From: Candidatus Nitrotoga sp. CP45
GTDB taxonomy: Bacteria > Pseudomonadota > Gammaproteobacteria > Burkholderiales > Gallionellaceae
DNA length: 63,001 nucleotides
Reading direction: 5' to 3'
Assembly: GCA_003402375.1 (NCBI GenBank)
Contig: QFXJ01000009.1
Span: 1 to 63,001 of the forward strand
The position numbers and the translations under genes were made by a program. Below, one piece after another: positions 1 through 63,001 of this stretch. Within the stretch, counting starts at the first letter, position 1. Each line of letters begins with the position of its first letter. Below the pieces are notes generated by a model. That model was not told where the DNA came from and searched no databases. It saw nothing but the letters and a program-made list of their open reading frames with translations.

Positions 1-2
1 AG

Positions 3-617
3 GTGGGTGACACGACGCTTGCGAAGGAAAAATCGAACGGCGCTGATATGCAATTACGCTGGCGTTCGGGCCCGCATTCAGCAAGTATCAGCGGGTTTTA
101 CACCCGCTTCCAGAACTACATTGCGTTGATTAACAGCGGTCAAGAACAGGAAGAGTTACGGGAAGCTTTATTTCGCGCGGTGAAAGCCCAGTTTCATGGT
201 TTTGAGGCAGAAGGAAAATTCCGGGTATATGAGGAAAAAGGGAATCTCGACCTCAATCTGCGCGGCGACTATGTGCGGGCGAAAAACAGTGACACGGGCG
301 AGCCATTGCCGCGCATTACTCCCATGCGTCTTGGGGCAGGCCTTGATTATCAACTGGGCAAGTTCAGCGCAAGGCTCGACGTTTCCCATTCATTCAAGCA
401 GGACCAAGTGGCAACGAACGAATTACCGACTAGTGGCTACACGTTGACCAACACTATGTTGAATTACCGCTTTAAGACGCCCTCGGTCAATTGGGATGCC
501 TACATTAAGGGTAATAATCTTTTTAACCAGGAAGCCCGAATGCATACCTCCTTCTTGAAAGAACTCGCCCCGTTGCCGGGTCGGGGTTTTCTTATGGGTG
601 TACGCGCCAATTTTTGA
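3..617 (+). CDS. TonB-dependent receptor, C-terminal part (5' truncated by window edge)
   Basis: The reading frame is open from the window edge, so the true start lies outside; the GTG at position 3 is not taken as a start. The visible 204 residues alternate polar and hydrophobic residues like outer-membrane beta strands. They include a typical receptor strand (FNQEARMHTSFLKE) and end in a terminal Phe (GVRANF), the usual C-terminal signature for BAM-mediated insertion. The family imports siderophores, metal chelates or cobalamin using TonB energy. The plug domain and TonB box are not visible, so the substrate cannot be named. The 264 bases to the next gene hold nothing I recognise. Confidence 0.8.
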   Translation: MGDTTLAKEKSNGADMQLRWRSGPHSASISGFYTRFQNYIALINSGQEQEELREALFRAVKAQFHGFEAEGKFRVYEEKGNLDLNLRGDYVRAKNSDTGEPLPRITPMRLGAGLDYQLGKFSARLDVSHSFKQDQVATNELPTSGYTLTNTMLNYRFKTPSVNWDAYIKGNNLFNQEARMHTSFLKELAPLPGRGFLMGVRANF

Positions 618-881
618 GTTTTCTATAACGAGATTTATTCGACAGCATGGATATGACGACTTGATGCTTCATGGTTAAATTCTGTAATGATTGCGGACAT
701 TGAGCTCTTACACCTATCCATAAAAGACAATTTGTATTGAGCTATTGCATGTGCAGGTGCAAAGTGTGCCTGAAATTTGAAACGCGGGGCTCGAGGTGAA
801 ATGCTTCTAACTTACATAAACCCGTACGGTCGAATTTTTGTGGTTTGCAACTGACTAATCAATCTACCCGACCGATAGCGA

Positions 882-2051
882 CTAAACATTATCCTGTCCA
901 CGTGCGTAACCAATCACACCAGTTAAAAAGCGGACCATTGCATAGCTGATGCGCATCAGCAAACGCGTCCATATACTATGCTCGCGCCACACAGAAGGGG
1001 AAATCAACCGGGCGCTGTGCGCAATCTCGTGCAATAAATTGGCACGCAATGATTCAGCAAACCCTGCATCGCGAACTACCAGGTTAGCTTCGCGCGCCAG
1101 CCACAGACTGAATGGATCTATATTGGATGAACCTACGGTTGCCCAGTAGCCATCCACCACCGCAACCTTGGCGTGCATAAAACTGGCGTGATATTCGTGA
1201 ATTTCCATACCGCCCCGCAATAGTTCGTCATAAAGTGCACGCGTAGCAAAGTGCTGCAGATGATATTCCACCTGCCCTTGCAACAGCAATACAACGCGTA
1301 CTCCGCGCCGAGCCGCATTTAGCAAAGCATGGCGAAAACGCAATCCCGGCAGAAAATAGGCGTTGGCAATGATAATCTCTCGCCGTGCCCCGGCAATGGC
1401 TTTGAGGTAGGCGTGTTCAATATCATGGCGATGACGTAAGTTATCACGCAACACAAACGCTACTTTATGTTGCTCAGTATTTTTATGCGCGGCCAGCAGT
1501 GTTACGCGCTCACGCTGCCGCCGAAAATTTATCCACGACACCAGCGTCCACAAACGCCGCATTACAAAACGTATGTGTCCTGCCGTAGCTCCCCGCACCT
1601 CAACCGAATAATCCAGACGCGGCGCTACAATCCGACCACCCGGCACATCATTGATGATATTGATGCCGCTTACAAAGGCAATATTCTCATCCACCAATGC
1701 CAACTTACGGTGCAAACGGCGCAGGCGGTGGCGGCGCAATTTAAAGCGTGCGATTTCCGGGCGATACCACAATACCTCTACGCCCGCCCCGCGCAGATCA
1801 TTCACCCACTTATCCGGCAAATCGGCCGAGCCATAACCATCCAACAGCAAGTGCACCCTCACGCCACGCTTGGCCGCGCGCTGCAATGCCTGCGAGACTA
1901 AACGGCCGCAAGTATCGGCGGCATAAATATATGTTTCCAGATAAACCGAGCGGGTCGCGGCGTCTATCACCGCAATCAGGCGCGGAAAATATTCCTCACC
2001 GTTGCGTAACAACGTCAGAATATGGCCGTCAACCAGATGCGTGCTACTCAT
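882..2051 (-). CDS. clsB: Cardiolipin synthase B-type phospholipase D family protein
   Basis: 389 residues with two HKD motifs, H114-x-K116-x4-D121 and H293-x-K295-x4-D300, the second followed by GSSNID. This is the bi-lobed PLD architecture of bacterial cardiolipin synthases. There is no long N-terminal transmembrane region, as in ClsB (YbhO) rather than ClsA. The family condenses phosphatidyl groups to cardiolipin, or uses phosphatidylethanolamine or small alcohols as acceptors, at the inner membrane. The ATG at 2051 is chosen because it overlaps the stop of the upstream EEP gene (ATGA), a translational-coupling arrangement; a longer frame to 2099 lies inside that gene. The order EEP gene then clsB matches ybhP-ybhO of E. 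coli. Substrate preference is inferred. Confidence 0.85.
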   Translation of the reverse strand: MSSTHLVDGHILTLLRNGEEYFPRLIAVIDAATRSVYLETYIYAADTCGRLVSQALQRAAKRGVRVHLLLDGYGSADLPDKWVNDLRGAGVEVLWYRPEIARFKLRRHRLRRLHRKLALVDENIAFVSGINIINDVPGGRIVAPRLDYSVEVRGATAGHIRFVMRRLWTLVSWINFRRQRERVTLLAAHKNTEQHKVAFVLRDNLRHRHDIEHAYLKAIAGARREIIIANAYFLPGLRFRHALLNAARRGVRVVLLLQGQVEYHLQHFATRALYDELLRGGMEIHEYHASFMHAKVAVVDGYWATVGSSNIDPFSLWLAREANLVVRDAGFAESLRANLLHEIAHSARLISPSVWREHSIWTRLLMRISYAMVRFLTGVIGYARGQDNV

Positions 2052-2800
2052 AGGGTGAGCGTTGCAGACAGCGCCACATGATCTGAAATTTTCCTCCACG
2101 AATGCACCTCACAGCGCTTAATCTCCAGCCCCCGCACATAAATACGATCCATACGCAGCAGCGGTATACCCGCCGGAAAACTGCGTGCCGGCCTGCCGAG
2201 ATTTTTTTCAAATACCTCATGCAATTGCAATTCATGGGCTAACAGGCGACTGGCATTGTTGCGCCAATCATTGAAATCACCCGCGACAATCAGGCGCGCA
2301 TCCACTGGCACCATCCGCTTGATACGCTCAATCAGCGCATTAAATTGCACCCTGCGGCCGCGTTTGAATAAACCAAAATGCACACAAATACAATGCAGTG
2401 GCTGACTGATTTCACTCTGATCGGTTTTTGGCAGGTCAATTACACAATGCAGCAGGCCTCGACTCTCGAAGCGATGCGCGGAAATATCCAGATTATCCCA
2501 CTCCACAATCGAGTAACGGCTCAAAAGGGCATTTCCGTGATGACCATCTATATACACGGAATTTTTTCCATACGCATGATGCGGCCATATCTGGTCAGCT
2601 AGAAACTCATGTTGCGGCGAAGTGCCATAACTATGGAGATGCCGTATGTCGCGGCTGTTTTCGCCCTGCACCTCCTGCAAGAAAACAATATCGGCGTTGA
2701 GTTCACGCAAACGCTCGCGCAATTCATGCAGCACAATGCGCTGGTTGAAATGGGATAAACCCTTGTGAATGTTGTAGGTGACGATATTCAGTGTGGTCAT
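2048..2800 (-). CDS. ybhP: Endonuclease/exonuclease/phosphatase (EEP) family protein, YbhP-like
   Basis: 250 residues with the full EEP metal-dependent hydrolase signature: an N-terminal NIVTYNIHKG, the metal-binding Glu in FLQEVQGE (near residue 42), GDFNDWRN around 170, and the C-terminal catalytic SDHVALSATL. There is no signal peptide. Family members cleave phosphodiester or phosphate-ester bonds; the E. coli homologue YbhP is encoded next to ClsB and its substrate is not settled. The 4-nt overlap with clsB suggests the two act together, perhaps in phospholipid head-group turnover, but that is inference. The start is an ATG about 80 nt downstream of nadA on the same strand. Confidence 0.8.
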   Translation of the reverse strand: MTTLNIVTYNIHKGLSHFNQRIVLHELRERLRELNADIVFLQEVQGENSRDIRHLHSYGTSPQHEFLADQIWPHHAYGKNSVYIDGHHGNALLSRYSIVEWDNLDISAHRFESRGLLHCVIDLPKTDQSEISQPLHCICVHFGLFKRGRRVQFNALIERIKRMVPVDARLIVAGDFNDWRNNASRLLAHELQLHEVFEKNLGRPARSFPAGIPLLRMDRIYVRGLEIKRCEVHSWRKISDHVALSATLTL

Positions 2801-2881
2801 AGGTGGCTCATCGATACCGCATCAGCAGACCACGTATCATTTAATATATGCAATGAGCGTGTTGTTAGCAGCAAACATTCG

Positions 2882-3979
2882 TCAGGCGTTACCGATGCCT
2901 CGGGTTGGAAGGCCGATTTGACGCGCGAAATCCAGCATGCGTTCGATAGAAACCTTGGCACGACGCCCGATTACCGGATCAACATGTATCTCATTCTTCC
3001 CTCTTTCCAACACGTCAGCCAGATTTAACAACCCGTTCATCGCCATCCACGGACAGTGATTACAGCTATTGCAAGTCGCGCCCTCTCCAGCCGTAGGGGC
3101 TTCGAGAAACACCTTATCAGGCGATAAATTTTTCATCCTGTGCAGGATACCGTTATCGGTCGCCACAATAAACTTGTTCGCAGCCAAACTCTGTGTTGCC
3201 TTAATGAGCTGCGTGGTGGAGCCCACCACATCAGCAAGCTGTACTACTGCCGGGGGGGATTCCGGGTGAACTAGCACCTTGGCATCCGGGTGTTGCGCCT
3301 TAAGCTCAGCTAACTCCTTGGCTTTGAACTCGTCATGCACCACACATGAACCTTGCCACAGTAATATGTCAGCGCCACTTTGTTGCTGAATGTAATGACC
3401 CAAATGACGATCCGGTGCCCATAATATTTTCTGCCCTTGCTCCTTAAGATGCTTAACGATGGGCAACGCTATAGAACTGGTTACCACCCAGTCGGCTCGT
3501 GCCTTTACCGCCGCACTGGTATTGGCATATACCACCACGGTACGATCCGGATGTGCGTCGCAGAAAGCAGTAAACTCCTCCACTGGACAGCCAAGATCGA
3601 GCGAACAGTTTGCATCCAAATCAGGCATTAACACACGCTTTTCCGGGTTGAGGATTTTCGCTGTCTCACCCATGAAACGTACCCCCGCTACCACTAACGT
3701 TTGCGCCGGATGTTGATGGCCAAAATTGGCCATATCAAGTGAATCAGATACACAACCGCCCGTAGCATCGGCCAAATCCTGCAAATCCGGATGTACGTAA
3801 TAGTGCGCCACCAGCACCGCATCCTGTTCTTTTAACAGTCGCTTGATGCGCTCGATAAGTATGGTTTTTTCACCGGGTTCCGGTTCGCGCGGCTTCTTCG
3901 CCCACGCTGTCGAAGTGGCGCAGCCGGGATGATCGTAGGCAATCGATATCATGCCACCTTGCCTCTCAATTTCCTTCAT
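2882..3979 (-). CDS. nadA: Quinolinate synthase A
   Basis: NadA condenses iminoaspartate with dihydroxyacetone phosphate to quinolinate, the first committed product of de novo NAD synthesis, in the cytoplasm with an oxygen-sensitive 4Fe-4S cluster. The three cluster ligands can be placed at C125 (DANCSLDLG), C212 (QGSCVVH) and C309 ([13 protein letters not shown], where C303 and C306 are the extra conserved cysteines). [10 protein letters not shown] and [12 protein letters not shown] are family hallmarks. Length of 365 matches the short NadA class. An internal ATG at 3952 has a better ribosome site (AAGGTGGC just before it) than the ATG at 3979, so the protein may be nine residues shorter. 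nadB and nadC are not nearby. It lies between nudB and ybhP, all on the minus strand. Confidence 0.95.
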
Positions 3980-4013
3980 TTGAAATTCTTTCGTTCACTA
4001 TGTATGGGCGGTT

Positions 4014-4463
4014 TTAGCCCCCCGCTCTTTCTCTTTCAGGCAACTGCAAAATTGCTTCGCGGTTGCTTGGCGAAAATACCAGTCCCGCAGCTTCCTGCCA
4101 AGACAACCATTTATAACTGAGATGTTCCCGCGGTGACAATTGGACAGGAAGCACGCAGGGTAATTCCAATCCAAATACATGCTCGGTGTTGTGCCGAGTA
4201 CCCGGTGCATAGCGATGCTGCCATTTTGCATAAATTTCATAGATATTTTGGACCTGCCAATCCACCAAGGAATATTGATTGGCGTCCAAGCCAGTTTCCT
4301 CAAACACTTCACGCACAGCTGTCTCGCACAAAGACTCGCCTTCATCTCGGCTACCGGTGACTGATTGCCAAGAACCTGGATGATCAGCGCGTTCCAGAAG
4401 CAACACCTCAAAATCCAAGGTATAAATCACCACTAACACTGAAACTGGTAATTTATATTGCAT
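4014..4463 (-). CDS. nudB: Dihydroneopterin triphosphate diphosphatase (Nudix)
   Basis: 149 residues with a complete Nudix box beginning GSRDEGES and ending REVFEETGLD, giving the metal-binding glutamates. The N-terminus (YKLPVSVLVVIYT, then LLLERADHPGSWQSVTG) is the NudB signature rather than MutT. NudB removes pyrophosphate from 7,8-dihydroneopterin triphosphate, the second step of folate synthesis, in the cytoplasm. The first step in this genome may be supplied by folE2 at 52276. The gene begins 8 nt after the barstar stop, so it is almost certainly cotranscribed with the RNase/barstar pair and aspS. Function is assigned from family resemblance. Confidence 0.9.
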   Translation of the reverse strand: MQYKLPVSVLVVIYTLDFEVLLLERADHPGSWQSVTGSRDEGESLCETAVREVFEETGLDANQYSLVDWQVQNIYEIYAKWQHRYAPGTRHNTEHVFGLELPCVLPVQLSPREHLSYKWLSWQEAAGLVFSPSNREAILQLPERERAGG

Positions 4464-4471
4464 GGATGGCG

Positions 4472-4870
4472 CTAGCAGAAAAAAATCCAGAATGGTTTAT
4501 CTTGCGATTTCCAGAAAGCTATCGTATCAGCAAAAATTTCCATAGCAATATTGTGATCCTCAGCAGCCATTCCGAGTGTGCCATTATCATTACGCAACAA
4601 CAGTACATAACCGCAAGCAGGCTGCCAGGAAAGATCACTCAATACATCGGCAAGCGCATCCCAATTGCCTCCAAACCAATCTGGCGCACGGACTGCTTGC
4701 GCGATGGCAACGATAAAATTTTCCTTGCCCCCCTCTATCTCAGCCAGATCAACCTCGAATAAAACGCAACCTGCCGCTGCCACTGCTACATACAACTCGT
4801 CCAAGCGGCAACCTAGCTGGTATGCACCCGCCTCTCTTACATCTTTTAAGCGTAACGACAAATTATCCAT
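4472..4870 (-). CDS. Barstar-family ribonuclease inhibitor
   Basis: 132 residues from the ATG at 4870, which sits one base after the TAA of the upstream RNase; a longer frame to 4960 overlaps that gene and adds no family-like sequence. The region APDWFGGNWDALADVLSDLSW (near residues 62-82) aligns with the barnase-binding helix of barstar. D71 and D75 fall where barstar Asp35 and Asp39 contact the RNase active site. There is no signal peptide, so the protein stays in the cytoplasm, as expected for an inhibitor protecting the producer before export of the enzyme. The 1-nt gap strongly suggests translational coupling. That it inhibits the neighbouring RNase is inferred from family and position. 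An internal RNA-independent role cannot be excluded. Confidence 0.85.
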   Translation of the reverse strand: MDNLSLRLKDVREAGAYQLGCRLDELYVAVAAAGCVLFEVDLAEIEGGKENFIVAIAQAVRAPDWFGGNWDALADVLSDLSWQPACGYVLLLRNDNGTLGMAAEDHNIAMEIFADTIAFWKSQDKPFWIFFC

Positions 4871-4871
4871 G

Positions 4872-5267
4872 TTATTCCACGATGCGCCGAAAAGTCCGGT
4901 AATGGTCAGCGCTGTAATAACACTCAACAGGTTGGCCACAGACAATGCGTCGTGCACCACGATTGCGTATTCCAGGTGTTTTCACCGTGAATTCACGATA
5001 ATAACCACGCTCGTGTTTGGGCAACCGTTTTTCAAAATTACTGAATATCACACCATCACGCGGATATGGAAACGGGCCGCCCCGCTTAATGAGATGCAAG
5101 GTTTCGCGCCCTTCCGGCGGCAACGCAGACACCGTGATAATCTGCATTTCACGGTCATTATTTGACCCAAACGCATAAGCATAAGTTTGTGCTGAACCCA
5201 GTGCTAGCAGCATTGCAAACAAGCAGAATAAAAAATGCAGGATGAACCGTGCGCTAACCATTCTCAT
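4872..5267 (-). CDS. Secreted guanyl-specific ribonuclease (RNase Sa/N1/barnase-like)
   Basis: 131 residues: a Sec-type signal peptide (MRMVSARFILHFLFCLFAML and following, predicted cleavage near residue 30), then a compact microbial-RNase domain. Segments SALPPEGRETLHLI, PFPYPRDGVIFSNFE, GYYREFTVKTPG, RGARRIVCG and YYSADHYRTF follow the RNase Sa fold order. The catalytic triad Glu-Arg-His can be placed at E92, R107 and H122. The family cuts single-stranded RNA 3' of guanine through a 2',3'-cyclic intermediate. Export to periplasm or medium is inferred from the signal. The inhibitor gene follows after one base and aspS precedes by 58 nt. The pair could be nutritional (RNA scavenging) or antagonistic. 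Confidence 0.88.
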   Translation of the reverse strand: MRMVSARFILHFLFCLFAMLLALGSAQTYAYAFGSNNDREMQIITVSALPPEGRETLHLIKRGGPFPYPRDGVIFSNFEKRLPKHERGYYREFTVKTPGIRNRGARRIVCGQPVECYYSADHYRTFRRIVE

Positions 5268-5325
5268 CTTAATATGGATTCAATTTCTTCCCTATTTTGT
5301 AACACAAACGGGCAACGCCGCCACA

Positions 5326-7128
5326 CTATTCCTTCGTCACTTCTATCGTCGTTTGCACTTTCTGACGCAAACGAATATGCAGCTCATTCAGTTGTTTTTC
5401 ATCAACGGGACTGGGCGCTTGGGTTAGCAAACACTGCGCGCGCTGGGTCTTGGGGAAAGCGATCACGTCACGGATCGATTCCGAGCCGCTCATCAGCGTA
5501 ACGATACGATCCAGGCCAAAGGCCAGCCCGCCGTGCGGTGGTGCGCCATATTGCAGTGCATCAAGCAGGAAACCAAATTTTAGTTGTGCCTCTTCCGCAC
5601 CAATATTGAGCGCGCGGAATACCAATGACTGAGTTTCTTCCTTATGAATACGCACCGAGCCACCACCAAGTTCCCAACCGTTCAACACGATGTCGTATGC
5701 CTTCGCCAAGCAACGTCCGGGATCATTTTCCAACAGGTGAAGGTGCTCGTCCTTGGGCGCAGTGAACGGATGATGGCAGGCATTCCAACGCTTAGCTTCA
5801 TCATCGTATTCAAACATTGGGAAATCCACCACCCACAGCGGAGTCCATGCTGCGCCACTGACATATTTTTTCTCGTGGCCAATCTTGGTGCGTAACGCGC
5901 CGAGCGCGTCATTCACTATCTTGGCCTTGTCCGCTCCGAAGAAAATCAAGTCGCCATTCTGTGCACCTGTACGAGCCATGATTATTTTCAGCGCGTCCTC
6001 ATTCAGATTCTTTACGATAGGCGATTGCAGGCCAGTTTCATTCAACTGCGTCACGTCATTGACTTTAATATAGGCCAAGCCACGCGCACCGTAGATGCTA
6101 ACGAATTTGGTATATTCATCAATCTCACCGCGCGTAAATGAGCCACCACCGGGCACACGCAACGCTGCCACACGCCCGTTAACTTGATTGGCAGGCGCAG
6201 AAAACACCTTGAATGCCACATCTTTTACCGCATCCGTAACATCAATGATTTCCAGTGTTACTCTCAAATCAGGCTTATCTGAACCAAAGCGCGCCATCGC
6301 CTCAGCGTGAGAAATACGCGGAAACGGATTAGGCAAAACGGTACCTAGCACCTCTTTGAATACGGTGCGGAGCATTTCCTCCGTCAACGCCATAATCTGT
6401 TCTTCGCCCAGGAATGAAGTCTCAATGTCCACCTGGGTAAATTCTGGTTGGCGGTCCGCGCGCAAATCTTCATCGCGGAAACATTTAGTGATTTGATAGT
6501 AACGGTCAAAACCTGCCACCATGAGCAGCTGCTTGAATAGCTGCGGCGATTGCGGCAACGCAAAGAATTCGCCTGCATGAACACGCGATGGCACCAGATA
6601 GTCACGCGCACCTTCCGGGGTGGATTTAGTCAACATCGGCGTTTCGATATCAATAAAACCCTTCGCATCCAGAAAACGGCGGAACGCCATTGCTGTTTTA
6701 TAGCGTAGCATCAGATTTTTCTGCATCTGCGGACGCCGTAAGTCAATCACGCGGTGTGTCAGGCGCACGTTCTCCGACAGATTTTCGTCATCCAGCTGGA
6801 ACGGCGGCGTAAGCGCGGCATTCAGCACTTCGATTTCATGGCATAGAATTTCAATCTCACCGCTACCAAGGTTGCTATTGGAACTGCCCTCCGGACGACG
6901 GCGCACGCGTCCGCTAATACGCAACACAAATTCACTGCGCACCGATTCGGCAATTTTAAACATGTCAGCACGGTCCGGCGCACATACCACTTGCGCCAGC
7001 CCTTCGCGGTCGCGAAGATCAATAAAAATTACCCCACCGTGGTCACGGCGACGGTGTGCCCAGCCGCATAAAGTAACAGCTTGGCCAAGATTTGAAACGT
7101 TAAGATGTCCGCAGTAATGAGTTCGCAT
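5326..7128 (-). CDS. aspS: Aspartyl-tRNA synthetase, probably non-discriminating
   Basis: 600 residues, class II synthetase of the bacterial type: N-terminal OB anticodon-binding domain (1-~110), catalytic core with motif 2 ([17 protein letters not shown]), the GAD insertion, and motif 3 ([13 protein letters not shown]). It charges tRNA-Asp with aspartate. Position 30 is His (HRRRDHGG) and position 81 is Gly. Discriminating AspRS such as that of E. coli carries Leu and Thr near these places, whereas His/Gly marks enzymes that also mischarge tRNA-Asn, which then needs GatCAB. That specificity is inference; gatCAB is not in the window. It lies downstream of the DUF502 gene (38-nt gap) and upstream of the RNase gene. 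Confidence 0.96.
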
Positions 7129-7166
7129 ATTTTCAATAAATTAATCTAATAAATCGGGGATTTGTG

Positions 7167-7775
7167 TTAGTTTTCTGGGTGGTAAGGCGTAGCAGGAGTA
7201 GCAACTACACCCATTGAAATAATTGATTTCAAAGCCACATCCACGCTAATGTTAAGCTCGATGGTATCAGCACGGCGCACGTAGAAATAAAATCCGTTTA
7301 CCGGGCTGGGGGCAGTGGGAATAAATACTCCCACATATTCATCTTTAAGTTGTTGCGTCACCTCACCCGGGATAGCGGTCTGAAATGCCAACGACCATGC
7401 GTCGGGATGCGGATACCGTACTAGCAGCACCTTGCGGAAGGCAAGCCCGTTGCTGGACAGCAAAGTATCGCTAACCTGTTTCACGCTGTGGTAAATGCTG
7501 CTTACCACAGGAATGCGGCGTAGCAGACCTTCCCAATAACTCAACAGACGCTGCCCGAGAACATTATGCACCAGCAAGCCGGTACCGAGCACAATCACTA
7601 CGGTAAGAATTACGCCCAAACCGGGAATGTGAATACCGAGCAGTTTATCTGGATACCAATTTACCGGCAGCAGCAGCAAACTCTGGTCTAGCGTACTAAT
7701 TGTCAGATCCAGAACCCAGATGGTAATGCCAAGCGGAACCCACACCAATAGTCCGGTGAGCAAATATTTCTTCAC
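7167..7775 (-). CDS. DUF502 family inner-membrane protein
   Basis: 202 residues with two transmembrane helices, YLLTGLLVWVPLGITIWVLDL near the N-terminus and GLGVILTVVIVLGTGLLVHNV around 50-75, followed by a soluble domain rich in family signatures (RIPVVSSIYHSVKQVSDTLL, FIPTAPSPVNGFYFYV). DUF502 proteins are widespread and uncharacterised, and I do not assign a function. Its start overlaps the stop of the fmdB-like gene by four bases and aspS follows 38 nt after its stop, so it is in an fmdB-DUF502-aspS operon, an arrangement I recall from many betaproteobacteria. Confidence 0.8.
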   Translation of the reverse strand: MKKYLLTGLLVWVPLGITIWVLDLTISTLDQSLLLLPVNWYPDKLLGIHIPGLGVILTVVIVLGTGLLVHNVLGQRLLSYWEGLLRRIPVVSSIYHSVKQVSDTLLSSNGLAFRKVLLVRYPHPDAWSLAFQTAIPGEVTQQLKDEYVGVFIPTAPSPVNGFYFYVRRADTIELNISVDVALKSIISMGVVATPATPYHPEN

Positions 7776-8035
7776 CCGTTGCCACCTGAAGTCGACGTGG
7801 CAGAAGTAACTGTGTTAGCAGCTGATTCTGACTTAGCTTCTGGTTTGCTGCCCGAACCCTTAAAGTCCGTGGCATACCAACCACTCCCCTTGAGTTGAAA
7901 GCCAGCTGCTGAAAGCTGTTTGCTGAATGTAGGTTTGCCACATGCGGGGCATACCGTCAACGGCGTATCGCTGATTTTTTGCATGACGTCTTTTTGTACA
8001 CCACAACTGCTGCAACGATATTCGTAAATAGGCAT
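7772..8035 (-). CDS. FmdB-family zinc-ribbon protein
   Basis: 87 residues. The N-terminal half is a zinc ribbon with two CxxC pairs (YRCSSCG, C8/C11, and VCPACGKP, C29/C32). The second half is a low-complexity Ser/Gly/Ala tail ending TSGGNG. FmdB-family proteins are named after a putative regulator of formamidase/amidase expression, but most, including this one, have no proven role. It has the strongest ribosome site of the cluster (AGGAGGATGCC before ATG). It opens the minus-strand fmdB-DUF502-aspS operon, overlapping the next gene by ATGA. Confidence 0.8.
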   Translation of the reverse strand: MPIYEYRCSSCGVQKDVMQKISDTPLTVCPACGKPTFSKQLSAAGFQLKGSGWYATDFKGSGSKPEAKSESAANTVTSATSTSGGNG

Positions 8036-8069
8036 GGCATCCTCCTGTTAGGAATCAAAAAGGCGTACA

Positions 8070-8612
8070 TTATACCGCAGCCTCACGCCAGATGCCTGAC
8101 TCCAACCCATCCAGTGTCCACTCGCCGATCCGGTAACGGATCAAGCGCAAAGTAGGATAACCTACAGCGGCTGTCATGCGGCGTACCTGACGGTTTTTAC
8201 CCTCACGAATAACGAGTTCCAACCAACTGGTTGGTTTATTTTTACGCTCGCGGATCGGAGGAGTACGCCGCCATAAGTTTACCGGTTCTTCCATCAATCT
8301 TGCCATAGCAGGCAAAGTAACAAAATCAGGCAGCTTTACTCCACTCCGCAATTGCGCTAGTGCTGTCTCGCTTGGCTTGCCTTCCACTTGCACCCAATAA
8401 ATTTTGGCCAACTTATGAAGTGGATCCGTAATGCGGTGTTGCAACAAACCATCATCAGTGAGCAACAGCAAACCCTCACTGTCCGCATCCAGCCGTCCCG
8501 CTGGATACAAATCAGGAACCGAGATATAATCCGCCAGCGTTGGACGCAAACCGTCACGACTAAATTGACAAATCACGCCATAAGGCTTGTTGAACAACAG
8601 GATGCGGCTCAT
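8070..8612 (-). CDS. rluE: 23S rRNA pseudouridine(2457) synthase, RluE-like
   Basis: 180 residues with the RsuA-family catalytic motif PAGRLDADSEGLLLLT, whose catalytic Asp is D42, and the family C-terminal motif REGKNRQVRRMTAAVGYPTL. There is no N-terminal S4 RNA-binding domain, and the short length matches RluE, which isomerises U2457 in 23S rRNA, rather than RluB or RsuA. MSRILLFNKPYGVICQFS is the usual start of the class. It is 34 nt upstream of the fmdB-like gene on the same strand and divergent from icd (66 nt), so promoters for both directions must lie at about 8613-8678. Confidence 0.87.
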   Translation of the reverse strand: MSRILLFNKPYGVICQFSRDGLRPTLADYISVPDLYPAGRLDADSEGLLLLTDDGLLQHRITDPLHKLAKIYWVQVEGKPSETALAQLRSGVKLPDFVTLPAMARLMEEPVNLWRRTPPIRERKNKPTSWLELVIREGKNRQVRRMTAAVGYPTLRLIRYRIGEWTLDGLESGIWREAAV

Positions 8613-8678
8613 CCGATTTTTTCACTCACTTAAAATGATCCATATTACCCCAAGCTTTTCATCGGGGAGCGAAAATAC

Positions 8679-9932
8679 ATGACCCAACACATCAAAGTAC
8701 CGTCTCAAGGCCAAAAAATTACCGTTAACAAAGACTACACACTCAACGTGCCAGATCAGCCCATTATTCCATTTATTGAAGGCGATGGTACGGGCGTGGA
8801 TATCACCCCTGTTATGCGGCGCGTGGTGGATGAAGCGGTCACCAAGGCTTACAACGGTAAACGCCAAATTGTATGGATGGAAGTATATGCCGGAGAGAAA
8901 GCCGTAAATACTTATGGCAACGATACATGGCTACCAGATGAAACAGTAGAAGCAGTGCGCAACCATGTTGTGTCCATTAAAGGACCACTCACCACCCCTA
9001 CTTCCGGCGGAATGCGCTCACTCAATGTAGCATTGCGCCAAATTCTTGACCTATACGTATGCTTACGTCCCGTACGCTGGTTCGAAGGCGTTCCTACACC
9101 AGTAACAGCACCAGAAAAAGTGGATATGGTGATCTTCCGTGAAAACACTGAAGATATTTATGCAGGTATCGAATGGGAAGCTGGCTCGCCAGAATCTAAA
9201 AAATTAATCAAATTTTTACAAAATGAGATGGGCGTAACGAAAATTCGTTTCCCAGAAACCTCTGCTATTGGCATCAAACCGGTATCCATCGAAGGTAGTG
9301 AGCGTTTAATTCGTCGCGCTATCCAGTATGCCATAGACAATAAGCGCAAGTCCGTCACCCTGGTACATAAGGGCAACATAATGAAGTTTACCGAAGGCGG
9401 CTTCAAGAAATGGGGCTATGAACTCGCCAAGCGAGAATTCGGTGGAGTAGAAATCGACGGAGGGCCTTGGCTGAAATTGCCCGAAAAATATGGAAGTGGA
9501 GGCATCATCATTAAAGACGTAATTGCCGACGCATTTCTACAACAAATTTTATTACGTCCTGCAGAATATGACGTTATCGCGACCTTGAATCTCAACGGTG
9601 ACTATATCTCTGATGCACTGGCGGCAGAAGTCGGTGGTATTGGTATCGCGCCGGGCGCTAATTTGTCTGATAGCATTGCCATGTTTGAAGCCACCCACGG
9701 CACCGCACCGAAATATGCTGGCAAAGATTACGTAAATCCCGGTTCATTGATTCTCTCAGCAGAGATGATGCTACGCCATATCGGCTGGGCGGAAGCCGCC
9801 GATCTAATTATCAAAGGCATGAACGGAGCAATCGCCGCCAAGACCGTTACCTATGATTTCGCACGGCTAACACTAGGGGCACAACAAATATCGTGCTCTG
9901 CATTCGGCGACGCCATAGTTAAAAACATGTAA
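8679..9932 (+). CDS. icd: NADP-dependent isocitrate dehydrogenase
   Basis: 417 residues, homodimeric prokaryotic IDH type. It oxidatively decarboxylates isocitrate to 2-oxoglutarate in the TCA cycle. The substrate serine that AceK phosphorylates in E. coli (Ser113) is conserved as S114 in [12 protein letters not shown]. The NADP-specificity region [19 protein letters not shown] is present (Lys-Tyr pair after HGTAP), as are [15 protein letters not shown] and [13 protein letters not shown] ribosome site (GGGGAGCG) precedes the ATG. It stands alone, divergent from rluE and followed after 68 nt by the helicase gene. No aceK is in the window. Confidence 0.96.
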
Positions 9933-10000
9933 ATGACAGAGTAAGTTGGTTGGGTAAGACCTAAATTTATCTTAACAGTCACCACAATCAGCTGAAAACG

Positions 10001-13000
10001 GTGTTTTTAACTTTAAGGCTCCAGCATAAAGTGCATTCTCTTGTTTCATCCGTTGACATAGCCTCATCTTTTTCAACCGCATATCTGACGCGGGGACGTC
10101 AATATTATCGTGAGAACAAAGTTACGGCGCTAAATACCAGCCCAAATGGTACCTTGGTTACCGCACTTGTCGCAGGGTCAAATAAAAACCAGTATCACGT
10201 CAATATCCTTCTGCAAGCCAAGCCGGGAGGTCATGTACTGGTCAATGGAGAATGCAGTTGCCCGGTGGGCTACAACTGCAAGCATGTTGCCGCAACACTA
10301 ATCAAGGCCCAAGCAGAATCTCCTCGTGAAGTTCAAGCGCCACCAGATAAAGTATCACCAAATGTGACGGATTTACCAGATGAAATTTCCATCTGGCTGA
10401 ACGAAATGGCGCGTGTAGCCATACCAACACTAGACCGCGATACCTTACCCGCGAACGTGTCACAACGTTTACTGTATGTTTTAAAATTGAACGATAGCAA
10501 GCCAGCGGGAGTGGCAGTGGCATTTTTCACTGCCAGATTGCTCAAGGCCGGGGGGTTTGGCAAAAAAACGTTTCATAATTCCATAGCCAATATTTTTATC
10601 GGCGCGACGCCACGCTATTTTACCGAGCGAGACAAGGAAATTGTCGCGTCATTAAACTTGATGCGCACGATGGGTGGCTATTTAGCTGGTGCACAGGGTG
10701 CCCGGTGGATGACAGAAATGATTGCCACTGGCAGATGCTTTTGGGAAGTACCTGATTCCAAGCCTCTGGTCTTTGGTGAAAAATGCGTCACACAACCTGT
10801 TTGGATCCTCGACACGCAGGGAAACCAGCAGTTACAGATCGAAACAATACCGCCATCTCGAGTGCTACCGTTTTCTCCACCTTGGTATATCAATGAAATC
10901 ACATCGGCCTGTGGCAAATTAGATACCGGACTGCCCGACGAAATTGCTTGCGTTCTAGTTAGTGCGCCAGCAATCCCATCAGCACTAGCCAGCCGTATCG
11001 GCAACGAATTGACACAAAAACTACCCGGTATAAAGGTTCAGCTGCCGGAGGTGCTGCAAGAAAGAAAGGTAAGCGATCGACATCCTGTTCCATGTTTACG
11101 TTTTTACACAGTAGCATTGAATCCACCGCCTTATATGGGCTCTTTCCACTTAAAAGATGACCTCCAAAATGAGCCAAAAACACTCGATTTAGTGCGTCTT
11201 GAATTTGACTATGGCGGCGTACGAATTGACGCTATGTCAACCGAAAAATCGATAGCACAGCGTAGTGGCGATGAATTGTTGCGTATCGACCGCGATGTTA
11301 CCGCTGAAGAAAGTTATTCCCACGAACTTACCGACTTGGGATTTTTCTTTGTTGATTTATCAATTTTTTCCGAATTACATAACAAACATAATGGCTCATT
11401 TATTCTGGGTGGAGATGACAAAGAATGGATCAACTTCTGCCTTGCCAACCTTCCCGAGCTGCGAGCGTCTGGCTGGCAGATCGAAATGGAACCAAGCTTC
11501 AATTTTCGTTTCGCCGAGATTGAAGACTGGACAGCCACCGTCAATGAGGACGTTGATAACAATAACTGGTTCGGCATAGAGCTGGGTATCCAGATAGACG
11601 GACTACCAGTCAACTTACTGCCCGTCTTACTGGATTTAATTCGCCAGTTCCCAGAGCAAATGAACATGCAGGCACTGGCGCAGCTTAGCGCTGAGAACAT
11701 GCCGCTCATAGCACGGCTTGCTGATGGCCGCTTGGTGACATTACCGATTTCCCGTATACAAAATATTCTGTCAGTACTGGTGGAGCTTTTCGATAAAGAT
11801 GCAGTGCATAATTTGCAGCGAATCGAGTTGTCTGTGGTTCAGGCAGGGCGTTTGGCAGAATTGGAAGAGTTTGCGGGTTTGCGCTGGCTGGGCGGCGAGC
11901 GTTTACGTGAATTAGGGCGCAAGCTGCGCGATTTCGATGGGATTCAGCCGGTTCCACCGCCTGTTGGCCTGAAGACCGATTTGCGGGGCTATCAACAGGA
12001 AGGACTTAATTGGCTACAATTTTTGCGCGAATATGAATTAGCTGGCATTCTGGCTGACGATATGGGGTTAGGTAAAACCGTGCAGGCCTTGGCTCATCTT
12101 CTGGTAGAAAAAGAATCCGGGCGCATGAACCATCCCAGCTTGGTGGTCGCACCCACCAGCCTGATGTTCAACTGGCTGCGGGAGACAGAGCGTTTTGCGC
12201 CGGATTTACGCGTATTGGTATTGCAGGGCCAATTGCGCAAGCAACATTTCGAATCTATTGGAGCTTATGACTTGGTGCTCACCACCTACCCCTTGCTGCC
12301 ACGCGACAAAGAGGTGCTGACCGGACAAGAATTTCATTTACTAATCCTTGATGAAGGTCATATCATCAAAAATCCAAAGTCGCAAGCCACTCAAATTGTG
12401 CATCAAATCAAAGCGCGTCACAGGCTGGCACTCACTGGCACACCACTGGAAAATCACCTTGGTGAATTGTGGTCGCTATTTCATTTTCTACTGCCAGGAT
12501 TATTGGGCGATGACAAAAATTTTCGTAAGCTGTTCCGCACGCCCATCGAAAAGCAAGGTGACAACACCCGGCGCGCGGTACTTTCACGCCGCATTGCCCC
12601 ATTTTTGCTACGCCGCACTAAAGCACAGGTAGCCAAAGAATTACCGCCCAAAACAGAAATTATTCGCTCCTGCGAACTATCTGGCGCTCAGCGCGACTTA
12701 TACGAAACTATCCGGGTAGCCATGCATGAAAAGATACGCCTGGAAATCGACAAGAAGGGCATGAATCGCAGTCATATTATCATTCTCGACGCACTGCTTA
12801 AATTGCGTCAAACCTGCTGTGATCCACGCCTGCTTAAATTGCCTGCTGCGAAACAGGTAACACATTCAGCAAAACTGGAGCTTCTTATGTCTTTGCTGCC
12901 GGACATGGTGGAAGAAGGACGGAGCATACTGTTGTTCTCCCAGTTCACCTCTATGTTGGCATTGATCGAATTAGAACTTGCTAAATTTAACTTGCCCTAT

Positions 13001-13393
13001 GTCAAACTGACCGGGGACACTCGCGATCGCGCCACTCCAGTACAACGTTTTCAGAGCGGAGAAGTGCCCATCTTCCTAATCAGTCTCAAAGCGGGCGGTG
13101 TAGGCCTGAACCTCACCACCGCCGACACCGTCATTCATTATGATCCGTGGTGGAACCCTGCGGTAGAAAATCAGGCTACTGACCGCGCCCATCGCATAGG
13201 CCAGGAAAACCCGGTTTTTGTCTACAAGCTGATCACTGAAAGCACCGTAGAAGAAAAAATTGTTGCCATGCAGGAAAAAAAACGAGACTTAGCGCAAGGC
13301 ATTCTGGATGATAACGGAGAAGCCATCGCTCCCTTTTCCACAGAAGAGCTCGCAATGCTATTCGAACCATTGCAAGCATCAAATGCGATATAA
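10001..13393 (+). CDS. SWIM-domain SNF2-family DEAD/H helicase
   Basis: 1130 residues. A SWIM zinc finger lies at C85-x-C87-x5-C93-x-H95 (CSCPVGYNCKH). A long family-specific middle region follows, then a SNF2 motor: LRGYQQEGLNW, Walker A DDMGLGKTVQALA near residue 687, DEGH box near 783, LTGTPLEN, and helicase motif VI QATDRAHRIGQ near 1057. Swi2/Snf2 ATPases translocate on duplex DNA to remodel bound proteins such as RNA polymerase; RapA is the best known bacterial example, but the SWIM subfamily is not functionally defined. The start is a GTG; the ribosome site is weak and a downstream start is possible. It is a single gene with no restriction or modification partner beside it. Confidence 0.88.
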   Translation: MFLTLRLQHKVHSLVSSVDIASSFSTAYLTRGRQYYRENKVTALNTSPNGTLVTALVAGSNKNQYHVNILLQAKPGGHVLVNGECSCPVGYNCKHVAATLIKAQAESPREVQAPPDKVSPNVTDLPDEISIWLNEMARVAIPTLDRDTLPANVSQRLLYVLKLNDSKPAGVAVAFFTARLLKAGGFGKKTFHNSIANIFIGATPRYFTERDKEIVASLNLMRTMGGYLAGAQGARWMTEMIATGRCFWEVPDSKPLVFGEKCVTQPVWILDTQGNQQLQIETIPPSRVLPFSPPWYINEITSACGKLDTGLPDEIACVLVSAPAIPSALASRIGNELTQKLPGIKVQLPEVLQERKVSDRHPVPCLRFYTVALNPPPYMGSFHLKDDLQNEPKTLDLVRLEFDYGGVRIDAMSTEKSIAQRSGDELLRIDRDVTAEESYSHELTDLGFFFVDLSIFSELHNKHNGSFILGGDDKEWINFCLANLPELRASGWQIEMEPSFNFRFAEIEDWTATVNEDVDNNNWFGIELGIQIDGLPVNLLPVLLDLIRQFPEQMNMQALAQLSAENMPLIARLADGRLVTLPISRIQNILSVLVELFDKDAVHNLQRIELSVVQAGRLAELEEFAGLRWLGGERLRELGRKLRDFDGIQPVPPPVGLKTDLRGYQQEGLNWLQFLREYELAGILADDMGLGKTVQALAHLLVEKESGRMNHPSLVVAPTSLMFNWLRETERFAPDLRVLVLQGQLRKQHFESIGAYDLVLTTYPLLPRDKEVLTGQEFHLLILDEGHIIKNPKSQATQIVHQIKARHRLALTGTPLENHLGELWSLFHFLLPGLLGDDKNFRKLFRTPIEKQGDNTRRAVLSRRIAPFLLRRTKAQVAKELPPKTEIIRSCELSGAQRDLYETIRVAMHEKIRLEIDKKGMNRSHIIILDALLKLRQTCCDPRLLKLPAAKQVTHSAKLELLMSLLPDMVEEGRSILLFSQFTSMLALIELELAKFNLPYVKLTGDTRDRATPVQRFQSGEVPIFLISLKAGGVGLNLTTADTVIHYDPWWNPAVENQATDRAHRIGQENPVFVYKLITESTVEEKIVAMQEKKRDLAQGILDDNGEAIAPFSTEELAMLFEPLQASNAI

Positions 13394-13483
13394 ATGGGGA
13401 AAAGATTTATTCTGCAATAAACAATCTTCTACTAAAATTTTGCATTTCAGACCAATAACATTATTAGACGATTTATAATTAAT

Positions 13484-13511
13484 AAAAAAGCCCGCTTAAG
13501 CGGGCTTTTTT
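13484..13511. terminator. Bidirectional rho-independent terminator
   Basis: The perfect GC-rich inverted repeat GCCCGCTTAAGCGGGC (13490-13505) is flanked by A-tracts on the left and T-tracts on the right, so it reads as hairpin plus U-run on both strands. It lies between the convergent helicase gene (+) and cold-shock gene (-) and can end both transcripts. Confidence 0.9.
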
Positions 13512-13527
13512 AAACCAAAAACCTATC

Positions 13528-13731
13528 TTAAGGAGCCTGAATATTGGCGGCTTGTTTGCCTTTAGGACCTTGAACGATATCAAAAGTAACTTTTTGACCC
13601 TCTTTAAGAGACTTAAAGCCACTCATGGTAATTGCGGAAAAATGAGCAAATAAATCTTCGCTACCATCATCCGGAGTAATAAAACCATAACCTTTTGCAT
13701 CATTGAACCATTTAACTGTACCGTTTGCCAT
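13528..13731 (-). CDS. Cold-shock domain protein (CspA family)
   Basis: 67 residues, a single cold-shock OB domain with RNP1 (KGYGFIT) and RNP2 (DLFAHFS) plus the usual start [14 protein letters not shown]. The family binds single-stranded RNA/DNA and acts as RNA chaperone. Which paralogue (CspA, CspD or CspE) cannot be told from this alone; it carries no obvious features of the replication inhibitor CspD beyond family identity. The ribosome site AAGGAAG lies 8 nt before ATG. A short hairpin with a T6 run precedes it in the leader. Its terminator is at 13484-13511. clpS and clpA are divergent on the other side. Confidence 0.92.
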
Positions 13732-13748
13732 GCTTCACTTCCTTAACT

Positions 13749-13769
13749 AAAAAACCGGGTGGATTCCCG
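13749..13769 (-). promoter_or_regulatory. Possible leader hairpin of the cold-shock gene
   Basis: On the minus strand a CGGG...CCCG stem (13766-13769 with 13756-13759) is followed directly by six T residues and then the ribosome site of the cold-shock gene. The stem is only four GC pairs, so it could be a weak attenuator, a thermosensitive leader structure, or chance. Cold-shock mRNAs are known for structured 5' leaders. Confidence 0.3.
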
Positions 13770-13956
13770 TTAAACTGTTTGAATTCCAAGAGCGTACATG
13801 GCAAAACCAGTACTGCAGGTAACTTGCATTCAAACACCCAAGCACTTTTTACTCCTATTTAAGCGATTTAGTCAAGGCTTATACGCTTTATTTTAAAAGT
13901 ACTTGAAAAAATCTCATGAATCATCGAACATACCAAAATGCACATTTGTAACGATA

Positions 13957-14271
13957 ATGACTATGGTAACTAAATATGAGAATGCATCCTTACTGAAAGC
14001 AGAGCGGAGCAAAATCAAACCACCTAAACTGTACAAAGTACTGCTATTTAATGACGAATTCACAACGATGGATTTTGTAATTAAAGTGCTACAAACTTTT
14101 TTTTCAATGAGCCACGAACGCGCAACCCATTTAATGCTCAAAATTCACCATGAAGGGTTGGCAATATGCGGGGTCTATACTAAAGATATCGCAGAAACAA
14201 AGATAGAGCAGGTGTCGGCATTTGCCAAACAGCACGGACATCCGCTACGATGTGGACTAGAGGAAACATAA
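13957..14271 (+). CDS. clpS: ATP-dependent Clp protease adaptor ClpS
   Basis: About 104 residues from the ATG at 13957 (another ATG is at 13963); a frame extends upstream to a TTG at 13903 but would exceed the usual ~105 residues. The core KLYKVLLFNDEFTTMDFVIKVLQ, HLMLKIHHEG and AICGVYTKDIAETK is clear ClpS. ClpS delivers N-degron substrates to ClpAP; the N-terminal-residue pocket uses Asn-Asp-Asp and a His in E. coli. Here the pocket reads N-D-E (NDEF), a conservative Asp-to-Glu change, while the His (KIHHEG) is kept. clpA starts 3 nt downstream, so the two are cotranscribed. Confidence 0.92.
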   Translation: MTMVTKYENASLLKAERSKIKPPKLYKVLLFNDEFTTMDFVIKVLQTFFSMSHERATHLMLKIHHEGLAICGVYTKDIAETKIEQVSAFAKQHGHPLRCGLEET

Positions 14272-14274
14272 CTT

Positions 14275-16524
14275 ATGATCGCGCAAGAACTTGAAATCAG
14301 CCTGCACCTAGCGTTTGTTGAAGCACGCCAGAAACGCTTCCAATTTATCACGGTGGAACACCTGCTGCTGGCGATGCTGGATAACTCCTCTGCCGCACAT
14401 GTATTGCGTGCTTGCGGGGCAGATGTCGAAGAATTGCGCGCAGTACTAACCGATTTTATTAATACGCATACGCCAGTCGCACCTGGTAACAGCGAAGTAG
14501 ACACGCAACCCACTGTCGGCTTCCAGCGCGTCATTCAGCGCGCTATTTTACATGTGCAATCATCTAGCAAAAAGGAAGTTTCCGGCGCCAACATACTGGT
14601 TGCCCTGTTTAGTGAAAAAGATTCCCACGCCGTGTTTTTCCTAAATCAGCGTGCCATCACCCGACTAGATGTAGCAAACTATATTGCACATGGAATTGAT
14701 AAAGCGGCTCAATCAAGTACTCAAAAATCAGCAGATGCCGAAATAGAACAAGAACCAAGCCAGAAGAGCGCCCTGTGCGACTACACGCTTGATCTCAACG
14801 CACAAGCTTTAGCTGGCAAAATCGACCCACTAATTGGACGCGAAACCGAGCTGACACGAGTTATTCAAACCTTGTGCCGCCGTCGCAAGAACAACCCATT
14901 ATTGGTCGGTGAAGCTGGTGTAGGTAAAACCGCTATCGCTGAGGGGTTAGCGCGCCGAATTAAGGAAAACAACGTACCAGAAATTCTCAGAAATGCTCAG
15001 ATCTATGCATTAGACATGGGCGCACTGCTAGCTGGCACTAAATATCGCGGCGATTTTGAACAACGCCTAAAGGCTGTACTTAAAGAATTAGCCGATGAAC
15101 CCAACGCCATTCTGTTTATTGACGAAATACACACTTTAATAGGTGCAGGCGCAGCCTCAGGCGGCACCATGGATGCGTCCAACTTACTCAAGCCTGCACT
15201 TTCAAGTGGTGCACTTAAATGCATCGGTGCGACTACCTATCAAGAATATCGCGGTATTTTCGAGAAAGACCATGCGCTATCACGCCGTTTCCAAAAAATA
15301 GATGTGCTGGAACCCTCGGTTGAGCAGACCATTGAAATTCTAAAAGGGTTGAAGTCTCGCTTTGAAACTCATCACGGTATCAAATACAGCGCGGCTGCAC
15401 TAACCAGCGCGGTTGAGCTATCCTCACGTTTTATCAATGACAGACACCTTCCTGACAAAGCAATTGACGTGATTGATGAAGCGGGTGCGGCACAACGCAT
15501 ACTGCCAAAATCAAAGCAAAAAAAACTTATAGGCAAACATGAAATCGAGGATATCATCGCCAAGATTGCGCGCGTACCCTCGCGCACTGTTTCTTCTGAT
15601 GATCGCAATTTATTGAAAACACTGGATCGCGACCTCAAAACCGTAGTGTTCGGCCAGAATGCCGCCATTGACGTACTGGCACGCGCCATAAAGATGTCCC
15701 GAAGTGGATTGGGCAATCCGCAAAAACCAATCGGCAGCTTCTTGTTCTCTGGCCCTACCGGTGTGGGCAAAACCGAAGTAGCGCGTCAACTTGCCTTTGC
15801 AATGGGCATGCCGCTAAACCGCTTTGATATGTCTGAGTATATGGAACGTCACGCGGTATCACGCCTTATTGGGGCACCACCTGGCTATGTCGGCTTCGAT
15901 CAGGGTGGTCTACTCACTGAAGCAATCAACAAGCAGCCTCATTGCGTATTACTACTAGATGAAATCGAGAAAGCACACCCGGACATTTTTAATATTCTGT
16001 TACAAGTGATGGATCACGGTACACTCACTGATAACAACGGACGCAAGGCAGATTTCCGTAATGTGGTTATTATTATGACCACCAATGCGGGAGCCGATGC
16101 ATTAAGTAAAGCACAGATAGGCTTCACTAAGAGCGGAGTGAGCGGCGACGAAACGGCCGAAATCAAGCGGCTATTCACGCCAGAATTCCGTAACCGATTG
16201 GATGCTATCATTTCCTTCGCCGCACTGGATAAAGAAGTCATCCTGCGCGTAGTAGACAAATTCCTGATGCAGCTTGAGGAACAACTACATGAGAAGAAAG
16301 TGGAAGTCATCTTCACCGATGCACTCAAAGACTATCTCGCCAAGACTGGCTTCGACCCGCTAATGGGCGCACGCCCGATGGCACGTTTGATTCAAGACAC
16401 CATACGAAGCGCGCTGGCAGATGAGTTACTTTTCGGTAAGCTATCGAACGGCGGCAAAGTAATCGTCACGGTTGATAAGGATGAGAAAGTGCAATTGGAA
16501 CTTGCAGAAGAAGTTGTTGTTTAA
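14275..16524 (+). CDS. clpA: ATP-dependent Clp protease ATP-binding subunit ClpA
   Basis: 749 residues: Clp N-domain (1-~145), first AAA+ module with Walker [16 protein letters not shown] and Walker [14 protein letters not shown], then a second module with [15 protein letters not shown] and [12 protein letters not shown]. It lacks the long coiled-coil middle domain of ClpB and follows clpS, so it is ClpA. The hexamer unfolds proteins and threads them into ClpP. clpP is not in the window. The 3-nt gap from clpS indicates translational coupling. The C-terminus ends in a short Glu/Val tail (EEVVV). Confidence 0.96.
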
Positions 16525-16622
16525 TTTTGGCGATATCACCGTTAGTTATTGACGGTCAATTATTTTTAAAAAAATAGTATTTGTTGGTTGCTATGCAATT
16601 TTTCACAGGATGCAGGGAAAAA

Positions 16623-18533
16623 TTAACGCCCAACAGTAAAATTACGTCCCTTTTCTTTAGCCATAAACAAGTATTTATCTGCAAGTTGCAACAACATCTC
16701 AGCATTTGATAATGTTGGTGTTTTGCTGGCCACCCCGACGCTAATAGTAACTACTAAGTTCGGGTAAACGTTCCCAGCAGCTACATTCTGGCGCAATCTT
16801 TCCGCATACTGATAGGCTTGGTCTGCATGTGCATCCGGGCAAATCACCAAAAACTCTTCCCCGCCATAACGGCACACCATATCCTGTTTGCGCGCGGATG
16901 AGCGTAAAATTTGCGCCACCTGTTTCAACACATCATCCCCCACCTTATGGCCATAAGTATCATTAACCCTCTTGAAAAAATCTATATCTACTATCATGCA
17001 CGACAGCGGACGGCCACTGCGCTCTGCCACCGCCCACTGTTGTTCCAAATAATCATTTGCATGGCGACGATTAGGTAACTCCGTGAGTACATCGGTAAGC
17101 GCCATCTGCTGCAATCTCTGATTTGATGCCGCTAACTGCGCGGCAACATTGCGTAACTGCTGATGTTCAACCTTCAGTTCATCCTGCAACTGCACCATAC
17201 GCTGAGTGACACACAGTCTCGCACCCAACACTTTCGAATTAACCGGTTTGGTCAAATAATCGGAGGCTCCAGCCTCAAATATCTCTTCCATCCTATCCAA
17301 ATTGTCTTGCGCCATCATTACAAACACATGAATATTACGCCATAAATCGTTACATCTAAGCGTCTTGCAAAATTCAATGCCATTCATATTAGGCATGTGC
17401 CAGTCTGTAATAATAAGTTGAGGCATACATTTATCGAGCATGCTCAATGCTTCCACCCCATCGCCTGCAGTAGCAACCGTATGCCCCGCCTTTGTCAACA
17501 AAGATTTCAGCACCTGCGACGTTGCACAATCATCCTCTACCAGTAGGATACGCAATTCATAGAAAGTCTCCAAGCTGATCTTTAACGCCCCTTCGTCATC
17601 AAGTACTTCCATCCCATCAGGTAGAGCAGCTTGCAAAATCTCATTGAAGAGTGGTACCTCTGCCGAACGAATGCCAAACAACTTGCTTAATTCGCACCAT
17701 TCCTGCACCGTTTTATCGGCTAATTCAGTAAAAACATTCGCCTCCAAACCTTGTCTAGCGGCAATCAGAATCAATTTAGATACCATTTTTTGCCGTTGCT
17801 GCCCGCGCGATAAACACGCCTTGGAAAAATAATTTGCGATATGTAATATATTTAAAATGTGCCACTGCCGATTGCCTTCAGCAAGATCAGATAGAGCTGG
17901 ATTTTCGTGATGCAAAGCCGCTACCTGGAATATTTGTGGCAGCCCCCAGTCTGCTAACATTTCTTTAGTCAGTTGGTTATGATCAATTCCGAACTCAGTC
18001 CGTTCAAGATTAATCAATGCAGCGTCAGTATCTGCTGCTCCGACGTTTTCAATAATGAGGGAATATTCTTTAGGATATGCTGTCGCTAGTCCTAAGGAAC
18101 CAACTCGAGCCAACAAGCCGAGAATAAACATTTCTTCAGCTGCCCCCATCCTACGGCCATCCAAAAAATTTTTTGCAGCAATTGCCGTCAACAACGAATG
18201 CGACCAGAAATTTTGATAATCAAATTTTCGGCAGGCCCCATCTCGGCTATCCTCCACTAGCGACAAACCCAATACCATATTACGTACAATACTCAACCCT
18301 AACGACATGACCGCGTCCGTTATAGACGCAATAGGTCTTGTCTGGTAAGACATGAGCACATTGGCCATCTTAATCAGCCGGCCTGATAATGCCGGGTCAG
18401 TCATTATCGCGCGTGCTATCTCCTGAGTTGTTACATCTTCTTTCAAGGTAAGCTGAATTATTTTCAGGGCAATACCTTTAGGAGAGGGTAGGTGATCTTT
18501 CTCCTTGAGTGCCTCAAACTTAGTATTAACCAT
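16623..18533 (-). CDS. HDOD - response receiver - GGDEF diguanylate cyclase
   Basis: 636 residues with three domains. An HDOD domain (about 10-210; LPSPKGIALKIIQLT, ALHHENPAL) is followed by a CheY-like receiver (about 330-445) with LLVEDD and phospho-acceptor Asp in IITDWHMPNMNG. A GGDEF domain (about 480-632) carries the active-site motif GGEEF and an RxxD inhibition site (RKQD) five residues before it. GGEEF plus I-site predicts an active, product-inhibited c-di-GMP synthase controlled by phosphorylation. HDOD domains mediate signalling or protein-protein contacts and lack HD-GYP hydrolase activity. No cognate kinase is adjacent. Given the flagellar genes elsewhere, a role in motile/sessile switching is plausible but unproven. 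Confidence 0.88.
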   Translation of the reverse strand: MVNTKFEALKEKDHLPSPKGIALKIIQLTLKEDVTTQEIARAIMTDPALSGRLIKMANVLMSYQTRPIASITDAVMSLGLSIVRNMVLGLSLVEDSRDGACRKFDYQNFWSHSLLTAIAAKNFLDGRRMGAAEEMFILGLLARVGSLGLATAYPKEYSLIIENVGAADTDAALINLERTEFGIDHNQLTKEMLADWGLPQIFQVAALHHENPALSDLAEGNRQWHILNILHIANYFSKACLSRGQQRQKMVSKLILIAARQGLEANVFTELADKTVQEWCELSKLFGIRSAEVPLFNEILQAALPDGMEVLDDEGALKISLETFYELRILLVEDDCATSQVLKSLLTKAGHTVATAGDGVEALSMLDKCMPQLIITDWHMPNMNGIEFCKTLRCNDLWRNIHVFVMMAQDNLDRMEEIFEAGASDYLTKPVNSKVLGARLCVTQRMVQLQDELKVEHQQLRNVAAQLAASNQRLQQMALTDVLTELPNRRHANDYLEQQWAVAERSGRPLSCMIVDIDFFKRVNDTYGHKVGDDVLKQVAQILRSSARKQDMVCRYGGEEFLVICPDAHADQAYQYAERLRQNVAAGNVYPNLVVTISVGVASKTPTLSNAEMLLQLADKYLFMAKEKGRNFTVGR

Positions 18534-18587
18534 AGTTCAATTTACCGTTAATCCGACCACATACAATTTTTAACATTTATATATAAT

Positions 18588-19232
18588 CTATGCGCTATAC
18601 ATACGACGATGCCGAATGAACTCTCGCAGCGCTGGCAAAAATGAAATAACGATGACAACGACTACCATCAGGGTTAGATTATCTTTCACCACTGGGATAT
18701 TGCCTAAAAAATAGCCTCCCAGGGTGAAAAGGCTAATCCACGCAACACTCCCTAACGCGCTGAACAACATGAACAGACGATAGCGCATCAAACCAATACC
18801 GGCTACGAATGGCGCAAAGGTTCGCACAATGGGCAAAAAGCGAGCAAACAAAATAGCCTTACCTCCGTGCTTCCTGTAAAACGCATGCGTTTTTTCCAAA
18901 TGCTCATGTTTGAGAAAGCGCGAATTGGCACGCTTAACTAAGCGCATACCTACTAACCGACCAATCCAGTAGTTGGTGCTATCACCTGAAAACGATGCAG
19001 CCATCAGTAACGGCAAAACCAGCTTAATTTCCAGCGCGCCAACCCCGCAGAGTGCACCGACCACGAACAACAACGAATCTCCCGGTAGAAAAGGCATTAC
19101 TACCAGCCCGGTTTCGCAGAAAATAATCATGAACAGGATGGCATAAATCCACATGCCATATGCCTGCATGATTGCTAATAAATGAACGTCCAGATGCAGG
19201 ACAATATCTATAAAAGAAGTGAGCAGTTCCAC
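18588..19232 (-). CDS. DedA-family inner-membrane protein
   Basis: 214 residues, several hydrophobic helices, and the DedA signature GDSTNYWIGRLVG, then FARFLPIVRTFAPFVAGIGLM. The family (DedA/VTT/SNARE-associated) is linked to undecaprenyl-phosphate and phospholipid flipping, membrane potential maintenance and division; the paralogue cannot be assigned. The gene starts 3 nt after the secF stop, so it is probably the last gene of the tgt-yajC-secD-secF transcript. The Arg in the FLPIVRTFAPFVAG motif, important in characterised members, is present. Confidence 0.88.
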   Translation of the reverse strand: MELLTSFIDIVLHLDVHLLAIMQAYGMWIYAILFMIIFCETGLVVMPFLPGDSLLFVVGALCGVGALEIKLVLPLLMAASFSGDSTNYWIGRLVGMRLVKRANSRFLKHEHLEKTHAFYRKHGGKAILFARFLPIVRTFAPFVAGIGLMRYRLFMLFSALGSVAWISLFTLGGYFLGNIPVVKDNLTLMVVVVIVISFLPALREFIRHRRMYSA

Positions 19233-19235
19233 GGC

Positions 19236-20165
19236 CTAGGGTAATACTTCTTCAGCCACTTTTTCCGTCTTGATGAAATCCTCGCGCGAAACACCCATCA
19301 ACATAAGCAATGGGCTGGCCACCAGCACAGAGGAATAAATACTAAACAGAATGCCAATAGTCAACGCTAGCGCAAAATAATGCAATGTCTCTCCGCCCAA
19401 GAATAGCATCGCCGTCACCATCATCTGGGTGCAAAGATGGGTAATGATGGTACGCGACATGGTGCGTGTAATCGCGTTATCGATTATTTCGGCAACCTCC
19501 GTCTTGCGCATCTTACGGAAATTTTCCCGGATACGATCGAACACTACCACTGATTCATTTACCGAGTAACCCAACACGGCTAGCAGCGCCGCCAACACGG
19601 TGAGTGAGAAATCCCACTGAAAGAACGCAAAAAAACCAATAATGATAATTACGTCATGCAAATTGGCAATTATCGCTGCAAGGCCAAACTTCCACTCGAA
19701 TCGCACCCAGAGATAACACGCGATGCCAATGGACACCAGCAACAACGCAAGCGCACCATTCTCCACCAAATCTTGCCCCACTTGCGGGCCAACAAATTCG
19801 ACACGACGCATTTCCACACTGGCATCTTGCTGACGCAACTTATCGAGAATCTGCTCGCTCAGTTTCGCGCCCACTATATTCTGCTTGAGCGATACCTGCA
19901 ACAACACATCATGGCTAGAGCCAAAGTTTTGTACTAATACATCATGCAACCCCATATCAGCCAACTGTCCACGCACCTTATTCAGGTCAGCAGTCTGAGC
20001 GTAGTGCACTTCCATCACCGTTCCACCAGTGAAATCCACACCAAAATTCAATCCTTTGGTTGCGATAAAAAATACCGCCAGAATAAATGTCACCAAAGAA
20101 ATTGTGGTGGTATACCGCCCATAGCTCATGAACGGAATATTGCGATTGATCTTGAAAAATTCCAT
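19236..20165 (-). CDS. secF: Protein translocase subunit SecF
   Basis: 309 residues with six predicted transmembrane helices and one periplasmic loop; the family motifs FGVDFTGGTVMEV near the N-terminus, GYSVNESVVVFDRIREN and TRTMSRTIITHLCT are present. SecF with SecD and YajC forms the proton-driven complex that helps pull exported proteins through SecYEG. It lies 17 nt downstream of secD on the minus strand. Confidence 0.96.
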   Translation of the reverse strand: MEFFKINRNIPFMSYGRYTTTISLVTFILAVFFIATKGLNFGVDFTGGTVMEVHYAQTADLNKVRGQLADMGLHDVLVQNFGSSHDVLLQVSLKQNIVGAKLSEQILDKLRQQDASVEMRRVEFVGPQVGQDLVENGALALLLVSIGIACYLWVRFEWKFGLAAIIANLHDVIIIIGFFAFFQWDFSLTVLAALLAVLGYSVNESVVVFDRIRENFRKMRKTEVAEIIDNAITRTMSRTIITHLCTQMMVTAMLFLGGETLHYFALALTIGILFSIYSSVLVASPLLMLMGVSREDFIKTEKVAEEVLP

Positions 20166-20182
20166 TTATTACCTCTTTATAC

Positions 20183-21994
20183 TTAACCGATGGCGATATT
20201 AGTCAACCGCAGCTTACGCCCGTAAATCAGGTTAACCAGTGCACGTGAAACCAACACCGCACTGAACATCGAAGTAAGAATGCCCAAACACAATACAACA
20301 GCGAAACCTCGTACCGCACCGGAACCAAACATGAACAGCGCTATACCCGCGATCAAAGTGGTAATGTTGGAATCAAGTATGGTACGGAATGCATGCTCAT
20401 ATCCGGCATGGATGGATGCTTGTGGTGTATTACCATTACGCAACTCCTCTCTAATTCTCTCATTAATCAACACGTTAGCATCGATCGCCATACCCAACGT
20501 TAGCGCAATACCTGCCATACCAGGCAAAGTCAGCGTAGCTTGCAGCATGGACAATAATGCCACCAGTAACAACAAATTAGCGCCCAGCGCCAGAACAGAA
20601 ACCACACCAAACATCAGGTAATAGGTAATCATAAAAATCGCAATAGCTACAAAACCAATTTGAGTAGAGCGAAAGCCACGCACAATATTGTCCGCGCCGA
20701 GGCTCGGACCGACAGTGCGCTCCTCAATAATTTCCATCGGCGCTGCCAGCGCACCAGCGCGCAGCAACAAGGATATATCGTTCGCCTCTTTGGTATTCAT
20801 CTGACCGCTAATTTGCACGCGCCCACCGCCGATTTCCTCACGGATCACTGGAGCAGTAACAACTTCACCCTTACCTTTTTCAAATAACACTATAGCCATA
20901 CGCTTGCCGACATTCTCACGCGTCGCTTCTTTAAATTTACGCGTACCCGCGCCATCCAGATTGATATGTACTGCTGGCTCATTGCTGCGGCTGTCAAAGC
21001 CAGGTTGCGCATCATTGATGCGTTCGCCGGTAAGCAGCACTGTTTTCTTCACCAGCAGCATAGAACCGTCGCGATCCTTGAACGTCTCGGTACCAAACGG
21101 TACGGCGAAACCCTCGCTAAATTTATGCTCATCATCTACCAGACGCACTTCCAGTGTCGCGGTACGGCCAAGAATGTCTTTCGCGTGCGCTGTATCCAGC
21201 ACACCGGGAAGCTGCACTACAATACGATCTATACCTTGCTGCTGAATTATCGGCTCGGCCACACCTAATTCATTGACACGGTTGCGTAAAGTAATTAAAT
21301 TCTGCTGCACAGCGGATTCTTGGATGCGTTTTTCTTCCTCCGGCTTTAAGGTAGCAAGTAGGAGAATCTCGTTGCCTTCATTCTTGTCATTAAAGGCCAA
21401 ACCACCGAAGCGTTGTTTGAGTTCTACCGCACCTTTGTTGCGCGTATCCGCATCGCGGAACTTAACCGTCACCACTCTGCCATCACGGCTGACACCAGAA
21501 TAAGCAATATTCTGATCACGGAGGATGCTCCGCATATCGCCAGAAGCGGCTTCCATCGCCTTATCCAGCGCGCCCTTCATGTCGATCTGCAACAAGAAAT
21601 GCACCCCGCCACGCAAGTCCAATCCAAGATACATGGGCCGTGCATTCATAGCGGTTAACCACTGCGGCGAGCGTGACAGTAGATTGAGGGCAACCATGTA
21701 ATCATCACCCAACTGTGCCTGAAGAACATCCTTAGCCTTAAGTTGACTATCTGTATTATTAAAGCGCGCTTTAACACTTGTCATATCTAATGCGACCCCT
21801 TCCGCATTCAGATTGGCCGCTTTAAGCGCATCACCCACCCGCTGTAGTAATGCACTATCCGCCTTAAGATTGGCACGCAAAGGCAACACCTGCACGGCAG
21901 GAGATTCACCATAAAAATTAGGTAAGGTGTAAATCAGACCCAAAATAAATACAACGAGAACAAGCAAATATTTCCACAGCGGATAACGGTTCAT
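20183..21994 (-). CDS. secD: Protein translocase subunit SecD
   Basis: 603 residues: an N-terminal helix, the large periplasmic P1 domain (LGLDLRGGVHFLLQIDM marks its start), and five C-terminal helices with GMAIDANVLINERIREELRNG, which holds the conserved Asp of the proton path. It partners SecF, encoded 17 nt downstream. YajC is encoded 9 nt upstream. Confidence 0.96.
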   Translation of the reverse strand: MNRYPLWKYLLVLVVFILGLIYTLPNFYGESPAVQVLPLRANLKADSALLQRVGDALKAANLNAEGVALDMTSVKARFNNTDSQLKAKDVLQAQLGDDYMVALNLLSRSPQWLTAMNARPMYLGLDLRGGVHFLLQIDMKGALDKAMEAASGDMRSILRDQNIAYSGVSRDGRVVTVKFRDADTRNKGAVELKQRFGGLAFNDKNEGNEILLLATLKPEEEKRIQESAVQQNLITLRNRVNELGVAEPIIQQQGIDRIVVQLPGVLDTAHAKDILGRTATLEVRLVDDEHKFSEGFAVPFGTETFKDRDGSMLLVKKTVLLTGERINDAQPGFDSRSNEPAVHINLDGAGTRKFKEATRENVGKRMAIVLFEKGKGEVVTAPVIREEIGGGRVQISGQMNTKEANDISLLLRAGALAAPMEIIEERTVGPSLGADNIVRGFRSTQIGFVAIAIFMITYYLMFGVVSVLALGANLLLLVALLSMLQATLTLPGMAGIALTLGMAIDANVLINERIREELRNGNTPQASIHAGYEHAFRTILDSNITTLIAGIALFMFGSGAVRGFAVVLCLGILTSMFSAVLVSRALVNLIYGRKLRLTNIAIG

Positions 21995-22003
21995 TACAGT
22001 ACC

Positions 22004-22327
22004 TTAAATCGACTTAATTGTTCCCTTGGGTAGCACCATTTGAACCGCACTTTTCTGAATCAGTACCGTCACGTTTTCGGCGATTTCCAAGCTGATATAG
22101 TTTTCGCCCACCTTGGACACACGGCCCAACTCTCCGCCTATAGTAACGATTTCATCATTTTTTTGAAGGGCAGCCAGCATGGCCTTTTGCTCTTTAACGC
22201 GCTTTTGTTGCGGACGCAGCAAAAGAAAATAAAACACTGCGCACACTGCGACCACAGGCAGAAAGTCCATAAATCCGGAACTGGACGCAACTGCTGCGGT
22301 TTGTGCATAAGCGTTGCTAATCAACAT
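22004..22327 (-). CDS. yajC: Sec translocon accessory subunit YajC
   Basis: 107 residues from the ATG at 22327, chosen over a GTG at 22339 because GGGAGAGG sits just upstream. It has a single transmembrane helix (FLPVVAVCAVFYFLLLRPQQK) and a cytoplasmic domain with the YajC motif KNDEIVTIGGELGRV. It associates with SecDF in the inner membrane. It sits between tgt and secD in the expected order. Confidence 0.95.
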   Translation of the reverse strand: MLISNAYAQTAAVASSSGFMDFLPVVAVCAVFYFLLLRPQQKRVKEQKAMLAALQKNDEIVTIGGELGRVSKVGENYISLEIAENVTVLIQKSAVQMVLPKGTIKSI

Positions 22328-22361
22328 GACCTCTCCCACTTAAATTTTGCAGCGGCGAATT

Positions 22362-23501
<1,140 letters not shown>

Positions 23502-23707
23502 TTAAATAACGACTTAGAAACTTCAAATAACTAAATATAACCCATTGTGATAGTCGAGTAATTTCGGACACATCGATAGGTTTTTTTGCTACGCTGTTCC
23601 ATTCGATGAAAACAACGAACGATAGCTTATCCAATATTGAAGTATGTAGCCGATTATAGAATCCCACAATGTACGCGATGCATTTATTAACGCATGTTAC
23701 AAATGAA

Positions 23708-24964
23708 ATGAATAAACCGATTACCTGCGATATTTTTTGCGCCGTGATAGACAATTTCGGTGACATTGGCGTGTGCTGGCGACTGGCTAAACAATTGGTG
23801 CATGAGCATGATATGACAGTGCGACTATGGGTGGACGATCTGTTTAGCTTTCACAGGCTACACTCGGCAATCTGCCCAGATATGCTAATACAACATTGTT
23901 CTGGCGTAGAAGTCAGGCAATGGGAGTCAATTTTTTTAGAGCTTTCATTTCCAAAGGTAGAGCCGGCGCAAATAGTGATTGAGGCATTCGCATGTGAACT
24001 CCCCGAGCGCTACGTGGCAGCGATGGTGGCGCAAGAGTGCAAATCGATTTGGCTTAACCTGGAATACCTCAGTGCGGAAGAATGGGTGGCTGGCTGTCAT
24101 TGCCTACCCTCACCACATCCTTCTTTACCCCTCACTAAATACTTCTTTTTCCCGGGGTTCACCCCGCAAACTGGTGGATTGCTACTGGAGCGAGATCTCA
24201 TCGCACGACGCGATGCATTTCAGAGCGAACTGCACACCCAAGCCGCATTTTGGCGAGCACTTGGCGTACCATTACCCAAACCTAATGAAGTGCGTGTGTC
24301 GTTATTCTGTTATGAAAACATCGCGTTGCCGGAATTATTCTCTATTTGGGCAAAGTCCAATATGCCAATACTGGGTTTAGTGCCAGAAGGCTGTGTGTTA
24401 CCTCAAGTGGCAGCTTTTTTTGGGCGAGAACTCGTTGTAGCGGGTGACATATTACAGTACGGTAATTTGGAAGTGCGCATATTGCCGTTTATCGAACAGG
24501 AGCGGTACGACGAATTATTGTGGGCCTGTGATATTAACTTTGTGCGAGGGGAAGATTCCTGCGCGCGCGCGCAATGGGCGGGCAAGCCGTTTGTTTGGAA
24601 CATCTATCCGCAACAGGATAATGTACATATAAAGAAACTGGGCGCTTTCATGGAGCTGTATTGTGCCAGACTGCAGCCAGACGTAGCGCAAGCGTTATAT
24701 AGTTTGTGGGAAGGATGGAATATTGGACACAACATAGGCCAAACGGCCTCAACAAACTCAAAGCATGCTTGGCACGAATACTGGAAGCACATAGCGCTAT
24801 TGCAGACGCATGCGCGCGGATGGTCGCAACATTTATCCGGCAATAACCTTGTTTTGAATTTGCTGAATTTAGTTCAAAAAATTGATAGAATGCGCAATTT
24901 AGAATGTAAATTAGATTTTAGGGTAAGCAGACATGAAAATAGCACAAGAACTACGGGCGGGTAA
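23708..24964 (+). CDS. earP: EF-P arginine rhamnosyltransferase EarP
   Basis: 418 residues from the ATG at 23708 (a frame extends to 23669). The family start [24 protein letters not shown] is intact, as are [24 protein letters not shown] and [17 protein letters not shown], which bind dTDP-rhamnose and the EF-P substrate. EarP adds L-rhamnose to Arg32 of EF-P, enabling relief of polyproline stalling. Family members are about 375-385 residues; here the frame runs about 25 residues past the usual end and overlaps the efp start by 32 nt. That tail is encoded by the efp 5' region and looks unrelated to the enzyme fold. rmlABCD for the donor is not in the window. Confidence 0.93.
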
Positions 24965-25493
24965 TGTTGTTATGGTCGGCAGCGACCCCATGGTGGTGTT
25001 AAAAGCCGAGTACACTCGCTCTGGCCGTAATGGCTCGGTAGTTAAAATGAAATTCAAGAACCTGTTGACGGATTCGCCGAGCGAGGCAATATATAGGGCA
25101 GACGACAAATTTGAGATAGTTCTACTTGATCGAAAAGATGCTACGTACTCTTACTTTGCCGATCCCATGTATGTGTTTATGGATGCTGATTACAATCAGT
25201 ATGAGGTGGAAAAAGAAAATTTGGGTGAATCGCTTAACTACCTCGAAGATGGTATGGCCTGCGAGATGGTTTTTTACAACGATAAAGCCATTTCCGTTGA
25301 TCTGCCCAATACTGTCGTACGCGAAATTATCTACACCGAACCGGCAGCGCGTGGTGATACCTCCGGTAAAGTGATGAAACCTGCCAAAATCGGTTCTGGT
25401 ATAGAGTTACAGGTGGCTGCATTTTGTGAAATTGGTGATCAAATTGAAATTGATACACGTACTGGCGAATTTAAGCGCCGTGTTAATGCTTGA
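24933..25493 (+). CDS. efp: Elongation factor P (Arg32, rhamnosylated type)
   Basis: 186 residues, three beta-barrel domains. The loop tip is SGRNGS with Arg at position 32, the residue rhamnosylated by EarP, rather than the Lys used by the EpmA system. EF-P binds the ribosome E/P site and promotes peptide bond formation at polyproline stretches. Its ATG lies inside the 3' end of earP in another frame, so the enzyme and its substrate share one transcript. Confidence 0.97.
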
Positions 25494-25503
25494 TGACCCT
25501 AAG

Positions 25504-25583
25504 AGAAAGCGATATTTGCACTAAATTAAGCTACAACGTACCGTGAACTAAATCGCTTTCGCGGTGGTACTCCGACCCCACCG
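25504..25583. terminator. Inverted repeats downstream of efp
   Basis: Two nested-order stems follow efp: GAAAGCGAT (25504-25512) with ATCGCTTTC (25551-25559), and immediately after it GCGGTGG (25560-25566) with CCACCGC (25577-25583), followed by a C/T-rich stretch. The second resembles a terminator without a proper T-run. The role is uncertain. Confidence 0.4.
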
Positions 25584-25658
25584 CTTCCTCTCCACACTCC
25601 CACTTTGCATAGTAGTTGCAACTAACGTCAAAATCGCCGCACCTGCAACAGGTTGCTC

Positions 25659-26159
25659 TCAATTTTGGTTGTTATAAGGGTCGGTCGCAACCTCACTCAC
25701 CAGTTGGCCAATCATTGCTCCAACACGTAAATCATCCATGCGACCAAAGTGATTAAGTCTGATGTATCCTTGCCGATCTAAAATAATCAACGTCGGTGTG
25801 CCCCTCATACCAAATACTTCCATCGTATGCGGAATATTACCTGTTGTTGATAGTCGATCCACAGCAACTGGAAAACGGATACGGTATTCATAAAGAAATG
25901 CCTCTAAAGCTACAGGGGTCATTGCATTGTGATGCTCGAAAACACTGTGAATACCAATCACGGCAACATCTGCTGCCGGAAAAGTGTCATGGATAGCCAT
26001 AGCCTGCGGCAGGCCATGTGACACACAACCAGGACATAGCATCTGGAATGCATGCAGTACGACCACGCGTCCGCGTAATTCCGCAAGCGTAATAGAACGT
26101 AGTGTATTGAGCCATTGAGATACTTGTAATTCTGGAGCTACTGAATTGATGCTAGACAT
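25659..26159 (-). CDS. TlpA-like redoxin / thioredoxin-fold protein with CPGC motif
   Basis: 166 residues, no signal peptide. The thioredoxin fold is visible: VVVLHAFQMLCPGCVSHGLPQ carries a C42-P-G-C45 active site, then VAVIGIHSVFEH, and the cis-Pro loop GMRGTPTLIILDRQGYIRLNHFG. This matches the AhpC/TSA-redoxin family, where such CxxC proteins reduce or oxidise partner thiols or act as peroxidases. It is the last of three minus-strand genes (protoglobin, AhpD-like, this), 67 nt after the AhpD-like gene. A role as reductant for that enzyme is inferred from the context only. Confidence 0.8.
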   Translation of the reverse strand: MSSINSVAPELQVSQWLNTLRSITLAELRGRVVVLHAFQMLCPGCVSHGLPQAMAIHDTFPAADVAVIGIHSVFEHHNAMTPVALEAFLYEYRIRFPVAVDRLSTTGNIPHTMEVFGMRGTPTLIILDRQGYIRLNHFGRMDDLRVGAMIGQLVSEVATDPYNNQN

Positions 26160-26226
26160 ACAATTATTCCTGATTCAGGTTAAATATTGCTGGGAGAATC
26201 TGAGCTACTCCCAGCATAACTGGTAT

Positions 26227-26772
26227 CTAAGCTGCTACGCGTAGATTTATCTTAGGGAAATCGATCGGCACATTAAAAGCCAAATTGACATAATTGGTAA
26301 AAATGTTCAATGCGACGTGAGCCATAATTTCGACGATCTGTTCGTCGTTAAACCCCACCGTTCTCAATTCGACGACATCGGCATCGGCGATTTGCGCATG
26401 GTTGGTAACAAGCTTCAAAGCAAAACGCAAAGCAGCGGCGGTTTGTGCGTCATCTGATTGTCCAGCTTGAGCAGCTGCCATCTCAAGTGCAGAAACCCCG
26501 GCATTTTGACCCAAGAGAGTATGAGCTGCCAAGCAATATTCACAGCGATTTCTGTCAGCAATTGCAACTGCAATTTTTTCCCCGAGCTTAGCTCCCAGAA
26601 TGCCAGAACCAAGTGCGCCAAATGAACCCCACATACTCTTGAGCGCTGCGGGTGAATTGGCCACTGCGCGGAACATGTTTGGCACAACGCCAAAAGCTCC
26701 GTGGATCTGATTCAAAATAGCTTTACGATCTTCTGTAGCTTCGTTGGCGTTTATAAGTTGAACACGGGACAT
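26227..26772 (-). CDS. AhpD-like carboxymuconolactone decarboxylase-family enzyme
   Basis: 181 residues, all-alpha CMD/AhpD fold. The catalytic signature is C77-x2-C80-x3-H84 (RCEYCLAAHT), the redox-active CxxC with His of AhpD-like alkylhydroperoxidases, not the decarboxylase proper. FGVVPNMFRAVANSPAALKSMW and EIMAHVALNIFTNYVNLAFNVPID match the peroxidase-related subgroup. It probably uses the vicinal cysteines in peroxide reduction or thiol relay in the cytoplasm. It lies 96 nt after the protoglobin gene and before a CPGC redoxin, which would be a natural electron partner; that link is inference. Confidence 0.85.
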   Translation of the reverse strand: MSRVQLINANEATEDRKAILNQIHGAFGVVPNMFRAVANSPAALKSMWGSFGALGSGILGAKLGEKIAVAIADRNRCEYCLAAHTLLGQNAGVSALEMAAAQAGQSDDAQTAAALRFALKLVTNHAQIADADVVELRTVGFNDEQIVEIMAHVALNIFTNYVNLAFNVPIDFPKINLRVAA

Positions 26773-26868
26773 GATAAGTTTTCCTTAATTTATTAATTGA
26801 TTGAGATAAATTTGTAGTGAGGCTCAAAAATATGGAGCACACGCCGTATTAGCTATGCAATCCAACAA

Positions 26869-27549
26869 CTAGAACTGACCATCGCGAACGTACGGATAGC
26901 TCCACAGAATGGTTTGCAATAAAACAGACTTCACCCAAGCAGCATGCATCTTCTCGACATCGGCTGTACTCACGCCTTTCTTTGCAAGAAAGGGCTTAAG
27001 CGTTGTCGTCACAGGGATCGTGAGCGCGGGCAGATAGCGGAAATTCACCTGAGGCACGCTTTTAACGTGATCCGTTTTATTTTTTTTGATCTTGGTGTGA
27101 CGAAGACCGATCTCATACTGATAGTCGAGCCATGCTTGATCATAGTTCGCATCAGCCGTATCTAATATCCACTGGCCGAATCTTTTACGAACTGCACCCA
27201 GGTAGTCGCCATCTGGCTGGCCTGTCTTAGTATTTTTAAAATACTCGACAAGCTCCGGCGTAGATGCAACAAAACCATACCAAACATCTAAAATTGCATC
27301 TGTTTGACCCGCCAAAATCTCCTTGCTTTTACGCAGATAGAGCACATCCTCATCAGTGAAGAGAAGTGTCTTCTTTAATGACTCTAAATCCTTAAGAGTA
27401 TAGGGTGCAGTCGCAACTGATTTTTGGCCGAAAGTGTAGCCGGGAATTTGAGTCTGCGTAGTGAGATCTGATCCGCTGTGTGCAGATGCGTTCGGAGCTA
27501 CGGCACTAAAGCAAATTGATAAAGCGAGGGAGAGTAAGCGATTTTTCAT
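26869..27549 (-). CDS. Protoglobin-family haem protein with signal peptide (exported)
   Basis: 226 residues. Residues 1-23 form a Sec signal peptide (KNR, hydrophobic core, ASA cleavage site before His24). The rest follows the protoglobin pattern: IPGYTFG, W90-Y91 (DVWYGF) where protoglobin distal Trp/Tyr sit, RFGQWILDT, the proximal-haem segment YEIGLRHTKIKKNKTD with likely haem ligand H151, then PFLAKKG and the C-terminal ILWSYPYVRDGQF. Protoglobins bind O2, CO and NO, and most described ones are cytoplasmic or sensor domains. A stand-alone exported form suggests periplasmic gas binding or nitric oxide/nitrite chemistry. Function is inferred. A candidate promoter lies just upstream. Confidence 0.85.
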   Translation of the reverse strand: MKNRLLSLALSICFSAVAPNASAHSGSDLTTQTQIPGYTFGQKSVATAPYTLKDLESLKKTLLFTDEDVLYLRKSKEILAGQTDAILDVWYGFVASTPELVEYFKNTKTGQPDGDYLGAVRKRFGQWILDTADANYDQAWLDYQYEIGLRHTKIKKNKTDHVKSVPQVNFRYLPALTIPVTTTLKPFLAKKGVSTADVEKMHAAWVKSVLLQTILWSYPYVRDGQF

Positions 27550-27637
27550 TAATAAATCCTTTAGTTAGTGTTAACAGCAAAGTTCGGAAAGTTTGGTTAA
27601 ATAATTATTTTATTTATTTCAAGGCGGATTATTCATA

Positions 27638-27654
27638 TAGGAATCCTAATTATA
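27638..27654 (-). promoter_or_regulatory. Candidate promoter -10 with overlapping palindromic operator for the protoglobin genes
   Basis: On the minus strand a consensus -10 box TATAAT (27649-27654) is followed at once by the 11-base palindrome TAGGATTCCTA (27638-27648), at the place where transcription would begin. No good -35 hexamer is at the standard distance. It lies between the MarR gene and the protoglobin gene, so the palindrome is a candidate MarR operator. Confidence 0.4.
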
Positions 27655-27680
27655 ATAGTTAAAAAAAAGCAATACTGCAT

Positions 27681-28340
27681 TTAGACTCTCTCAAGCTCTC
27701 GCCAGTTTTGAACTGCGACGGTTGCCTGGGCCTGGTCATGTTCGGGGCAATCAAGGCGCAATTGGCTGACAGAAAGTGGCGCATTGACCAATGTACAGTA
27801 GTGTGGCGCCTCAGAACCAGGATGCCTGTTCACAGCAAAGTACTTGCATGTAACGCAGGCGCGGATTTCAGGGAACCGATCCGACTGCTGCAACTTGCCA
27901 ATCAATGCCAGAAGGGATTCGAACAAAGCATCTTGAGTGGATTGGGGAAGATCGGAAACGGCTTCGTGCGCAAAACCGACCGAGTTGGAAATCCTAGCAG
28001 CCAAGTCTTGCCCTGAACTCGTCAGCCTCAATGCCACAGCGCGCCCGTCAACAGAGTCACGTCCCTTCTCGATTAAGCCTTTAGTTGTGAGCGAAGTGAT
28101 TGAATCACTCGCGCTGGCGGCCGTTACGCCCAGATGCTGGGCTATCCATGACAAACGTACACCTCTGCCACGTGACCGCAGCGCTTCAAGGATATCCACT
28201 TGTGTCGGGTTGAGCCCTTCGGTCGTCGCAAACTGCCACGCTCCGCTACGCAACACTGAAGCAATTCGAGTAATGGCACTGACAATGCGTTCGCTTTTCG
28301 CAGGTGTGTCATGCCAAGTAAGGGGGGGGTTCGTTTTCAT
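27681..28340 (-). CDS. MarR-family transcriptional regulator with C-terminal four-cysteine motif
   Basis: About 219 residues from the ATG at 28340; a frame extends to 28388. The N-terminal two thirds is a MarR winged helix: LNPTQVDILEALRS, the recognition region HLGVTAASASDSITSLTTKGLI, and the wing KGRDSVDGRAVALRLT. The C-terminal third, unusual for MarR, carries C162-x2-C165-x16-C182-x15-C198 (numbered from 28340), with the shape of a metal or Fe-S site. Such a site could sense redox state, NO or metal. It is transcribed toward the protoglobin genes with a 131-nt gap, so autoregulation and control of that cluster are plausible inferences. Confidence 0.82.
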   Translation of the reverse strand: MKTNPPLTWHDTPAKSERIVSAITRIASVLRSGAWQFATTEGLNPTQVDILEALRSRGRGVRLSWIAQHLGVTAASASDSITSLTTKGLIEKGRDSVDGRAVALRLTSSGQDLAARISNSVGFAHEAVSDLPQSTQDALFESLLALIGKLQQSDRFPEIRACVTCKYFAVNRHPGSEAPHYCTLVNAPLSVSQLRLDCPEHDQAQATVAVQNWRELERV

Positions 28341-28410
28341 GATCGCAGTATCTGCGAAATTTAAACAATTGTCTAGTAGTCCTAACAAATAGGTTGCGGC
28401 ATGCCTGGAT

Positions 28411-28752
28411 TTATACTTTTCTCAAATAGCATGCCTTGAGCATAAAGTTGCCGGAGTCCATTTTGCAGTCCACCTCATGATCTCCCGCAACCAAGCGGAT
28501 GCTCTTAACCTTGGTACCCATCTTAAGTGTGATAGATGACCCCTTGACTTTCAGATCTTTGATCAGTGCAACCGCGTCGCCATTTTTCAACACGTTGCCA
28601 TTGGCATCCTTCACCCCCGGTTCTACGCTGTCATCTGCGCGTGCGGCCTTCACTACCGGCCACTCATGACCGCAGTCGGCACAAATATAGTTGTCGCCAT
28701 CCTGGTATGTGTTCTCCATAACACACTGGGGGCAGGCTGGGATAGTAGACAT
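28411..28752 (-). CDS. yjdM: YjdM/PhnA-type zinc-ribbon protein
   Basis: 113 residues. The N-terminal zinc ribbon has C8/C11 (PACPQC) and a second CADCGHEWP pair; the C-terminal SH3-like domain has VKDANGNVLKNGDAVALIKDLKVKG and ends MLKACYLRKV. This is the family once called PhnA in E. coli, but not phosphonoacetate hydrolase; its function is unresolved. It sits between the MarR gene and arsC on the same strand, 38 nt downstream of arsC. Confidence 0.88.
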   Translation of the reverse strand: MSTIPACPQCVMENTYQDGDNYICADCGHEWPVVKAARADDSVEPGVKDANGNVLKNGDAVALIKDLKVKGSSITLKMGTKVKSIRLVAGDHEVDCKMDSGNFMLKACYLRKV

Positions 28753-28790
28753 AATTTCCTTTAAACTTTAAGTGATTCAGATACACCCTA

Positions 28791-29150
28791 CTAAGGTTGC
28801 GGCAGGATATCCAGTACAGATTCAGACGGTCGACACAAGCGTGTCCCCAAAGGCGTTACGACAATCGGACGATTGATCAAAATTGGGTTCGCGATCATAA
28901 AATCGATCAGTTCGTCATCACTCCATTTTGGATTACCCAGATCAAGTTCTTCAAACAACGAGTCTTTATTGCGTAGCACATCGCGCACCGGATTACCCAT
29001 AGCCACAATCAAAGCCACCAGTTCAGCGCGGCTAGGCGGCATTTTCAGGTATTCGATAACACGTGGTTCAATGCCACTATTGCGGATCACCGCCAGAGTA
29101 TTACGTGAAGTGCCACAATTGGGGTTGTGATAGATAATTATGTCTGTCAT
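28791..29150 (-). CDS. arsC: Arsenate reductase (glutaredoxin type)
   Basis: 119 residues, near the usual length. It carries the catalytic Cys in YHNPNCGTSRNTLAVI (C12) and the arsenate-binding arginines in VRDVLRNK and NRPIVVTPLGTRLCRPSE. It reduces arsenate to arsenite using glutathione and glutaredoxin in the cytoplasm. Arsenite must then be pumped out, but only the 3' stump of an ACR3 pump is present 21 nt upstream, so the local operon is broken; a pump elsewhere would be required for resistance. No arsR is nearby. Confidence 0.93.
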   Translation of the reverse strand: MTDIIIYHNPNCGTSRNTLAVIRNSGIEPRVIEYLKMPPSRAELVALIVAMGNPVRDVLRNKDSLFEELDLGNPKWSDDELIDFMIANPILINRPIVVTPLGTRLCRPSESVLDILPQP

Positions 29151-29171
29151 GGGGCTATGTTACTTAAAAGT

Positions 29172-29318
29172 TCAGCCCCAATCATACCAAGACCTGGGGT
29201 TATTAACGGCATGTACCACCAAAAACATAACTGTTACCTCGGACAGCACGCCCACCACTGTGAAAATGACCGCATCAAAATTAAAACTAAACAGACTGAT
29301 GGCGATGGCTATTAAACT
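29172..29318 (-). pseudogene. C-terminal remnant of an ACR3-type arsenite permease
   Basis: The last 48 codons of a minus-strand frame (IAIAISLFSFN, then VIFTVVGVLSEVTVMFLVV and a VNNPRSWYDWG end) read like the terminal helix and tail of ACR3 arsenite exporters, which end in a similar VGVL-EVPVM...VN-S-GWY pattern. Upstream codons do not resemble the protein, so at least 300 residues are missing. It sits 21 nt before arsC, where an acr3 gene would be in an ars operon. The assignment rests on remembered family sequence. The remaining 228 bases up to mlaA show nothing recognisable. Confidence 0.6.
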
Positions 29319-29546
29319 ATTTACACATGAAGTGTAACGAAACATAAGCGCGTAACAAATACCAGCCACATTTCGAATGTGCGTCTGAAGACAATGCCAG
29401 AAACCTTAATAGCACTGGCTTGCGCTACGATACGTTTGACTGCGGCATCCATATGTTGGGTTAAGGAGACGTTACGAAAGCAATGCCTTGCTATTTGCGA
29501 CTTTTGGCATTGCGACTATAATCACCGCAAGTGAACTTACTTTCCA

Positions 29547-30506
29547 ATGATCTATATGTCCTCAACTAGAATTTATTTATTGCTTATCAGTCTTGCATTA
29601 AGTGGCTGCGCTGCAACTCGGGGTGATTCAATTCAAGGGGGAAAAAATCCACACGATCCACTGGAACCATTTAACCGGGGAATGTATAAATTTAATGACG
29701 CTGTGGACAAGGCTATATTAAAACCGGTAGCAACTGGCTATAACACCATCATGCCAGAACCCGGGAAAATCATGGTGAGAAATTTTTTTTCGAATCTCGA
29801 TGACATTATCGTCACTATCAACGATTTGTTGCAGTTAAAGTTTACTCAAGCCGCATCCGATGGCACACGTGTATTATTCAACTCAACGTTTGGTATTTTA
29901 GGCCTGATTAACGTTACCGATCGGCTTGAGAAACATAATGAAGACTTCGGCCAAACATTAGGTTACTGGGGTGTTAGCAGCGGACCCTACATCGTCCTCC
30001 CATTCTTCGGCCCCAGAACTATTCGTGATAGTGCCGGTTTGTATGTGGATAGCTATGGCAGTCCTATTCGCCTAATTTCAAATATACCTATACGTAACCA
30101 AATGTATGTAACACGGACGGTAAGTCTTCGAGCCGGACTATTGGATCAGGAAAAAATATTGGATGAAGCCGCAATTGACCGTTATACCTTCATCCGTGAC
30201 GCCTATTTACAACAACGTCAAAGCTTAGTGTATGACGGTAATCCGCCACGTGAAAAATTCGATGACGAGGAAAATAGTGACCCTATCGAAGATAGTAAAG
30301 AAAATGAACAGCAAGCAGTAGCGAGCACGCCTGTTACACCACACAACATGGAACCATCAACACAGAAGACATCAAGTGATCCTACATCAAGTGATCCTAT
30401 ATCCAGTGCAGCGCCAGCAGATATTTTGATTCCCGAAGACACATCTTTTAACCCGTATAAAATGGAACAGCCAACACCGACAACAACAAATTCCGTGATG
30501 GATTAA
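29547..30506 (+). CDS. mlaA: MlaA (VacJ) outer-membrane lipoprotein of the Mla lipid-transport system
   Basis: 319 residues. The lipoprotein signal ends in lipobox LSGC (C21; a second ATG at codon 4 is possible). The core DPLEPFNRGMYKFNDAVDKAILKPVATGY, FFSNLDDI and the DRLEKHNEDFGQTLGYWGVSSGPYIVLPFFGP region define MlaA, which removes phospholipids from the outer leaflet and passes them to MlaC. The last ~85 residues are an acidic, Ser/Pro/Thr-rich tail not needed for the fold, containing a 15-bp tandem duplication. The other mla genes are not in the window. Confidence 0.93.
   Translation: MIYMSSTRIYLLLISLALSGCAATRGDSIQGGKNPHDPLEPFNRGMYKFNDAVDKAILKPVATGYNTIMPEPGKIMVRNFFSNLDDIIVTINDLLQLKFTQAASDGTRVLFNSTFGILGLINVTDRLEKHNEDFGQTLGYWGVSSGPYIVLPFFGPRTIRDSAGLYVDSYGSPIRLISNIPIRNQMYVTRTVSLRAGLLDQEKILDEAAIDRYTFIRDAYLQQRQSLVYDGNPPREKFDDEENSDPIEDSKENEQQAVASTPVTPHNMEPSTQKTSSDPTSSDPISSAAPADILIPEDTSFNPYKMEQPTPTTTNSVMD
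30369..30398 (+). repeat. 15-bp exact tandem duplication inside mlaA tail
   Basis: ACATCAAGTGATCCT occurs twice in succession (30369-30383 and 30384-30398), encoding repeated Ser-Ser-Asp-Pro units in the disordered MlaA tail. It is in frame, so slippage would only change tail length. Confidence 0.9.
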
Positions 30507-30625
30507 ACAATAATTCCAACGGTAATACGGCTCGATCTTAAACGATCACGACAGAAACCGTGCCCACGCTTTACAAGAGTAAATGTTATTGGCCGGTTCC
30601 CACGCCACGGAAAATCTCAGTTAGC

Positions 30626-31501
30626 TTAACGTCCTGCGTGTAGTGCCTTAATGCGCTCATCAAGAGATGGGTGGGTACTAAATAACTTTGCAAAATGCCC
30701 CCCACCCGCAATTCCAAATGCTGCCATCTGCTGGGGCAGAGTAGCCTGTTCGTGATTTATTTTCAGTTTCTCCAATGCAGCGATCATCTTATTGCGCCCA
30801 GCCAAATTCGCGCCACCTGCATCAGCGCGAAATTCGCGCTGGCGCGAAAACCACATAACAATCATGCTGGCCAAAATACCTAGCACCATCTGCGCAACCA
30901 TGCTGGTAACCCAGTAAGCTGGTCCATATTCACGTTCAGTCTTAAACACCAAACGATCTACTAGATGGCCAATTATTCTTGAAAAAAAGATTACAAAAGT
31001 GTTGACCACACCCTGTATGAGCGCTAGCGTTATCATGTCGCCATTGGCAACATGGCTGATCTCGTGCGCTAGCACAGCTTCTGCCTCATCCCGGCTCATG
31101 TTATGCAGCAACCCGGCACTCACCGCCACCAAAGCATTGTTGCGGTTCCAGCCAGTAGCAAAAGCGTTCACGTCTGGTGCTTCATAGGTCGCGACTTCAG
31201 GCATGCCGATTCCCGCAGCTTGCGCCTGCTTACGCACGGTTTCTATCAACCAGCGCTCAGTAGGATCAATCGGGTTAGTAATAACCTGTGCGCCAACCAT
31301 CCGTTTGGCCGACCATTTGGACAGAAACAACGAAATTAGCGAACCAGCAAAACCCATTACCGCCGACATGACCAAGAGAGCGTTGAAATTGATACCACCG
31401 CTTTCATTTAACACTTTATCAACACCAAGCAAGCGCAAAGTGACGCTGATGACAACAAGTACGGCCAAATTGGTCAGGATAAACAAAAAAATTCGTTTCA
31501 T
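30626..31501 (-). CDS. htpX: Membrane protease HtpX
   Basis: 291 residues: two N-terminal helices ([35 protein letters not shown]), a zinc metalloprotease motif HEISH in [13 protein letters not shown], two further helices, and the family C-terminus [14 protein letters not shown]. HtpX degrades misfolded inner-membrane proteins with FtsH. It is a stand-alone gene, convergent with mlaA and divergent from the leader ORF and membrane protein at 31672. Confidence 0.95.
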
Positions 31502-31671
31502 GTATGTATATCTCTCTTGAACTAAAATATGGGATGCAATTTGTTATCATTGCACATCGTGGTGCTTAACATTGGGGTGGCGCCTAATATTTCAAGGGAT
31601 GCATACCAATGCAAATTTACGTTACATATAGACATGTCCGCAGACAAATAAATTCCCATTAGGAGAATATA

Positions 31672-31722
31672 ATGTCACTGGAAATTAATAAAATTACACA
31701 CATAACATGCAAGAATTATTGA
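31672..31722 (+). CDS. 16-residue leader ORF overlapping the next gene start
   Basis: A small frame (MSLEINKITHITCKNY, stop TGA) begins 7 nt after a strong ribosome site AGGAGA. It ends 16 nt inside the following membrane-protein gene in a different frame. The membrane-protein ATG itself has no visible ribosome site. This looks like a coupled leader peptide; alternatively the real start of the downstream gene is here and a frameshift or sequencing indel separates them. Confidence 0.45.
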   Translation: MSLEINKITHITCKNY

Positions 31723-32522
31723 ACCATCCCGCCGTGCAAGGCGGTCTCGCTCCCTTTGTCATCGCGCTGATAGTGGCGGAACTATTACTGCGCTTACGTC
31801 TAAGTGGTTTGGCTGCCATTGCCGGATTTGCTGTCACTGTTTACTTGGTAAGTGATTTTTCTATCGAACCACTCACCGCTGCGCGCAAAATCGTGTTGAT
31901 GGGCTTACTTTCTTCACTGCTTGCTCTAACGCTATTACCATTCAATTGGCGCCCATTACGCTTGATACTTGCTGTAGCCGGTGGTATTGCGGCAGTATGG
32001 ATGGCGTTGCGCATCATACAACAACAGGACACGACACATATGTTGCTCTGGGGTGGCGGCTGCGCGCTGTATGTAGGCTGGCTGATATTCTGGATGGATA
32101 CATTACATGAGACACCAGTGCGAGCAGGAAGTGCAGGCATGGCACTGGGACTGGGGACTGGGGGATCTGCATTGCTTGGTGCTTCTGCCCTGCTTGGCCA
32201 GTTCGGTTTAGCTCTAGGTGCAGCGGCAAGCGCTTATCTGCTGCTTCAAACTATAACTAATAGCCGATTGCCATGTGGACGTAGCTTTACCCTTCCATTG
32301 TCACTCATCGCCGGGTTAACTGGCTGTCTCGCAGTGCTGACCGCACAGTTGCCGTGGTATGCCTTGCCTGTGCTGGCTGCCATACCATTGGCTGCCAAAA
32401 TTCCGGTCTCCGAAAAAATGGGGCTATGGTTGCAATCGTTATTGCTATCCATTGCTACCTTAGCCTGCGCGGCAGGTGCTATATATTTAACTTGGTACGT
32501 AGCAGGTGCACCACCTTTTTAA
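31707..32522 (+). CDS. Polytopic inner-membrane protein of unknown function
   Basis: 271 residues, almost entirely hydrophobic with about eight predicted helices (for example LAPFVIALIVAELLLRL, LLSSLLALTLLPFNW, ALPVLAAIPLAAKIPV). Short polar loops include PLTAARKIVLMGLL and WMDTLHETPV. I recall similar unannotated proteins in betaproteobacteria but know no function. The start ATG is kept because MQELLNHPAVQGG fits such relatives, yet it has no ribosome site and overlaps the leader ORF at 31672. It is convergent with the RND pump gene, whose stop is 13 nt away. Confidence 0.75.
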   Translation: MQELLNHPAVQGGLAPFVIALIVAELLLRLRLSGLAAIAGFAVTVYLVSDFSIEPLTAARKIVLMGLLSSLLALTLLPFNWRPLRLILAVAGGIAAVWMALRIIQQQDTTHMLLWGGGCALYVGWLIFWMDTLHETPVRAGSAGMALGLGTGGSALLGASALLGQFGLALGAAASAYLLLQTITNSRLPCGRSFTLPLSLIAGLTGCLAVLTAQLPWYALPVLAAIPLAAKIPVSEKMGLWLQSLLLSIATLACAAGAIYLTWYVAGAPPF

Positions 32523-32535
32523 TCGGGATACCGAA

Positions 32536-35500
32536 CTACAAATTAGGGATTTTTTTAGTGGAATTGGTTTCTTCAGCAAATACAGAGAACAGCAAAGGCA
32601 GTAATAGCAAGGTAAACAGGGTAGCGGAAACAATGCCGCCAACGATGACCACGGCGAAAGGGCGCTGTGTTTCTGAGCCTATACCATGAGAAAGCGCGGC
32701 GGGTAACAGACCAATACCAGCCATCAGCGCAGTCATCAAGATAGGACGCAAACGTGCCACTGCCCCTTCCAGCACGCTCTCGTACATCTCTTTGCCATTA
32801 CGTAAGCCTTCCATGAATTGCTCCACCATGATCACACCGTTTTGAACTGATATACCTGCCACGGCAATGAATCCGACGGCGGCCGAAACGGATAGATGCA
32901 ACCCAGCGAATCCAAGTCCGGCAATGCCGCCGATCAGTGTAAAGGGCACCATCAAAATTACCAAAAGCGCTTTGCGCATGGAACGAAATGCCCAGAACAA
33001 CAGTATAAAAATCATCAGTACTGACAACGGTACAATGATTTTGAGACGTTTGATTGCACGTTGCTGATTTTCAAATTGCCCACCCCAAGTCATGCTATAG
33101 CCAGGCGGAAGCTTCACCTGTGCGTTCACTTTTTCCATCGCTTCAGCAACAAAACTGCCTTGGTCACGTCCGAGCAAATTGGCTTTTACTGCGACTAACC
33201 GTCCACCTGCTTCACGCCCGACACGAGCCGCTCCCTGCCGTACTGCAACTTCGGCAATTGAACCTAAAGGCAACGTTCCTCCAGCGGGTAGCGATATCGG
33301 TAAGTCGGCAAGATCATCTACTGCATCCCGGTAAGGTTTATCAAGACGCATGGTCACATCGAAACGCCGGCTTCCTTCATAAAATACGTTAACTGTACTG
33401 CCTGCCATAGCAATTCTTATGGTGTTATTCACATCGTTGACATTGATGCCATAACGCGCCATCCGATTGCGGTCGAGCGTAATGTTCAATTCGGTTTGTC
33501 CGCCAACTTTAATTGCGGCTACGTCAGCCGCTCCACGAATACCATTGAGAATATGGGCGACTTGTTCAGACTTATCTTCCAGAATTTCCAAATCAGAGCC
33601 AAAAATCTTAACCGATATTTCGCCTTTTACCCCCGACAGCGCCTCCTCCACGTTATCTTGAATGACTTGCGAGAAATTCGTCGGGACGCCGGGAATAGTG
33701 CGAATTTTTTTGGTCATATCCGCAATTAATGCTTCTTTGTCGGCGAAATGCCATGTGTCATGTGGATTAAGATCAGCCATGATTTCCAGGTTATTCGGCC
33801 CTTTCGGATCAGTGCCGTCGTCGGGGCGGCCGACTTGAGTGGCAACATTATTTACCTCGGGATAGGAATTCAAGATAGCCCGCACCTGACTTTCGACATC
33901 TTTGGTTTTTTCTAATGCGGTTGCGGGCGGCAAGCTGATCGTCAGCCAAATGTTGCCTTCATCCAGCTTGGGTAAAAACTCGCTACCAAGAAAGGGGACT
34001 GCCATGAGTGCCATAACCAACACGCATGTAGAAGCTGCAACGATGCTTTTGCGACGATTGCCTGACCACAATAGCAAGTTTCGATAGTGCTCTTGCAATT
34101 TGTGCATCCAGTCGCTGTGTTTTTCAGCAAGGTCTTTGTTTTTCACCGCATAGCTCAATAATGTGGGTAACAATGTCAGCGTCAACAAAATTGCACCTAA
34201 AAGAGCGAAGGTCAGGGTAAGCGCTACGGGCGTAAAAATCTTTCCTTCTACGCGCTGAAAGGTAAATATTGGCAAAAAAGCCAATATAATTATTGCCTTG
34301 GAAAACAATATAGGATGCCCCATCTCAATACTGGTTTGTTTTATGAGATGTAAACGCCAGCCATAAGTTTGATGCTGCGGCAATGCATCCATTTTGGCTA
34401 GAGCGAGTTTGACCATCAGCGCTTCTATCAAAACGACTGCACTATCAATAATGATTCCAAAATCCACCGCACCAAGCGAAATCAGGTTGGCTGACACACC
34501 TCCCTGATCAAGCAGGACAAATGCAAACAACATTGCCAATGGAATAATCACCGCTACGGCAAGCGCCGCATACCAGTTACGCAAAAATAATATCAGGATG
34601 GCGATAACCAATAGCGCGCCAACAATCAGATTCTCGCTTACAGTACGAACTGCGTGGCGCACCAAGTCAGTTCTGTCGTAATAAGGGACAATTTTTACAC
34701 CCGGTGGCAATTTAGTTGTTAACTCTTCAATACGAATTTTTAGTGCTTCCACAACCCTGGTGGCGTTTTGCCCTTTGGTCATCTGCACAATACCTTGCAC
34801 CACGTTATCGTAATCGTTGAAGGCCACCACGCCGGAGCGTGGCCGATCACCGATGGTTACCTCGCCGACATCACTAACCAGCACGGTCTTGCCATCTTTG
34901 GCAATAATTACTACACGCGCAATGTCACCCGTGGTTTTAAATAACCCGATACTGCGCACTACTAATGCTTCATCACCTCGCTTCAGAACACCGCCACCAC
35001 CATTGTTACTATTGACACCAAGAGCTTGTGCTACCTGATCGATGGTTACATTGAATTTGCGCAAAAGGAAAGGATTGATGCGAACTTGATATTCTTTCAC
35101 CGTACCGCCGAAACTGACTACATCTGCCACCCCCCGAACTTGGCGTAGCGCGGGCCGTAGCACCCAGTCCTGAAGTGCGCGCACCTCTCTAGGGGACATA
35201 TCCTTAGGTACTTCCAACACATAACGATATACCTCACCCACCGCGTTCGTGAGGGGGGCCAGACTGGGCTGTGTGCCGGGAGGCAGGCTGATGTTCTGTA
35301 GTTTTTCCAGCACTTGATGGCGCGCAAAATAATCATCGGTACGATCAGAGAAGGTTAGAGTGATTACTGACAAGCCAGTAATCGATACAGAACGCAATTG
35401 TGTCATGCGTGGGACGCCGCTCATTTCGCGCTCGATCGGTAACGTTATGCTGCGCTCGACTTCCTCTGGAGCTTGCCCCAAAGCTTGGGTAACAATCTGC

Positions 35501-35640
35501 ACTTGCACATCCTGCACATCAGGGAATGCTTCAATCGGCAGATTTTCGATGGCTTGCCAACCGGCAATAATTAATACAAACATACCCGCGAGCACAAACA
35601 CGCGCTGTTGCAGTGCGAAGGTAATTAACTTCTCTAACAT
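32536..35640 (-). CDS. Heavy-metal efflux RND pump (CzcA/CusA family)
   Basis: 1034 residues, the full RND permease layout: helix 1 (RVFVLAGMFVLIIAGWQAI), periplasmic porter domains, helices 2-6 with DFGIIIDSAVVLIE in helix 4 (the proton-relay Asp region diagnostic for the HME subfamily), a second periplasmic half, and helices 8-12. It drives proton-coupled export of metal ions from periplasm or cytoplasm to outside with the MFP and OMF encoded upstream. The DFG...D signature favours the divalent (Co/Zn/Cd/Ni) side of HME pumps, but the metal cannot be fixed from sequence alone. No metal sensor gene is adjacent. Confidence 0.9.
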   Translation of the reverse strand: MLEKLITFALQQRVFVLAGMFVLIIAGWQAIENLPIEAFPDVQDVQVQIVTQALGQAPEEVERSITLPIEREMSGVPRMTQLRSVSITGLSVITLTFSDRTDDYFARHQVLEKLQNISLPPGTQPSLAPLTNAVGEVYRYVLEVPKDMSPREVRALQDWVLRPALRQVRGVADVVSFGGTVKEYQVRINPFLLRKFNVTIDQVAQALGVNSNNGGGGVLKRGDEALVVRSIGLFKTTGDIARVVIIAKDGKTVLVSDVGEVTIGDRPRSGVVAFNDYDNVVQGIVQMTKGQNATRVVEALKIRIEELTTKLPPGVKIVPYYDRTDLVRHAVRTVSENLIVGALLVIAILILFLRNWYAALAVAVIIPLAMLFAFVLLDQGGVSANLISLGAVDFGIIIDSAVVLIEALMVKLALAKMDALPQHQTYGWRLHLIKQTSIEMGHPILFSKAIIILAFLPIFTFQRVEGKIFTPVALTLTFALLGAILLTLTLLPTLLSYAVKNKDLAEKHSDWMHKLQEHYRNLLLWSGNRRKSIVAASTCVLVMALMAVPFLGSEFLPKLDEGNIWLTISLPPATALEKTKDVESQVRAILNSYPEVNNVATQVGRPDDGTDPKGPNNLEIMADLNPHDTWHFADKEALIADMTKKIRTIPGVPTNFSQVIQDNVEEALSGVKGEISVKIFGSDLEILEDKSEQVAHILNGIRGAADVAAIKVGGQTELNITLDRNRMARYGINVNDVNNTIRIAMAGSTVNVFYEGSRRFDVTMRLDKPYRDAVDDLADLPISLPAGGTLPLGSIAEVAVRQGAARVGREAGGRLVAVKANLLGRDQGSFVAEAMEKVNAQVKLPPGYSMTWGGQFENQQRAIKRLKIIVPLSVLMIFILLFWAFRSMRKALLVILMVPFTLIGGIAGLGFAGLHLSVSAAVGFIAVAGISVQNGVIMVEQFMEGLRNGKEMYESVLEGAVARLRPILMTALMAGIGLLPAALSHGIGSETQRPFAVVIVGGIVSATLFTLLLLPLLFSVFAEETNSTKKIPNL

Positions 35641-35657
35641 TTGATTAGAACCGGCAT

Positions 35658-36833
35658 TCAGTTGTGTACAGCATCACTCGTTGTTCCGAGTTCAGAATTA
35701 AGTAACAGTGCTCCACTTGTGACCACACGTTCACCTGCCTGCAAACCTTCTTTGACGTAAGCATATTCGCTTCCCTGCAGGCTTAGCGTAACCCGGCGCC
35801 GTTGTAACACGCCCGGCGACTGCTCTACAAATATGAAACTGAACAAGCCTTCGGTAACTATGGATGAATTGGGTACACGGGGTAATTTTGATCTTTCACT
35901 TGCAATGGGAGTGACGCGCGCAAACATTTCCGGTTTTAGTTTGAGGTGTGGATTATCCAGTTCACAGCGTACTTGTATACGCCGGGTGAACGGATCCAAC
36001 GCCCCGCCGATAACTGCCACTTTACCTTGAAAAACTTCGCCAGGGTAAGCATCGACTTCAACAGAAACCAGATCGCCAAGGTCTATTTTATCGAGCTGCC
36101 GTTCGGGTAGATCTATCTGTACCCAGAGATGATAAGGGTCGGTGATGACAAATAATGGATTAACGGCATCCGGCCTGACTTCACTGCCGGCATTGACTTG
36201 ACGCTCACTTATGGTCCCATCTATTGGCGCACGTAAAATAAACTGACCCGCTAAAGCGGACAAATCAGCATTCAAGTTTTTCATCCGCGCCTTAGCCCGC
36301 TGGGATTCTGCTTGTGCTTGTTGCCAATCAGCCGCAGCAGCTTCTACCTCCTTACGGGCAATTCCCTTGACTTGATACAACTGCTTAGTGCGTTCGTACA
36401 CTTCTTGTTTGCGTAGCAGATCTGCATTTGCCTTTACGTTATCGGCTGTTGCTATAGCAAAATCAGGTGAATCCAGAACGAGTAGGTGGTCACCTTTTTT
36501 TATTTGCCCCCCTACTTCGGCCGCTATTTTTACAACACGGCCTGCAAGCGGTGAGAAAACACGGGCAGTATGATTGTCATTGTAAGCAACCCGCCCGTTA
36601 AGTGGCTCCACCAAAGGCTCAGGAAACGCTTCAACCGTTTTTATTTTCAAAAATGATAACTGTGGGGCGTTTTCTGCAAACCGTAACTGGTTAGAAGGCT
36701 TTGAGGCAGGAGATTTTCCTGGGTTTGGAGCCAAGCTGGGAGTGCTAAATTTATGCCACCCCCAATAGCTAGCAATAACCACCAAAATAATGGCGGAAAG
36801 AAGCAGTAATAAATTTTTATTTAATTTGATCAT
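35658..36833 (-). CDS. RND periplasmic adaptor (membrane fusion) protein, CzcB/CusB-like
   Basis: 391 residues. An N-terminal membrane anchor (LLLLLSAIILVVIASYWGW) precedes barrel-sandwich halves (RVFSPLAGRVVKIAAEVGGQIKKGDHLL and FILRAPIDGTISERQVNAGSEV) that bracket an alpha-helical hairpin (about 130-190). Beta-barrel and membrane-proximal domains follow. It links the inner-membrane pump to the outer-membrane channel. It lacks the His-rich N-terminus of CzcB from Cupriavidus. It lies 41 nt after the OMF gene and 17 nt before the pump gene. Confidence 0.9.
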   Translation of the reverse strand: MIKLNKNLLLLLSAIILVVIASYWGWHKFSTPSLAPNPGKSPASKPSNQLRFAENAPQLSFLKIKTVEAFPEPLVEPLNGRVAYNDNHTARVFSPLAGRVVKIAAEVGGQIKKGDHLLVLDSPDFAIATADNVKANADLLRKQEVYERTKQLYQVKGIARKEVEAAAADWQQAQAESQRAKARMKNLNADLSALAGQFILRAPIDGTISERQVNAGSEVRPDAVNPLFVITDPYHLWVQIDLPERQLDKIDLGDLVSVEVDAYPGEVFQGKVAVIGGALDPFTRRIQVRCELDNPHLKLKPEMFARVTPIASERSKLPRVPNSSIVTEGLFSFIFVEQSPGVLQRRRVTLSLQGSEYAYVKEGLQAGERVVTSGALLLNSELGTTSDAVHN

Positions 36834-36874
36834 AAAGCATATTTCTCGTTTGGTGAGGCAAGTAATATGGTTAA

Positions 36875-38425
36875 TCAGTTCTTACTTGTAACATCAGAAC
36901 GATTCCACCACCCTCCCCCAAGCGCTTGGTATAACGCTGCCGCATCACCAAAGCGATTGGTTTGAGCCTGGATCAGGTTAATTAATGATTGCTGATGACT
37001 TTGTTCGGCTATCACCACTATTTGATAACTGACATAGCCCAACTTATATTGCTTGCGGGTAATCTCAGCATTTACTTTCAGGGCTTGTTCAGACCGTACT
37101 GCGGCTTTCAAGAAATCAGCATCTGACTGGATAGCATGCAGCGTATCAGCCACATTCTGAAAAGCAGTAATCACCACATTTCGATAATCTGCACTGGCCT
37201 GAACCAGATGCTCTCTCGCGGCACGCTCCTTAGCTTTCAATGTCCCGCCATCAAACAGCGTTTTAGAAATGCTTCCGAGCAACGAAAAAAAAGGACCACC
37301 TGTCTGGAACATCCAATTTGGAGTTGATGCCATTCCTCCGATCGCACCGGTAATTGCAAACTGCGGAAGCCGGCTGGCTATGGCCACGCCGACTTCCGCA
37401 CTGGCTGAATGTAATTGTTCTTGCGCAGCTCGGATATCAGGACGCTGTTCAACAAGCTGTGATGGAAGGCTTAATGGAAGCTCCTGCGGTAAATTGAGCG
37501 ACGCAAGCTCAAATTTTTCTGGTACATCTTCATTGGGTAGGTTACCCGCAAGGGCGCGAATCAAATCGCGGGTTTGTTCGAGCTGCTTTTTCATTGGGAT
37601 GAGCGCTTGCTCCGCCTGTGCCTTCAATGATTCTTGAAACGTCACATCAAGCTCAGCTATAAATCCGAGCTTAAGCTGTTTGCGCATAATCTCAAGATTT
37701 TCATTGTAGAAATTAATAATTTTTTGCATCACAGCAATTTGGCTGCGTAGCGACGCTTCCTGCAAGGCAGCCGCCACCACATTTGAAGCAAGTGTGATAT
37801 AGGTCGCTTCCAATTGAAAATGCTGTGCATTTAATTGGGCTTGAAGAGACTCAACCTGCCGACGGTTACCACCAAACACGTCCGGTACATAACCCACCGT
37901 TAATTGCGCAACGTGATAATTGTAATAAGTTGGTTCAACAAATATGGGCCCCGCAGGATTTAAACCGGTTTGGATGCTCCGGCCATTTCCCTGTAAACCC
38001 AATGCATTCCCGCCATTGTTACCAGCAAGTTTATTACGGGATGGTGAATAGTTGGCACCTAGTGTGGGATAAAAAAATCCCTCTTGCGCAATAACATTTT
38101 GCTGCATCCGGCGCAGCGCTGCTTGTGCGGACTGAATAGACGGATTGGCCTTAAAAGCCCGTTGAATTAATGAATTAATTTGCGGTGAATGAAACATCGT
38201 CCACCAGTCAAAAGGAATAGTTGCTGACACATTATATTTTTGTAACTCTCCGCTTTGACCTTGTATCACGGCAGTGTCCTGCTGTAAGGGTTGAGGAGAA
38301 TAACTGGCAGCAAGAGGGGCTTCAGGTTTTTTGAAGTCAGGGCCCATAGCGCAGCCATTCAGTAACGCCAAAAATGTTAGCGCAACCCAATGGAATGAGC
38401 TCCTCGTTAAGCGTTTTCTAATCAC
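36875..38425 (-). CDS. Outer-membrane efflux lipoprotein (NodT/OprM family)
   Basis: About 516 residues from the GTG at 38425; a TTG at 38485 would add a poorly matching extension. From the GTG the N-terminus is a lipoprotein signal (RKRLTRSS, hydrophobic WVALTFLALLNG, C25). Two OEP repeats follow, with PFDWWTMFHSPQINSLIQRAFKANPSIQSAQAAL and its partner VEQRPDIRAAQEQLHSASAEVGVAIASRLPQFAITG, the hallmark of NodT-family channels. It forms the trimeric outer-membrane exit duct. It is first in the three-gene efflux operon. Confidence 0.88.
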   Translation of the reverse strand: MIRKRLTRSSFHWVALTFLALLNGCAMGPDFKKPEAPLAASYSPQPLQQDTAVIQGQSGELQKYNVSATIPFDWWTMFHSPQINSLIQRAFKANPSIQSAQAALRRMQQNVIAQEGFFYPTLGANYSPSRNKLAGNNGGNALGLQGNGRSIQTGLNPAGPIFVEPTYYNYHVAQLTVGYVPDVFGGNRRQVESLQAQLNAQHFQLEATYITLASNVVAAALQEASLRSQIAVMQKIINFYNENLEIMRKQLKLGFIAELDVTFQESLKAQAEQALIPMKKQLEQTRDLIRALAGNLPNEDVPEKFELASLNLPQELPLSLPSQLVEQRPDIRAAQEQLHSASAEVGVAIASRLPQFAITGAIGGMASTPNWMFQTGGPFFSLLGSISKTLFDGGTLKAKERAAREHLVQASADYRNVVITAFQNVADTLHAIQSDADFLKAAVRSEQALKVNAEITRKQYKLGYVSYQIVVIAEQSHQQSLINLIQAQTNRFGDAAALYQALGGGWWNRSDVTSKN

Positions 38426-38844
38426 ATTCTTAATTATTCTGTGCTGCTTAATTATCAAGGCAAAAGCCGAAATGAAGTAAATCAAGTTGAATGCGACGCT
38501 TGCTTAAAGATAATTGATATGTTCCAAGCATTCCCGAAAAAAGTGTAAATCAAGTTTAGGTACACATTAAAGTATTTAACTCAAACATTATAGTCCAAAG
38601 TATATTTTTTCTCTTTTCAAACGGCTATTTAAGATAGCTGTAACTTAACTTGACTGGACGCCCGCATTATTCAATTAGAGCGTACTACAACTCTTGAGCA
38701 TATACATCTCCTCGCATTACAGGTTGTACGCATTGACTTCCCTTCTCATTCAGAGAGTGAAATAAACCGTAAAACCCGCTTTATTCGTTGTGCTATGTTT
38801 TCCCAGATTGATGATAATCACTACAGTCAATGGAATAGTAAATC
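38426..38844. other. 419-bp divergent intergenic region between efflux operon and flhB
   Basis: AT-rich and without a plausible gene. It must hold the promoters for the efflux operon (minus) and the flagellar operon (plus). I see a short dyad GCTAT...ATAGC (38624-38638) but no convincing sigma-28 or sigma-54 promoter and no clear metal-sensor operator. Confidence 0.6.
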
Positions 38845-39996
38845 ATGGCAGAAGACAGCGATCTCGAAAAAACAGAACAACCCTCACAGCGGCGCCTGGA
38901 TCAAGCCCGCGAAGAAGGTCAGGCAGCGCGTTCGCGCGAACTATCAACTTTTTCAGTACTTTTTGCAGGTGGTGCCGGACTATGGCTGATGGGTTCCGCG
39001 CTGTCTGCGCAATTAACAAAACTGTTGCGTGATGGCCTGACTCTTGACACCACACTGGCTTTTAATACCGATTTGTTATTGCCACGTTTGCATACATTGT
39101 CACTGGAAGCTTTAGTGGCATTTCTGCCTATTTTATTGTTGCTGCTTGTTACTGCCGCGCTATCTCCATTATTACTTAATGGCTGGATATTCAGCTTAAA
39201 AGCACTTCAGCCCAACTTTTCGAAACTCAATCCGATCGCAGGTATAGGCCGCATGTTTTCGGTTAATAGCCTGGTCGAACTTGGTAAGGCGATCGCCAAA
39301 TCGTTAGTAGTAGGTGGGGTCGGCGCGTGGGTTATTTGGCACAACAAAGATTCGGTGATGATGTTGATAGCGGAACCGTTAATTACCGCCTTGCCCCATC
39401 TTGGTTATCTGTTATGGATAAGCTTCGCCACTATTATGGGTGGCATGCTTTTGATTGCGTTAGTGGATGTCCCCTTTCAATTGTGGGAACACAACAAAAA
39501 ATTGAAAATGACCAAGGAAGAGGTACGTCAGGAAGCTAGGGAATCAGAAGGTGATCCTCAGGTCAAAGGGCGAATTCGCAGCATGCAACGCGAAATGGCA
39601 CGTCGCCGCATGATGTCGAACATTCCGACGGCCGACGTGGTGGTGACCAATCCTACGCACTATGCCGTCGCATTGAGTTACAGCGAAAAAGGGATGGGTG
39701 CGCCTATCGTAGTCGCCAAAGGCTCCCATCTGCTCGCTGCACGCATCCGTGAAATTGCCATACAGAATAATGTGCCTATCCTTGAAGCTCCCCCACTGGC
39801 GCGCGCCTTGCACAAGCACACCGAGTTGGGGCAGGCCATCCCCGAAGCCCTCTACAACGCCGTAGCGGAAGTGTTGGCCTATGTATATCAATTGCGCCGT
39901 TATCGCCAAGGCAGTGGTGTCATGCCGGATGCTCCACATGACTTACCGGTGCCGCCACAACTTGATCCCGCATCAGATGAGGAAGGATCTATATGA
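38845..39996 (+). CDS. flhB: Flagellar export switch protein FlhB
   Basis: 383 residues: a basic N-terminus (AEDSDLEKTEQPSQRRLDQAREEGQ), four transmembrane helices, and a cytoplasmic domain with the autocleavage motif N269-P270-T271-H272 (VVTNPTHYAVAL). Cleavage between Asn and Pro switches the export gate from hook/rod to filament substrates. A proline-rich tail (VPPQLDPASDEEG) extends the C-terminus. Its stop overlaps the flhA start (ATGA). It is the first gene of the seven-gene flagellar run. Confidence 0.96.
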   Translation: MAEDSDLEKTEQPSQRRLDQAREEGQAARSRELSTFSVLFAGGAGLWLMGSALSAQLTKLLRDGLTLDTTLAFNTDLLLPRLHTLSLEALVAFLPILLLLLVTAALSPLLLNGWIFSLKALQPNFSKLNPIAGIGRMFSVNSLVELGKAIAKSLVVGGVGAWVIWHNKDSVMMLIAEPLITALPHLGYLLWISFATIMGGMLLIALVDVPFQLWEHNKKLKMTKEEVRQEARESEGDPQVKGRIRSMQREMARRRMMSNIPTADVVVTNPTHYAVALSYSEKGMGAPIVVAKGSHLLAARIREIAIQNNVPILEAPPLARALHKHTELGQAIPEALYNAVAEVLAYVYQLRRYRQGSGVMPDAPHDLPVPPQLDPASDEEGSI

Positions 39997-42077
39997 TTAA
40001 CTTACTAACCATACAAAATTTAATCAAGCGTGTTGGTTTGCGCAGCATGGCTGGACCAGCGCTGATTGTGATGATTCTGGCGATGATGGTGTTGCCATTG
40101 CCGCCAATTCTGCTTGATATTTTGTTCACCTTCAATATTGCAATAGCTGTCATGGTTTTGCTGGTAAGCATGCATACCGTCAAGATTCTGGATTTCGCTG
40201 TATTCCCCACCGTCCTGCTGATTACCACATTGCTGCGCCTTTCGCTCAACGTGGCTTCCACTCGCGTGGTGCTGCTGGAAGGCCATACTGGCCCTGGAGC
40301 TGCGGGCAAGGTGATCGAAGCATTTGGCCATTTCCTGGTGGGCGGTAATTACGCCGTCGGCATAGTAGTGTTCATCATTCTGGTGGTGATTAACTTTGTG
40401 GTGATTACCAAGGGTGCAGGACGTATCGCTGAAGTTGGAGCACGTTTTACATTGGATGCAATGCCAGGTAAGCAGATGGCAATTGACGCTGACCTGAATG
40501 CCGGGCTGATTGGCGAAGAAGAAGCGCGGCGGCGGCGCGCGGCTATTTCGCAGGAAGCGGATTTCTATGGCTCAATGGATGGAGCCAGCAAGTTCGTGCG
40601 GGGTGATGCGGTAGCGGGCATTATCATCATTTTTATCAATGTCATCGGCGGGTTAATCATTGGCGTATTTCAACACAACCTGGACATAGCTACTGCCGCC
40701 AACAATTATACCCTGCTGGCCATCGGCGATGGTTTGGTGGCACAAATTCCGGCACTTGTTATATCTACCGCCGCCGGCATGATGGTAAGCCGTGTATCTA
40801 CTGAAGAAAACATCAGCCAGCAAATCGTAGGGCAGTTATTTAGCCAACCGCAGGTGCTGGTTTTAACTGCGGGCATCATCGGCATGCTGGGTCTGATTCC
40901 TAACATGCCGCATTTCTCGTTCTTGTTGCTAGCTGGCGCTCTGGGCGGTCTAGCTTATTTCATCATGCAGCGCAGCAAAACAGTCGAGCAAAAGCCTGAG
41001 CCTGCAAATATTGTGGCACCGCCATCAGAGACCAATGAGGCTAGCTGGGAAGATGTGTCGCAAGTGGACATACTGGGGCTGGAAGTCGGATATCGTCTTA
41101 TCGCGCTGGTTGATAAAGCACAGGACGGAGACCTATTGCGACGCATTAAGGGGATACGCAAGAAATTTACGCATGACATCGGATTTTTGCCGCCTGCAGT
41201 GCACATCCGAGACAACCTTGACCTGCGCCCGAATGCTTACCGTATTACCCTGAAGGGAGTTGAAATTGGCACGGGCGATGCTTTTCCCAATATGCATCTG
41301 GCGATTAATCCCGGCAGCGTCAGCGGTACGTTACCCGGTACTCAAACGCAGGATCCGGCATTCGGCCTGCCTGCCATCTGGATAGATACGGCGATGCGCG
41401 AGCAAGCGCAGTCTATGGGCTATACGGTAGTTGACGCCAGTACGGTTATCGCCACCCATCTAAGCCATCTGATCCATACCCATTCCGCTGAACTACTGGG
41501 CAGGCAGGAATTACAGCAATTGTTCGATCATTTGAGCAAGCTGTCACCCAAATTGACCGAAGACCTTATTCCTAAATTGCTGCCACTTTCTACAGTGCAG
41601 AAAGTGATGCAAAACTTGCTCGACGAAGGCATGCATATCCGTGACATGCGAACCATATTGGAAACGTTGGCGGAGTGTGCCGCCCAAACACAGGACGCAC
41701 ACCATCTTACCGCCTTAGTGCGTGTCGCGCTGGGCCCAGCCATCGTGCAGCAGTTCTACCCTGCGGCGCAGGAATTGCAAGTTATCGGCATGGACAAAGA
41801 ACTGGAATATATCTTGATGCAGGCCATGCAAACGGGTGGCAGCAATTCAGCTATCGAACCTGGATTGGCCGATACGCTTCTGCGTGAAGCACGAACTGCC
41901 GCACAGTTGCAAGAACAATTAGGGCTACCCACGGTGCTGTTGGTACCGGGACAGTTACGCGATTTGCTGGCACGTTTTCTGAAGCGTGCATTGCCGCAAC
42001 TTAAAGTTATTTCGCATGACGAAGTGCCCGGCTTCAAAGCGGTACGGGTAACTTCAATGGTAGGAGGAAGAGCATGA
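39993..42077 (+). CDS. flhA: Flagellar export gate protein FlhA
   Basis: 694 residues. An N-terminal membrane half with about eight helices includes the conserved FHIPEP region (TVLLITTLLRLSLNVASTRVVLLEGH and GDAVAGIIIIFINVIGG). The C-terminal cytoplasmic domain binds export chaperones. FlhA forms the nonameric ring of the flagellar type III secretion gate, coupling proton flow to export. It overlaps flhB and flhF by ATGA at both ends. Confidence 0.97.
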   Translation: MINLLTIQNLIKRVGLRSMAGPALIVMILAMMVLPLPPILLDILFTFNIAIAVMVLLVSMHTVKILDFAVFPTVLLITTLLRLSLNVASTRVVLLEGHTGPGAAGKVIEAFGHFLVGGNYAVGIVVFIILVVINFVVITKGAGRIAEVGARFTLDAMPGKQMAIDADLNAGLIGEEEARRRRAAISQEADFYGSMDGASKFVRGDAVAGIIIIFINVIGGLIIGVFQHNLDIATAANNYTLLAIGDGLVAQIPALVISTAAGMMVSRVSTEENISQQIVGQLFSQPQVLVLTAGIIGMLGLIPNMPHFSFLLLAGALGGLAYFIMQRSKTVEQKPEPANIVAPPSETNEASWEDVSQVDILGLEVGYRLIALVDKAQDGDLLRRIKGIRKKFTHDIGFLPPAVHIRDNLDLRPNAYRITLKGVEIGTGDAFPNMHLAINPGSVSGTLPGTQTQDPAFGLPAIWIDTAMREQAQSMGYTVVDASTVIATHLSHLIHTHSAELLGRQELQQLFDHLSKLSPKLTEDLIPKLLPLSTVQKVMQNLLDEGMHIRDMRTILETLAECAAQTQDAHHLTALVRVALGPAIVQQFYPAAQELQVIGMDKELEYILMQAMQTGGSNSAIEPGLADTLLREARTAAQLQEQLGLPTVLLVPGQLRDLLARFLKRALPQLKVISHDEVPGFKAVRVTSMVGGRA

Positions 42078-43288
42078 ACATGAAAAAATTTTTGGCCCCA
42101 ACTTCGCGTGATGCATTGCGATTAATACGCATTGAAATGGGCGCTGATGCGGTCATCCTATCTAACCGTAAGGTGGATGGTGGGGTTGAGATTATGGCGC
42201 TGGCTGGCTCAGAATTTGCCCAGTTGACACATGAGCCGAGACAACCGGCTCCCGTGGCAGTCCGGCCAGCAATAGTTGTTCAGGAGCGTATACCTGTCCC
42301 AGCTAAGGCGGAACCTGCAATATCACCCATATCTACAATGCAACAGGAACAGCAAGGTATCCTCAGTGAAATCAAATTCATGCGCAACATGATGCAAGAA
42401 CAAGTAGACTGTCTATCGTGGTCGGATAGACAGCAGCGTGACCCCCAACGCACGCGTATGTTGCGCGGCCTGCTGAATGCAGGGTTTAGCGCAGCACTGA
42501 CACGCCAGATCGTTGACAAGATGCCAGCTACAGCCAATATGGAATGGGTACGTCGGGTACTGGGGAACAACTTGCGTATCGCCACAAAACAAGAAGATTT
42601 AATAGTGCGCGGCGGCGTAGTTGCACTGATAGGTCCCACCGGCGTTGGGAAAACCACCACCACGGCAAAGTTAGCGGCCCGTGCGGTAGTTCGCTATGGT
42701 GCAGACAAGGTAGCATTACTCACCACCGACAGCTACCGAATTGGCGCACATGAACAATTGCGCATCTATGGCAAGATACTTGGTGTGACAGTGCATGCGG
42801 TGCGCGATACCGAAGATTTACGTCTCACCCTGTCTGGCCTGAAGCAAAAACATTTGGTACTGATTGATACCATCGGTATGGGGCAACGCGATAGTCGCAT
42901 GGCAGCGCAAGCTGAAATGTTCAATGCTACTGGGGTGCAGCGTCTGTTGTTGCTGAACGCCACCAGTAGCGGCGACACCCTAAATGATGTGGTATGCATG
43001 TACAACGGTGCCGGGGTGGTTGGTTGCATCCCCACGAAACTGGACGAAGCGGTAACCTTTGGTACGGTGCTGGATGTCGCAATGCGTCACAAATTGACAC
43101 TGCACTACATCGCCAACGGACAACGTGTGCCAGAAGACTTACACGAAGTGAACATGGAATATCTGTTACATCGCGCCTTCAAACAATCTGCTAAAACAGC
43201 CCCATTCACTTTGCATGAACTGGAATTCCCTGCACTGATGGCGGGAGTGGGTACGGCACCTGCAATGCGGGGGGAATATGCAACTTGA
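42074..43288 (+). CDS. flhF: Flagellar placement GTPase FlhF
   Basis: 404 residues. An N-terminal B domain (KKFLAPTSRDALRLIRIEMGADAVILSNR) is followed by an SRP-type NG domain: P-loop [17 protein letters not shown] near 186-200, TTDSYRIGAHEQLRIYG (G2/insertion box), DTIGMGQRD (G3), and TKLDEA (G4). FlhF recruits the first basal-body parts to the pole and fixes flagellar number with FlhG. It is 4 nt overlapped with flhA and 11 nt with flhG. Confidence 0.95.
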   Translation: MNMKKFLAPTSRDALRLIRIEMGADAVILSNRKVDGGVEIMALAGSEFAQLTHEPRQPAPVAVRPAIVVQERIPVPAKAEPAISPISTMQQEQQGILSEIKFMRNMMQEQVDCLSWSDRQQRDPQRTRMLRGLLNAGFSAALTRQIVDKMPATANMEWVRRVLGNNLRIATKQEDLIVRGGVVALIGPTGVGKTTTTAKLAARAVVRYGADKVALLTTDSYRIGAHEQLRIYGKILGVTVHAVRDTEDLRLTLSGLKQKHLVLIDTIGMGQRDSRMAAQAEMFNATGVQRLLLLNATSSGDTLNDVVCMYNGAGVVGCIPTKLDEAVTFGTVLDVAMRHKLTLHYIANGQRVPEDLHEVNMEYLLHRAFKQSAKTAPFTLHELEFPALMAGVGTAPAMRGEYAT

Positions 43289-44156
43289 ACGCATAACTGA
43301 TCAAGCAGAGGGTTTGCGGCGTCTGTTAGTTCGCACTTCCACGCGTGTTATCACAGTGACCGCTGCCCGCACTGGCTTCGGTGCGACCAGTATAGTAGTA
43401 AACCTAGCTACGGCCTTGGCGCGCACCGGTAAAGAAGTGCTCATACTGGACGGGAGCCAATCAAACGACAATGTAAGTAACATGCTGGCGCTTAAATCAC
43501 ATCATGATTTGTTACACACTTTACGGCGTGGAAAAACGATGCGCGAGATTATGCTGAGTGACGGCCTGCAAAACATACGCATCCTGCCTGTAGCACGTGC
43601 CATTCAAGCGCTGCCAACATTGTGTGCACAAGAACGTGAGCACTTGCTGGAAAGCTTGGCGGAAGCATCCTGCGATGTTGATGTTGTGCTGGTGGATGCA
43701 GCGACATATAAAAAGCCAGATATTTTAGATAGCCTGGCACCTAATCAGCCGCTAATGCTAGTGTTGAACTCCACTGCCTCTGCTATCACTGAAAGTTATG
43801 CCTTGATCAAGCGCATGGCCATGCAGGATGGGCGCCAAAACTTTGGGATTATAGTTAATAAGGCATGCAATGAGCAGGCGGCACGTCTTGTATTTAGTAA
43901 CGTGGCGCAGGTGGCACGCCAGCATTTGCAGGTTTACGTGGAATATCTAGGTTATATTCCATTTGATGAAAAGCTTAAACGCGCGACACAATTATGCCGC
44001 CCAGTTCTTGATTTGTTCCCTAATGCGCATTCTGCGCAAGCATTTGGCGAACTGGGGCGTAACCTGATGTTGTTACCCGTTACCGAATGCGAGGAATCAG
44101 GCAGTATGCCCCATATTATGCAGCGATTGATTAAGCAGGTATGTACATTGAATTAG
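43278..44156 (+). CDS. flhG: FlhG/FleN-type MinD-family protein with degenerate P-loop
   Basis: 292 residues in the FlhG position, MinD/ParA fold. The deviant Walker A of functional FlhG (GKGGVGKT) is here A30-R-T-G-F-G-A-T37: both the signature lysine (position 31, Arg) and the P-loop lysine (position 36, Ala) are replaced. The next beta strand, VLILDGSQSNDNVSNML, keeps the Walker A' Asp. FlhG normally limits flagellar number by ATP-dependent dimerisation and stimulation of FlhF GTPase. If the lost lysines matter here, it would bind nucleotide poorly or work independently of hydrolysis. The start lies inside flhF (11 nt overlap). Confidence 0.88.
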   Translation: MQLERITDQAEGLRRLLVRTSTRVITVTAARTGFGATSIVVNLATALARTGKEVLILDGSQSNDNVSNMLALKSHHDLLHTLRRGKTMREIMLSDGLQNIRILPVARAIQALPTLCAQEREHLLESLAEASCDVDVVLVDAATYKKPDILDSLAPNQPLMLVLNSTASAITESYALIKRMAMQDGRQNFGIIVNKACNEQAARLVFSNVAQVARQHLQVYVEYLGYIPFDEKLKRATQLCRPVLDLFPNAHSAQAFGELGRNLMLLPVTECEESGSMPHIMQRLIKQVCTLN

Positions 44157-44415
44157 GGTGCATACGAATTATTGAAGATCATCATGAGGCGCATCCTTGT
44201 AAATCAAACAACGTTTTGATGTGATAACGTTTATTAAATTTAGTAGTAAGTGTTCATCTCATTGGAATATAGCGTTAGAATTTACCATATGCCATATTTG
44301 AATTAACCTAGTCATTTCCGTAAAAACAGGGGGTTGCGAACTTTAAAAAAGTATTTTAAATTTTGAACATTACGTTTCACCAAAACTAGCCTGTTTTAAG
44401 CTTATCGAAACGAGA

Positions 44416-45183
44416 ATGACGGCTGCTACAGCTACACCTTTCATAATCAATGTAAATTCAACAACCAATATTATGTACACAGCAAGCGGATTAAGCGACA
44501 AGGAGCAATGCATCAAAGAATATGCGCCGCTAGTGAAGCGTATTGCGCATCATTTGATGCTGCGATTGCCCAGCAGCATCGTAGTAGATGACCTCATACA
44601 AGCTGGCATGATGGGGCTTTTAGAAGCAGCTGGGCGCTACGATGAGTTGCGTGGCGCGCAGTTTGAAACTTATGCCTCGCAGCGTATCCGCGGTTCGATG
44701 CTGGATGAATTGCGCCAAGCCGACTGGATGCCGCGCAGCTTGCGCCGCGATATGCGCCGAATTGAAGCGGCGATTAGCAAACTACAGCAACGCTTGGGTA
44801 AACCACCAAATGAAACGGAGCTTGCCCAGGAATTAGGCATGCCGCTGACCGAATATCAGCATATGTTGTTCACATCGCGTGGCGCACAGTTAGTGTATTA
44901 CGAGGATTTTCACAGTGAAGGCGAAGAAGATTTTTTTGAGCGTTATGATTTTGATAGTGATGCCAATCCGCTCGAAGTGTTGCAGGATGAACGTTTTCGC
45001 GGAGCATTGATTGCGGCAATTGGAAATTTGCCGGAACGTGAGCGCATATTGATGGGCATGCATTATGAGCAGGATATGAACTTGCGCGAAATCGGTGAGG
45101 TGATGGGTGTAAGCGAATCGCGCGTGTGCCAATTGCACAGCCAAGCGGTAGCGCGTTTGCGCAGCTCGTTGAAAGGGCATTAA
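44416..45183 (+). CDS. fliA: Flagellar sigma factor FliA (sigma-28)
   Basis: 255 residues if begun at ATG 44416 (GAGA just upstream), 236 if begun at ATG 44473 (MYTASGLSDKEQ), which resembles related FliA starts better; neither has a strong ribosome site. Region 2 (YAPLVKRIAHHLMLRLP, LIQAGMMGLLEAAGRYD, FETYASQRIRGSMLDELRQADWMPRSLRR), region 3 and region 4 (ILMGMHYEQDMNLREIGEVMGVSESRVCQLHSQAV) are complete. FliA directs RNA polymerase to late flagellar and chemotaxis genes. It follows flhG after 259 nt, where an additional promoter may lie. Its stop overlaps motC by one base (TAATG). No flgM is in the window. Confidence 0.94.
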   Translation: MTAATATPFIINVNSTTNIMYTASGLSDKEQCIKEYAPLVKRIAHHLMLRLPSSIVVDDLIQAGMMGLLEAAGRYDELRGAQFETYASQRIRGSMLDELRQADWMPRSLRRDMRRIEAAISKLQQRLGKPPNETELAQELGMPLTEYQHMLFTSRGAQLVYYEDFHSEGEEDFFERYDFDSDANPLEVLQDERFRGALIAAIGNLPERERILMGMHYEQDMNLREIGEVMGVSESRVCQLHSQAVARLRSSLKGH

Positions 45184-45923
45184 TGGACAAGCTTAGCTTA
45201 GTCGGCCTATTGCTTGGCATAGGCGGTATCTTAGGCGGGCAATTACTTGAAGGTGGTGAGCTCTCCATTCTTTTTCAGGGCGCAGCTTTTCTCATCGTGT
45301 TCGGCGGTACTTTGGGCGCCGTGATGCTGCAAAGCCCACTAAATGTTTTTGTAACAGGTATCCAAATGGGTCGTTGGGTATTCGTTACACCACAGTTATC
45401 CCCACAAAAATTGATTAATCAGATTACCGCTTGGAGCAGACTGGCACACAAGGATGGAATGCTTGTTCTGGAGCCACAAATTGCCAGAAGCAACGATTCA
45501 TTTGTAAAAAAGGGACTTCAAATGCTGGTAGATGGCAACAGTGCGGAGAAAATTCGGGAAGTTCTGGAGATAGATAATCATACATATGAACAATTGCGAT
45601 TCCAGTCTGCGCGCGTATGGGAATCAGCAGCAGGTTATGCGCCGACGATCGGTATTTTAGGTGCTGTGCTTGGACTGATTCACGTCATGCAAAGCCTTGG
45701 CGAACCGTCAAAGCTGGGAGCGGGTATTGCGGTTGCATTTATTTCTACCATTTACGGTGTGGCGCTTGCAAATCTAGTTTTTTTACCCATGGCAAATAAA
45801 TTAAAAATGTTGATTCTGCAACAAGTAGTAATGCGTGAAATTTTAGTAGACGGACTGACAGCCATCGCCAGTGGCGAAAATCCACGTTTCATCGAAAACA
45901 AGTTGCAGGGATTTATTCCTTAA
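45183..45923 (+). CDS. motC: Flagellar motor stator protein MotC (MotA homologue)
   Basis: 246 residues from ATG 45183. Four predicted helices: LSLVGLLLGIGGILGGQ, FLIVFGGTLGAVMLQ, and the pair AAGYAPTIGILGAVLGLIHVM and AGIAVAFISTIYGVALANLVF, with a cytoplasmic loop containing the charged residues that contact FliG. It forms with MotD a proton-driven stator. The location after fliA, paired with an OmpA-like partner, matches the motCD arrangement of Pseudomonas-type systems. A longer frame to 45126 lies inside fliA and is rejected. Confidence 0.93.
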   Translation: MDKLSLVGLLLGIGGILGGQLLEGGELSILFQGAAFLIVFGGTLGAVMLQSPLNVFVTGIQMGRWVFVTPQLSPQKLINQITAWSRLAHKDGMLVLEPQIARSNDSFVKKGLQMLVDGNSAEKIREVLEIDNHTYEQLRFQSARVWESAAGYAPTIGILGAVLGLIHVMQSLGEPSKLGAGIAVAFISTIYGVALANLVFLPMANKLKMLILQQVVMREILVDGLTAIASGENPRFIENKLQGFIP

Positions 45924-45926
45924 GCC

Positions 45927-46703
45927 ATGGTACGCCGGGTACGACATAAAGACCATGAAAACCATGAAAACCATGATCGCTGGCTGATCTCATATGCAGA
46001 TTTCATTACGCTACTATTTGCTTTTTTTGTGGTGATGTATGCAATTTCTTCGGTGAATGAGAGTAAATATCAAATGTTCAGTGCTTCACTCACTTCCGCA
46101 TTTGGTAAACAAAAAACTAAACCTGAAGCAATTGTTCCAACCAACGAACAGGACTTATTGCTGAAATCTCTGGTAGATAGAAGGAACGCCAAGTTAGCTG
46201 AACAACAACAAGAAGCCATGCAGGACATCGCCAAAAAAATCAATCAAGTTATGACCGAACTGGTTAAAAATGGCCAAGTCAGCGTCATGCAGACCAATCG
46301 TGGTGTAGCACTAGAAATTAATGCTAGCGCTCTATTTAATCAAGGGGATGCAGTATTACAAGGCAGCGCAATAAAAACCCTGGCCGAAGTAGCGAAAGTA
46401 CTAGAACAAGTCGATCTAGCCATTGAGGTTGAAGGACATACCGACGACACCCCCATTAACACTCAACAATTTCCCTCCAATTGGGAATTGTCTTCGGCAC
46501 GTGCCAGTAGCGTAGTGCGCTTATTTATCGAACATGGATTAATGTCAAAGCATTTAAAAGCAATAGGCTCTGCCGCCAACTATCCAGTTACATCCAATGA
46601 CACCGCAGAAGGGCGCGCGCGAAATCGCCGTATTACGGTGACGATATTATCACCTGTACCCGAAAAAACAATGCAAGCGCCTAAAGAGTCAATCAACCAA
46701 TAG
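45927..46703 (+). CDS. motD: Flagellar motor stator protein MotD (MotB homologue, OmpA domain)
   Basis: 258 residues: a basic/His-rich N-terminus, one helix (SYADFITLLFAFFVVMYAIS) whose Asp24 is the proton-binding residue, a linker, and a C-terminal OmpA-like peptidoglycan-binding domain (VEGHTDDTPINTQQFPSNWELSSARASSVV). Last of the flagellar run, 3 nt after motC. The start region contains a tandem DNA repeat (45952-45976) coding Asn-His-Glu units. Confidence 0.93.
   Translation: MVRRVRHKDHENHENHDRWLISYADFITLLFAFFVVMYAISSVNESKYQMFSASLTSAFGKQKTKPEAIVPTNEQDLLLKSLVDRRNAKLAEQQQEAMQDIAKKINQVMTELVKNGQVSVMQTNRGVALEINASALFNQGDAVLQGSAIKTLAEVAKVLEQVDLAIEVEGHTDDTPINTQQFPSNWELSSARASSVVRLFIEHGLMSKHLKAIGSAANYPVTSNDTAEGRARNRRITVTILSPVPEKTMQAPKESINQ
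45952..45976 (+). repeat. Short tandem repeat in motD 5' end
   Basis: ACCATGAAA is repeated exactly (45952-45960 and 45961-45969) with a third partial copy to 45976, encoding HENHENH. It is in frame and precedes the transmembrane segment. Confidence 0.85.
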
Positions 46704-46759
46704 TACGGTTCATCATTCTCACAGAAGCTGGACTCTCTTAAAAAATACCTCCCAACTCT

Positions 46760-47049
46760 CTAGTACCTGCATGTGCCGCACATGCGTACCTGGCTTCTCA
46801 CAAGCATCCCGCGCTGGCGCCACAAAGAGCGCAATACGCACACGACTTCAGTATGACGAATGCGCCGCGAAGCAAACCGTAGGTTCGGATTTGCGGCCCG
46901 AGACATTTTGAGTGTGGCGCGCGCTGACCAGAAATACTTTGAAACCACGCGATTCCAGAAGCTCGAAAAAAGGGAACCACACGCCCGTTGGATTCCATCG
47001 CAACCGCGTCAACCCCGTATTTGGTACTGATTTTTTGCTTGCGTTGCAC
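46760..47049 (-). pseudogene. Decayed IS110-family transposase fragment
   Basis: Pieced together across several minus-strand frames are VDAVAMESNG (DEDD-domain motif 'VAMESTG'), PFFELLESRGFKVFLVSARH, SGRKS, TYGLLRGAF and VCVLRSLWRQRGMLVRS. These occur in the order found in IS110 transposases but broken by frameshifts and a deletion after the GRKS segment. Only the N-terminal/middle part is left; no serine-active C-terminal domain and no ends are seen. The remaining sequence between motD and mscL shows no gene. Confidence 0.7.
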
Positions 47050-47366
47050 CATAATTATCTCCATCATTCAATTTGGAATGTGGCGTCACATCGGGTACGT
47101 CGTCTAGCTCACTCTCGTAAATGGGATGTCTGCCAAGCGCCTATAAACGCCAGGCCGCTTCCCCAATGTCGATGACGTCACCCAGGACACGCGAACCCTC
47201 GAATAATATGCACTTGATACTATTCCATTCTTCCGTGACACCTTATTCCACTTTTAGAGACAGTCAAACCTAAGAAACGGAGGTATCCATGGTAAAACTG
47301 ATGGGAATTGAGCTCTAGGTCACAATGGTAATATATTCAATCACCTTAATATGGAGGAGAAGTACT

Positions 47367-47771
47367 ATGGGCATGATGAAAGAATTTAAGGAGTTTGCCG
47401 TCAAGGGTAATGTTATCGATATGGCCGTAGGCATTATTATTGGAGCTGCATTTGGTAAAATTGTCTCGTCTTTTGTGGGCGATATAATTATGCCTCCAAT
47501 TGGAGTTCTCTTAGGCGGAGTTGATTTTTCCAGTTTGGCGTTCACCGTTCAGGAAGCTAGAGAGGGAACACCAGCTGTTGTGATCAGCTACGGGAAGTTC
47601 ATCCAGTCGATGATTGATTTTGCGATTATTGCTTTTGCAATATTTGTAGCAATAAAAGGCATCAATTCATTAAAGAGGGAAGCAGAAGAGAAACCGGCAG
47701 AACTACCAAAAATTTCAAATGAGGAGGTGCTCCTCACGGAAATTCGTGACTTACTTAAAGAACGAAAATAA
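47367..47771 (+). CDS. mscL: Large-conductance mechanosensitive channel MscL
   Basis: 134 residues from ATG 47367, preceded by GGAGGAG; an upstream frame to 47325 is rejected. N-terminal [31 protein letters not shown] (first helix and pore-lining segment), a periplasmic loop ([16 protein letters not shown]), second helix [18 protein letters not shown], and C-terminal helical bundle ending [10 protein letters not shown]. It opens under high membrane tension to release osmolytes in hypo-osmotic shock. Single gene, followed by a terminator hairpin. Confidence 0.96.
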
Positions 47772-47861
47772 GCTGAGTATTTAGAATGGATCTTTAAGAA
47801 CAGCGAACTTGATAACCTGCAGCATTCGTAATTATGGTGTGTGGTGATGGCATAGCTAAGA

Positions 47862-47895
47862 TCAGCAGGCTCACTAGAGAACCTGCTGAGTTTTA
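47862..47895 (+). terminator. Probable terminator of mscL
   Basis: TCAGCAGG (47862-47869) pairs with CCTGCTGA (47882-47889), with an inner CTC/GAG extension, followed by GTTTTAT. It lies about 90 nt after the mscL stop. Confidence 0.6.
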
Positions 47896-48056
47896 TGGCT
47901 AATCCGGAATGGATATGACTCAAGAGAATAAACAGGTTTAATAAGACTATATTAAAAAATATTGGTCGCTGACTTAAAGCATTTCGTGACGAAAAGACCA
48001 TAAGATTCAGGTTAAGGTAAAATACGCCGCAACTTTAGCAAATGGAATGTACATAC

Positions 48057-48320
48057 ATGGCAGTAAAATCCCAAAAAACACCCAGCTTTGAGGTAGCATT
48101 GGCCGAACTGGAACAGGTAGTCGCTGATATGGAGATAGGCAAGCTGTCGTTGGAAGACTCGTTGTCAGCTTACCGGCGCGGTGCCGAGCTGTTAAAGATT
48201 TGCCGAGGCCGTTTGGAAGATGCGCAGCAGCAAGTGCGTATTTTGGAAGAAGGCACGCTACAAAATTTTTCTACCAATCCTACTAGTGCGAGTGATTTTA
48301 CCAAGCGAGAAGATGACTAG
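48057..48320 (+). CDS. xseB: Exodeoxyribonuclease VII small subunit
   Basis: 87 residues from ATG 48057 (a frame begins at 48042). Family signature SFEVALAELEQVVADMEIGKLSLEDSLSAYRRGAELLKICRGRLEDAQQQV is intact, two helices forming the small subunit that binds XseA; the complex degrades single-stranded DNA. Its 3' end overlaps ispA by 8 nt, the usual xseB-ispA-dxs order in proteobacteria. xseA is not here. Confidence 0.94.
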   Translation: MAVKSQKTPSFEVALAELEQVVADMEIGKLSLEDSLSAYRRGAELLKICRGRLEDAQQQVRILEEGTLQNFSTNPTSASDFTKREDD

Positions 48321-49224
48321 ACCTAAGATGCTTGGCATTGATTTTCAAATTTGGGCGAGTTCCTACCAGAGCCGTTTCGAGGATCAGTTACAACAGTTAT
48401 TGCCACAACCGAATATTGCTCCGCAGCGTCTGCACGCAGCCATGCGCTATAGTGTATTGAACGGTGGTAAGCGTGTGCGCCCGCTGTTGGCTTTTGCTGC
48501 AGGTGATTTGGTCAGGGCAGACAGCATACGTGTCAACATAGTCGCTGCTGCCGTCGAACTGATTCACGCTTATTCATTGGTACACGACGACATGCCATGC
48601 ATGGACAACGATGTGCTTCGACGAGGTAAACCCACTTGTCATGTTGAGTACGATGAGGCCACTGCGCTGCTGGTCGGCGACAGTTTGCAAAGTTTGGCGT
48701 TTCAGTTGCTGACCGAGCATCAACTTAGTAATGATGCCGTGCAACAATTGGCTATGATCAAGCTATTGGCTACAGCATCTGGATCGCGTGGCATGGCGGG
48801 CGGACAAGCGATTGATTTGACGAGTGTGGGCAACCAGCTGAGTGTGCCGGAACTTGAGTTCATGCACATTCATAAAACGGGCGCGTTGATTCGCGCTGCT
48901 GTTTTACTCGGTGCGCAATGTGGGCCTGCGCTGGGAGAGGTGGAACTGGCTAGGCTTGATCGCTACGGCAAGTGCGTCGGATTGGCTTTTCAGGTGGTGG
49001 ACGATGTACTCGATAGTGAGGCGGACACTTTCACTTTAGGCAAAACTGCGGGTAAGGATGCCAAACAAGACAAGCCTACTTATGTCACGCTGCTCGGCGT
49101 GCAGGCAGCTAAGCAGATGGCGGCGGAATTGCATAACGAAGCATTGGAAGCTCTGGCGGACTTCGGCGAGCCAGCACGTCGCCTATGTGAGATGGCTAAT
49201 TTTATTTTATTAAGAAAATTTTGA
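48313..49224 (+). CDS. ispA: Farnesyl diphosphate synthase
   Basis: 303 residues from ATG 48313 inside the xseB end (an ATG at 48328 is the alternative). Short-chain trans-prenyltransferase: first aspartate-rich motif [12 protein letters not shown] (FARM), [19 protein letters not shown], and second motif [23 protein letters not shown]. It condenses IPP with DMAPP and GPP to farnesyl-PP for undecaprenyl and quinone side chains. It shares a transcript with dxs, whose start overlaps its stop (TGATG). Confidence 0.94.
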
Positions 49225-51092
49225 TGGTCTCGCTGCTCAATACCATCAATACCCCGGAAGTCTTGCGTTTATTGGATCGCAAGCAGTTGCCTCAACTGGC
49301 GAATGAATTACGCCAGTTCTTGGTGGAGTCTGTGAGTAAAACGGGTGGTCACCTATCTTCCAATCTCGGTACGGTAGAGTTAACCATCGCATTGCACTAC
49401 GTTTTTAATACACCATATGACAGGCTAGTGTGGGATGTGGGTCACCAAACCTACGCACACAAGATACTGACGGAACGCCGCGAAGCGATGAAAACCCTGC
49501 GCATGGCAGGTGGTATCTCAGGTTTCCCTAATCGCGCTGAAAGTGCCTACGATGCCTTCGGCACCGCTCACTCTAGTACATCGATCAGCGCAGCCCTAGG
49601 AATGTCGGTGGCGGCGAAAATTGATGGAAGCGATCGGTGTGCGGTGGCTATCATTGGTGATGGCGCGATGAGCGGTGGCATGGCATTTGAGGCGCTTAAC
49701 AATGCTGGTGCGATGAATACTAACCTGTTGGTGATTCTCAATGACAATGACATGTCCATCTCGAGGCCAGTGGGTGCGCTCAATAATTATTTTGCCAAAT
49801 TGATGTCAGGACGTTTTTATTCTGCCATGCGGCGTGGTAGCGAAAAAATGCTGAAAGGCATGCCGCCAGTACTTGAATTTGCTAAGCGTGCCGAGGAGCA
49901 TGTCAAAGGCATGGTTACGCCGGGCACGTTGTTTGAAGAATTTGGTTTCAATTACATTGGCCCTATTGATGGGCACGATCTTGATACCTTAGTCACCACT
50001 CTTGGTAACATACGTCAGCTCAAAGGGCCGCAATTTCTGCATGTTGTTACGCAAAAAGGCAAAGGCTACACTCATGCAGAGGAAGATTGCCTGCTCTATC
50101 ATGGCGTGGGAAAATTTGATCCAGAGCAAGGCATTGTTACCAAACCTGTCCAGAGAAATATTGAAGGGCAAGCCAGCAAGCCTACCTACACCCAGGTTTT
50201 TGGCGAATGGTTGTGCGACATGGCAGAGCAGGATAAGCGTTTAGTAGGCATTACCCCTGCCATGTGCGAGGGTTCCGGCATGGTTGAATTTTCAAAAAAA
50301 TTTCCACAACGTTATTTTGACGTAGGTATTGCTGAGCAGCATGCACTGACCTTCGCCGCCGGGCTTGCATGTGAAGGTTACAAACCGGTAGTGGCGATTT
50401 ATTCCACTTTTTTGCAACGAGCTTATGATCAGCTAATACACGATATCGCGATTCAAAACCTGCCGGTACTGCTGGCAATAGACCGTGCCGGACTGGTCGG
50501 TGCTGATGGTGCAACGCATGCGGGTAGTTTTGACCTAAGTTTTTTGCGCTGCATCCCCAACCTGACAGTGATGGCACCTTCTGACGAAAACGAATGCCGC
50601 CAACTGTTATACACAGCGTACCAACTGGATACTCCGACTGCTGTGCGTTACCCACGCGGCTATGGACCGGGTGTTACATCACGTAAGGAAATGCAGGCGC
50701 TGCCTTTAGGCAAGGGTGAAGTACGTCGTGTGGGCTCAGGAGTAGCAATTTTGTCCTTTGGTTCTATGCTTGGCCCAGCTCTTGACGCTGCGGACTCTCT
50801 CAATGCCACAGTTGCTAACATGCGCTTTGTTAAACCTCTGGATACAGAGCTGGTGTTGCATTTGGGACGCGAGCATGCTTTGCTTGTAACTGTAGAAGAA
50901 AACACTATCCAAGGCGGTGCGGGTAGCGCGGTGGCGGAATGTTTGCAACAACACGGTATGACAAACGCGCTACTCCAACTTGGCTTACCAGATAGCTTTC
51001 TGGAACAAGGAGAGACAGAAAAAATGTTGGCTATGTGCGGTTTGGACGCAACAGGCATCGCTGCCTCAATTCGTCAAAAAATGTCGTTATAA
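49224..51092 (+). CDS. dxs: 1-Deoxy-D-xylulose-5-phosphate synthase
   Basis: 622 residues from ATG 49224 overlapping the ispA stop; a TTG one codon before is not needed. Transketolase-like TPP enzyme: [20 protein letters not shown], the TPP/Mg motif [18 protein letters not shown], and [18 protein letters not shown] with the catalytic Glu of the Pyr domain. It condenses pyruvate and glyceraldehyde-3-phosphate, the first step of the MEP isoprenoid pathway that feeds IspA. The following 232 bases to the peroxiredoxin are AT-rich and empty. Confidence 0.97.
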
Positions 51093-51324
51093 ATTTAAGC
51101 ATTGTATTGCTAGAGGATTTGTAATTTATAAAGATAACGTTAAGCTAATTTATGGATCTCGACAAATATATATAAATAAAATCAAATGAATATTAAGTAT
51201 ACTTTTGATAAGCACACAAACCACGAGCTATAAATATATTTTATTGCAAACAATACGTGTGTAATCAATAGGTAGTAGCAAGTGATATCACGACACGATT
51301 TTTAATATAAACGGAGGATTGGCC

Positions 51325-51984
51325 ATGTCACTACGGATTAATGATGAAGCACCAAATTTTACTGCCCCCACAACGCAAGGTACCATCAATTTTCATGAGT
51401 GGATTGGCAACGGCTGGGCAATATTATTTTCTCATCCAAAGGATTTCACGCCAGTATGTACAACTGAACTAGGGTACATGGCAAAACTAGAGCCAGAATT
51501 TAAAAAACGGAACTGCAAAATAATTGGATTAAGCGTCGATCCAGTAGATAACCATGAAAAATGGGCAAAAGATATTCAAGAAACACAAGGTTATGCTGTT
51601 AATTACCCTATGATCGGAGATGAGAATTTAACTGTAGCGAAGCTTTATAACATGCTACCCGCTGAAGAGACGGGTACATCTGAGGGGCGTACTGCCGCTA
51701 CTAATGCAACTGTTCGCTCAGTTTTTATTATCGGCCCAGATAAAAAAATTAAACTAACACTTACCTACCCAATGTCCACAGGTCGAAATTTTGATGAAAT
51801 CTTACGTGTTCTGGATTCCATGCAGTTAACCGCCAGATATAAAGTCGCTACTCCTGTTAATTGGAAAGATGGCGATGACGTAATTATCGTACCTTCGGTA
51901 TCTGATGATGATGCGAAAACAATGTTCCCAGAAGGTTGGAAAACAGTTAAACCTTATTTACGTGTAGTCAAGCAACCGAGTTAA
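51325..51984 (+). CDS. 1-Cys peroxiredoxin (Prx6-type)
   Basis: 219 residues from ATG 51325, after GGAGG; a TTG two codons upstream is less likely. The peroxidatic motif is HPKDFTPVCTTELG with C45; no resolving Cys at the 2-Cys position, and the long C-terminal domain (PVNWKDGDDVIIVPSVSDDDAKTMFPEGW) is characteristic of 1-Cys Prx. It reduces hydrogen or organic peroxides with an external thiol donor. It appears to be monocistronic, with a hairpin after its stop. Confidence 0.93.
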   Translation: MSLRINDEAPNFTAPTTQGTINFHEWIGNGWAILFSHPKDFTPVCTTELGYMAKLEPEFKKRNCKIIGLSVDPVDNHEKWAKDIQETQGYAVNYPMIGDENLTVAKLYNMLPAEETGTSEGRTAATNATVRSVFIIGPDKKIKLTLTYPMSTGRNFDEILRVLDSMQLTARYKVATPVNWKDGDDVIIVPSVSDDDAKTMFPEGWKTVKPYLRVVKQPS

Positions 51985-52005
51985 AAGGTAATTTTATGAG
52001 GTAAT

Positions 52006-52023
52006 CCCCTGGTCTTCCAGGGG
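52006..52023 (+). terminator. Possible terminator after the 1-Cys peroxiredoxin
   Basis: CCCCTGG (52006-52012) and CCAGGGG (52017-52023) form a tight 7-bp GC-rich stem 22 nt after the stop. The following bases are A/T-rich but without an immediate T-run. Confidence 0.5.
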
Positions 52024-52275
52024 AATCCACAAAGTTTTATTTTATGTCTGTCGTATTGAATTTTTGTCTATGATCTTAAATGCTTTGATTGATGTGCATT
52101 TAACTTAATGCGGTTAGACGACTTTCTGTCTGCATCCAGGCGGCGTTAACCTGCCTATTTTTGGTAGTAGGTAGTCTATATTAGTAAGGTATCGTCTGAT
52201 AACGCTACAGACAATATTAATGTAATTAAATTTATTCGAATTCTTGTATCTCTCTAGCTATTACATTGCGCAAAC

Positions 52276-53082
52276 ATGAACTCTCCCCAGGCTATCCTTA
52301 TTCCTGATGTACAAAATATGGCCGATACGCGCCACTTGGCGATTAACAAAGTCGGCATCAAAAGTATTCGTCATCCAGTGCAAGTGAAAGACAAAAACGT
52401 GGGGGTACAACATACAATCGCTACCTTTAATATGTATGTGCACCTACCACATAACTTCAAAGGCACGCACATGTCTCGTTTTGTCGAGATACTCAACCAC
52501 CATGGACGAGAAATTTCCGTCGAGTCATTTGAAATTATTCTACGCGAGATGATTGAGAAATTAGAGGCCCAGTCTGGCCATATCGAAATGAGCTTCCCTT
52601 ATTTTATAAATAAAACAGCCCCGGTATCTGGCGTACAAAGCTTGTTGGACTACGATGTTACCTTTATTGGTGAAATTAATAATGGGCAATACCGCTTCAC
52701 CATGAAGGTATTAGTGCCGGTAACCAGCCTGTGCCCATGCTCCAAAAAAATATCTGAGCGGGGCGCGCATAATCAACGTTCACACGTAACTATTACTGTG
52801 CGTACCAGCCGTTCTGTATGGATAGAGGACGTAGTGCGTTATGCAGAGGAGCAGGCATCTTGTGAACTGTATGGTTTACTTAAGCGTCCAGATGAGAAAT
52901 TTGTCACTGAACGAGCTTATGATAACCCCAAGTTCGTTGAAGATATGGTGCGCGATGTTGCGGCAGCGCTCAATCGAGATGAGCGTATTGAAGCGTATGT
53001 AGTTGAATCAGAGAATTTTGAATCAATACATAATCATTCGGCTTATGCATTGATCGAATGGGATAAAAATGTGAACAATTGA
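52276..53082 (+). CDS. folE2: GTP cyclohydrolase FolE2 (type IB)
   Basis: 268 residues. Family motifs [25 protein letters not shown], and the catalytic-metal segment [25 protein letters not shown] with the active-site Cys and His. FolE2 makes 7,8-dihydroneopterin triphosphate from GTP for folate (and queuosine) synthesis, and unlike FolE it can use metals other than zinc. NudB at 4014 would process its product. The 290 bases upstream contain no gene; no Zur-like palindrome was recognised. Confidence 0.95.
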
Positions 53083-53166
53083 AAAAACTGGGGGCAGACT
53101 CTGAGGTCTCCCCTCAAAACTCCGATGCATTTCAATAAAGTAGAACGTACTGTCTGCTCCAAAATA

Positions 53167-53221
53167 GCACATGCATGTGCAGGTTTATTGTCTCTTTCGT
53201 AACGACCAACTGCGAAAGAGA
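53167..53221. repeat. Nested palindromes between folE2 and pnp
   Basis: A perfect 14-bp palindrome GCACATGCATGTGC (53167-53180) is followed by a 9-bp stem TCTCTTTCG (53191-53199) / CGAAAGAGA (53213-53221). GCATGTG appears again at about 53231. The function is unknown. Confidence 0.6.
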
Positions 53222-53262
53222 GCCCGCCATGCATGTGATCACAATCTTACACCGCTAAACAA

Positions 53263-53287
53263 CAAAGCCCCGTACCAAGTGGCTTTG
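53263..53287 (-). terminator. Possible terminator of pnp
   Basis: On the minus strand CAAAGCC and GGCTTTG (7 bp, 11-nt loop) form a stem 9 nt after the pnp stop, followed by TTGTTT. The T-run is imperfect. Confidence 0.5.
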
Positions 53288-53295
53288 TCATTTCA

Positions 53296-55407
53296 CTACT
53301 TTGAAACAGGAGCTTCTGGCTCTAACACGACAAGAGCCTTCATGCTTAAGCGCAATCGGCCTTTCTCATCGGCCTCCAGCACCTTAACTTTTACAATCTG
53401 ACCTTCTTTCAGGACATCCGACACAACATTTATGCGCTCATGTGAAATTTGCGATATGTGAAGCAAACCATCTTTGCCAGGCATAATATTCACAATCGCT
53501 CCGAAATCCAACAGTTTTATAACCGGGCCTTCATAAACTTTCCCTACCTCAACTTCGGCTACAATATCCTCAATACGTTTTTTTGCCAGCATTCCCCCAT
53601 CACCGCTAATACTGGCAATAGTTACGTTGCCTTCATCGTCGATATCAATAGTAGTACCAGTTTCCTCAGTTAAGGCACGTATCACAGCACCACCCTTACC
53701 AATCACATCACGGATTTTCTCCGGGTTGATCTTAACTTTGATCATACGTGGCGCATGTATCGACACCTCTTCACGCACCGTAGGCATGGCCTGCTTCATG
53801 ATATCGAGAATATGCAACCGCCCTTCACGCGCTTGACTCAAGGCGACTTGCATAATTTCACGCGTTATCCCATTGATCTTGATGTCCATTTGCAGTGCAG
53901 TGATACCTTGCTCTGATCCCGCCACCTTAAAATCCATGTCACCCAGATGATCTTCATCACCAAGAATATCTGTCAGTACCGCAAAGCGATTACCTTCTTT
54001 AATCAAGCCCATGGCGATACCTGCCACATGAGTCTTGACCGGCACGCCGGCATCCATCATCGCCAAGCAACCGCCACATACTGAGGCCATTGAACTAGAT
54101 CCATTTGACTCAGTGATTTCAGAAACCACGCGAATGGAATATCCGAACTCTTCCTCACTCGGCAACGTCGCGACTAGGGCGCGCTTAGCTAAACGACCAT
54201 GGCCAATTTCACGTCGCTTTGGTGTACCAACACGACCAGTCTCGCCAGTTGAATATGGGGGGAAATTGTAATGAAGCATGAAGCGATCCAAATATTCACC
54301 TTGCAAGGCATCAATTTTCTGCGCATCTCGCGCAGTGCCTAGGGTGGCCACTACCAATGCCTGGGTTTCACCACGGGTAAACAGGGCTGAACCGTGCGTG
54401 CGTGGTAATACACCTGTGCGTATGGCAATTGGACGCACGCTACGTGTATCACGACCATCGATACGGGGTTCGCCGCTTAGTATCTGGCCGCGCACAATCT
54501 TGGATTCCAGTCCTTGGAACAAATCATTAAGGTGATTTTTTGGCACCAAACCATTTTCCGATGCTGACACGGCTTCCAGAACACGTGTGCGAATCTCGTT
54601 TACTTGATTGGTCCGCGCCTGTTTCTCACGTACGGCATAAGCTTGCTGTAAGCTGCTTTCGGCGAGTTCGGCGATTTTTGAGCTCAACATAATATCATGC
54701 ACAGGTGCATTCCAATCCCAATCCGGTGCACCAATTGCATCCGCCATTTCGATGATCGCTTGAATCACCGTTTGCATCTGTTGATGACCAAACATAACCG
54801 CGCCCAGCATAACTTCTTCGGGTAACTCTTGTGCTTCTGACTCCACCATCAAGACCGCCTGTTCCGTACCAGCGACTACTAGATCCATCTTGGATAGAGT
54901 AAGCTCCTCTGCAGTCGGGTTGAGTACATACTCACCGTTAAGATAGCCGACGCGCGCCGCGCCTATGGGGCCATCAAACGGAATACCGGACAGCGCCAAG
55001 GCAGCAGAGGCACCAATCATGGCAGGAATATCAGAATCAATCTGATTATCAGAAGATATCACCGTAGCAACGATTTGCACTTCATTGTAAAAACCTTCTG
55101 GAAACAGCGGACGCAACGGACGATCAATCAGACGAGACGTCAAAATTTCCTTTTCACTAGGACGTCCCTCACGTCGAAAAAAACCGCCAGGAATCTTGCC
55201 TGCAGCATAAATACGTTCCTGATAATCCACAGTCAATGGGAAGAAATCCTGTTCCGGCTTGGCATCTTTCCTGCCTACCACGGTGACCAGAACGACTGTA
55301 TCGTCCAGGCTAACCACGACCGCTCCACTAGCCTGACGTGCGATTTCCCCAGTTTCCAAGGTGAGTTGATGATTGCCATACGCTAATGTTTTCTTGTAGT
55401 GACTCAA
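53296..55407 (-). CDS. pnp: Polyribonucleotide nucleotidyltransferase (PNPase)
   Basis: 703 residues: two RNase PH domains ([38 protein letters not shown]), KH domain ([25 protein letters not shown]), and a C-terminal S1 domain ([16 protein letters not shown]). Phosphorolytic 3'-5' exonuclease of mRNA decay and degradosome member. The start codon is TTG at 55407, preceded by AGAGAGG; no in-frame ATG precedes the conserved domain. It follows rpsO after 110 nt, with a hairpin in the leader resembling the autoregulatory region of other pnp genes. Confidence 0.96.
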
Positions 55408-55430
55408 AATTCGCCTCTCTGTGCGTGACG

Positions 55431-55446
55431 TGGCGCTAATGCGCCA
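55431..55446 (-). promoter_or_regulatory. Leader hairpin upstream of pnp
   Basis: A perfect GC-rich stem TGGCGC-TAAT-GCGCCA lies 24 nt before the pnp TTG start. In E. coli the pnp leader hairpin is cut by RNase III and then used for PNPase autocontrol. A similar role here is a guess from position. Confidence 0.45.
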
Positions 55447-55487
55447 TAGGGTAAACCCTTAGTTAGGTAATGCACCCAAAACAACGC

Positions 55488-55505
55488 GGGCCGCATTTGC
55501 GACCC
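55488..55505 (-). terminator. Hairpin just after rpsO
   Basis: On the minus strand GGG-T-CGCA-AA-TGCG-G-CCC forms a stem 12 nt past the rpsO stop, followed by GCGTTGTTTT. It may attenuate transcription or protect the 3' end of rpsO mRNA after processing. Confidence 0.45.
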
Positions 55506-55517
55506 ACTTATAAAGTA

Positions 55518-55787
55518 CTACTTACGCAATTCCAAACGCTGAATCAGCGCACGGTAGCTGCCCTCATTCTTGCCCTTGAGATAATCCAAAAGCTTTCGGC
55601 GACGGCTCACTAATCGCAACAAACCACGACGAGAATGGTGATCCTTTATGTGTTCCTTAAAATGACCTGTCAAATAATTAATACGAGCAGTCATTAGCGC
55701 AACCTGTACTTCGGGTGAGCCGGTATCGCCTTTGATGCGTTGGTAATCAGTCACAATTTGCGCTTTTTGCGCTGCCGTAATAGACAT
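55518..55787 (-). CDS. rpsO: 30S ribosomal protein S15
   Basis: 89 residues from ATG 55787, the standard S15 length; an upstream GTG at 55796 is ignored. [37 protein letters not shown] and [21 protein letters not shown] are the S15 signature. It binds the central domain of 16S rRNA. Between truB (238 nt upstream) and pnp. Confidence 0.98.
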
Positions 55788-56025
55788 AATATTCACACTC
55801 CACTAAATAAAAAGTGCCGCATTTTACTCTTGAATGCGGCGGTTGCTCAAGTTTATTCGGACAAAAACGTAATCCAATGCTACGTTAATTAGTCCGAAAT
55901 TTCATAAATTAACGCATACTCTTTGCTTAATCTTTACAGCTTTACAGATTCCCGCTCAGATTCATTTTTTCGAGCACCTCTACTCGAGTACCTCTATTAG
56001 AAACACCTTAAAGTAGAGTCAAAAC

Positions 56026-56940
56026 CTATTCTATGCAAGCGGCACTTTTCGCCACGCTGGACAACAATCTCACTGGGGTCAGTCGCTGTTCCACGAGATC
56101 AGCCACCCCAATGAAGCGCCCTGCTCCATATAATCGAACTTTGCCGTCCAGCAATGCTGCTTCGATAGCGAGCCGCTGCCCTTGGGCAATGCGGGTCACT
56201 TGTGCCGCATCAAGATCAAGCACGGGTAGATCCTGCAGCAAACTATCTAACGGTAAAATATATGCCTCTCGTTCCAGCATGGTTACCGACTCCATCTGGT
56301 TCAGATTATGCGCACCTTCAAGGCCAAACTGACCAATCGCTGTACGGCGCAATCCTTGCAGGTGTGCACCACAACCTAAAGCCAACCCAATATCCTCGGC
56401 CAGGGTGCGCACGTAAGTACCCTTACTGCAACGCACTGTAATCTCCATCTCGTCACCCGCAAAGCGCTCCAATACCAACTCGTGTATGGTCACGCTACGG
56501 CTTGCACGTATTACAGTTTCGCCCTTACGAATGTACTCATATAGTGGCTTTCCCTTATGTTTGATGGCGCTATGCATAGGCGGCATCTGCTGAATTTCAC
56601 CGATAAAATTGCGTAATACCGTGCATACCTGTTCTTTATCCAGCTCTACAGCGCAAGCGCTGGTAATTTCGCCCTCGGCATCACCAGTGGTAGTCGTTTG
56701 ACCAAGCCGAATCAATGCACAATAAGTTTTGTCCGCGTCCAGTAGTGAGCTGGTGAACTTAGTAGCCTCGCCAAAACAAACAGGCAACAGACCTGTCGCT
56801 AAAGGATCAAGTGTACCAGTATGCCCAGCTTTCTCCGCCTGAAAAAGGCGGCGTACCTTTTGCAAGGCGACATTGGAACTGAGTCCTAGGGGCTTATCGA
56901 ATAACAAAATACCGTCTAATGGACGCAATATGCGTGTCAT
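56026..56940 (-). CDS. truB: tRNA pseudouridine(55) synthase TruB
   Basis: 304 residues, catalytic Asp in AGHTGTLDPLATGLLPVC; the other conserved motifs DKTYCALIRLGQTTTTGDAEG and GTYVRTLAEDIGLALGCGAHL are present, plus a C-terminal PUA-like domain. It makes pseudouridine 55 in the T-loop of all tRNAs. It lies 44 nt after rbfA. Confidence 0.96.
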   Translation of the reverse strand: MTRILRPLDGILLFDKPLGLSSNVALQKVRRLFQAEKAGHTGTLDPLATGLLPVCFGEATKFTSSLLDADKTYCALIRLGQTTTTGDAEGEITSACAVELDKEQVCTVLRNFIGEIQQMPPMHSAIKHKGKPLYEYIRKGETVIRASRSVTIHELVLERFAGDEMEITVRCSKGTYVRTLAEDIGLALGCGAHLQGLRRTAIGQFGLEGAHNLNQMESVTMLEREAYILPLDSLLQDLPVLDLDAAQVTRIAQGQRLAIEAALLDGKVRLYGAGRFIGVADLVEQRLTPVRLLSSVAKSAACIE

Positions 56941-56984
56941 TGCACCTTCTCGAAACGTCCTTCACTACCCACCTTAGGAGGAAG

Positions 56985-57395
56985 CTAGTCGGCTTCACCC
57001 TCCTTTAACAAGTGATCCAAAGAAGTTTTAAGCGGGCTGTGTAATGATTTATCGCTGGCAACCGCTTGATCAATAAGCTGCGATAAATGCGCGCCACGTT
57101 CGATCGTCGGATCGTAAACAAAATGTAGTTGCGGCGTGATGCGCAACTTCATCGAATGTGCAAGTTGGCTACGTAAATAACCGCTTGCATGCTCCAAACC
57201 TTGCTGCACTGTATCACTTACGCCGTCCAAGGACGTGTAAAACACTTTGGCATGGGAATAATCCTTAGTTACCTCAACTCCCGTGAGAGTGATCATGCGC
57301 ACGCGCGGATCTTTCACGTCGAGGCGTAACATTTGAGCCACCTCGCGCTGAATCTGCTCGGCTATTCGGTCTGTTCTGGTATAGCCTCTAGGCAT
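56985..57395 (-). CDS. rbfA: Ribosome-binding factor A
   Basis: 136 residues, KH-like fold: [26 protein letters not shown] at the N-terminus, then [13 protein letters not shown] and [25 protein letters not shown]. RbfA assists 30S maturation and cold adaptation. It starts 8 nt inside the end of infB. Confidence 0.95.
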
Positions 57396-60021
57396 TTAGA
57401 GGGCGTGCTACTTCGATTATTTCAAAGACTTCAAGCTGATCGCCCACTTCAAGGTCATTGAAGTTACGCAACGATAGCCCACACTCGAAATTCGATCGCA
57501 CTTCCTTAACGTCATCCTTGAAGCGTTTCAACGAATCCAGTTCGCCAGTGTGTACAACCACATTGTTGCGCAGTACCCGTACCTGCGCATTACGTTTGAT
57601 TATGCCATTGGTCACATAACAACCAACTACAGTGCCGATCTTGGAAATGACAAATACCTGACGTATTTCCACCATACCCAGGATGACTTCCTTTTTTTCT
57701 GGAGCCCGCATACCTGACAAAGCTGCTTTAATGTCGTCTACCATTTCATAGATGACATTGTAATAACGCACATCTACACCGGCAGATTCCGCCAACTTAC
57801 GCGCAGCAGCATCGGCACGGATATTAAAGCCAATCGCGATTGCCTTAGAAGCCAGCGCCAAATTAATGTCTGACTCACTAATTGCACCCACAGCACTGTG
57901 AATCAAATTAACTTTGACCTCATCGTTAGATAGTTTTTGCAGGGCATGCGCAATAGCTTCACAAGAACCCTGTACGTCAGTCTTGATAATTAATGGCAAC
58001 ATACGCACTTCGCCTTCTGCCATCTGTTCAAACATATTCTCCAACGTAGCGGCCTGCTGCTTAGCCAGCTTCACTGCACGGAATTTACCTTGACGGAACA
58101 ACGCAATTTCACGTGCTTTTTTCTCATCTGAAAGCACTAGCACGCTTTCACCAGCAATAGGCACTTCAGATAGACCCTGAACTTCCACTGGTATCGACGG
58201 CCCTGCCTCACTTATTGCTCTACCATTCTCATCCAACATGGCACGTACGCGTCCGGATACTACGCCTACCAATACCGCATCGCCTCGCTTCAAGGTGCCA
58301 GACTGAACCAATATGGTCGCCACGGGCCCCTTACCTTTGTCTAACCTAGCTTCAATCACAATCCCTTTAGCCAAACTTAGCTTAGGTGCGGTGAGCTGCA
58401 ACAATTCAGCTTGCAGTAGTACGCCTTCCAACAAAGAATCAATACCTTGCCCACTCTTTGCAGACACTTCAATAAACATAGTATCGCCGCCCCAGTCCTC
58501 CGGCACTACACCCTCTGCAACCAATTCTTGTTTTACGCGTTCGGAATTAGCATCAGGCTTATCAATCTTAGTCACCGCTACCACGATAGGCACGTTGGCT
58601 GCCTTGGCATGGTGGATTGCCTCTTTGGTCTGCGGCATTACACCGTCATCAGCTGCCACCACTAAAATCACAATGTCAGTCACTTTTGAGCCGCGTGCCC
58701 TCATTGCTGTAAATGCCTCATGGCCCGGTGTATCAAGAAAAGTAATCATGCCGCGCGGGGTGTCCACATGATAAGCGCCGATGTGCTGCGTAATGCCGCC
58801 TGCTTCGCCACTGGCTACACGGGTTCGACGGATGTAGTCCAGCAATGAGGTCTTACCATGATCAACATGACCCATAACGGTAACTACCGGAGCACGCGAC
58901 TCAAGAGGAGCATTCTTATGCTCTTCAGATTCTGTCAGATAAGCGCTAGGATCGTCCGCCTTGGCTGGCTTAGCAATATGCCCCAACTCCTCCACCACAA
59001 TCATTGCAGTTTCCTGATCCAACACCTGATTAATGGTCACCATGGAACCTAATTTCATTAGCGCTTTAATAATTTCGATGGCTTTAATTGACATTTTCTG
59101 CGCTAATTCAGCGACACTTATCGTCTCTGGCACCATGACCTCATGCACGACTGGTTCAGTCGGCAGGGAGAAAGCATGCTGGGCAGTTTCTTCCTGCTTG
59201 GCATGCTTGGCATGATGGCGTGGACTAGCGTTTCCACGACCAGCCGTCCAGCCGCCAGGTCGTGCATCAATGACTGCGGGTGGCCGCTTCTTGTGGCCAG
59301 CCTCGGGCCATGGACTGACTTTGTCTGGAGCAGTAGTTTTAACACCTTTTTTGGGTGTAGGCCGAACGACCTTGTCACCAGGCTTGGGCATAGGTTTATG
59401 CAACGTGCCCTCGACCAAATCAGGCTGAGCAACAGGGATTGCCACCACTTCGGCAGTTGAAACCACTTTTGTTTCTGTTACTACTTTAACGGGCGGCACC
59501 ACAGGTTCAACAACTGGCGTCGCTTTGCGTTTGGCATATTCTTTTTTGGCCTGGACTTCGGCGGCCTGACGTGAAGCTAATTCTGCCTGATTACGTGCCT
59601 CTTCAGTACGCAGAGCAATCTCCTGCTCGCCCAATATTTCTGCTTTTGATGTCTTTAATACAGTCTGCACAGGCGCGACCTTTACCACAACAGCGGCAGC
59701 TGGCTTTTCTACCTGGACAGCCGTGATTGGTGCAACCACGCGCTTCTTGCGCACTTCAACTTGAATGGTGCGAGCCCTGCCCGTGCTATCCGCCTTCTTG
59801 ATCTCCGTAGTTTCGCGGCGAGTCAGTGTAATTTTTTTATTTTTCTCACTGCCATTACCATGCGCGCTGTGGAGATGCTCGAGTAATTGCGCTTTATCCT
59901 GTTCAGATATGCTATCCGATTCCTGCTTTTTGGCAACACCGGCCGCCTGTAATTGTTCAAGCAGCAATCCAACTGGCAAGCCAAGCTCACCAGCAAACTG
60001 CGCTACATTCATTTTTCCCAT
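57388..60021 (-). CDS. infB: Translation initiation factor IF-2
   Basis: 877 residues from ATG 60021, preceded by AAGGGG; a GTG two codons upstream is not used. N-terminal IF2_N domain ([26 protein letters not shown]), a long charged/Ala-Pro-Lys linker (about 80-300), a second IF2_N-like domain ([25 protein letters not shown]), the G domain with GHVDHGKTS and DTPGHEAF, then domains II, III and IV. G4 reads TKID where E. coli has NKID. IF-2 places fMet-tRNA on the 30S subunit. 336 nt separate it from nusA upstream, unusually long. Confidence 0.96.
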
Positions 60022-60356
60022 CACCACCCCTTAATCCCCAAAATTTGAGACTGATAGCACTCAATACTCAACAGAAACCAATAGCCAGACCGGTTCATAA
60101 TTAATTTACGCCCACGTTATTGATCCGGCCAGGATCAGTTTGAACTTATTTGCTAGTCAAACTGCACAGTGATGGCATCTCTCACGTCAAACTTTGCCTG
60201 TCCGTATCAATAAGTCTTTGCCAAGCAAGATTTTGTTCTATCGGTTACGCACAAAAGACCGCATTAACCCTTTAAAGTTTATATCCAATTTTATTGGATA
60301 TAAACCATGCAAATTATGAAAAGTCCGGGTTAACAAATTACCTTATACCAACTCCA
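60022..60356 (-). other. 335-nt gap between nusA and infB with a 12-bp inverted repeat
   Basis: No gene is visible. A perfect AT-rich inverted repeat GTTTATATCCAA (60277-60288) / TTGGATATAAAC (60294-60305) lies 52 nt past the nusA stop. A second, TGATCC-GGCCA-GGATCA, is at 60121-60137. Neither carries a T-run, so they may be RNA processing sites, protein sites or remnants of an inserted element. Confidence 0.6.
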
Positions 60357-61829
60357 TTAGGCAAACCAAGGAGCGCGGGCAACCATAATCAACCGATTTG
60401 CACGTTCTTCATCCACACCCGCCAGCTCTACCAGTTCGTCCACGGCCAAATCAGCAAGTTGTTCTTGCGTGCCAATCCCCTTGCTTGCCAAGACACGCGC
60501 GGTTTGCTCGTCCATACCTTCAAGCTTGACTAAATCCTCAATGTTATGCTCCACCTGCTCTTCGTTGACAATTGCTGCAGTCAACAAAGCATTACGCGCA
60601 CGGCTGCGTAACTCATTCACTGTTGCCTCATCAAGTGATTCGATGCCCAACATCTCGTTCAGTGGCACATAAGCTACTTCTTCTAATGTGTTAAAACCTT
60701 CCAGGACTAAAATATCTGCTACCTCTGCATCCACATCAAGCTTACTCATAAACAAATCGCGCACTTTGGAAAATTCTTGCTCATTCTTCTGGCTAGATTC
60801 TTCCTTGGTCATGATATTAAGTTCCCATCCTGTCAATTCACTAGCCAAGCGAACATTTTGTCCATTTCGACCAATAGCCTGAGCAAGATTATCTTCTTCA
60901 ACCACCACATCCATGCTGTGATTGTCTTCATCCACCATAATGCTGGTCACGTCAGCCGGAGCCAAAGCATTAATCACACTGGCAGCGGGGTCTTCTGACC
61001 ATAAGACAATGTCAACGCGCTCACCCGCCAACTCATTGGTTACAGCCTGCACACGCGAACCACGCATACCCACACAAGTGCCAATCGGATCTATCCGCTT
61101 ATCGTAGGAACGTACCGATATCTTTGCGCGAACCCCTGGATCACGCGCCGCACTAACTATCTCCAGCAACCCCTCCTCAACTTCCGGAACTTCAAGCTCA
61201 AACAACTTAATCAAGAATTCAGGCGTAATACGCGACAGGGTAATTTGCGGCCCACGTATTGAACGATCCACACGCAATAAATACGCACGCACACGATCAC
61301 CCACACGCATATTCTCCTTTGGGATCATCTGATCACGCGGCAGCAACGCTTCAATCTTACCAAATTCGACGATGGCATTACCGCGTTCAATGCGTTTCAC
61401 CGTACCAGAAATCAAATGCTCCTTGCGCTCCATAAAATCGTTCAGAATCTGTTCCCGCTCAGCGTCACGAATTTTCTGAAAGATCACCTGTTTGGCTGCT
61501 TGTGCACCTATACGTCCAAAATCGATAGATTCTAATGGCTCTTCAACAAACTCTTCCAATTGAATATCCGGATTACGTTTCCGGGCCTCGCTAAGCTTGA
61601 TATGCAAATCAGGCGTTTCAAACGTTTCATCATCCATTACCTGCCAGCAACGAAATGACACATACTCACCAGTATTGCGGTCAATACTGACACGCACATC
61701 AGACTCCTCAGTAAAACGCTTCTTGGTGGCGGACGCCAAAGCAGACTCCAGCGCACCAAACACGATCGCCCTGTCCACATTTTTCTCACGCGCTAACACA
61801 TCAACCAATAATAAAACTTCACGACTCAT
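60357..61829 (-). CDS. nusA: Transcription termination/antitermination protein NusA
   Basis: 490 residues from ATG 61829, which follows GGAGATAGTG. N-terminal RNA polymerase-binding domain, S1 domain ([29 protein letters not shown]), two KH domains ([36 protein letters not shown] and [24 protein letters not shown]), and two acidic C-terminal repeats. NusA controls pausing and termination and joins antitermination complexes. Downstream of rimP by 235 nt. Confidence 0.97.
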
Positions 61830-62064
61830 CACTATCTCCAGCCTACTCGAATGTTTTCTAACCTAATGTACTCACTCGCTTATTTTTTATATTTAACATT
61901 TACCATGTTAAATTTTATTTCAGCTAGGTGACATAAGCAGTCACACTGCTCTCTATACATACTGGGCAAGACAAACATTTTTTTGTTATATATATTCGCG
62001 TAAAGAAAATTTCAAACACGCTTAATTTAAGCAAACTGTTCACTTCAAACAAACGGTCACGCCA

Positions 62065-62490
62065 TTAAAATGCAGGCACTAAGTGTGCCTTATCCAAATT
62101 AGATAACTCAATCAACACCTCTTTGCCATCCACATCCAGTTGCAACACACCATGCTGAAAACCACTGAGAATGCCGATAAAATTCTTGCGGCCTGCCAGG
62201 GGCAGGCGCAATTTCAACCGCACCTTCTTACCGCAAAAGCGTATAAAATCAGCTTCTTTCTTAATTGGCCGATCCAATCCTGGAGAGGAGACTTCAAGGC
62301 GGTCGTAATCCACACCCTCTACCGCAAACAAACGTGTCAACTGATGACTGACCAATTCACAATCTTTCACCGCAATTCCACCTGCCTGATCTAGCAACAC
62401 TCGCATCAAGCCTCGGCCAGATAATTCAAAGTCAACCAACTCATACCCCAAGCCAGTCACCGTGATTTCCACTAATTTCGCTACATCCAT
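62065..62490 (-). CDS. rimP: Ribosome maturation factor RimP
   Basis: 141 residues from ATG 62490; a frame to a GTG at 62502 runs into the leader terminator. Family motifs LGYELVDFELSGRGLMRVLLDQ, DCELVSHQLTRLFAVEG and the hallmark YDRLEVSSPGLDRPI are present. RimP acts in 30S assembly. First gene of the rimP-nusA-infB-rbfA-truB-rpsO-pnp operon, preceded by a promoter and an intrinsic terminator. Confidence 0.96.
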   Translation of the reverse strand: MDVAKLVEITVTGLGYELVDFELSGRGLMRVLLDQAGGIAVKDCELVSHQLTRLFAVEGVDYDRLEVSSPGLDRPIKKEADFIRFCGKKVRLKLRLPLAGRKNFIGILSGFQHGVLQLDVDGKEVLIELSNLDKAHLVPAF

Positions 62491-62502
62491 GATCGTGCCC
62501 AC

Positions 62503-62527
62503 AAATAAAAAATGGGCCTAGGCCCAT
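62503..62527 (-). terminator. Intrinsic terminator/attenuator in the rimP leader
   Basis: On the minus strand ATGGGCCTAGGCCCAT (6-bp stem, CTAG loop, 62512-62527) is followed by TTTTTTATTT. It lies between the predicted promoter and the rimP ATG, which is only about a dozen bases further on. Confidence 0.75.
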
Positions 62528-62543
62528 CTGGAAAACTGCGTGG

Positions 62544-62573
62544 ATTATAGCAAAAATAATCTGTTAGTGGAAA
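62544..62573 (-). promoter_or_regulatory. Predicted sigma-70 promoter of rimP operon
   Basis: Minus strand: extended -10 TGCTATAAT (TATAAT at 62544-62549) with TTTCCA as a 4/6 -35 at an 18-bp spacer (62568-62573). Transcription should begin near 62536, about 10 nt before the terminator hairpin. Confidence 0.6.
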
Positions 62574-62841
62574 TTGACCTCACTACATTGTCATTTGTAT
62601 AGGCGCTGCGTGGCCAGTTTATTTGGTTATGACATCATCAAAATAGGGCGGATTCAACTATGAAGTACAACTTTTATAAATGAATTTAGGTGCCTTGCTG
62701 CCTTAATACCAGAGCTACTTGAACGACCCAGCAAAAGGAGCACAACTGAAGAAGTATACCTAACTCACCAGCAGGCAACTATATTATAGACTCGGCACGA
62801 ATTATCCGTGATTTTTTTGAGCAAGACATGTATCATTGCGT

Positions 62842-63001
62842 ATGGAAAAAGACGACGCAAGAAAACAAACAAGGGAGGTGCTCCACGAGAGGCGCAAGCA
62901 AGTTATTCGCATGCACCGCAAGGGAATGCCAGTCATGCAAATAGTTGAACACTGTGGTCTCAGTTGGTATGCCGTAAACGCAGCGATCAAGCGCTATGCA
63001 G
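62842..63001 (+). CDS. IS630-type transposase, N-terminal part (cut by window edge)
   Basis: 53 codons are visible from ATG 62842: MEKDDARKQTREVLHERRK, then QVIRMHRKGMPVMQIVEHCG, LSWYAVNAAIKRY. The pattern of a leading ARK-T-E-LHERR-QVIR segment followed by a helix-turn-helix (MQIVE..GLSW..V..AI) is that of IS630-family transposases, whose DDE domain would follow outside the window. Whether the element is intact cannot be told; no terminal inverted repeat was identified with confidence. Confidence 0.65.
   Translation, partial: MEKDDARKQTREVLHERRKQVIRMHRKGMPVMQIVEHCGLSWYAVNAAIKRYA

Follow-up and report, generated by a model that had tools for sequence, protein, structure and literature searches.

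Minus-strand gene run and its products

The window, by which we mean the whole 63,001-nucleotide stretch analysed, comes from a Candidatus Nitrotoga-like genome, and its host is a nitrite-oxidising bacterium. On the minus strand we confirmed a run of marR, a gene for a protoglobin with a Sec signal, a gene for an AhpD-like protein with a CEYC motif and a gene for a CPGC redoxin, separated by intergenic gaps of 131, 96 and 67 bases. All four genes described in the earlier note are present at the positions given there and in that orientation, and each product has profile matches. The identical gene order was found in all eight other Nitrotoga-type loci (L002-L009), of which L005 and L007 have an interrupted AhpD-like frame.

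Protoglobins are ancient haem proteins. The protoglobin gene of the window (positions 26869 to 27549, minus strand) encodes 226 amino acids and scores 102.8 bits with the Protoglobin profile PF11563, against a cut-off of 25. Residues 34-226 match the M. acetivorans protoglobin in the PDB (E 1.3e-70); the same family extends across the whole mature protein (PDB 2veb and others), and the pocket residues are kept as well. W90, Y91, F124 and H151, which align with Trp60, Tyr61, Phe93 and His120 of the M. acetivorans protein, are retained in 76, 77, 77 and 78 of the 79 aligned sequences, respectively. We take H151 to be the proximal histidine and W90 and Y91 to be the distal Trp/Tyr pair of the haem pocket. 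Unlike the M. acetivorans protein, the window globin has an export signal and belongs to a thiol-redox gene run. The predicted Sec signal peptide, read from the sequence, starts with MKNRLLSLALSICFSAVAPNASA (27481 to 27549, minus strand). A home-made signal-peptide rule found such leaders in 51 of the 76 untruncated loci, including that of the window; it missed four leaders that are visible on reading (L015, L037, L048 and L049), and these were re-labelled by hand as exported in the tree and in a recount.

The AhpD-like gene (26227 to 26772, minus strand; 181 amino acids, leaderless) belongs to the CMD family and passes the TIGR01926 profile with 90 bits (cut-off 81.8). Its CEYC active-site motif (Cys77 and Cys80; 26533 to 26544, minus strand) is part of a CxxC arrangement with an upstream glutamate and a downstream histidine, in which C77, C80 and H84 are present in 25 of 25 aligned proteins and E65 in 24. 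The Glu, Cys and His residues presumably act as in M. tuberculosis AhpD, by analogy with which we assigned their roles.

The last gene of the run (25659 to 26159, minus strand) encodes a leaderless redoxin of 166 amino acids with an AhpC-TSA fold, scoring 36.1 bits on Pfam AhpC-TSA (cut-off 26). Its closest solved relatives are PDB entries 3eyt and 3lor, SPOA0173-type redoxins of the same family whose names state no function. They share the CPGC motif (Cys42 and Cys45; 26025 to 26036, minus strand in the window), of which both cysteines are conserved in 39 of 39 aligned proteins. A C-terminal two-cysteine tail, present in 33 of these 39 relatives, is missing from the window protein.

The redoxin had been labelled TlpA-like in the earlier note, which overstates its resemblance to those enzymes. 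Its score with the ResA profile is 34.1 bits against a cut-off of 170, and no export signal was seen in the window redoxin or in its listed relatives; identity as a TlpA/ResA periplasmic thiol-disulfide oxidoreductase was rejected on these two grounds. For the same reasons, the sequence indicates that the redoxin is probably cytosolic. Because neither the AhpD-like protein nor the redoxin has an export signal, a single continuous periplasmic thiol relay is unlikely, and since export separates the globin from its thiol partners no direct electron path between them is evident.

Protoglobins are kin of globin-coupled sensors, as stated in PMC4020757, which raises the option of gas or redox sensing: on binding O2 or NO, the globin would signal to MarR or the redoxin and have no enzymatic role. 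We regard this as very unlikely. The globin consists of a single domain, lacks a transducer and has an export signal, the redoxin lacks an export signal, and the replacement of the globin by other proteins in related loci (HTHP or family X, see below) does not fit a dedicated sensor.

Regulator and candidate operator

The marR gene (27681 to 28340, minus strand, stop included) encodes 219 amino acids from the ATG at 28340, the start best supported by an alignment of 23 sequences. The protein scores 46.2 bits with Pfam MarR_2 (cut-off 27), and its AlphaFold model (mean pLDDT 85.9) has a MarR-like fold, with MarR-type regulators as top Foldseek matches. A C-terminal element contains four cysteines (Cys162, 165, 182 and 198; 27747 to 27857, minus strand), each of which is invariant in all 23 aligned proteins, from several phyla and with the window included. 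This bears out the Cys4 MarR proposed for the locus. Reading by eye, we recognised the same tail in all 14 additional MarR proteins inspected, and we refer to the group as C4-MarR. OhrR/MarR-type thiol-switch regulators share the MarR fold and probable autoregulation via an inverted repeat, whereas the cysteines of the window protein form a separate C-terminal element.

TAGGANTCCTA (inverted repeat TAGGA-N-TCCTA) is a candidate operator: the globin promoter has one copy, the marR promoter has another that differs at a single position, and no further site with at most one mismatch occurs in the whole 63 kb window. The site before the globin gene (27638 to 27648) is perfect, reading TAGGATTCCTA on the minus strand, and TTAGGA.TCCTAT is kept there in all nine Nitrotoga-type loci, window included. 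The marR site (28374 to 28384) shares two bases with the -35 element, starting at 28375, of a predicted marR promoter (TAGACA - 17 - GATACT; 28347 to 28375, minus strand; 9 of 12 consensus matches), and TAGGA.TCCT is found at this site in all seven relatives aligned (L004 left out). The promoter scan of the region gave 5 matches against 5.7 in shuffled sequences, so position is the one argument for the predicted marR promoter. A terminator scan gave no matches, with 3.6 in shuffles.

Of 42 distant C4-MarR loci, a partly non-independent set (e.g., L048 with L049, and L180-L182), seven also have the perfect candidate operator, where 0.08 would be expected. These sites stand 10-59 bases ahead of the starts of marR, family X or mini-thioredoxin genes. 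Since the other 35 of the 42 loci lack a perfect site, the C4-MarR family has other sites or another logic there; a one-sided form occurs in three Bacteroidota C4-MarR loci. No perfect site was found in the 32 AraC-type loci described below.

The second perfect site in the window's own genome precedes two mini-thioredoxin genes, an arrangement also seen in three other Nitrotoga genomes. A reversed-pattern control gave as many sites in this genome as the motif itself (2 vs 2), so that location is the one argument in their favour. With a two-sequence profile that we built ourselves, both mini-thioredoxins were assigned to a family found in C4-MarR clusters elsewhere (E 1.7e-29 and 2.1e-11). Pfam Thioredoxin_3 gave 18.8 bits for the first copy, against a cut-off of 24.8, and no match for the second.

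Conservation and exchange of module parts

Among 68 related globin loci, a redoxin was present in 37 and an AhpD-like gene in 21, and regulators were C4-MarR (24 loci), an RclR-like AraC protein (29) or HxlR (4). Eight of the 68 had none of these five partners. The presence of a regulator goes with predicted export: C4-MarR, AraC or HxlR genes stand beside 50 of 51 globins scored as exported (49 within 1000 bases) and beside 11 of the 25 others, which became 54 of 55 and 7 of 21 after the by-eye re-labelling of leaders. A short weak match (L070) and three weak matches within larger proteins (L079-L081) were excluded from both the partner and the export/regulator counts, and the truncated L051 from the latter; the tree excludes L051, L069, L070 and L079-L081.

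Could the genes be chance neighbours or independent transcripts, the globin having a job of its own, such as haem or O2 storage, with no functional tie to the thiol genes? The gaps of 131, 96 and 67 bases in the window and the existence of loci without partners agree with this: in the order sample, five of eight globin loci had no partner, and 5 of 17 sampled redoxins had none within about 5 kb. Against it, the gene order recurs across phyla, the redoxin start and the globin stop share one base in L029 and L032 (with script-chosen starts), and the candidate operator is common to the globin and marR promoters. We therefore consider chance association highly improbable. Because the order is the same in all eight other Nitrotoga-type loci and parts recur across phyla, the gene set is more than a coincidence. 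A conserved neighbourhood in relatives had been named in the earlier note as a test of its proposal, and it was found both in the Nitrotoga-type loci and in loci across phyla.

In related clusters, the globin is replaced or accompanied by the haem protein HTHP (PDB 2oyy) and by an exported protein with a WH.HW motif, called here family X. In Ruegeria (Silicibacter) pomeroyi, HTHP is encoded in a C4-MarR/redoxin cluster, directly ahead of the same kind of redoxin as in the window. This small haem protein differs from the protoglobin module in that its haem is tyrosine-ligated and the protein hexameric, according to PMC4813847, and no signal peptide is seen in its 76 residues, unlike in the window globin. 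A Hymenobacter cluster has HTHP beside a protoglobin, catalase and C4-MarR. Family X gave no match in Pfam (four members), in NCBIfam (two members) or, as a profile, in the PDB, and was left unnamed for that reason.

Judged by name, the carriers of the module include Rubrivivax, Methylibium, Leptothrix, planctomycetes and Bacteroidota, although some labels of metagenome-assembled genomes may be wrong. Most of them are not known nitrite oxidisers. Neither of the two complete Nitrospira globins has a leader or any of the partners. These observations bear on a role in reactive-nitrogen defence tied to nitrite oxidation, in which a periplasmic globin would remove NO or peroxynitrite or reduce nitrite beside nitrite oxidoreductase while the thiol enzymes repair nitrosative damage. 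The Nitrotoga-like origin of the window suits such a role, as do the nitrite-reductase and peroxynitrite-isomerase activities found in vitro for the CysE20Ser mutant of the M. acetivorans protoglobin (PMC4020757), a type protein whose biological role is called still unknown in PMC3680402. A gene for hmpA and one for an Rrf2 regulator also adjoin the Hymenobacter cluster, but hmpA was seen at this one locus only. On the strength of the carrier names and the Nitrospira globins, a nitrite-specific role was rejected as a general explanation, and we find the reactive-nitrogen reading unlikely for the module. The stress module with a periplasmic haem component put forward in the earlier note thus stands as a conserved, probably co-regulated, stress-type set with a predicted exported haem protein; the special link to nitrite was not upheld.

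The AraC partners connect the module to rclR-rclX (RcsA) of Pseudomonas aeruginosa, in which an AraC regulator gene adjoins an AhpD-like CxxC gene, a likeness that comes from gene arrangement. Burkholderiales-type loci likewise have a divergent Cupin_6 AraC gene, here with the globin and in part with the AhpD-like gene and the redoxin. In Variovorax and in one sampled genome (L104) the AraC gene is divergent from an AhpD-redoxin pair without a globin. AraC-AhpD pairs thus occur in relatives and not in the window, where C4-MarR takes the place of AraC and the exported protoglobin and CPGC redoxin are added.

The module might accordingly be a relative of rclR-rclX for defence against reactive chlorine (HOCl, HOSCN or chlorite), extended by the globin as a scavenger in the periplasm. 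According to PMC7950407, Pseudomonas requires both rclR and rclX for protection against HOCl and HOSCN; deleting rclR did not sensitise the cells to peroxides, electrophiles or an NO donor. The one AraC partner scored (L071) has RclR as its top NCBIfam family, yet at 83.6 bits this protein lies far below the NF040475 equivalog cut-off of 400. All 32 AraC partners carry a cysteine in the alignment column of RclR Cys89, together with two further invariant cysteines. In a background set of 15 Cupin_6 AraC proteins, however, 11 also have a cysteine in that column, and the first cysteine of the partners is three alignment columns off RclR Cys21. The AraC partners were not accepted as true RclR in view of the L071 score and the background frequency at Cys89. 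Chlorite dismutase, which would suit chlorite defence, is carried by the own genome and by the eight Nitrotoga-type genomes reached through loci. It scored over the cut-off in only 8 of the 40 module genomes searched, all of the Nitrotoga type, and its absence over the cut-off elsewhere ruled it out as a module partner. Overall, we see defence specific to reactive chlorine as possible but doubtful.

Proposed oxidant-defence regulon

On balance, we favour the reading that the four genes exemplify a modular thiol/haem oxidant-defence regulon, as deduced from sequence comparisons. MarR would bind the TAGGA-N-TCCTA motif and repress the genes for the globin, the AhpD-like protein, the CPGC redoxin and the mini-thioredoxins as well as its own. 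A thiol-reactive oxidant (peroxide, hypohalous acid or reactive nitrogen species) may alter the four-cysteine centre, upon which the repressor would leave the DNA and the genes would be induced. Outside the cytoplasm, the haem of the exported protoglobin could then react with this oxidant by peroxidase-like or isomerase-like chemistry, while the redoxin, the AhpD-like protein and the mini-thioredoxins would reduce thiols inside the cell. In other genomes, HTHP and/or family X would fill or flank the exported slot, and the place of the regulator would be taken by an RclR-like AraC protein or HxlR. That both the exported slot and the regulator are exchanged between genomes suggests that the shared job is oxidant handling, not gas transport. 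The regulator and partner families point to peroxide and hypohalous thiol oxidants at least as much as to NO.

A literature search in an open-licence library found no paper describing this gene composition. Our broader proposal is more tentative: exported protoglobins may be periplasmic oxidant-handling haem enzymes in an undescribed cross-phylum regulon. A MarR protein would serve as its switch, with a redox centre of four C-terminal cysteines that binds a metal or cluster, and in one branch TAGGANTCCTA would be its site of action; the effectors protoglobin, HTHP and family X would be exchanged or combined, and the regulator swapped with RclR-like AraC and HxlR thiol switches. One protoglobin branch can now be assigned a probable compartment, a regulator, a conserved set of neighbouring genes and a candidate operator, which makes its role testable. 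The analysis also outlines the four-cysteine MarR group and the exported family X, both of which occur in gene clusters that encode protoglobin or HTHP.

Gene order, export and host of the module

The four genes lie on the minus strand in the order marR, protoglobin, ahpD-like gene and redoxin, with intergenic gaps of 131, 96 and 67 bases, and the profile scores of all four products exceed the curated family cut-offs. The match to the M. acetivorans protoglobin covers the mature globin end to end, and the haem-pocket residues are kept in 76-78 of 79 aligned globin relatives. The globin, with one match in its own genome, is 97% identical to that of a betaproteobacterial MAG (L002) and 96% identical to that of Nitrotoga sp. 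MKT (L003). Its placement within the Nitrotoga group of the globin tree agrees with a source genome that is, by sequence, Candidatus Nitrotoga-like.

Sequence reading gave a Sec-type leader at the N-terminus of the globin. A home-made rule, which missed at least four leaders visible by eye, found leaders in 51 of 76 untruncated globin loci; two planctomycete leaders (L061, L068) contain lipobox-like cysteines, and both halves of the globin tree mix exported with leaderless globins. No leader was found in the redoxin and the AhpD-like protein among the relatives listed, and the products therefore appear to be divided over two compartments.

Some members vary. The redoxin (25659-26159, minus strand) does not have the C-terminal two-cysteine tail that is kept in 33 of 39 aligned relatives and is also missing from L003, L005, L027, L028 and L038. 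Two of the nine loci of the Nitrotoga type (L005:6777-7320 and L007:6778-7320) have a split frame for the AhpD-like protein, which may mean either that the protein is dispensable there or that the sequences contain errors. Directly upstream of marR are two genes, one encoding an arsC-type arsenate reductase and the other yjdM/phnA (28411-29150, minus strand); one or both occupy the same place in six of the eight other Nitrotoga-type loci, and one of the remaining two ends at a contig end there.

Neighbourhoods of the globin genes

Peptide patterns taken from the globin found 69 loci in a scan of the genome collection. Profiles of the module families and their relatives were run over these loci; counts refer to 68 of them (L070 excluded), a sample with unequal stretch lengths, several short contigs and eight loci from close Nitrotoga kin. 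The profile search found a redoxin in 37 and an AhpD-like gene in 21, and the regulators were C4-MarR (24), RclR-like AraC (29) or HxlR (4). Further neighbours were a glutamine amidotransferase (12), DUF2024 (6) and a CPVC mini-thioredoxin (4); eight of the 68 loci had none of these partners or regulators.

One of the three regulator types was present with 50 of 51 globins scored as exported versus 11 of 25 others (49 and 11 within 1000 bases). Re-labelling four leaders by eye changed the regulator counts to 54 of 55 and 7 of 21. A redoxin accompanied 33 of 51 exported globins versus 6 of 25 others (Fisher p 0.0013, a rough guide because the loci are related). Among 300 genomes drawn evenly from within the order, 12 had a globin match, the own genome counted: three matches were weak and inside larger proteins, five globins were leaderless and partnerless (L074-L078), and three loci carried an AraC-type module (L071-L073).

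Two Bacteroidota loci (L041, L042) have a tandem pair of protoglobin genes followed by DUF2024 and C4-MarR. Nitrospira protoglobins (L045, L047, L069) lie downstream of a gene that is thioesterase-like by eye, with the module absent; the first two are leaderless and the sequence of L069 is incomplete.

Regulators and a candidate operator

The four cysteines of the MarR regulator are invariant in 23 of 23 aligned proteins, and a structure model has a MarR-like fold with the C-terminal stretch predicted with confidence. The AraC partners share three invariant cysteines (32/32), one at the RclR Cys89 column, at only 23-28% identity to RclR; for the one that was scored, RclR was the best NCBIfam match, far under the cut-off. 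The Cys89-column cysteine also occurs in 11 of 15 background Cupin_6 AraC proteins and the first cysteine in four, two of which (L136, L138) are likewise encoded beside an AhpD-like gene. The one HxlR partner scored (L044) matched the redox regulators RrpA/RrpB best in NCBIfam, under the cut-off. Chlorine species are one candidate for the oxidant, given the parallel with rclR-rclX (PMC7950407; PMC7464077), but dismutase genes do not track the module, which speaks against chlorite itself. A chlorite dismutase family gene of the own genome (contig C49, L083/L119; 280 residues, leader by eye) and the module are on different contigs.

The candidate operator, TTAGGA.TCCTAT, is fixed in all nine Nitrotoga-type loci despite the A+T-rich gap between marR and the globin gene, and a close match to it shares bases with the predicted -35 of marR. 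Allowing up to one mismatch, TAGGANTCCTA occurs in the 63 kb only at the marR and globin promoters. The 42 more distant C4-MarR loci contain seven perfect sites versus 0.08 expected (50 rounds of random sequences matched in dinucleotide composition, with no more than 2 sites in any round), located 10-59 bases upstream of marR, X or mini-thioredoxin starts; none occurs in 32 AraC-type loci. The motif is found twice in the own genome, not above a reversed control. The second site, a perfect TAGGATTCCTA, lies 52 bases upstream of a CPVC mini-thioredoxin gene on contig C42 and is followed by this gene and a CDIC paralogue (L201:1564-1797 and 1858-2097). The mini-thioredoxin profile matches both copies, at the aligned place, in the own and three other Nitrotoga genomes, and the same family is found within C4-MarR clusters elsewhere. 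Since this target was reached through the motif and not through neighbourhood, it is a partly independent check. An exported cupin-domain gene lies upstream of the pair.

Composition, leaders, conservation and motif positions can be read directly from the sequences. On this basis, MarR would bind the candidate operator and repress its own gene until oxidation of the four-cysteine centre released it, and the products would combine haem-based oxidant removal outside with thiol reduction inside. The system was not found in an open-licence literature collection, which covers only a minority of subscription papers.

Reverse searches and family X

The redoxin profile matched in 18 of 398 Pseudomonadota genomes, the own one counted; around the 17 other redoxins, C4-MarR was present in eight cases, the exported family X in seven and no partner in five. 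The MarR profile matched in 20 of 398 (own genome included), and of the 19 others five shared genomes with redoxin stretches. The 14 new neighbourhoods, all with four cysteines in the MarR tails by reading, contained mini-thioredoxin (9), Rof (6), X (5) and amidotransferase (4). Orders include MarR - AhpD - redoxin in Ensifer and, divergently, AraC | AhpD - redoxin in Variovorax and MarR | X - HTHP - redoxin in Ruegeria pomeroyi, whose HTHP matches the 'Hexameric cytochrome' of PDB 2oyy over all 76 residues.

Family X proteins (about 250 residues; L105:4228-4962, L120:3944-4705, L154:2903-3634 and others) have a WH.HW motif invariant in 12 aligned members, and neither the members nor the profile tested matched Pfam, NCBIfam or PDB. 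Recurrent neighbours of X are C4-MarR, HTHP and redoxin; in sampled genomes (L180-L182), mini-thioredoxin - X - Rof (Rho modulator) is divergent from C4-MarR.

Globin and X share a stretch only in Hymenobacter L154 (119 stretches), ordered catalase - X - HTHP - protoglobin - DUF2024 - hypothetical - MarR; the opposite strand beside this run carries hmpA and an Rrf2 gene. HTHP and catalase adjoining the module favour peroxide as a further candidate oxidant. Nitrogen species are a third, to which hmpA at this one locus, the nitrite-oxidising kin of the host and the in vitro activities of an archaeal protoglobin (PMC4020757) all point; the diversity of module carriers argues against a role limited to nitrite.

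A class-I glutamine amidotransferase gene is near the module in 21 loci (L010, L012, L015-L018, L023, L025, L031, L039, L048, L049, L103, L111, L114, L125, L153, L175-L177, L179), and a GCS2 glutamate-cysteine ligase family gene is near MarR in L175; inspection by eye places one there in L176 and L177 too. These neighbours hint at a link with thiol metabolism.
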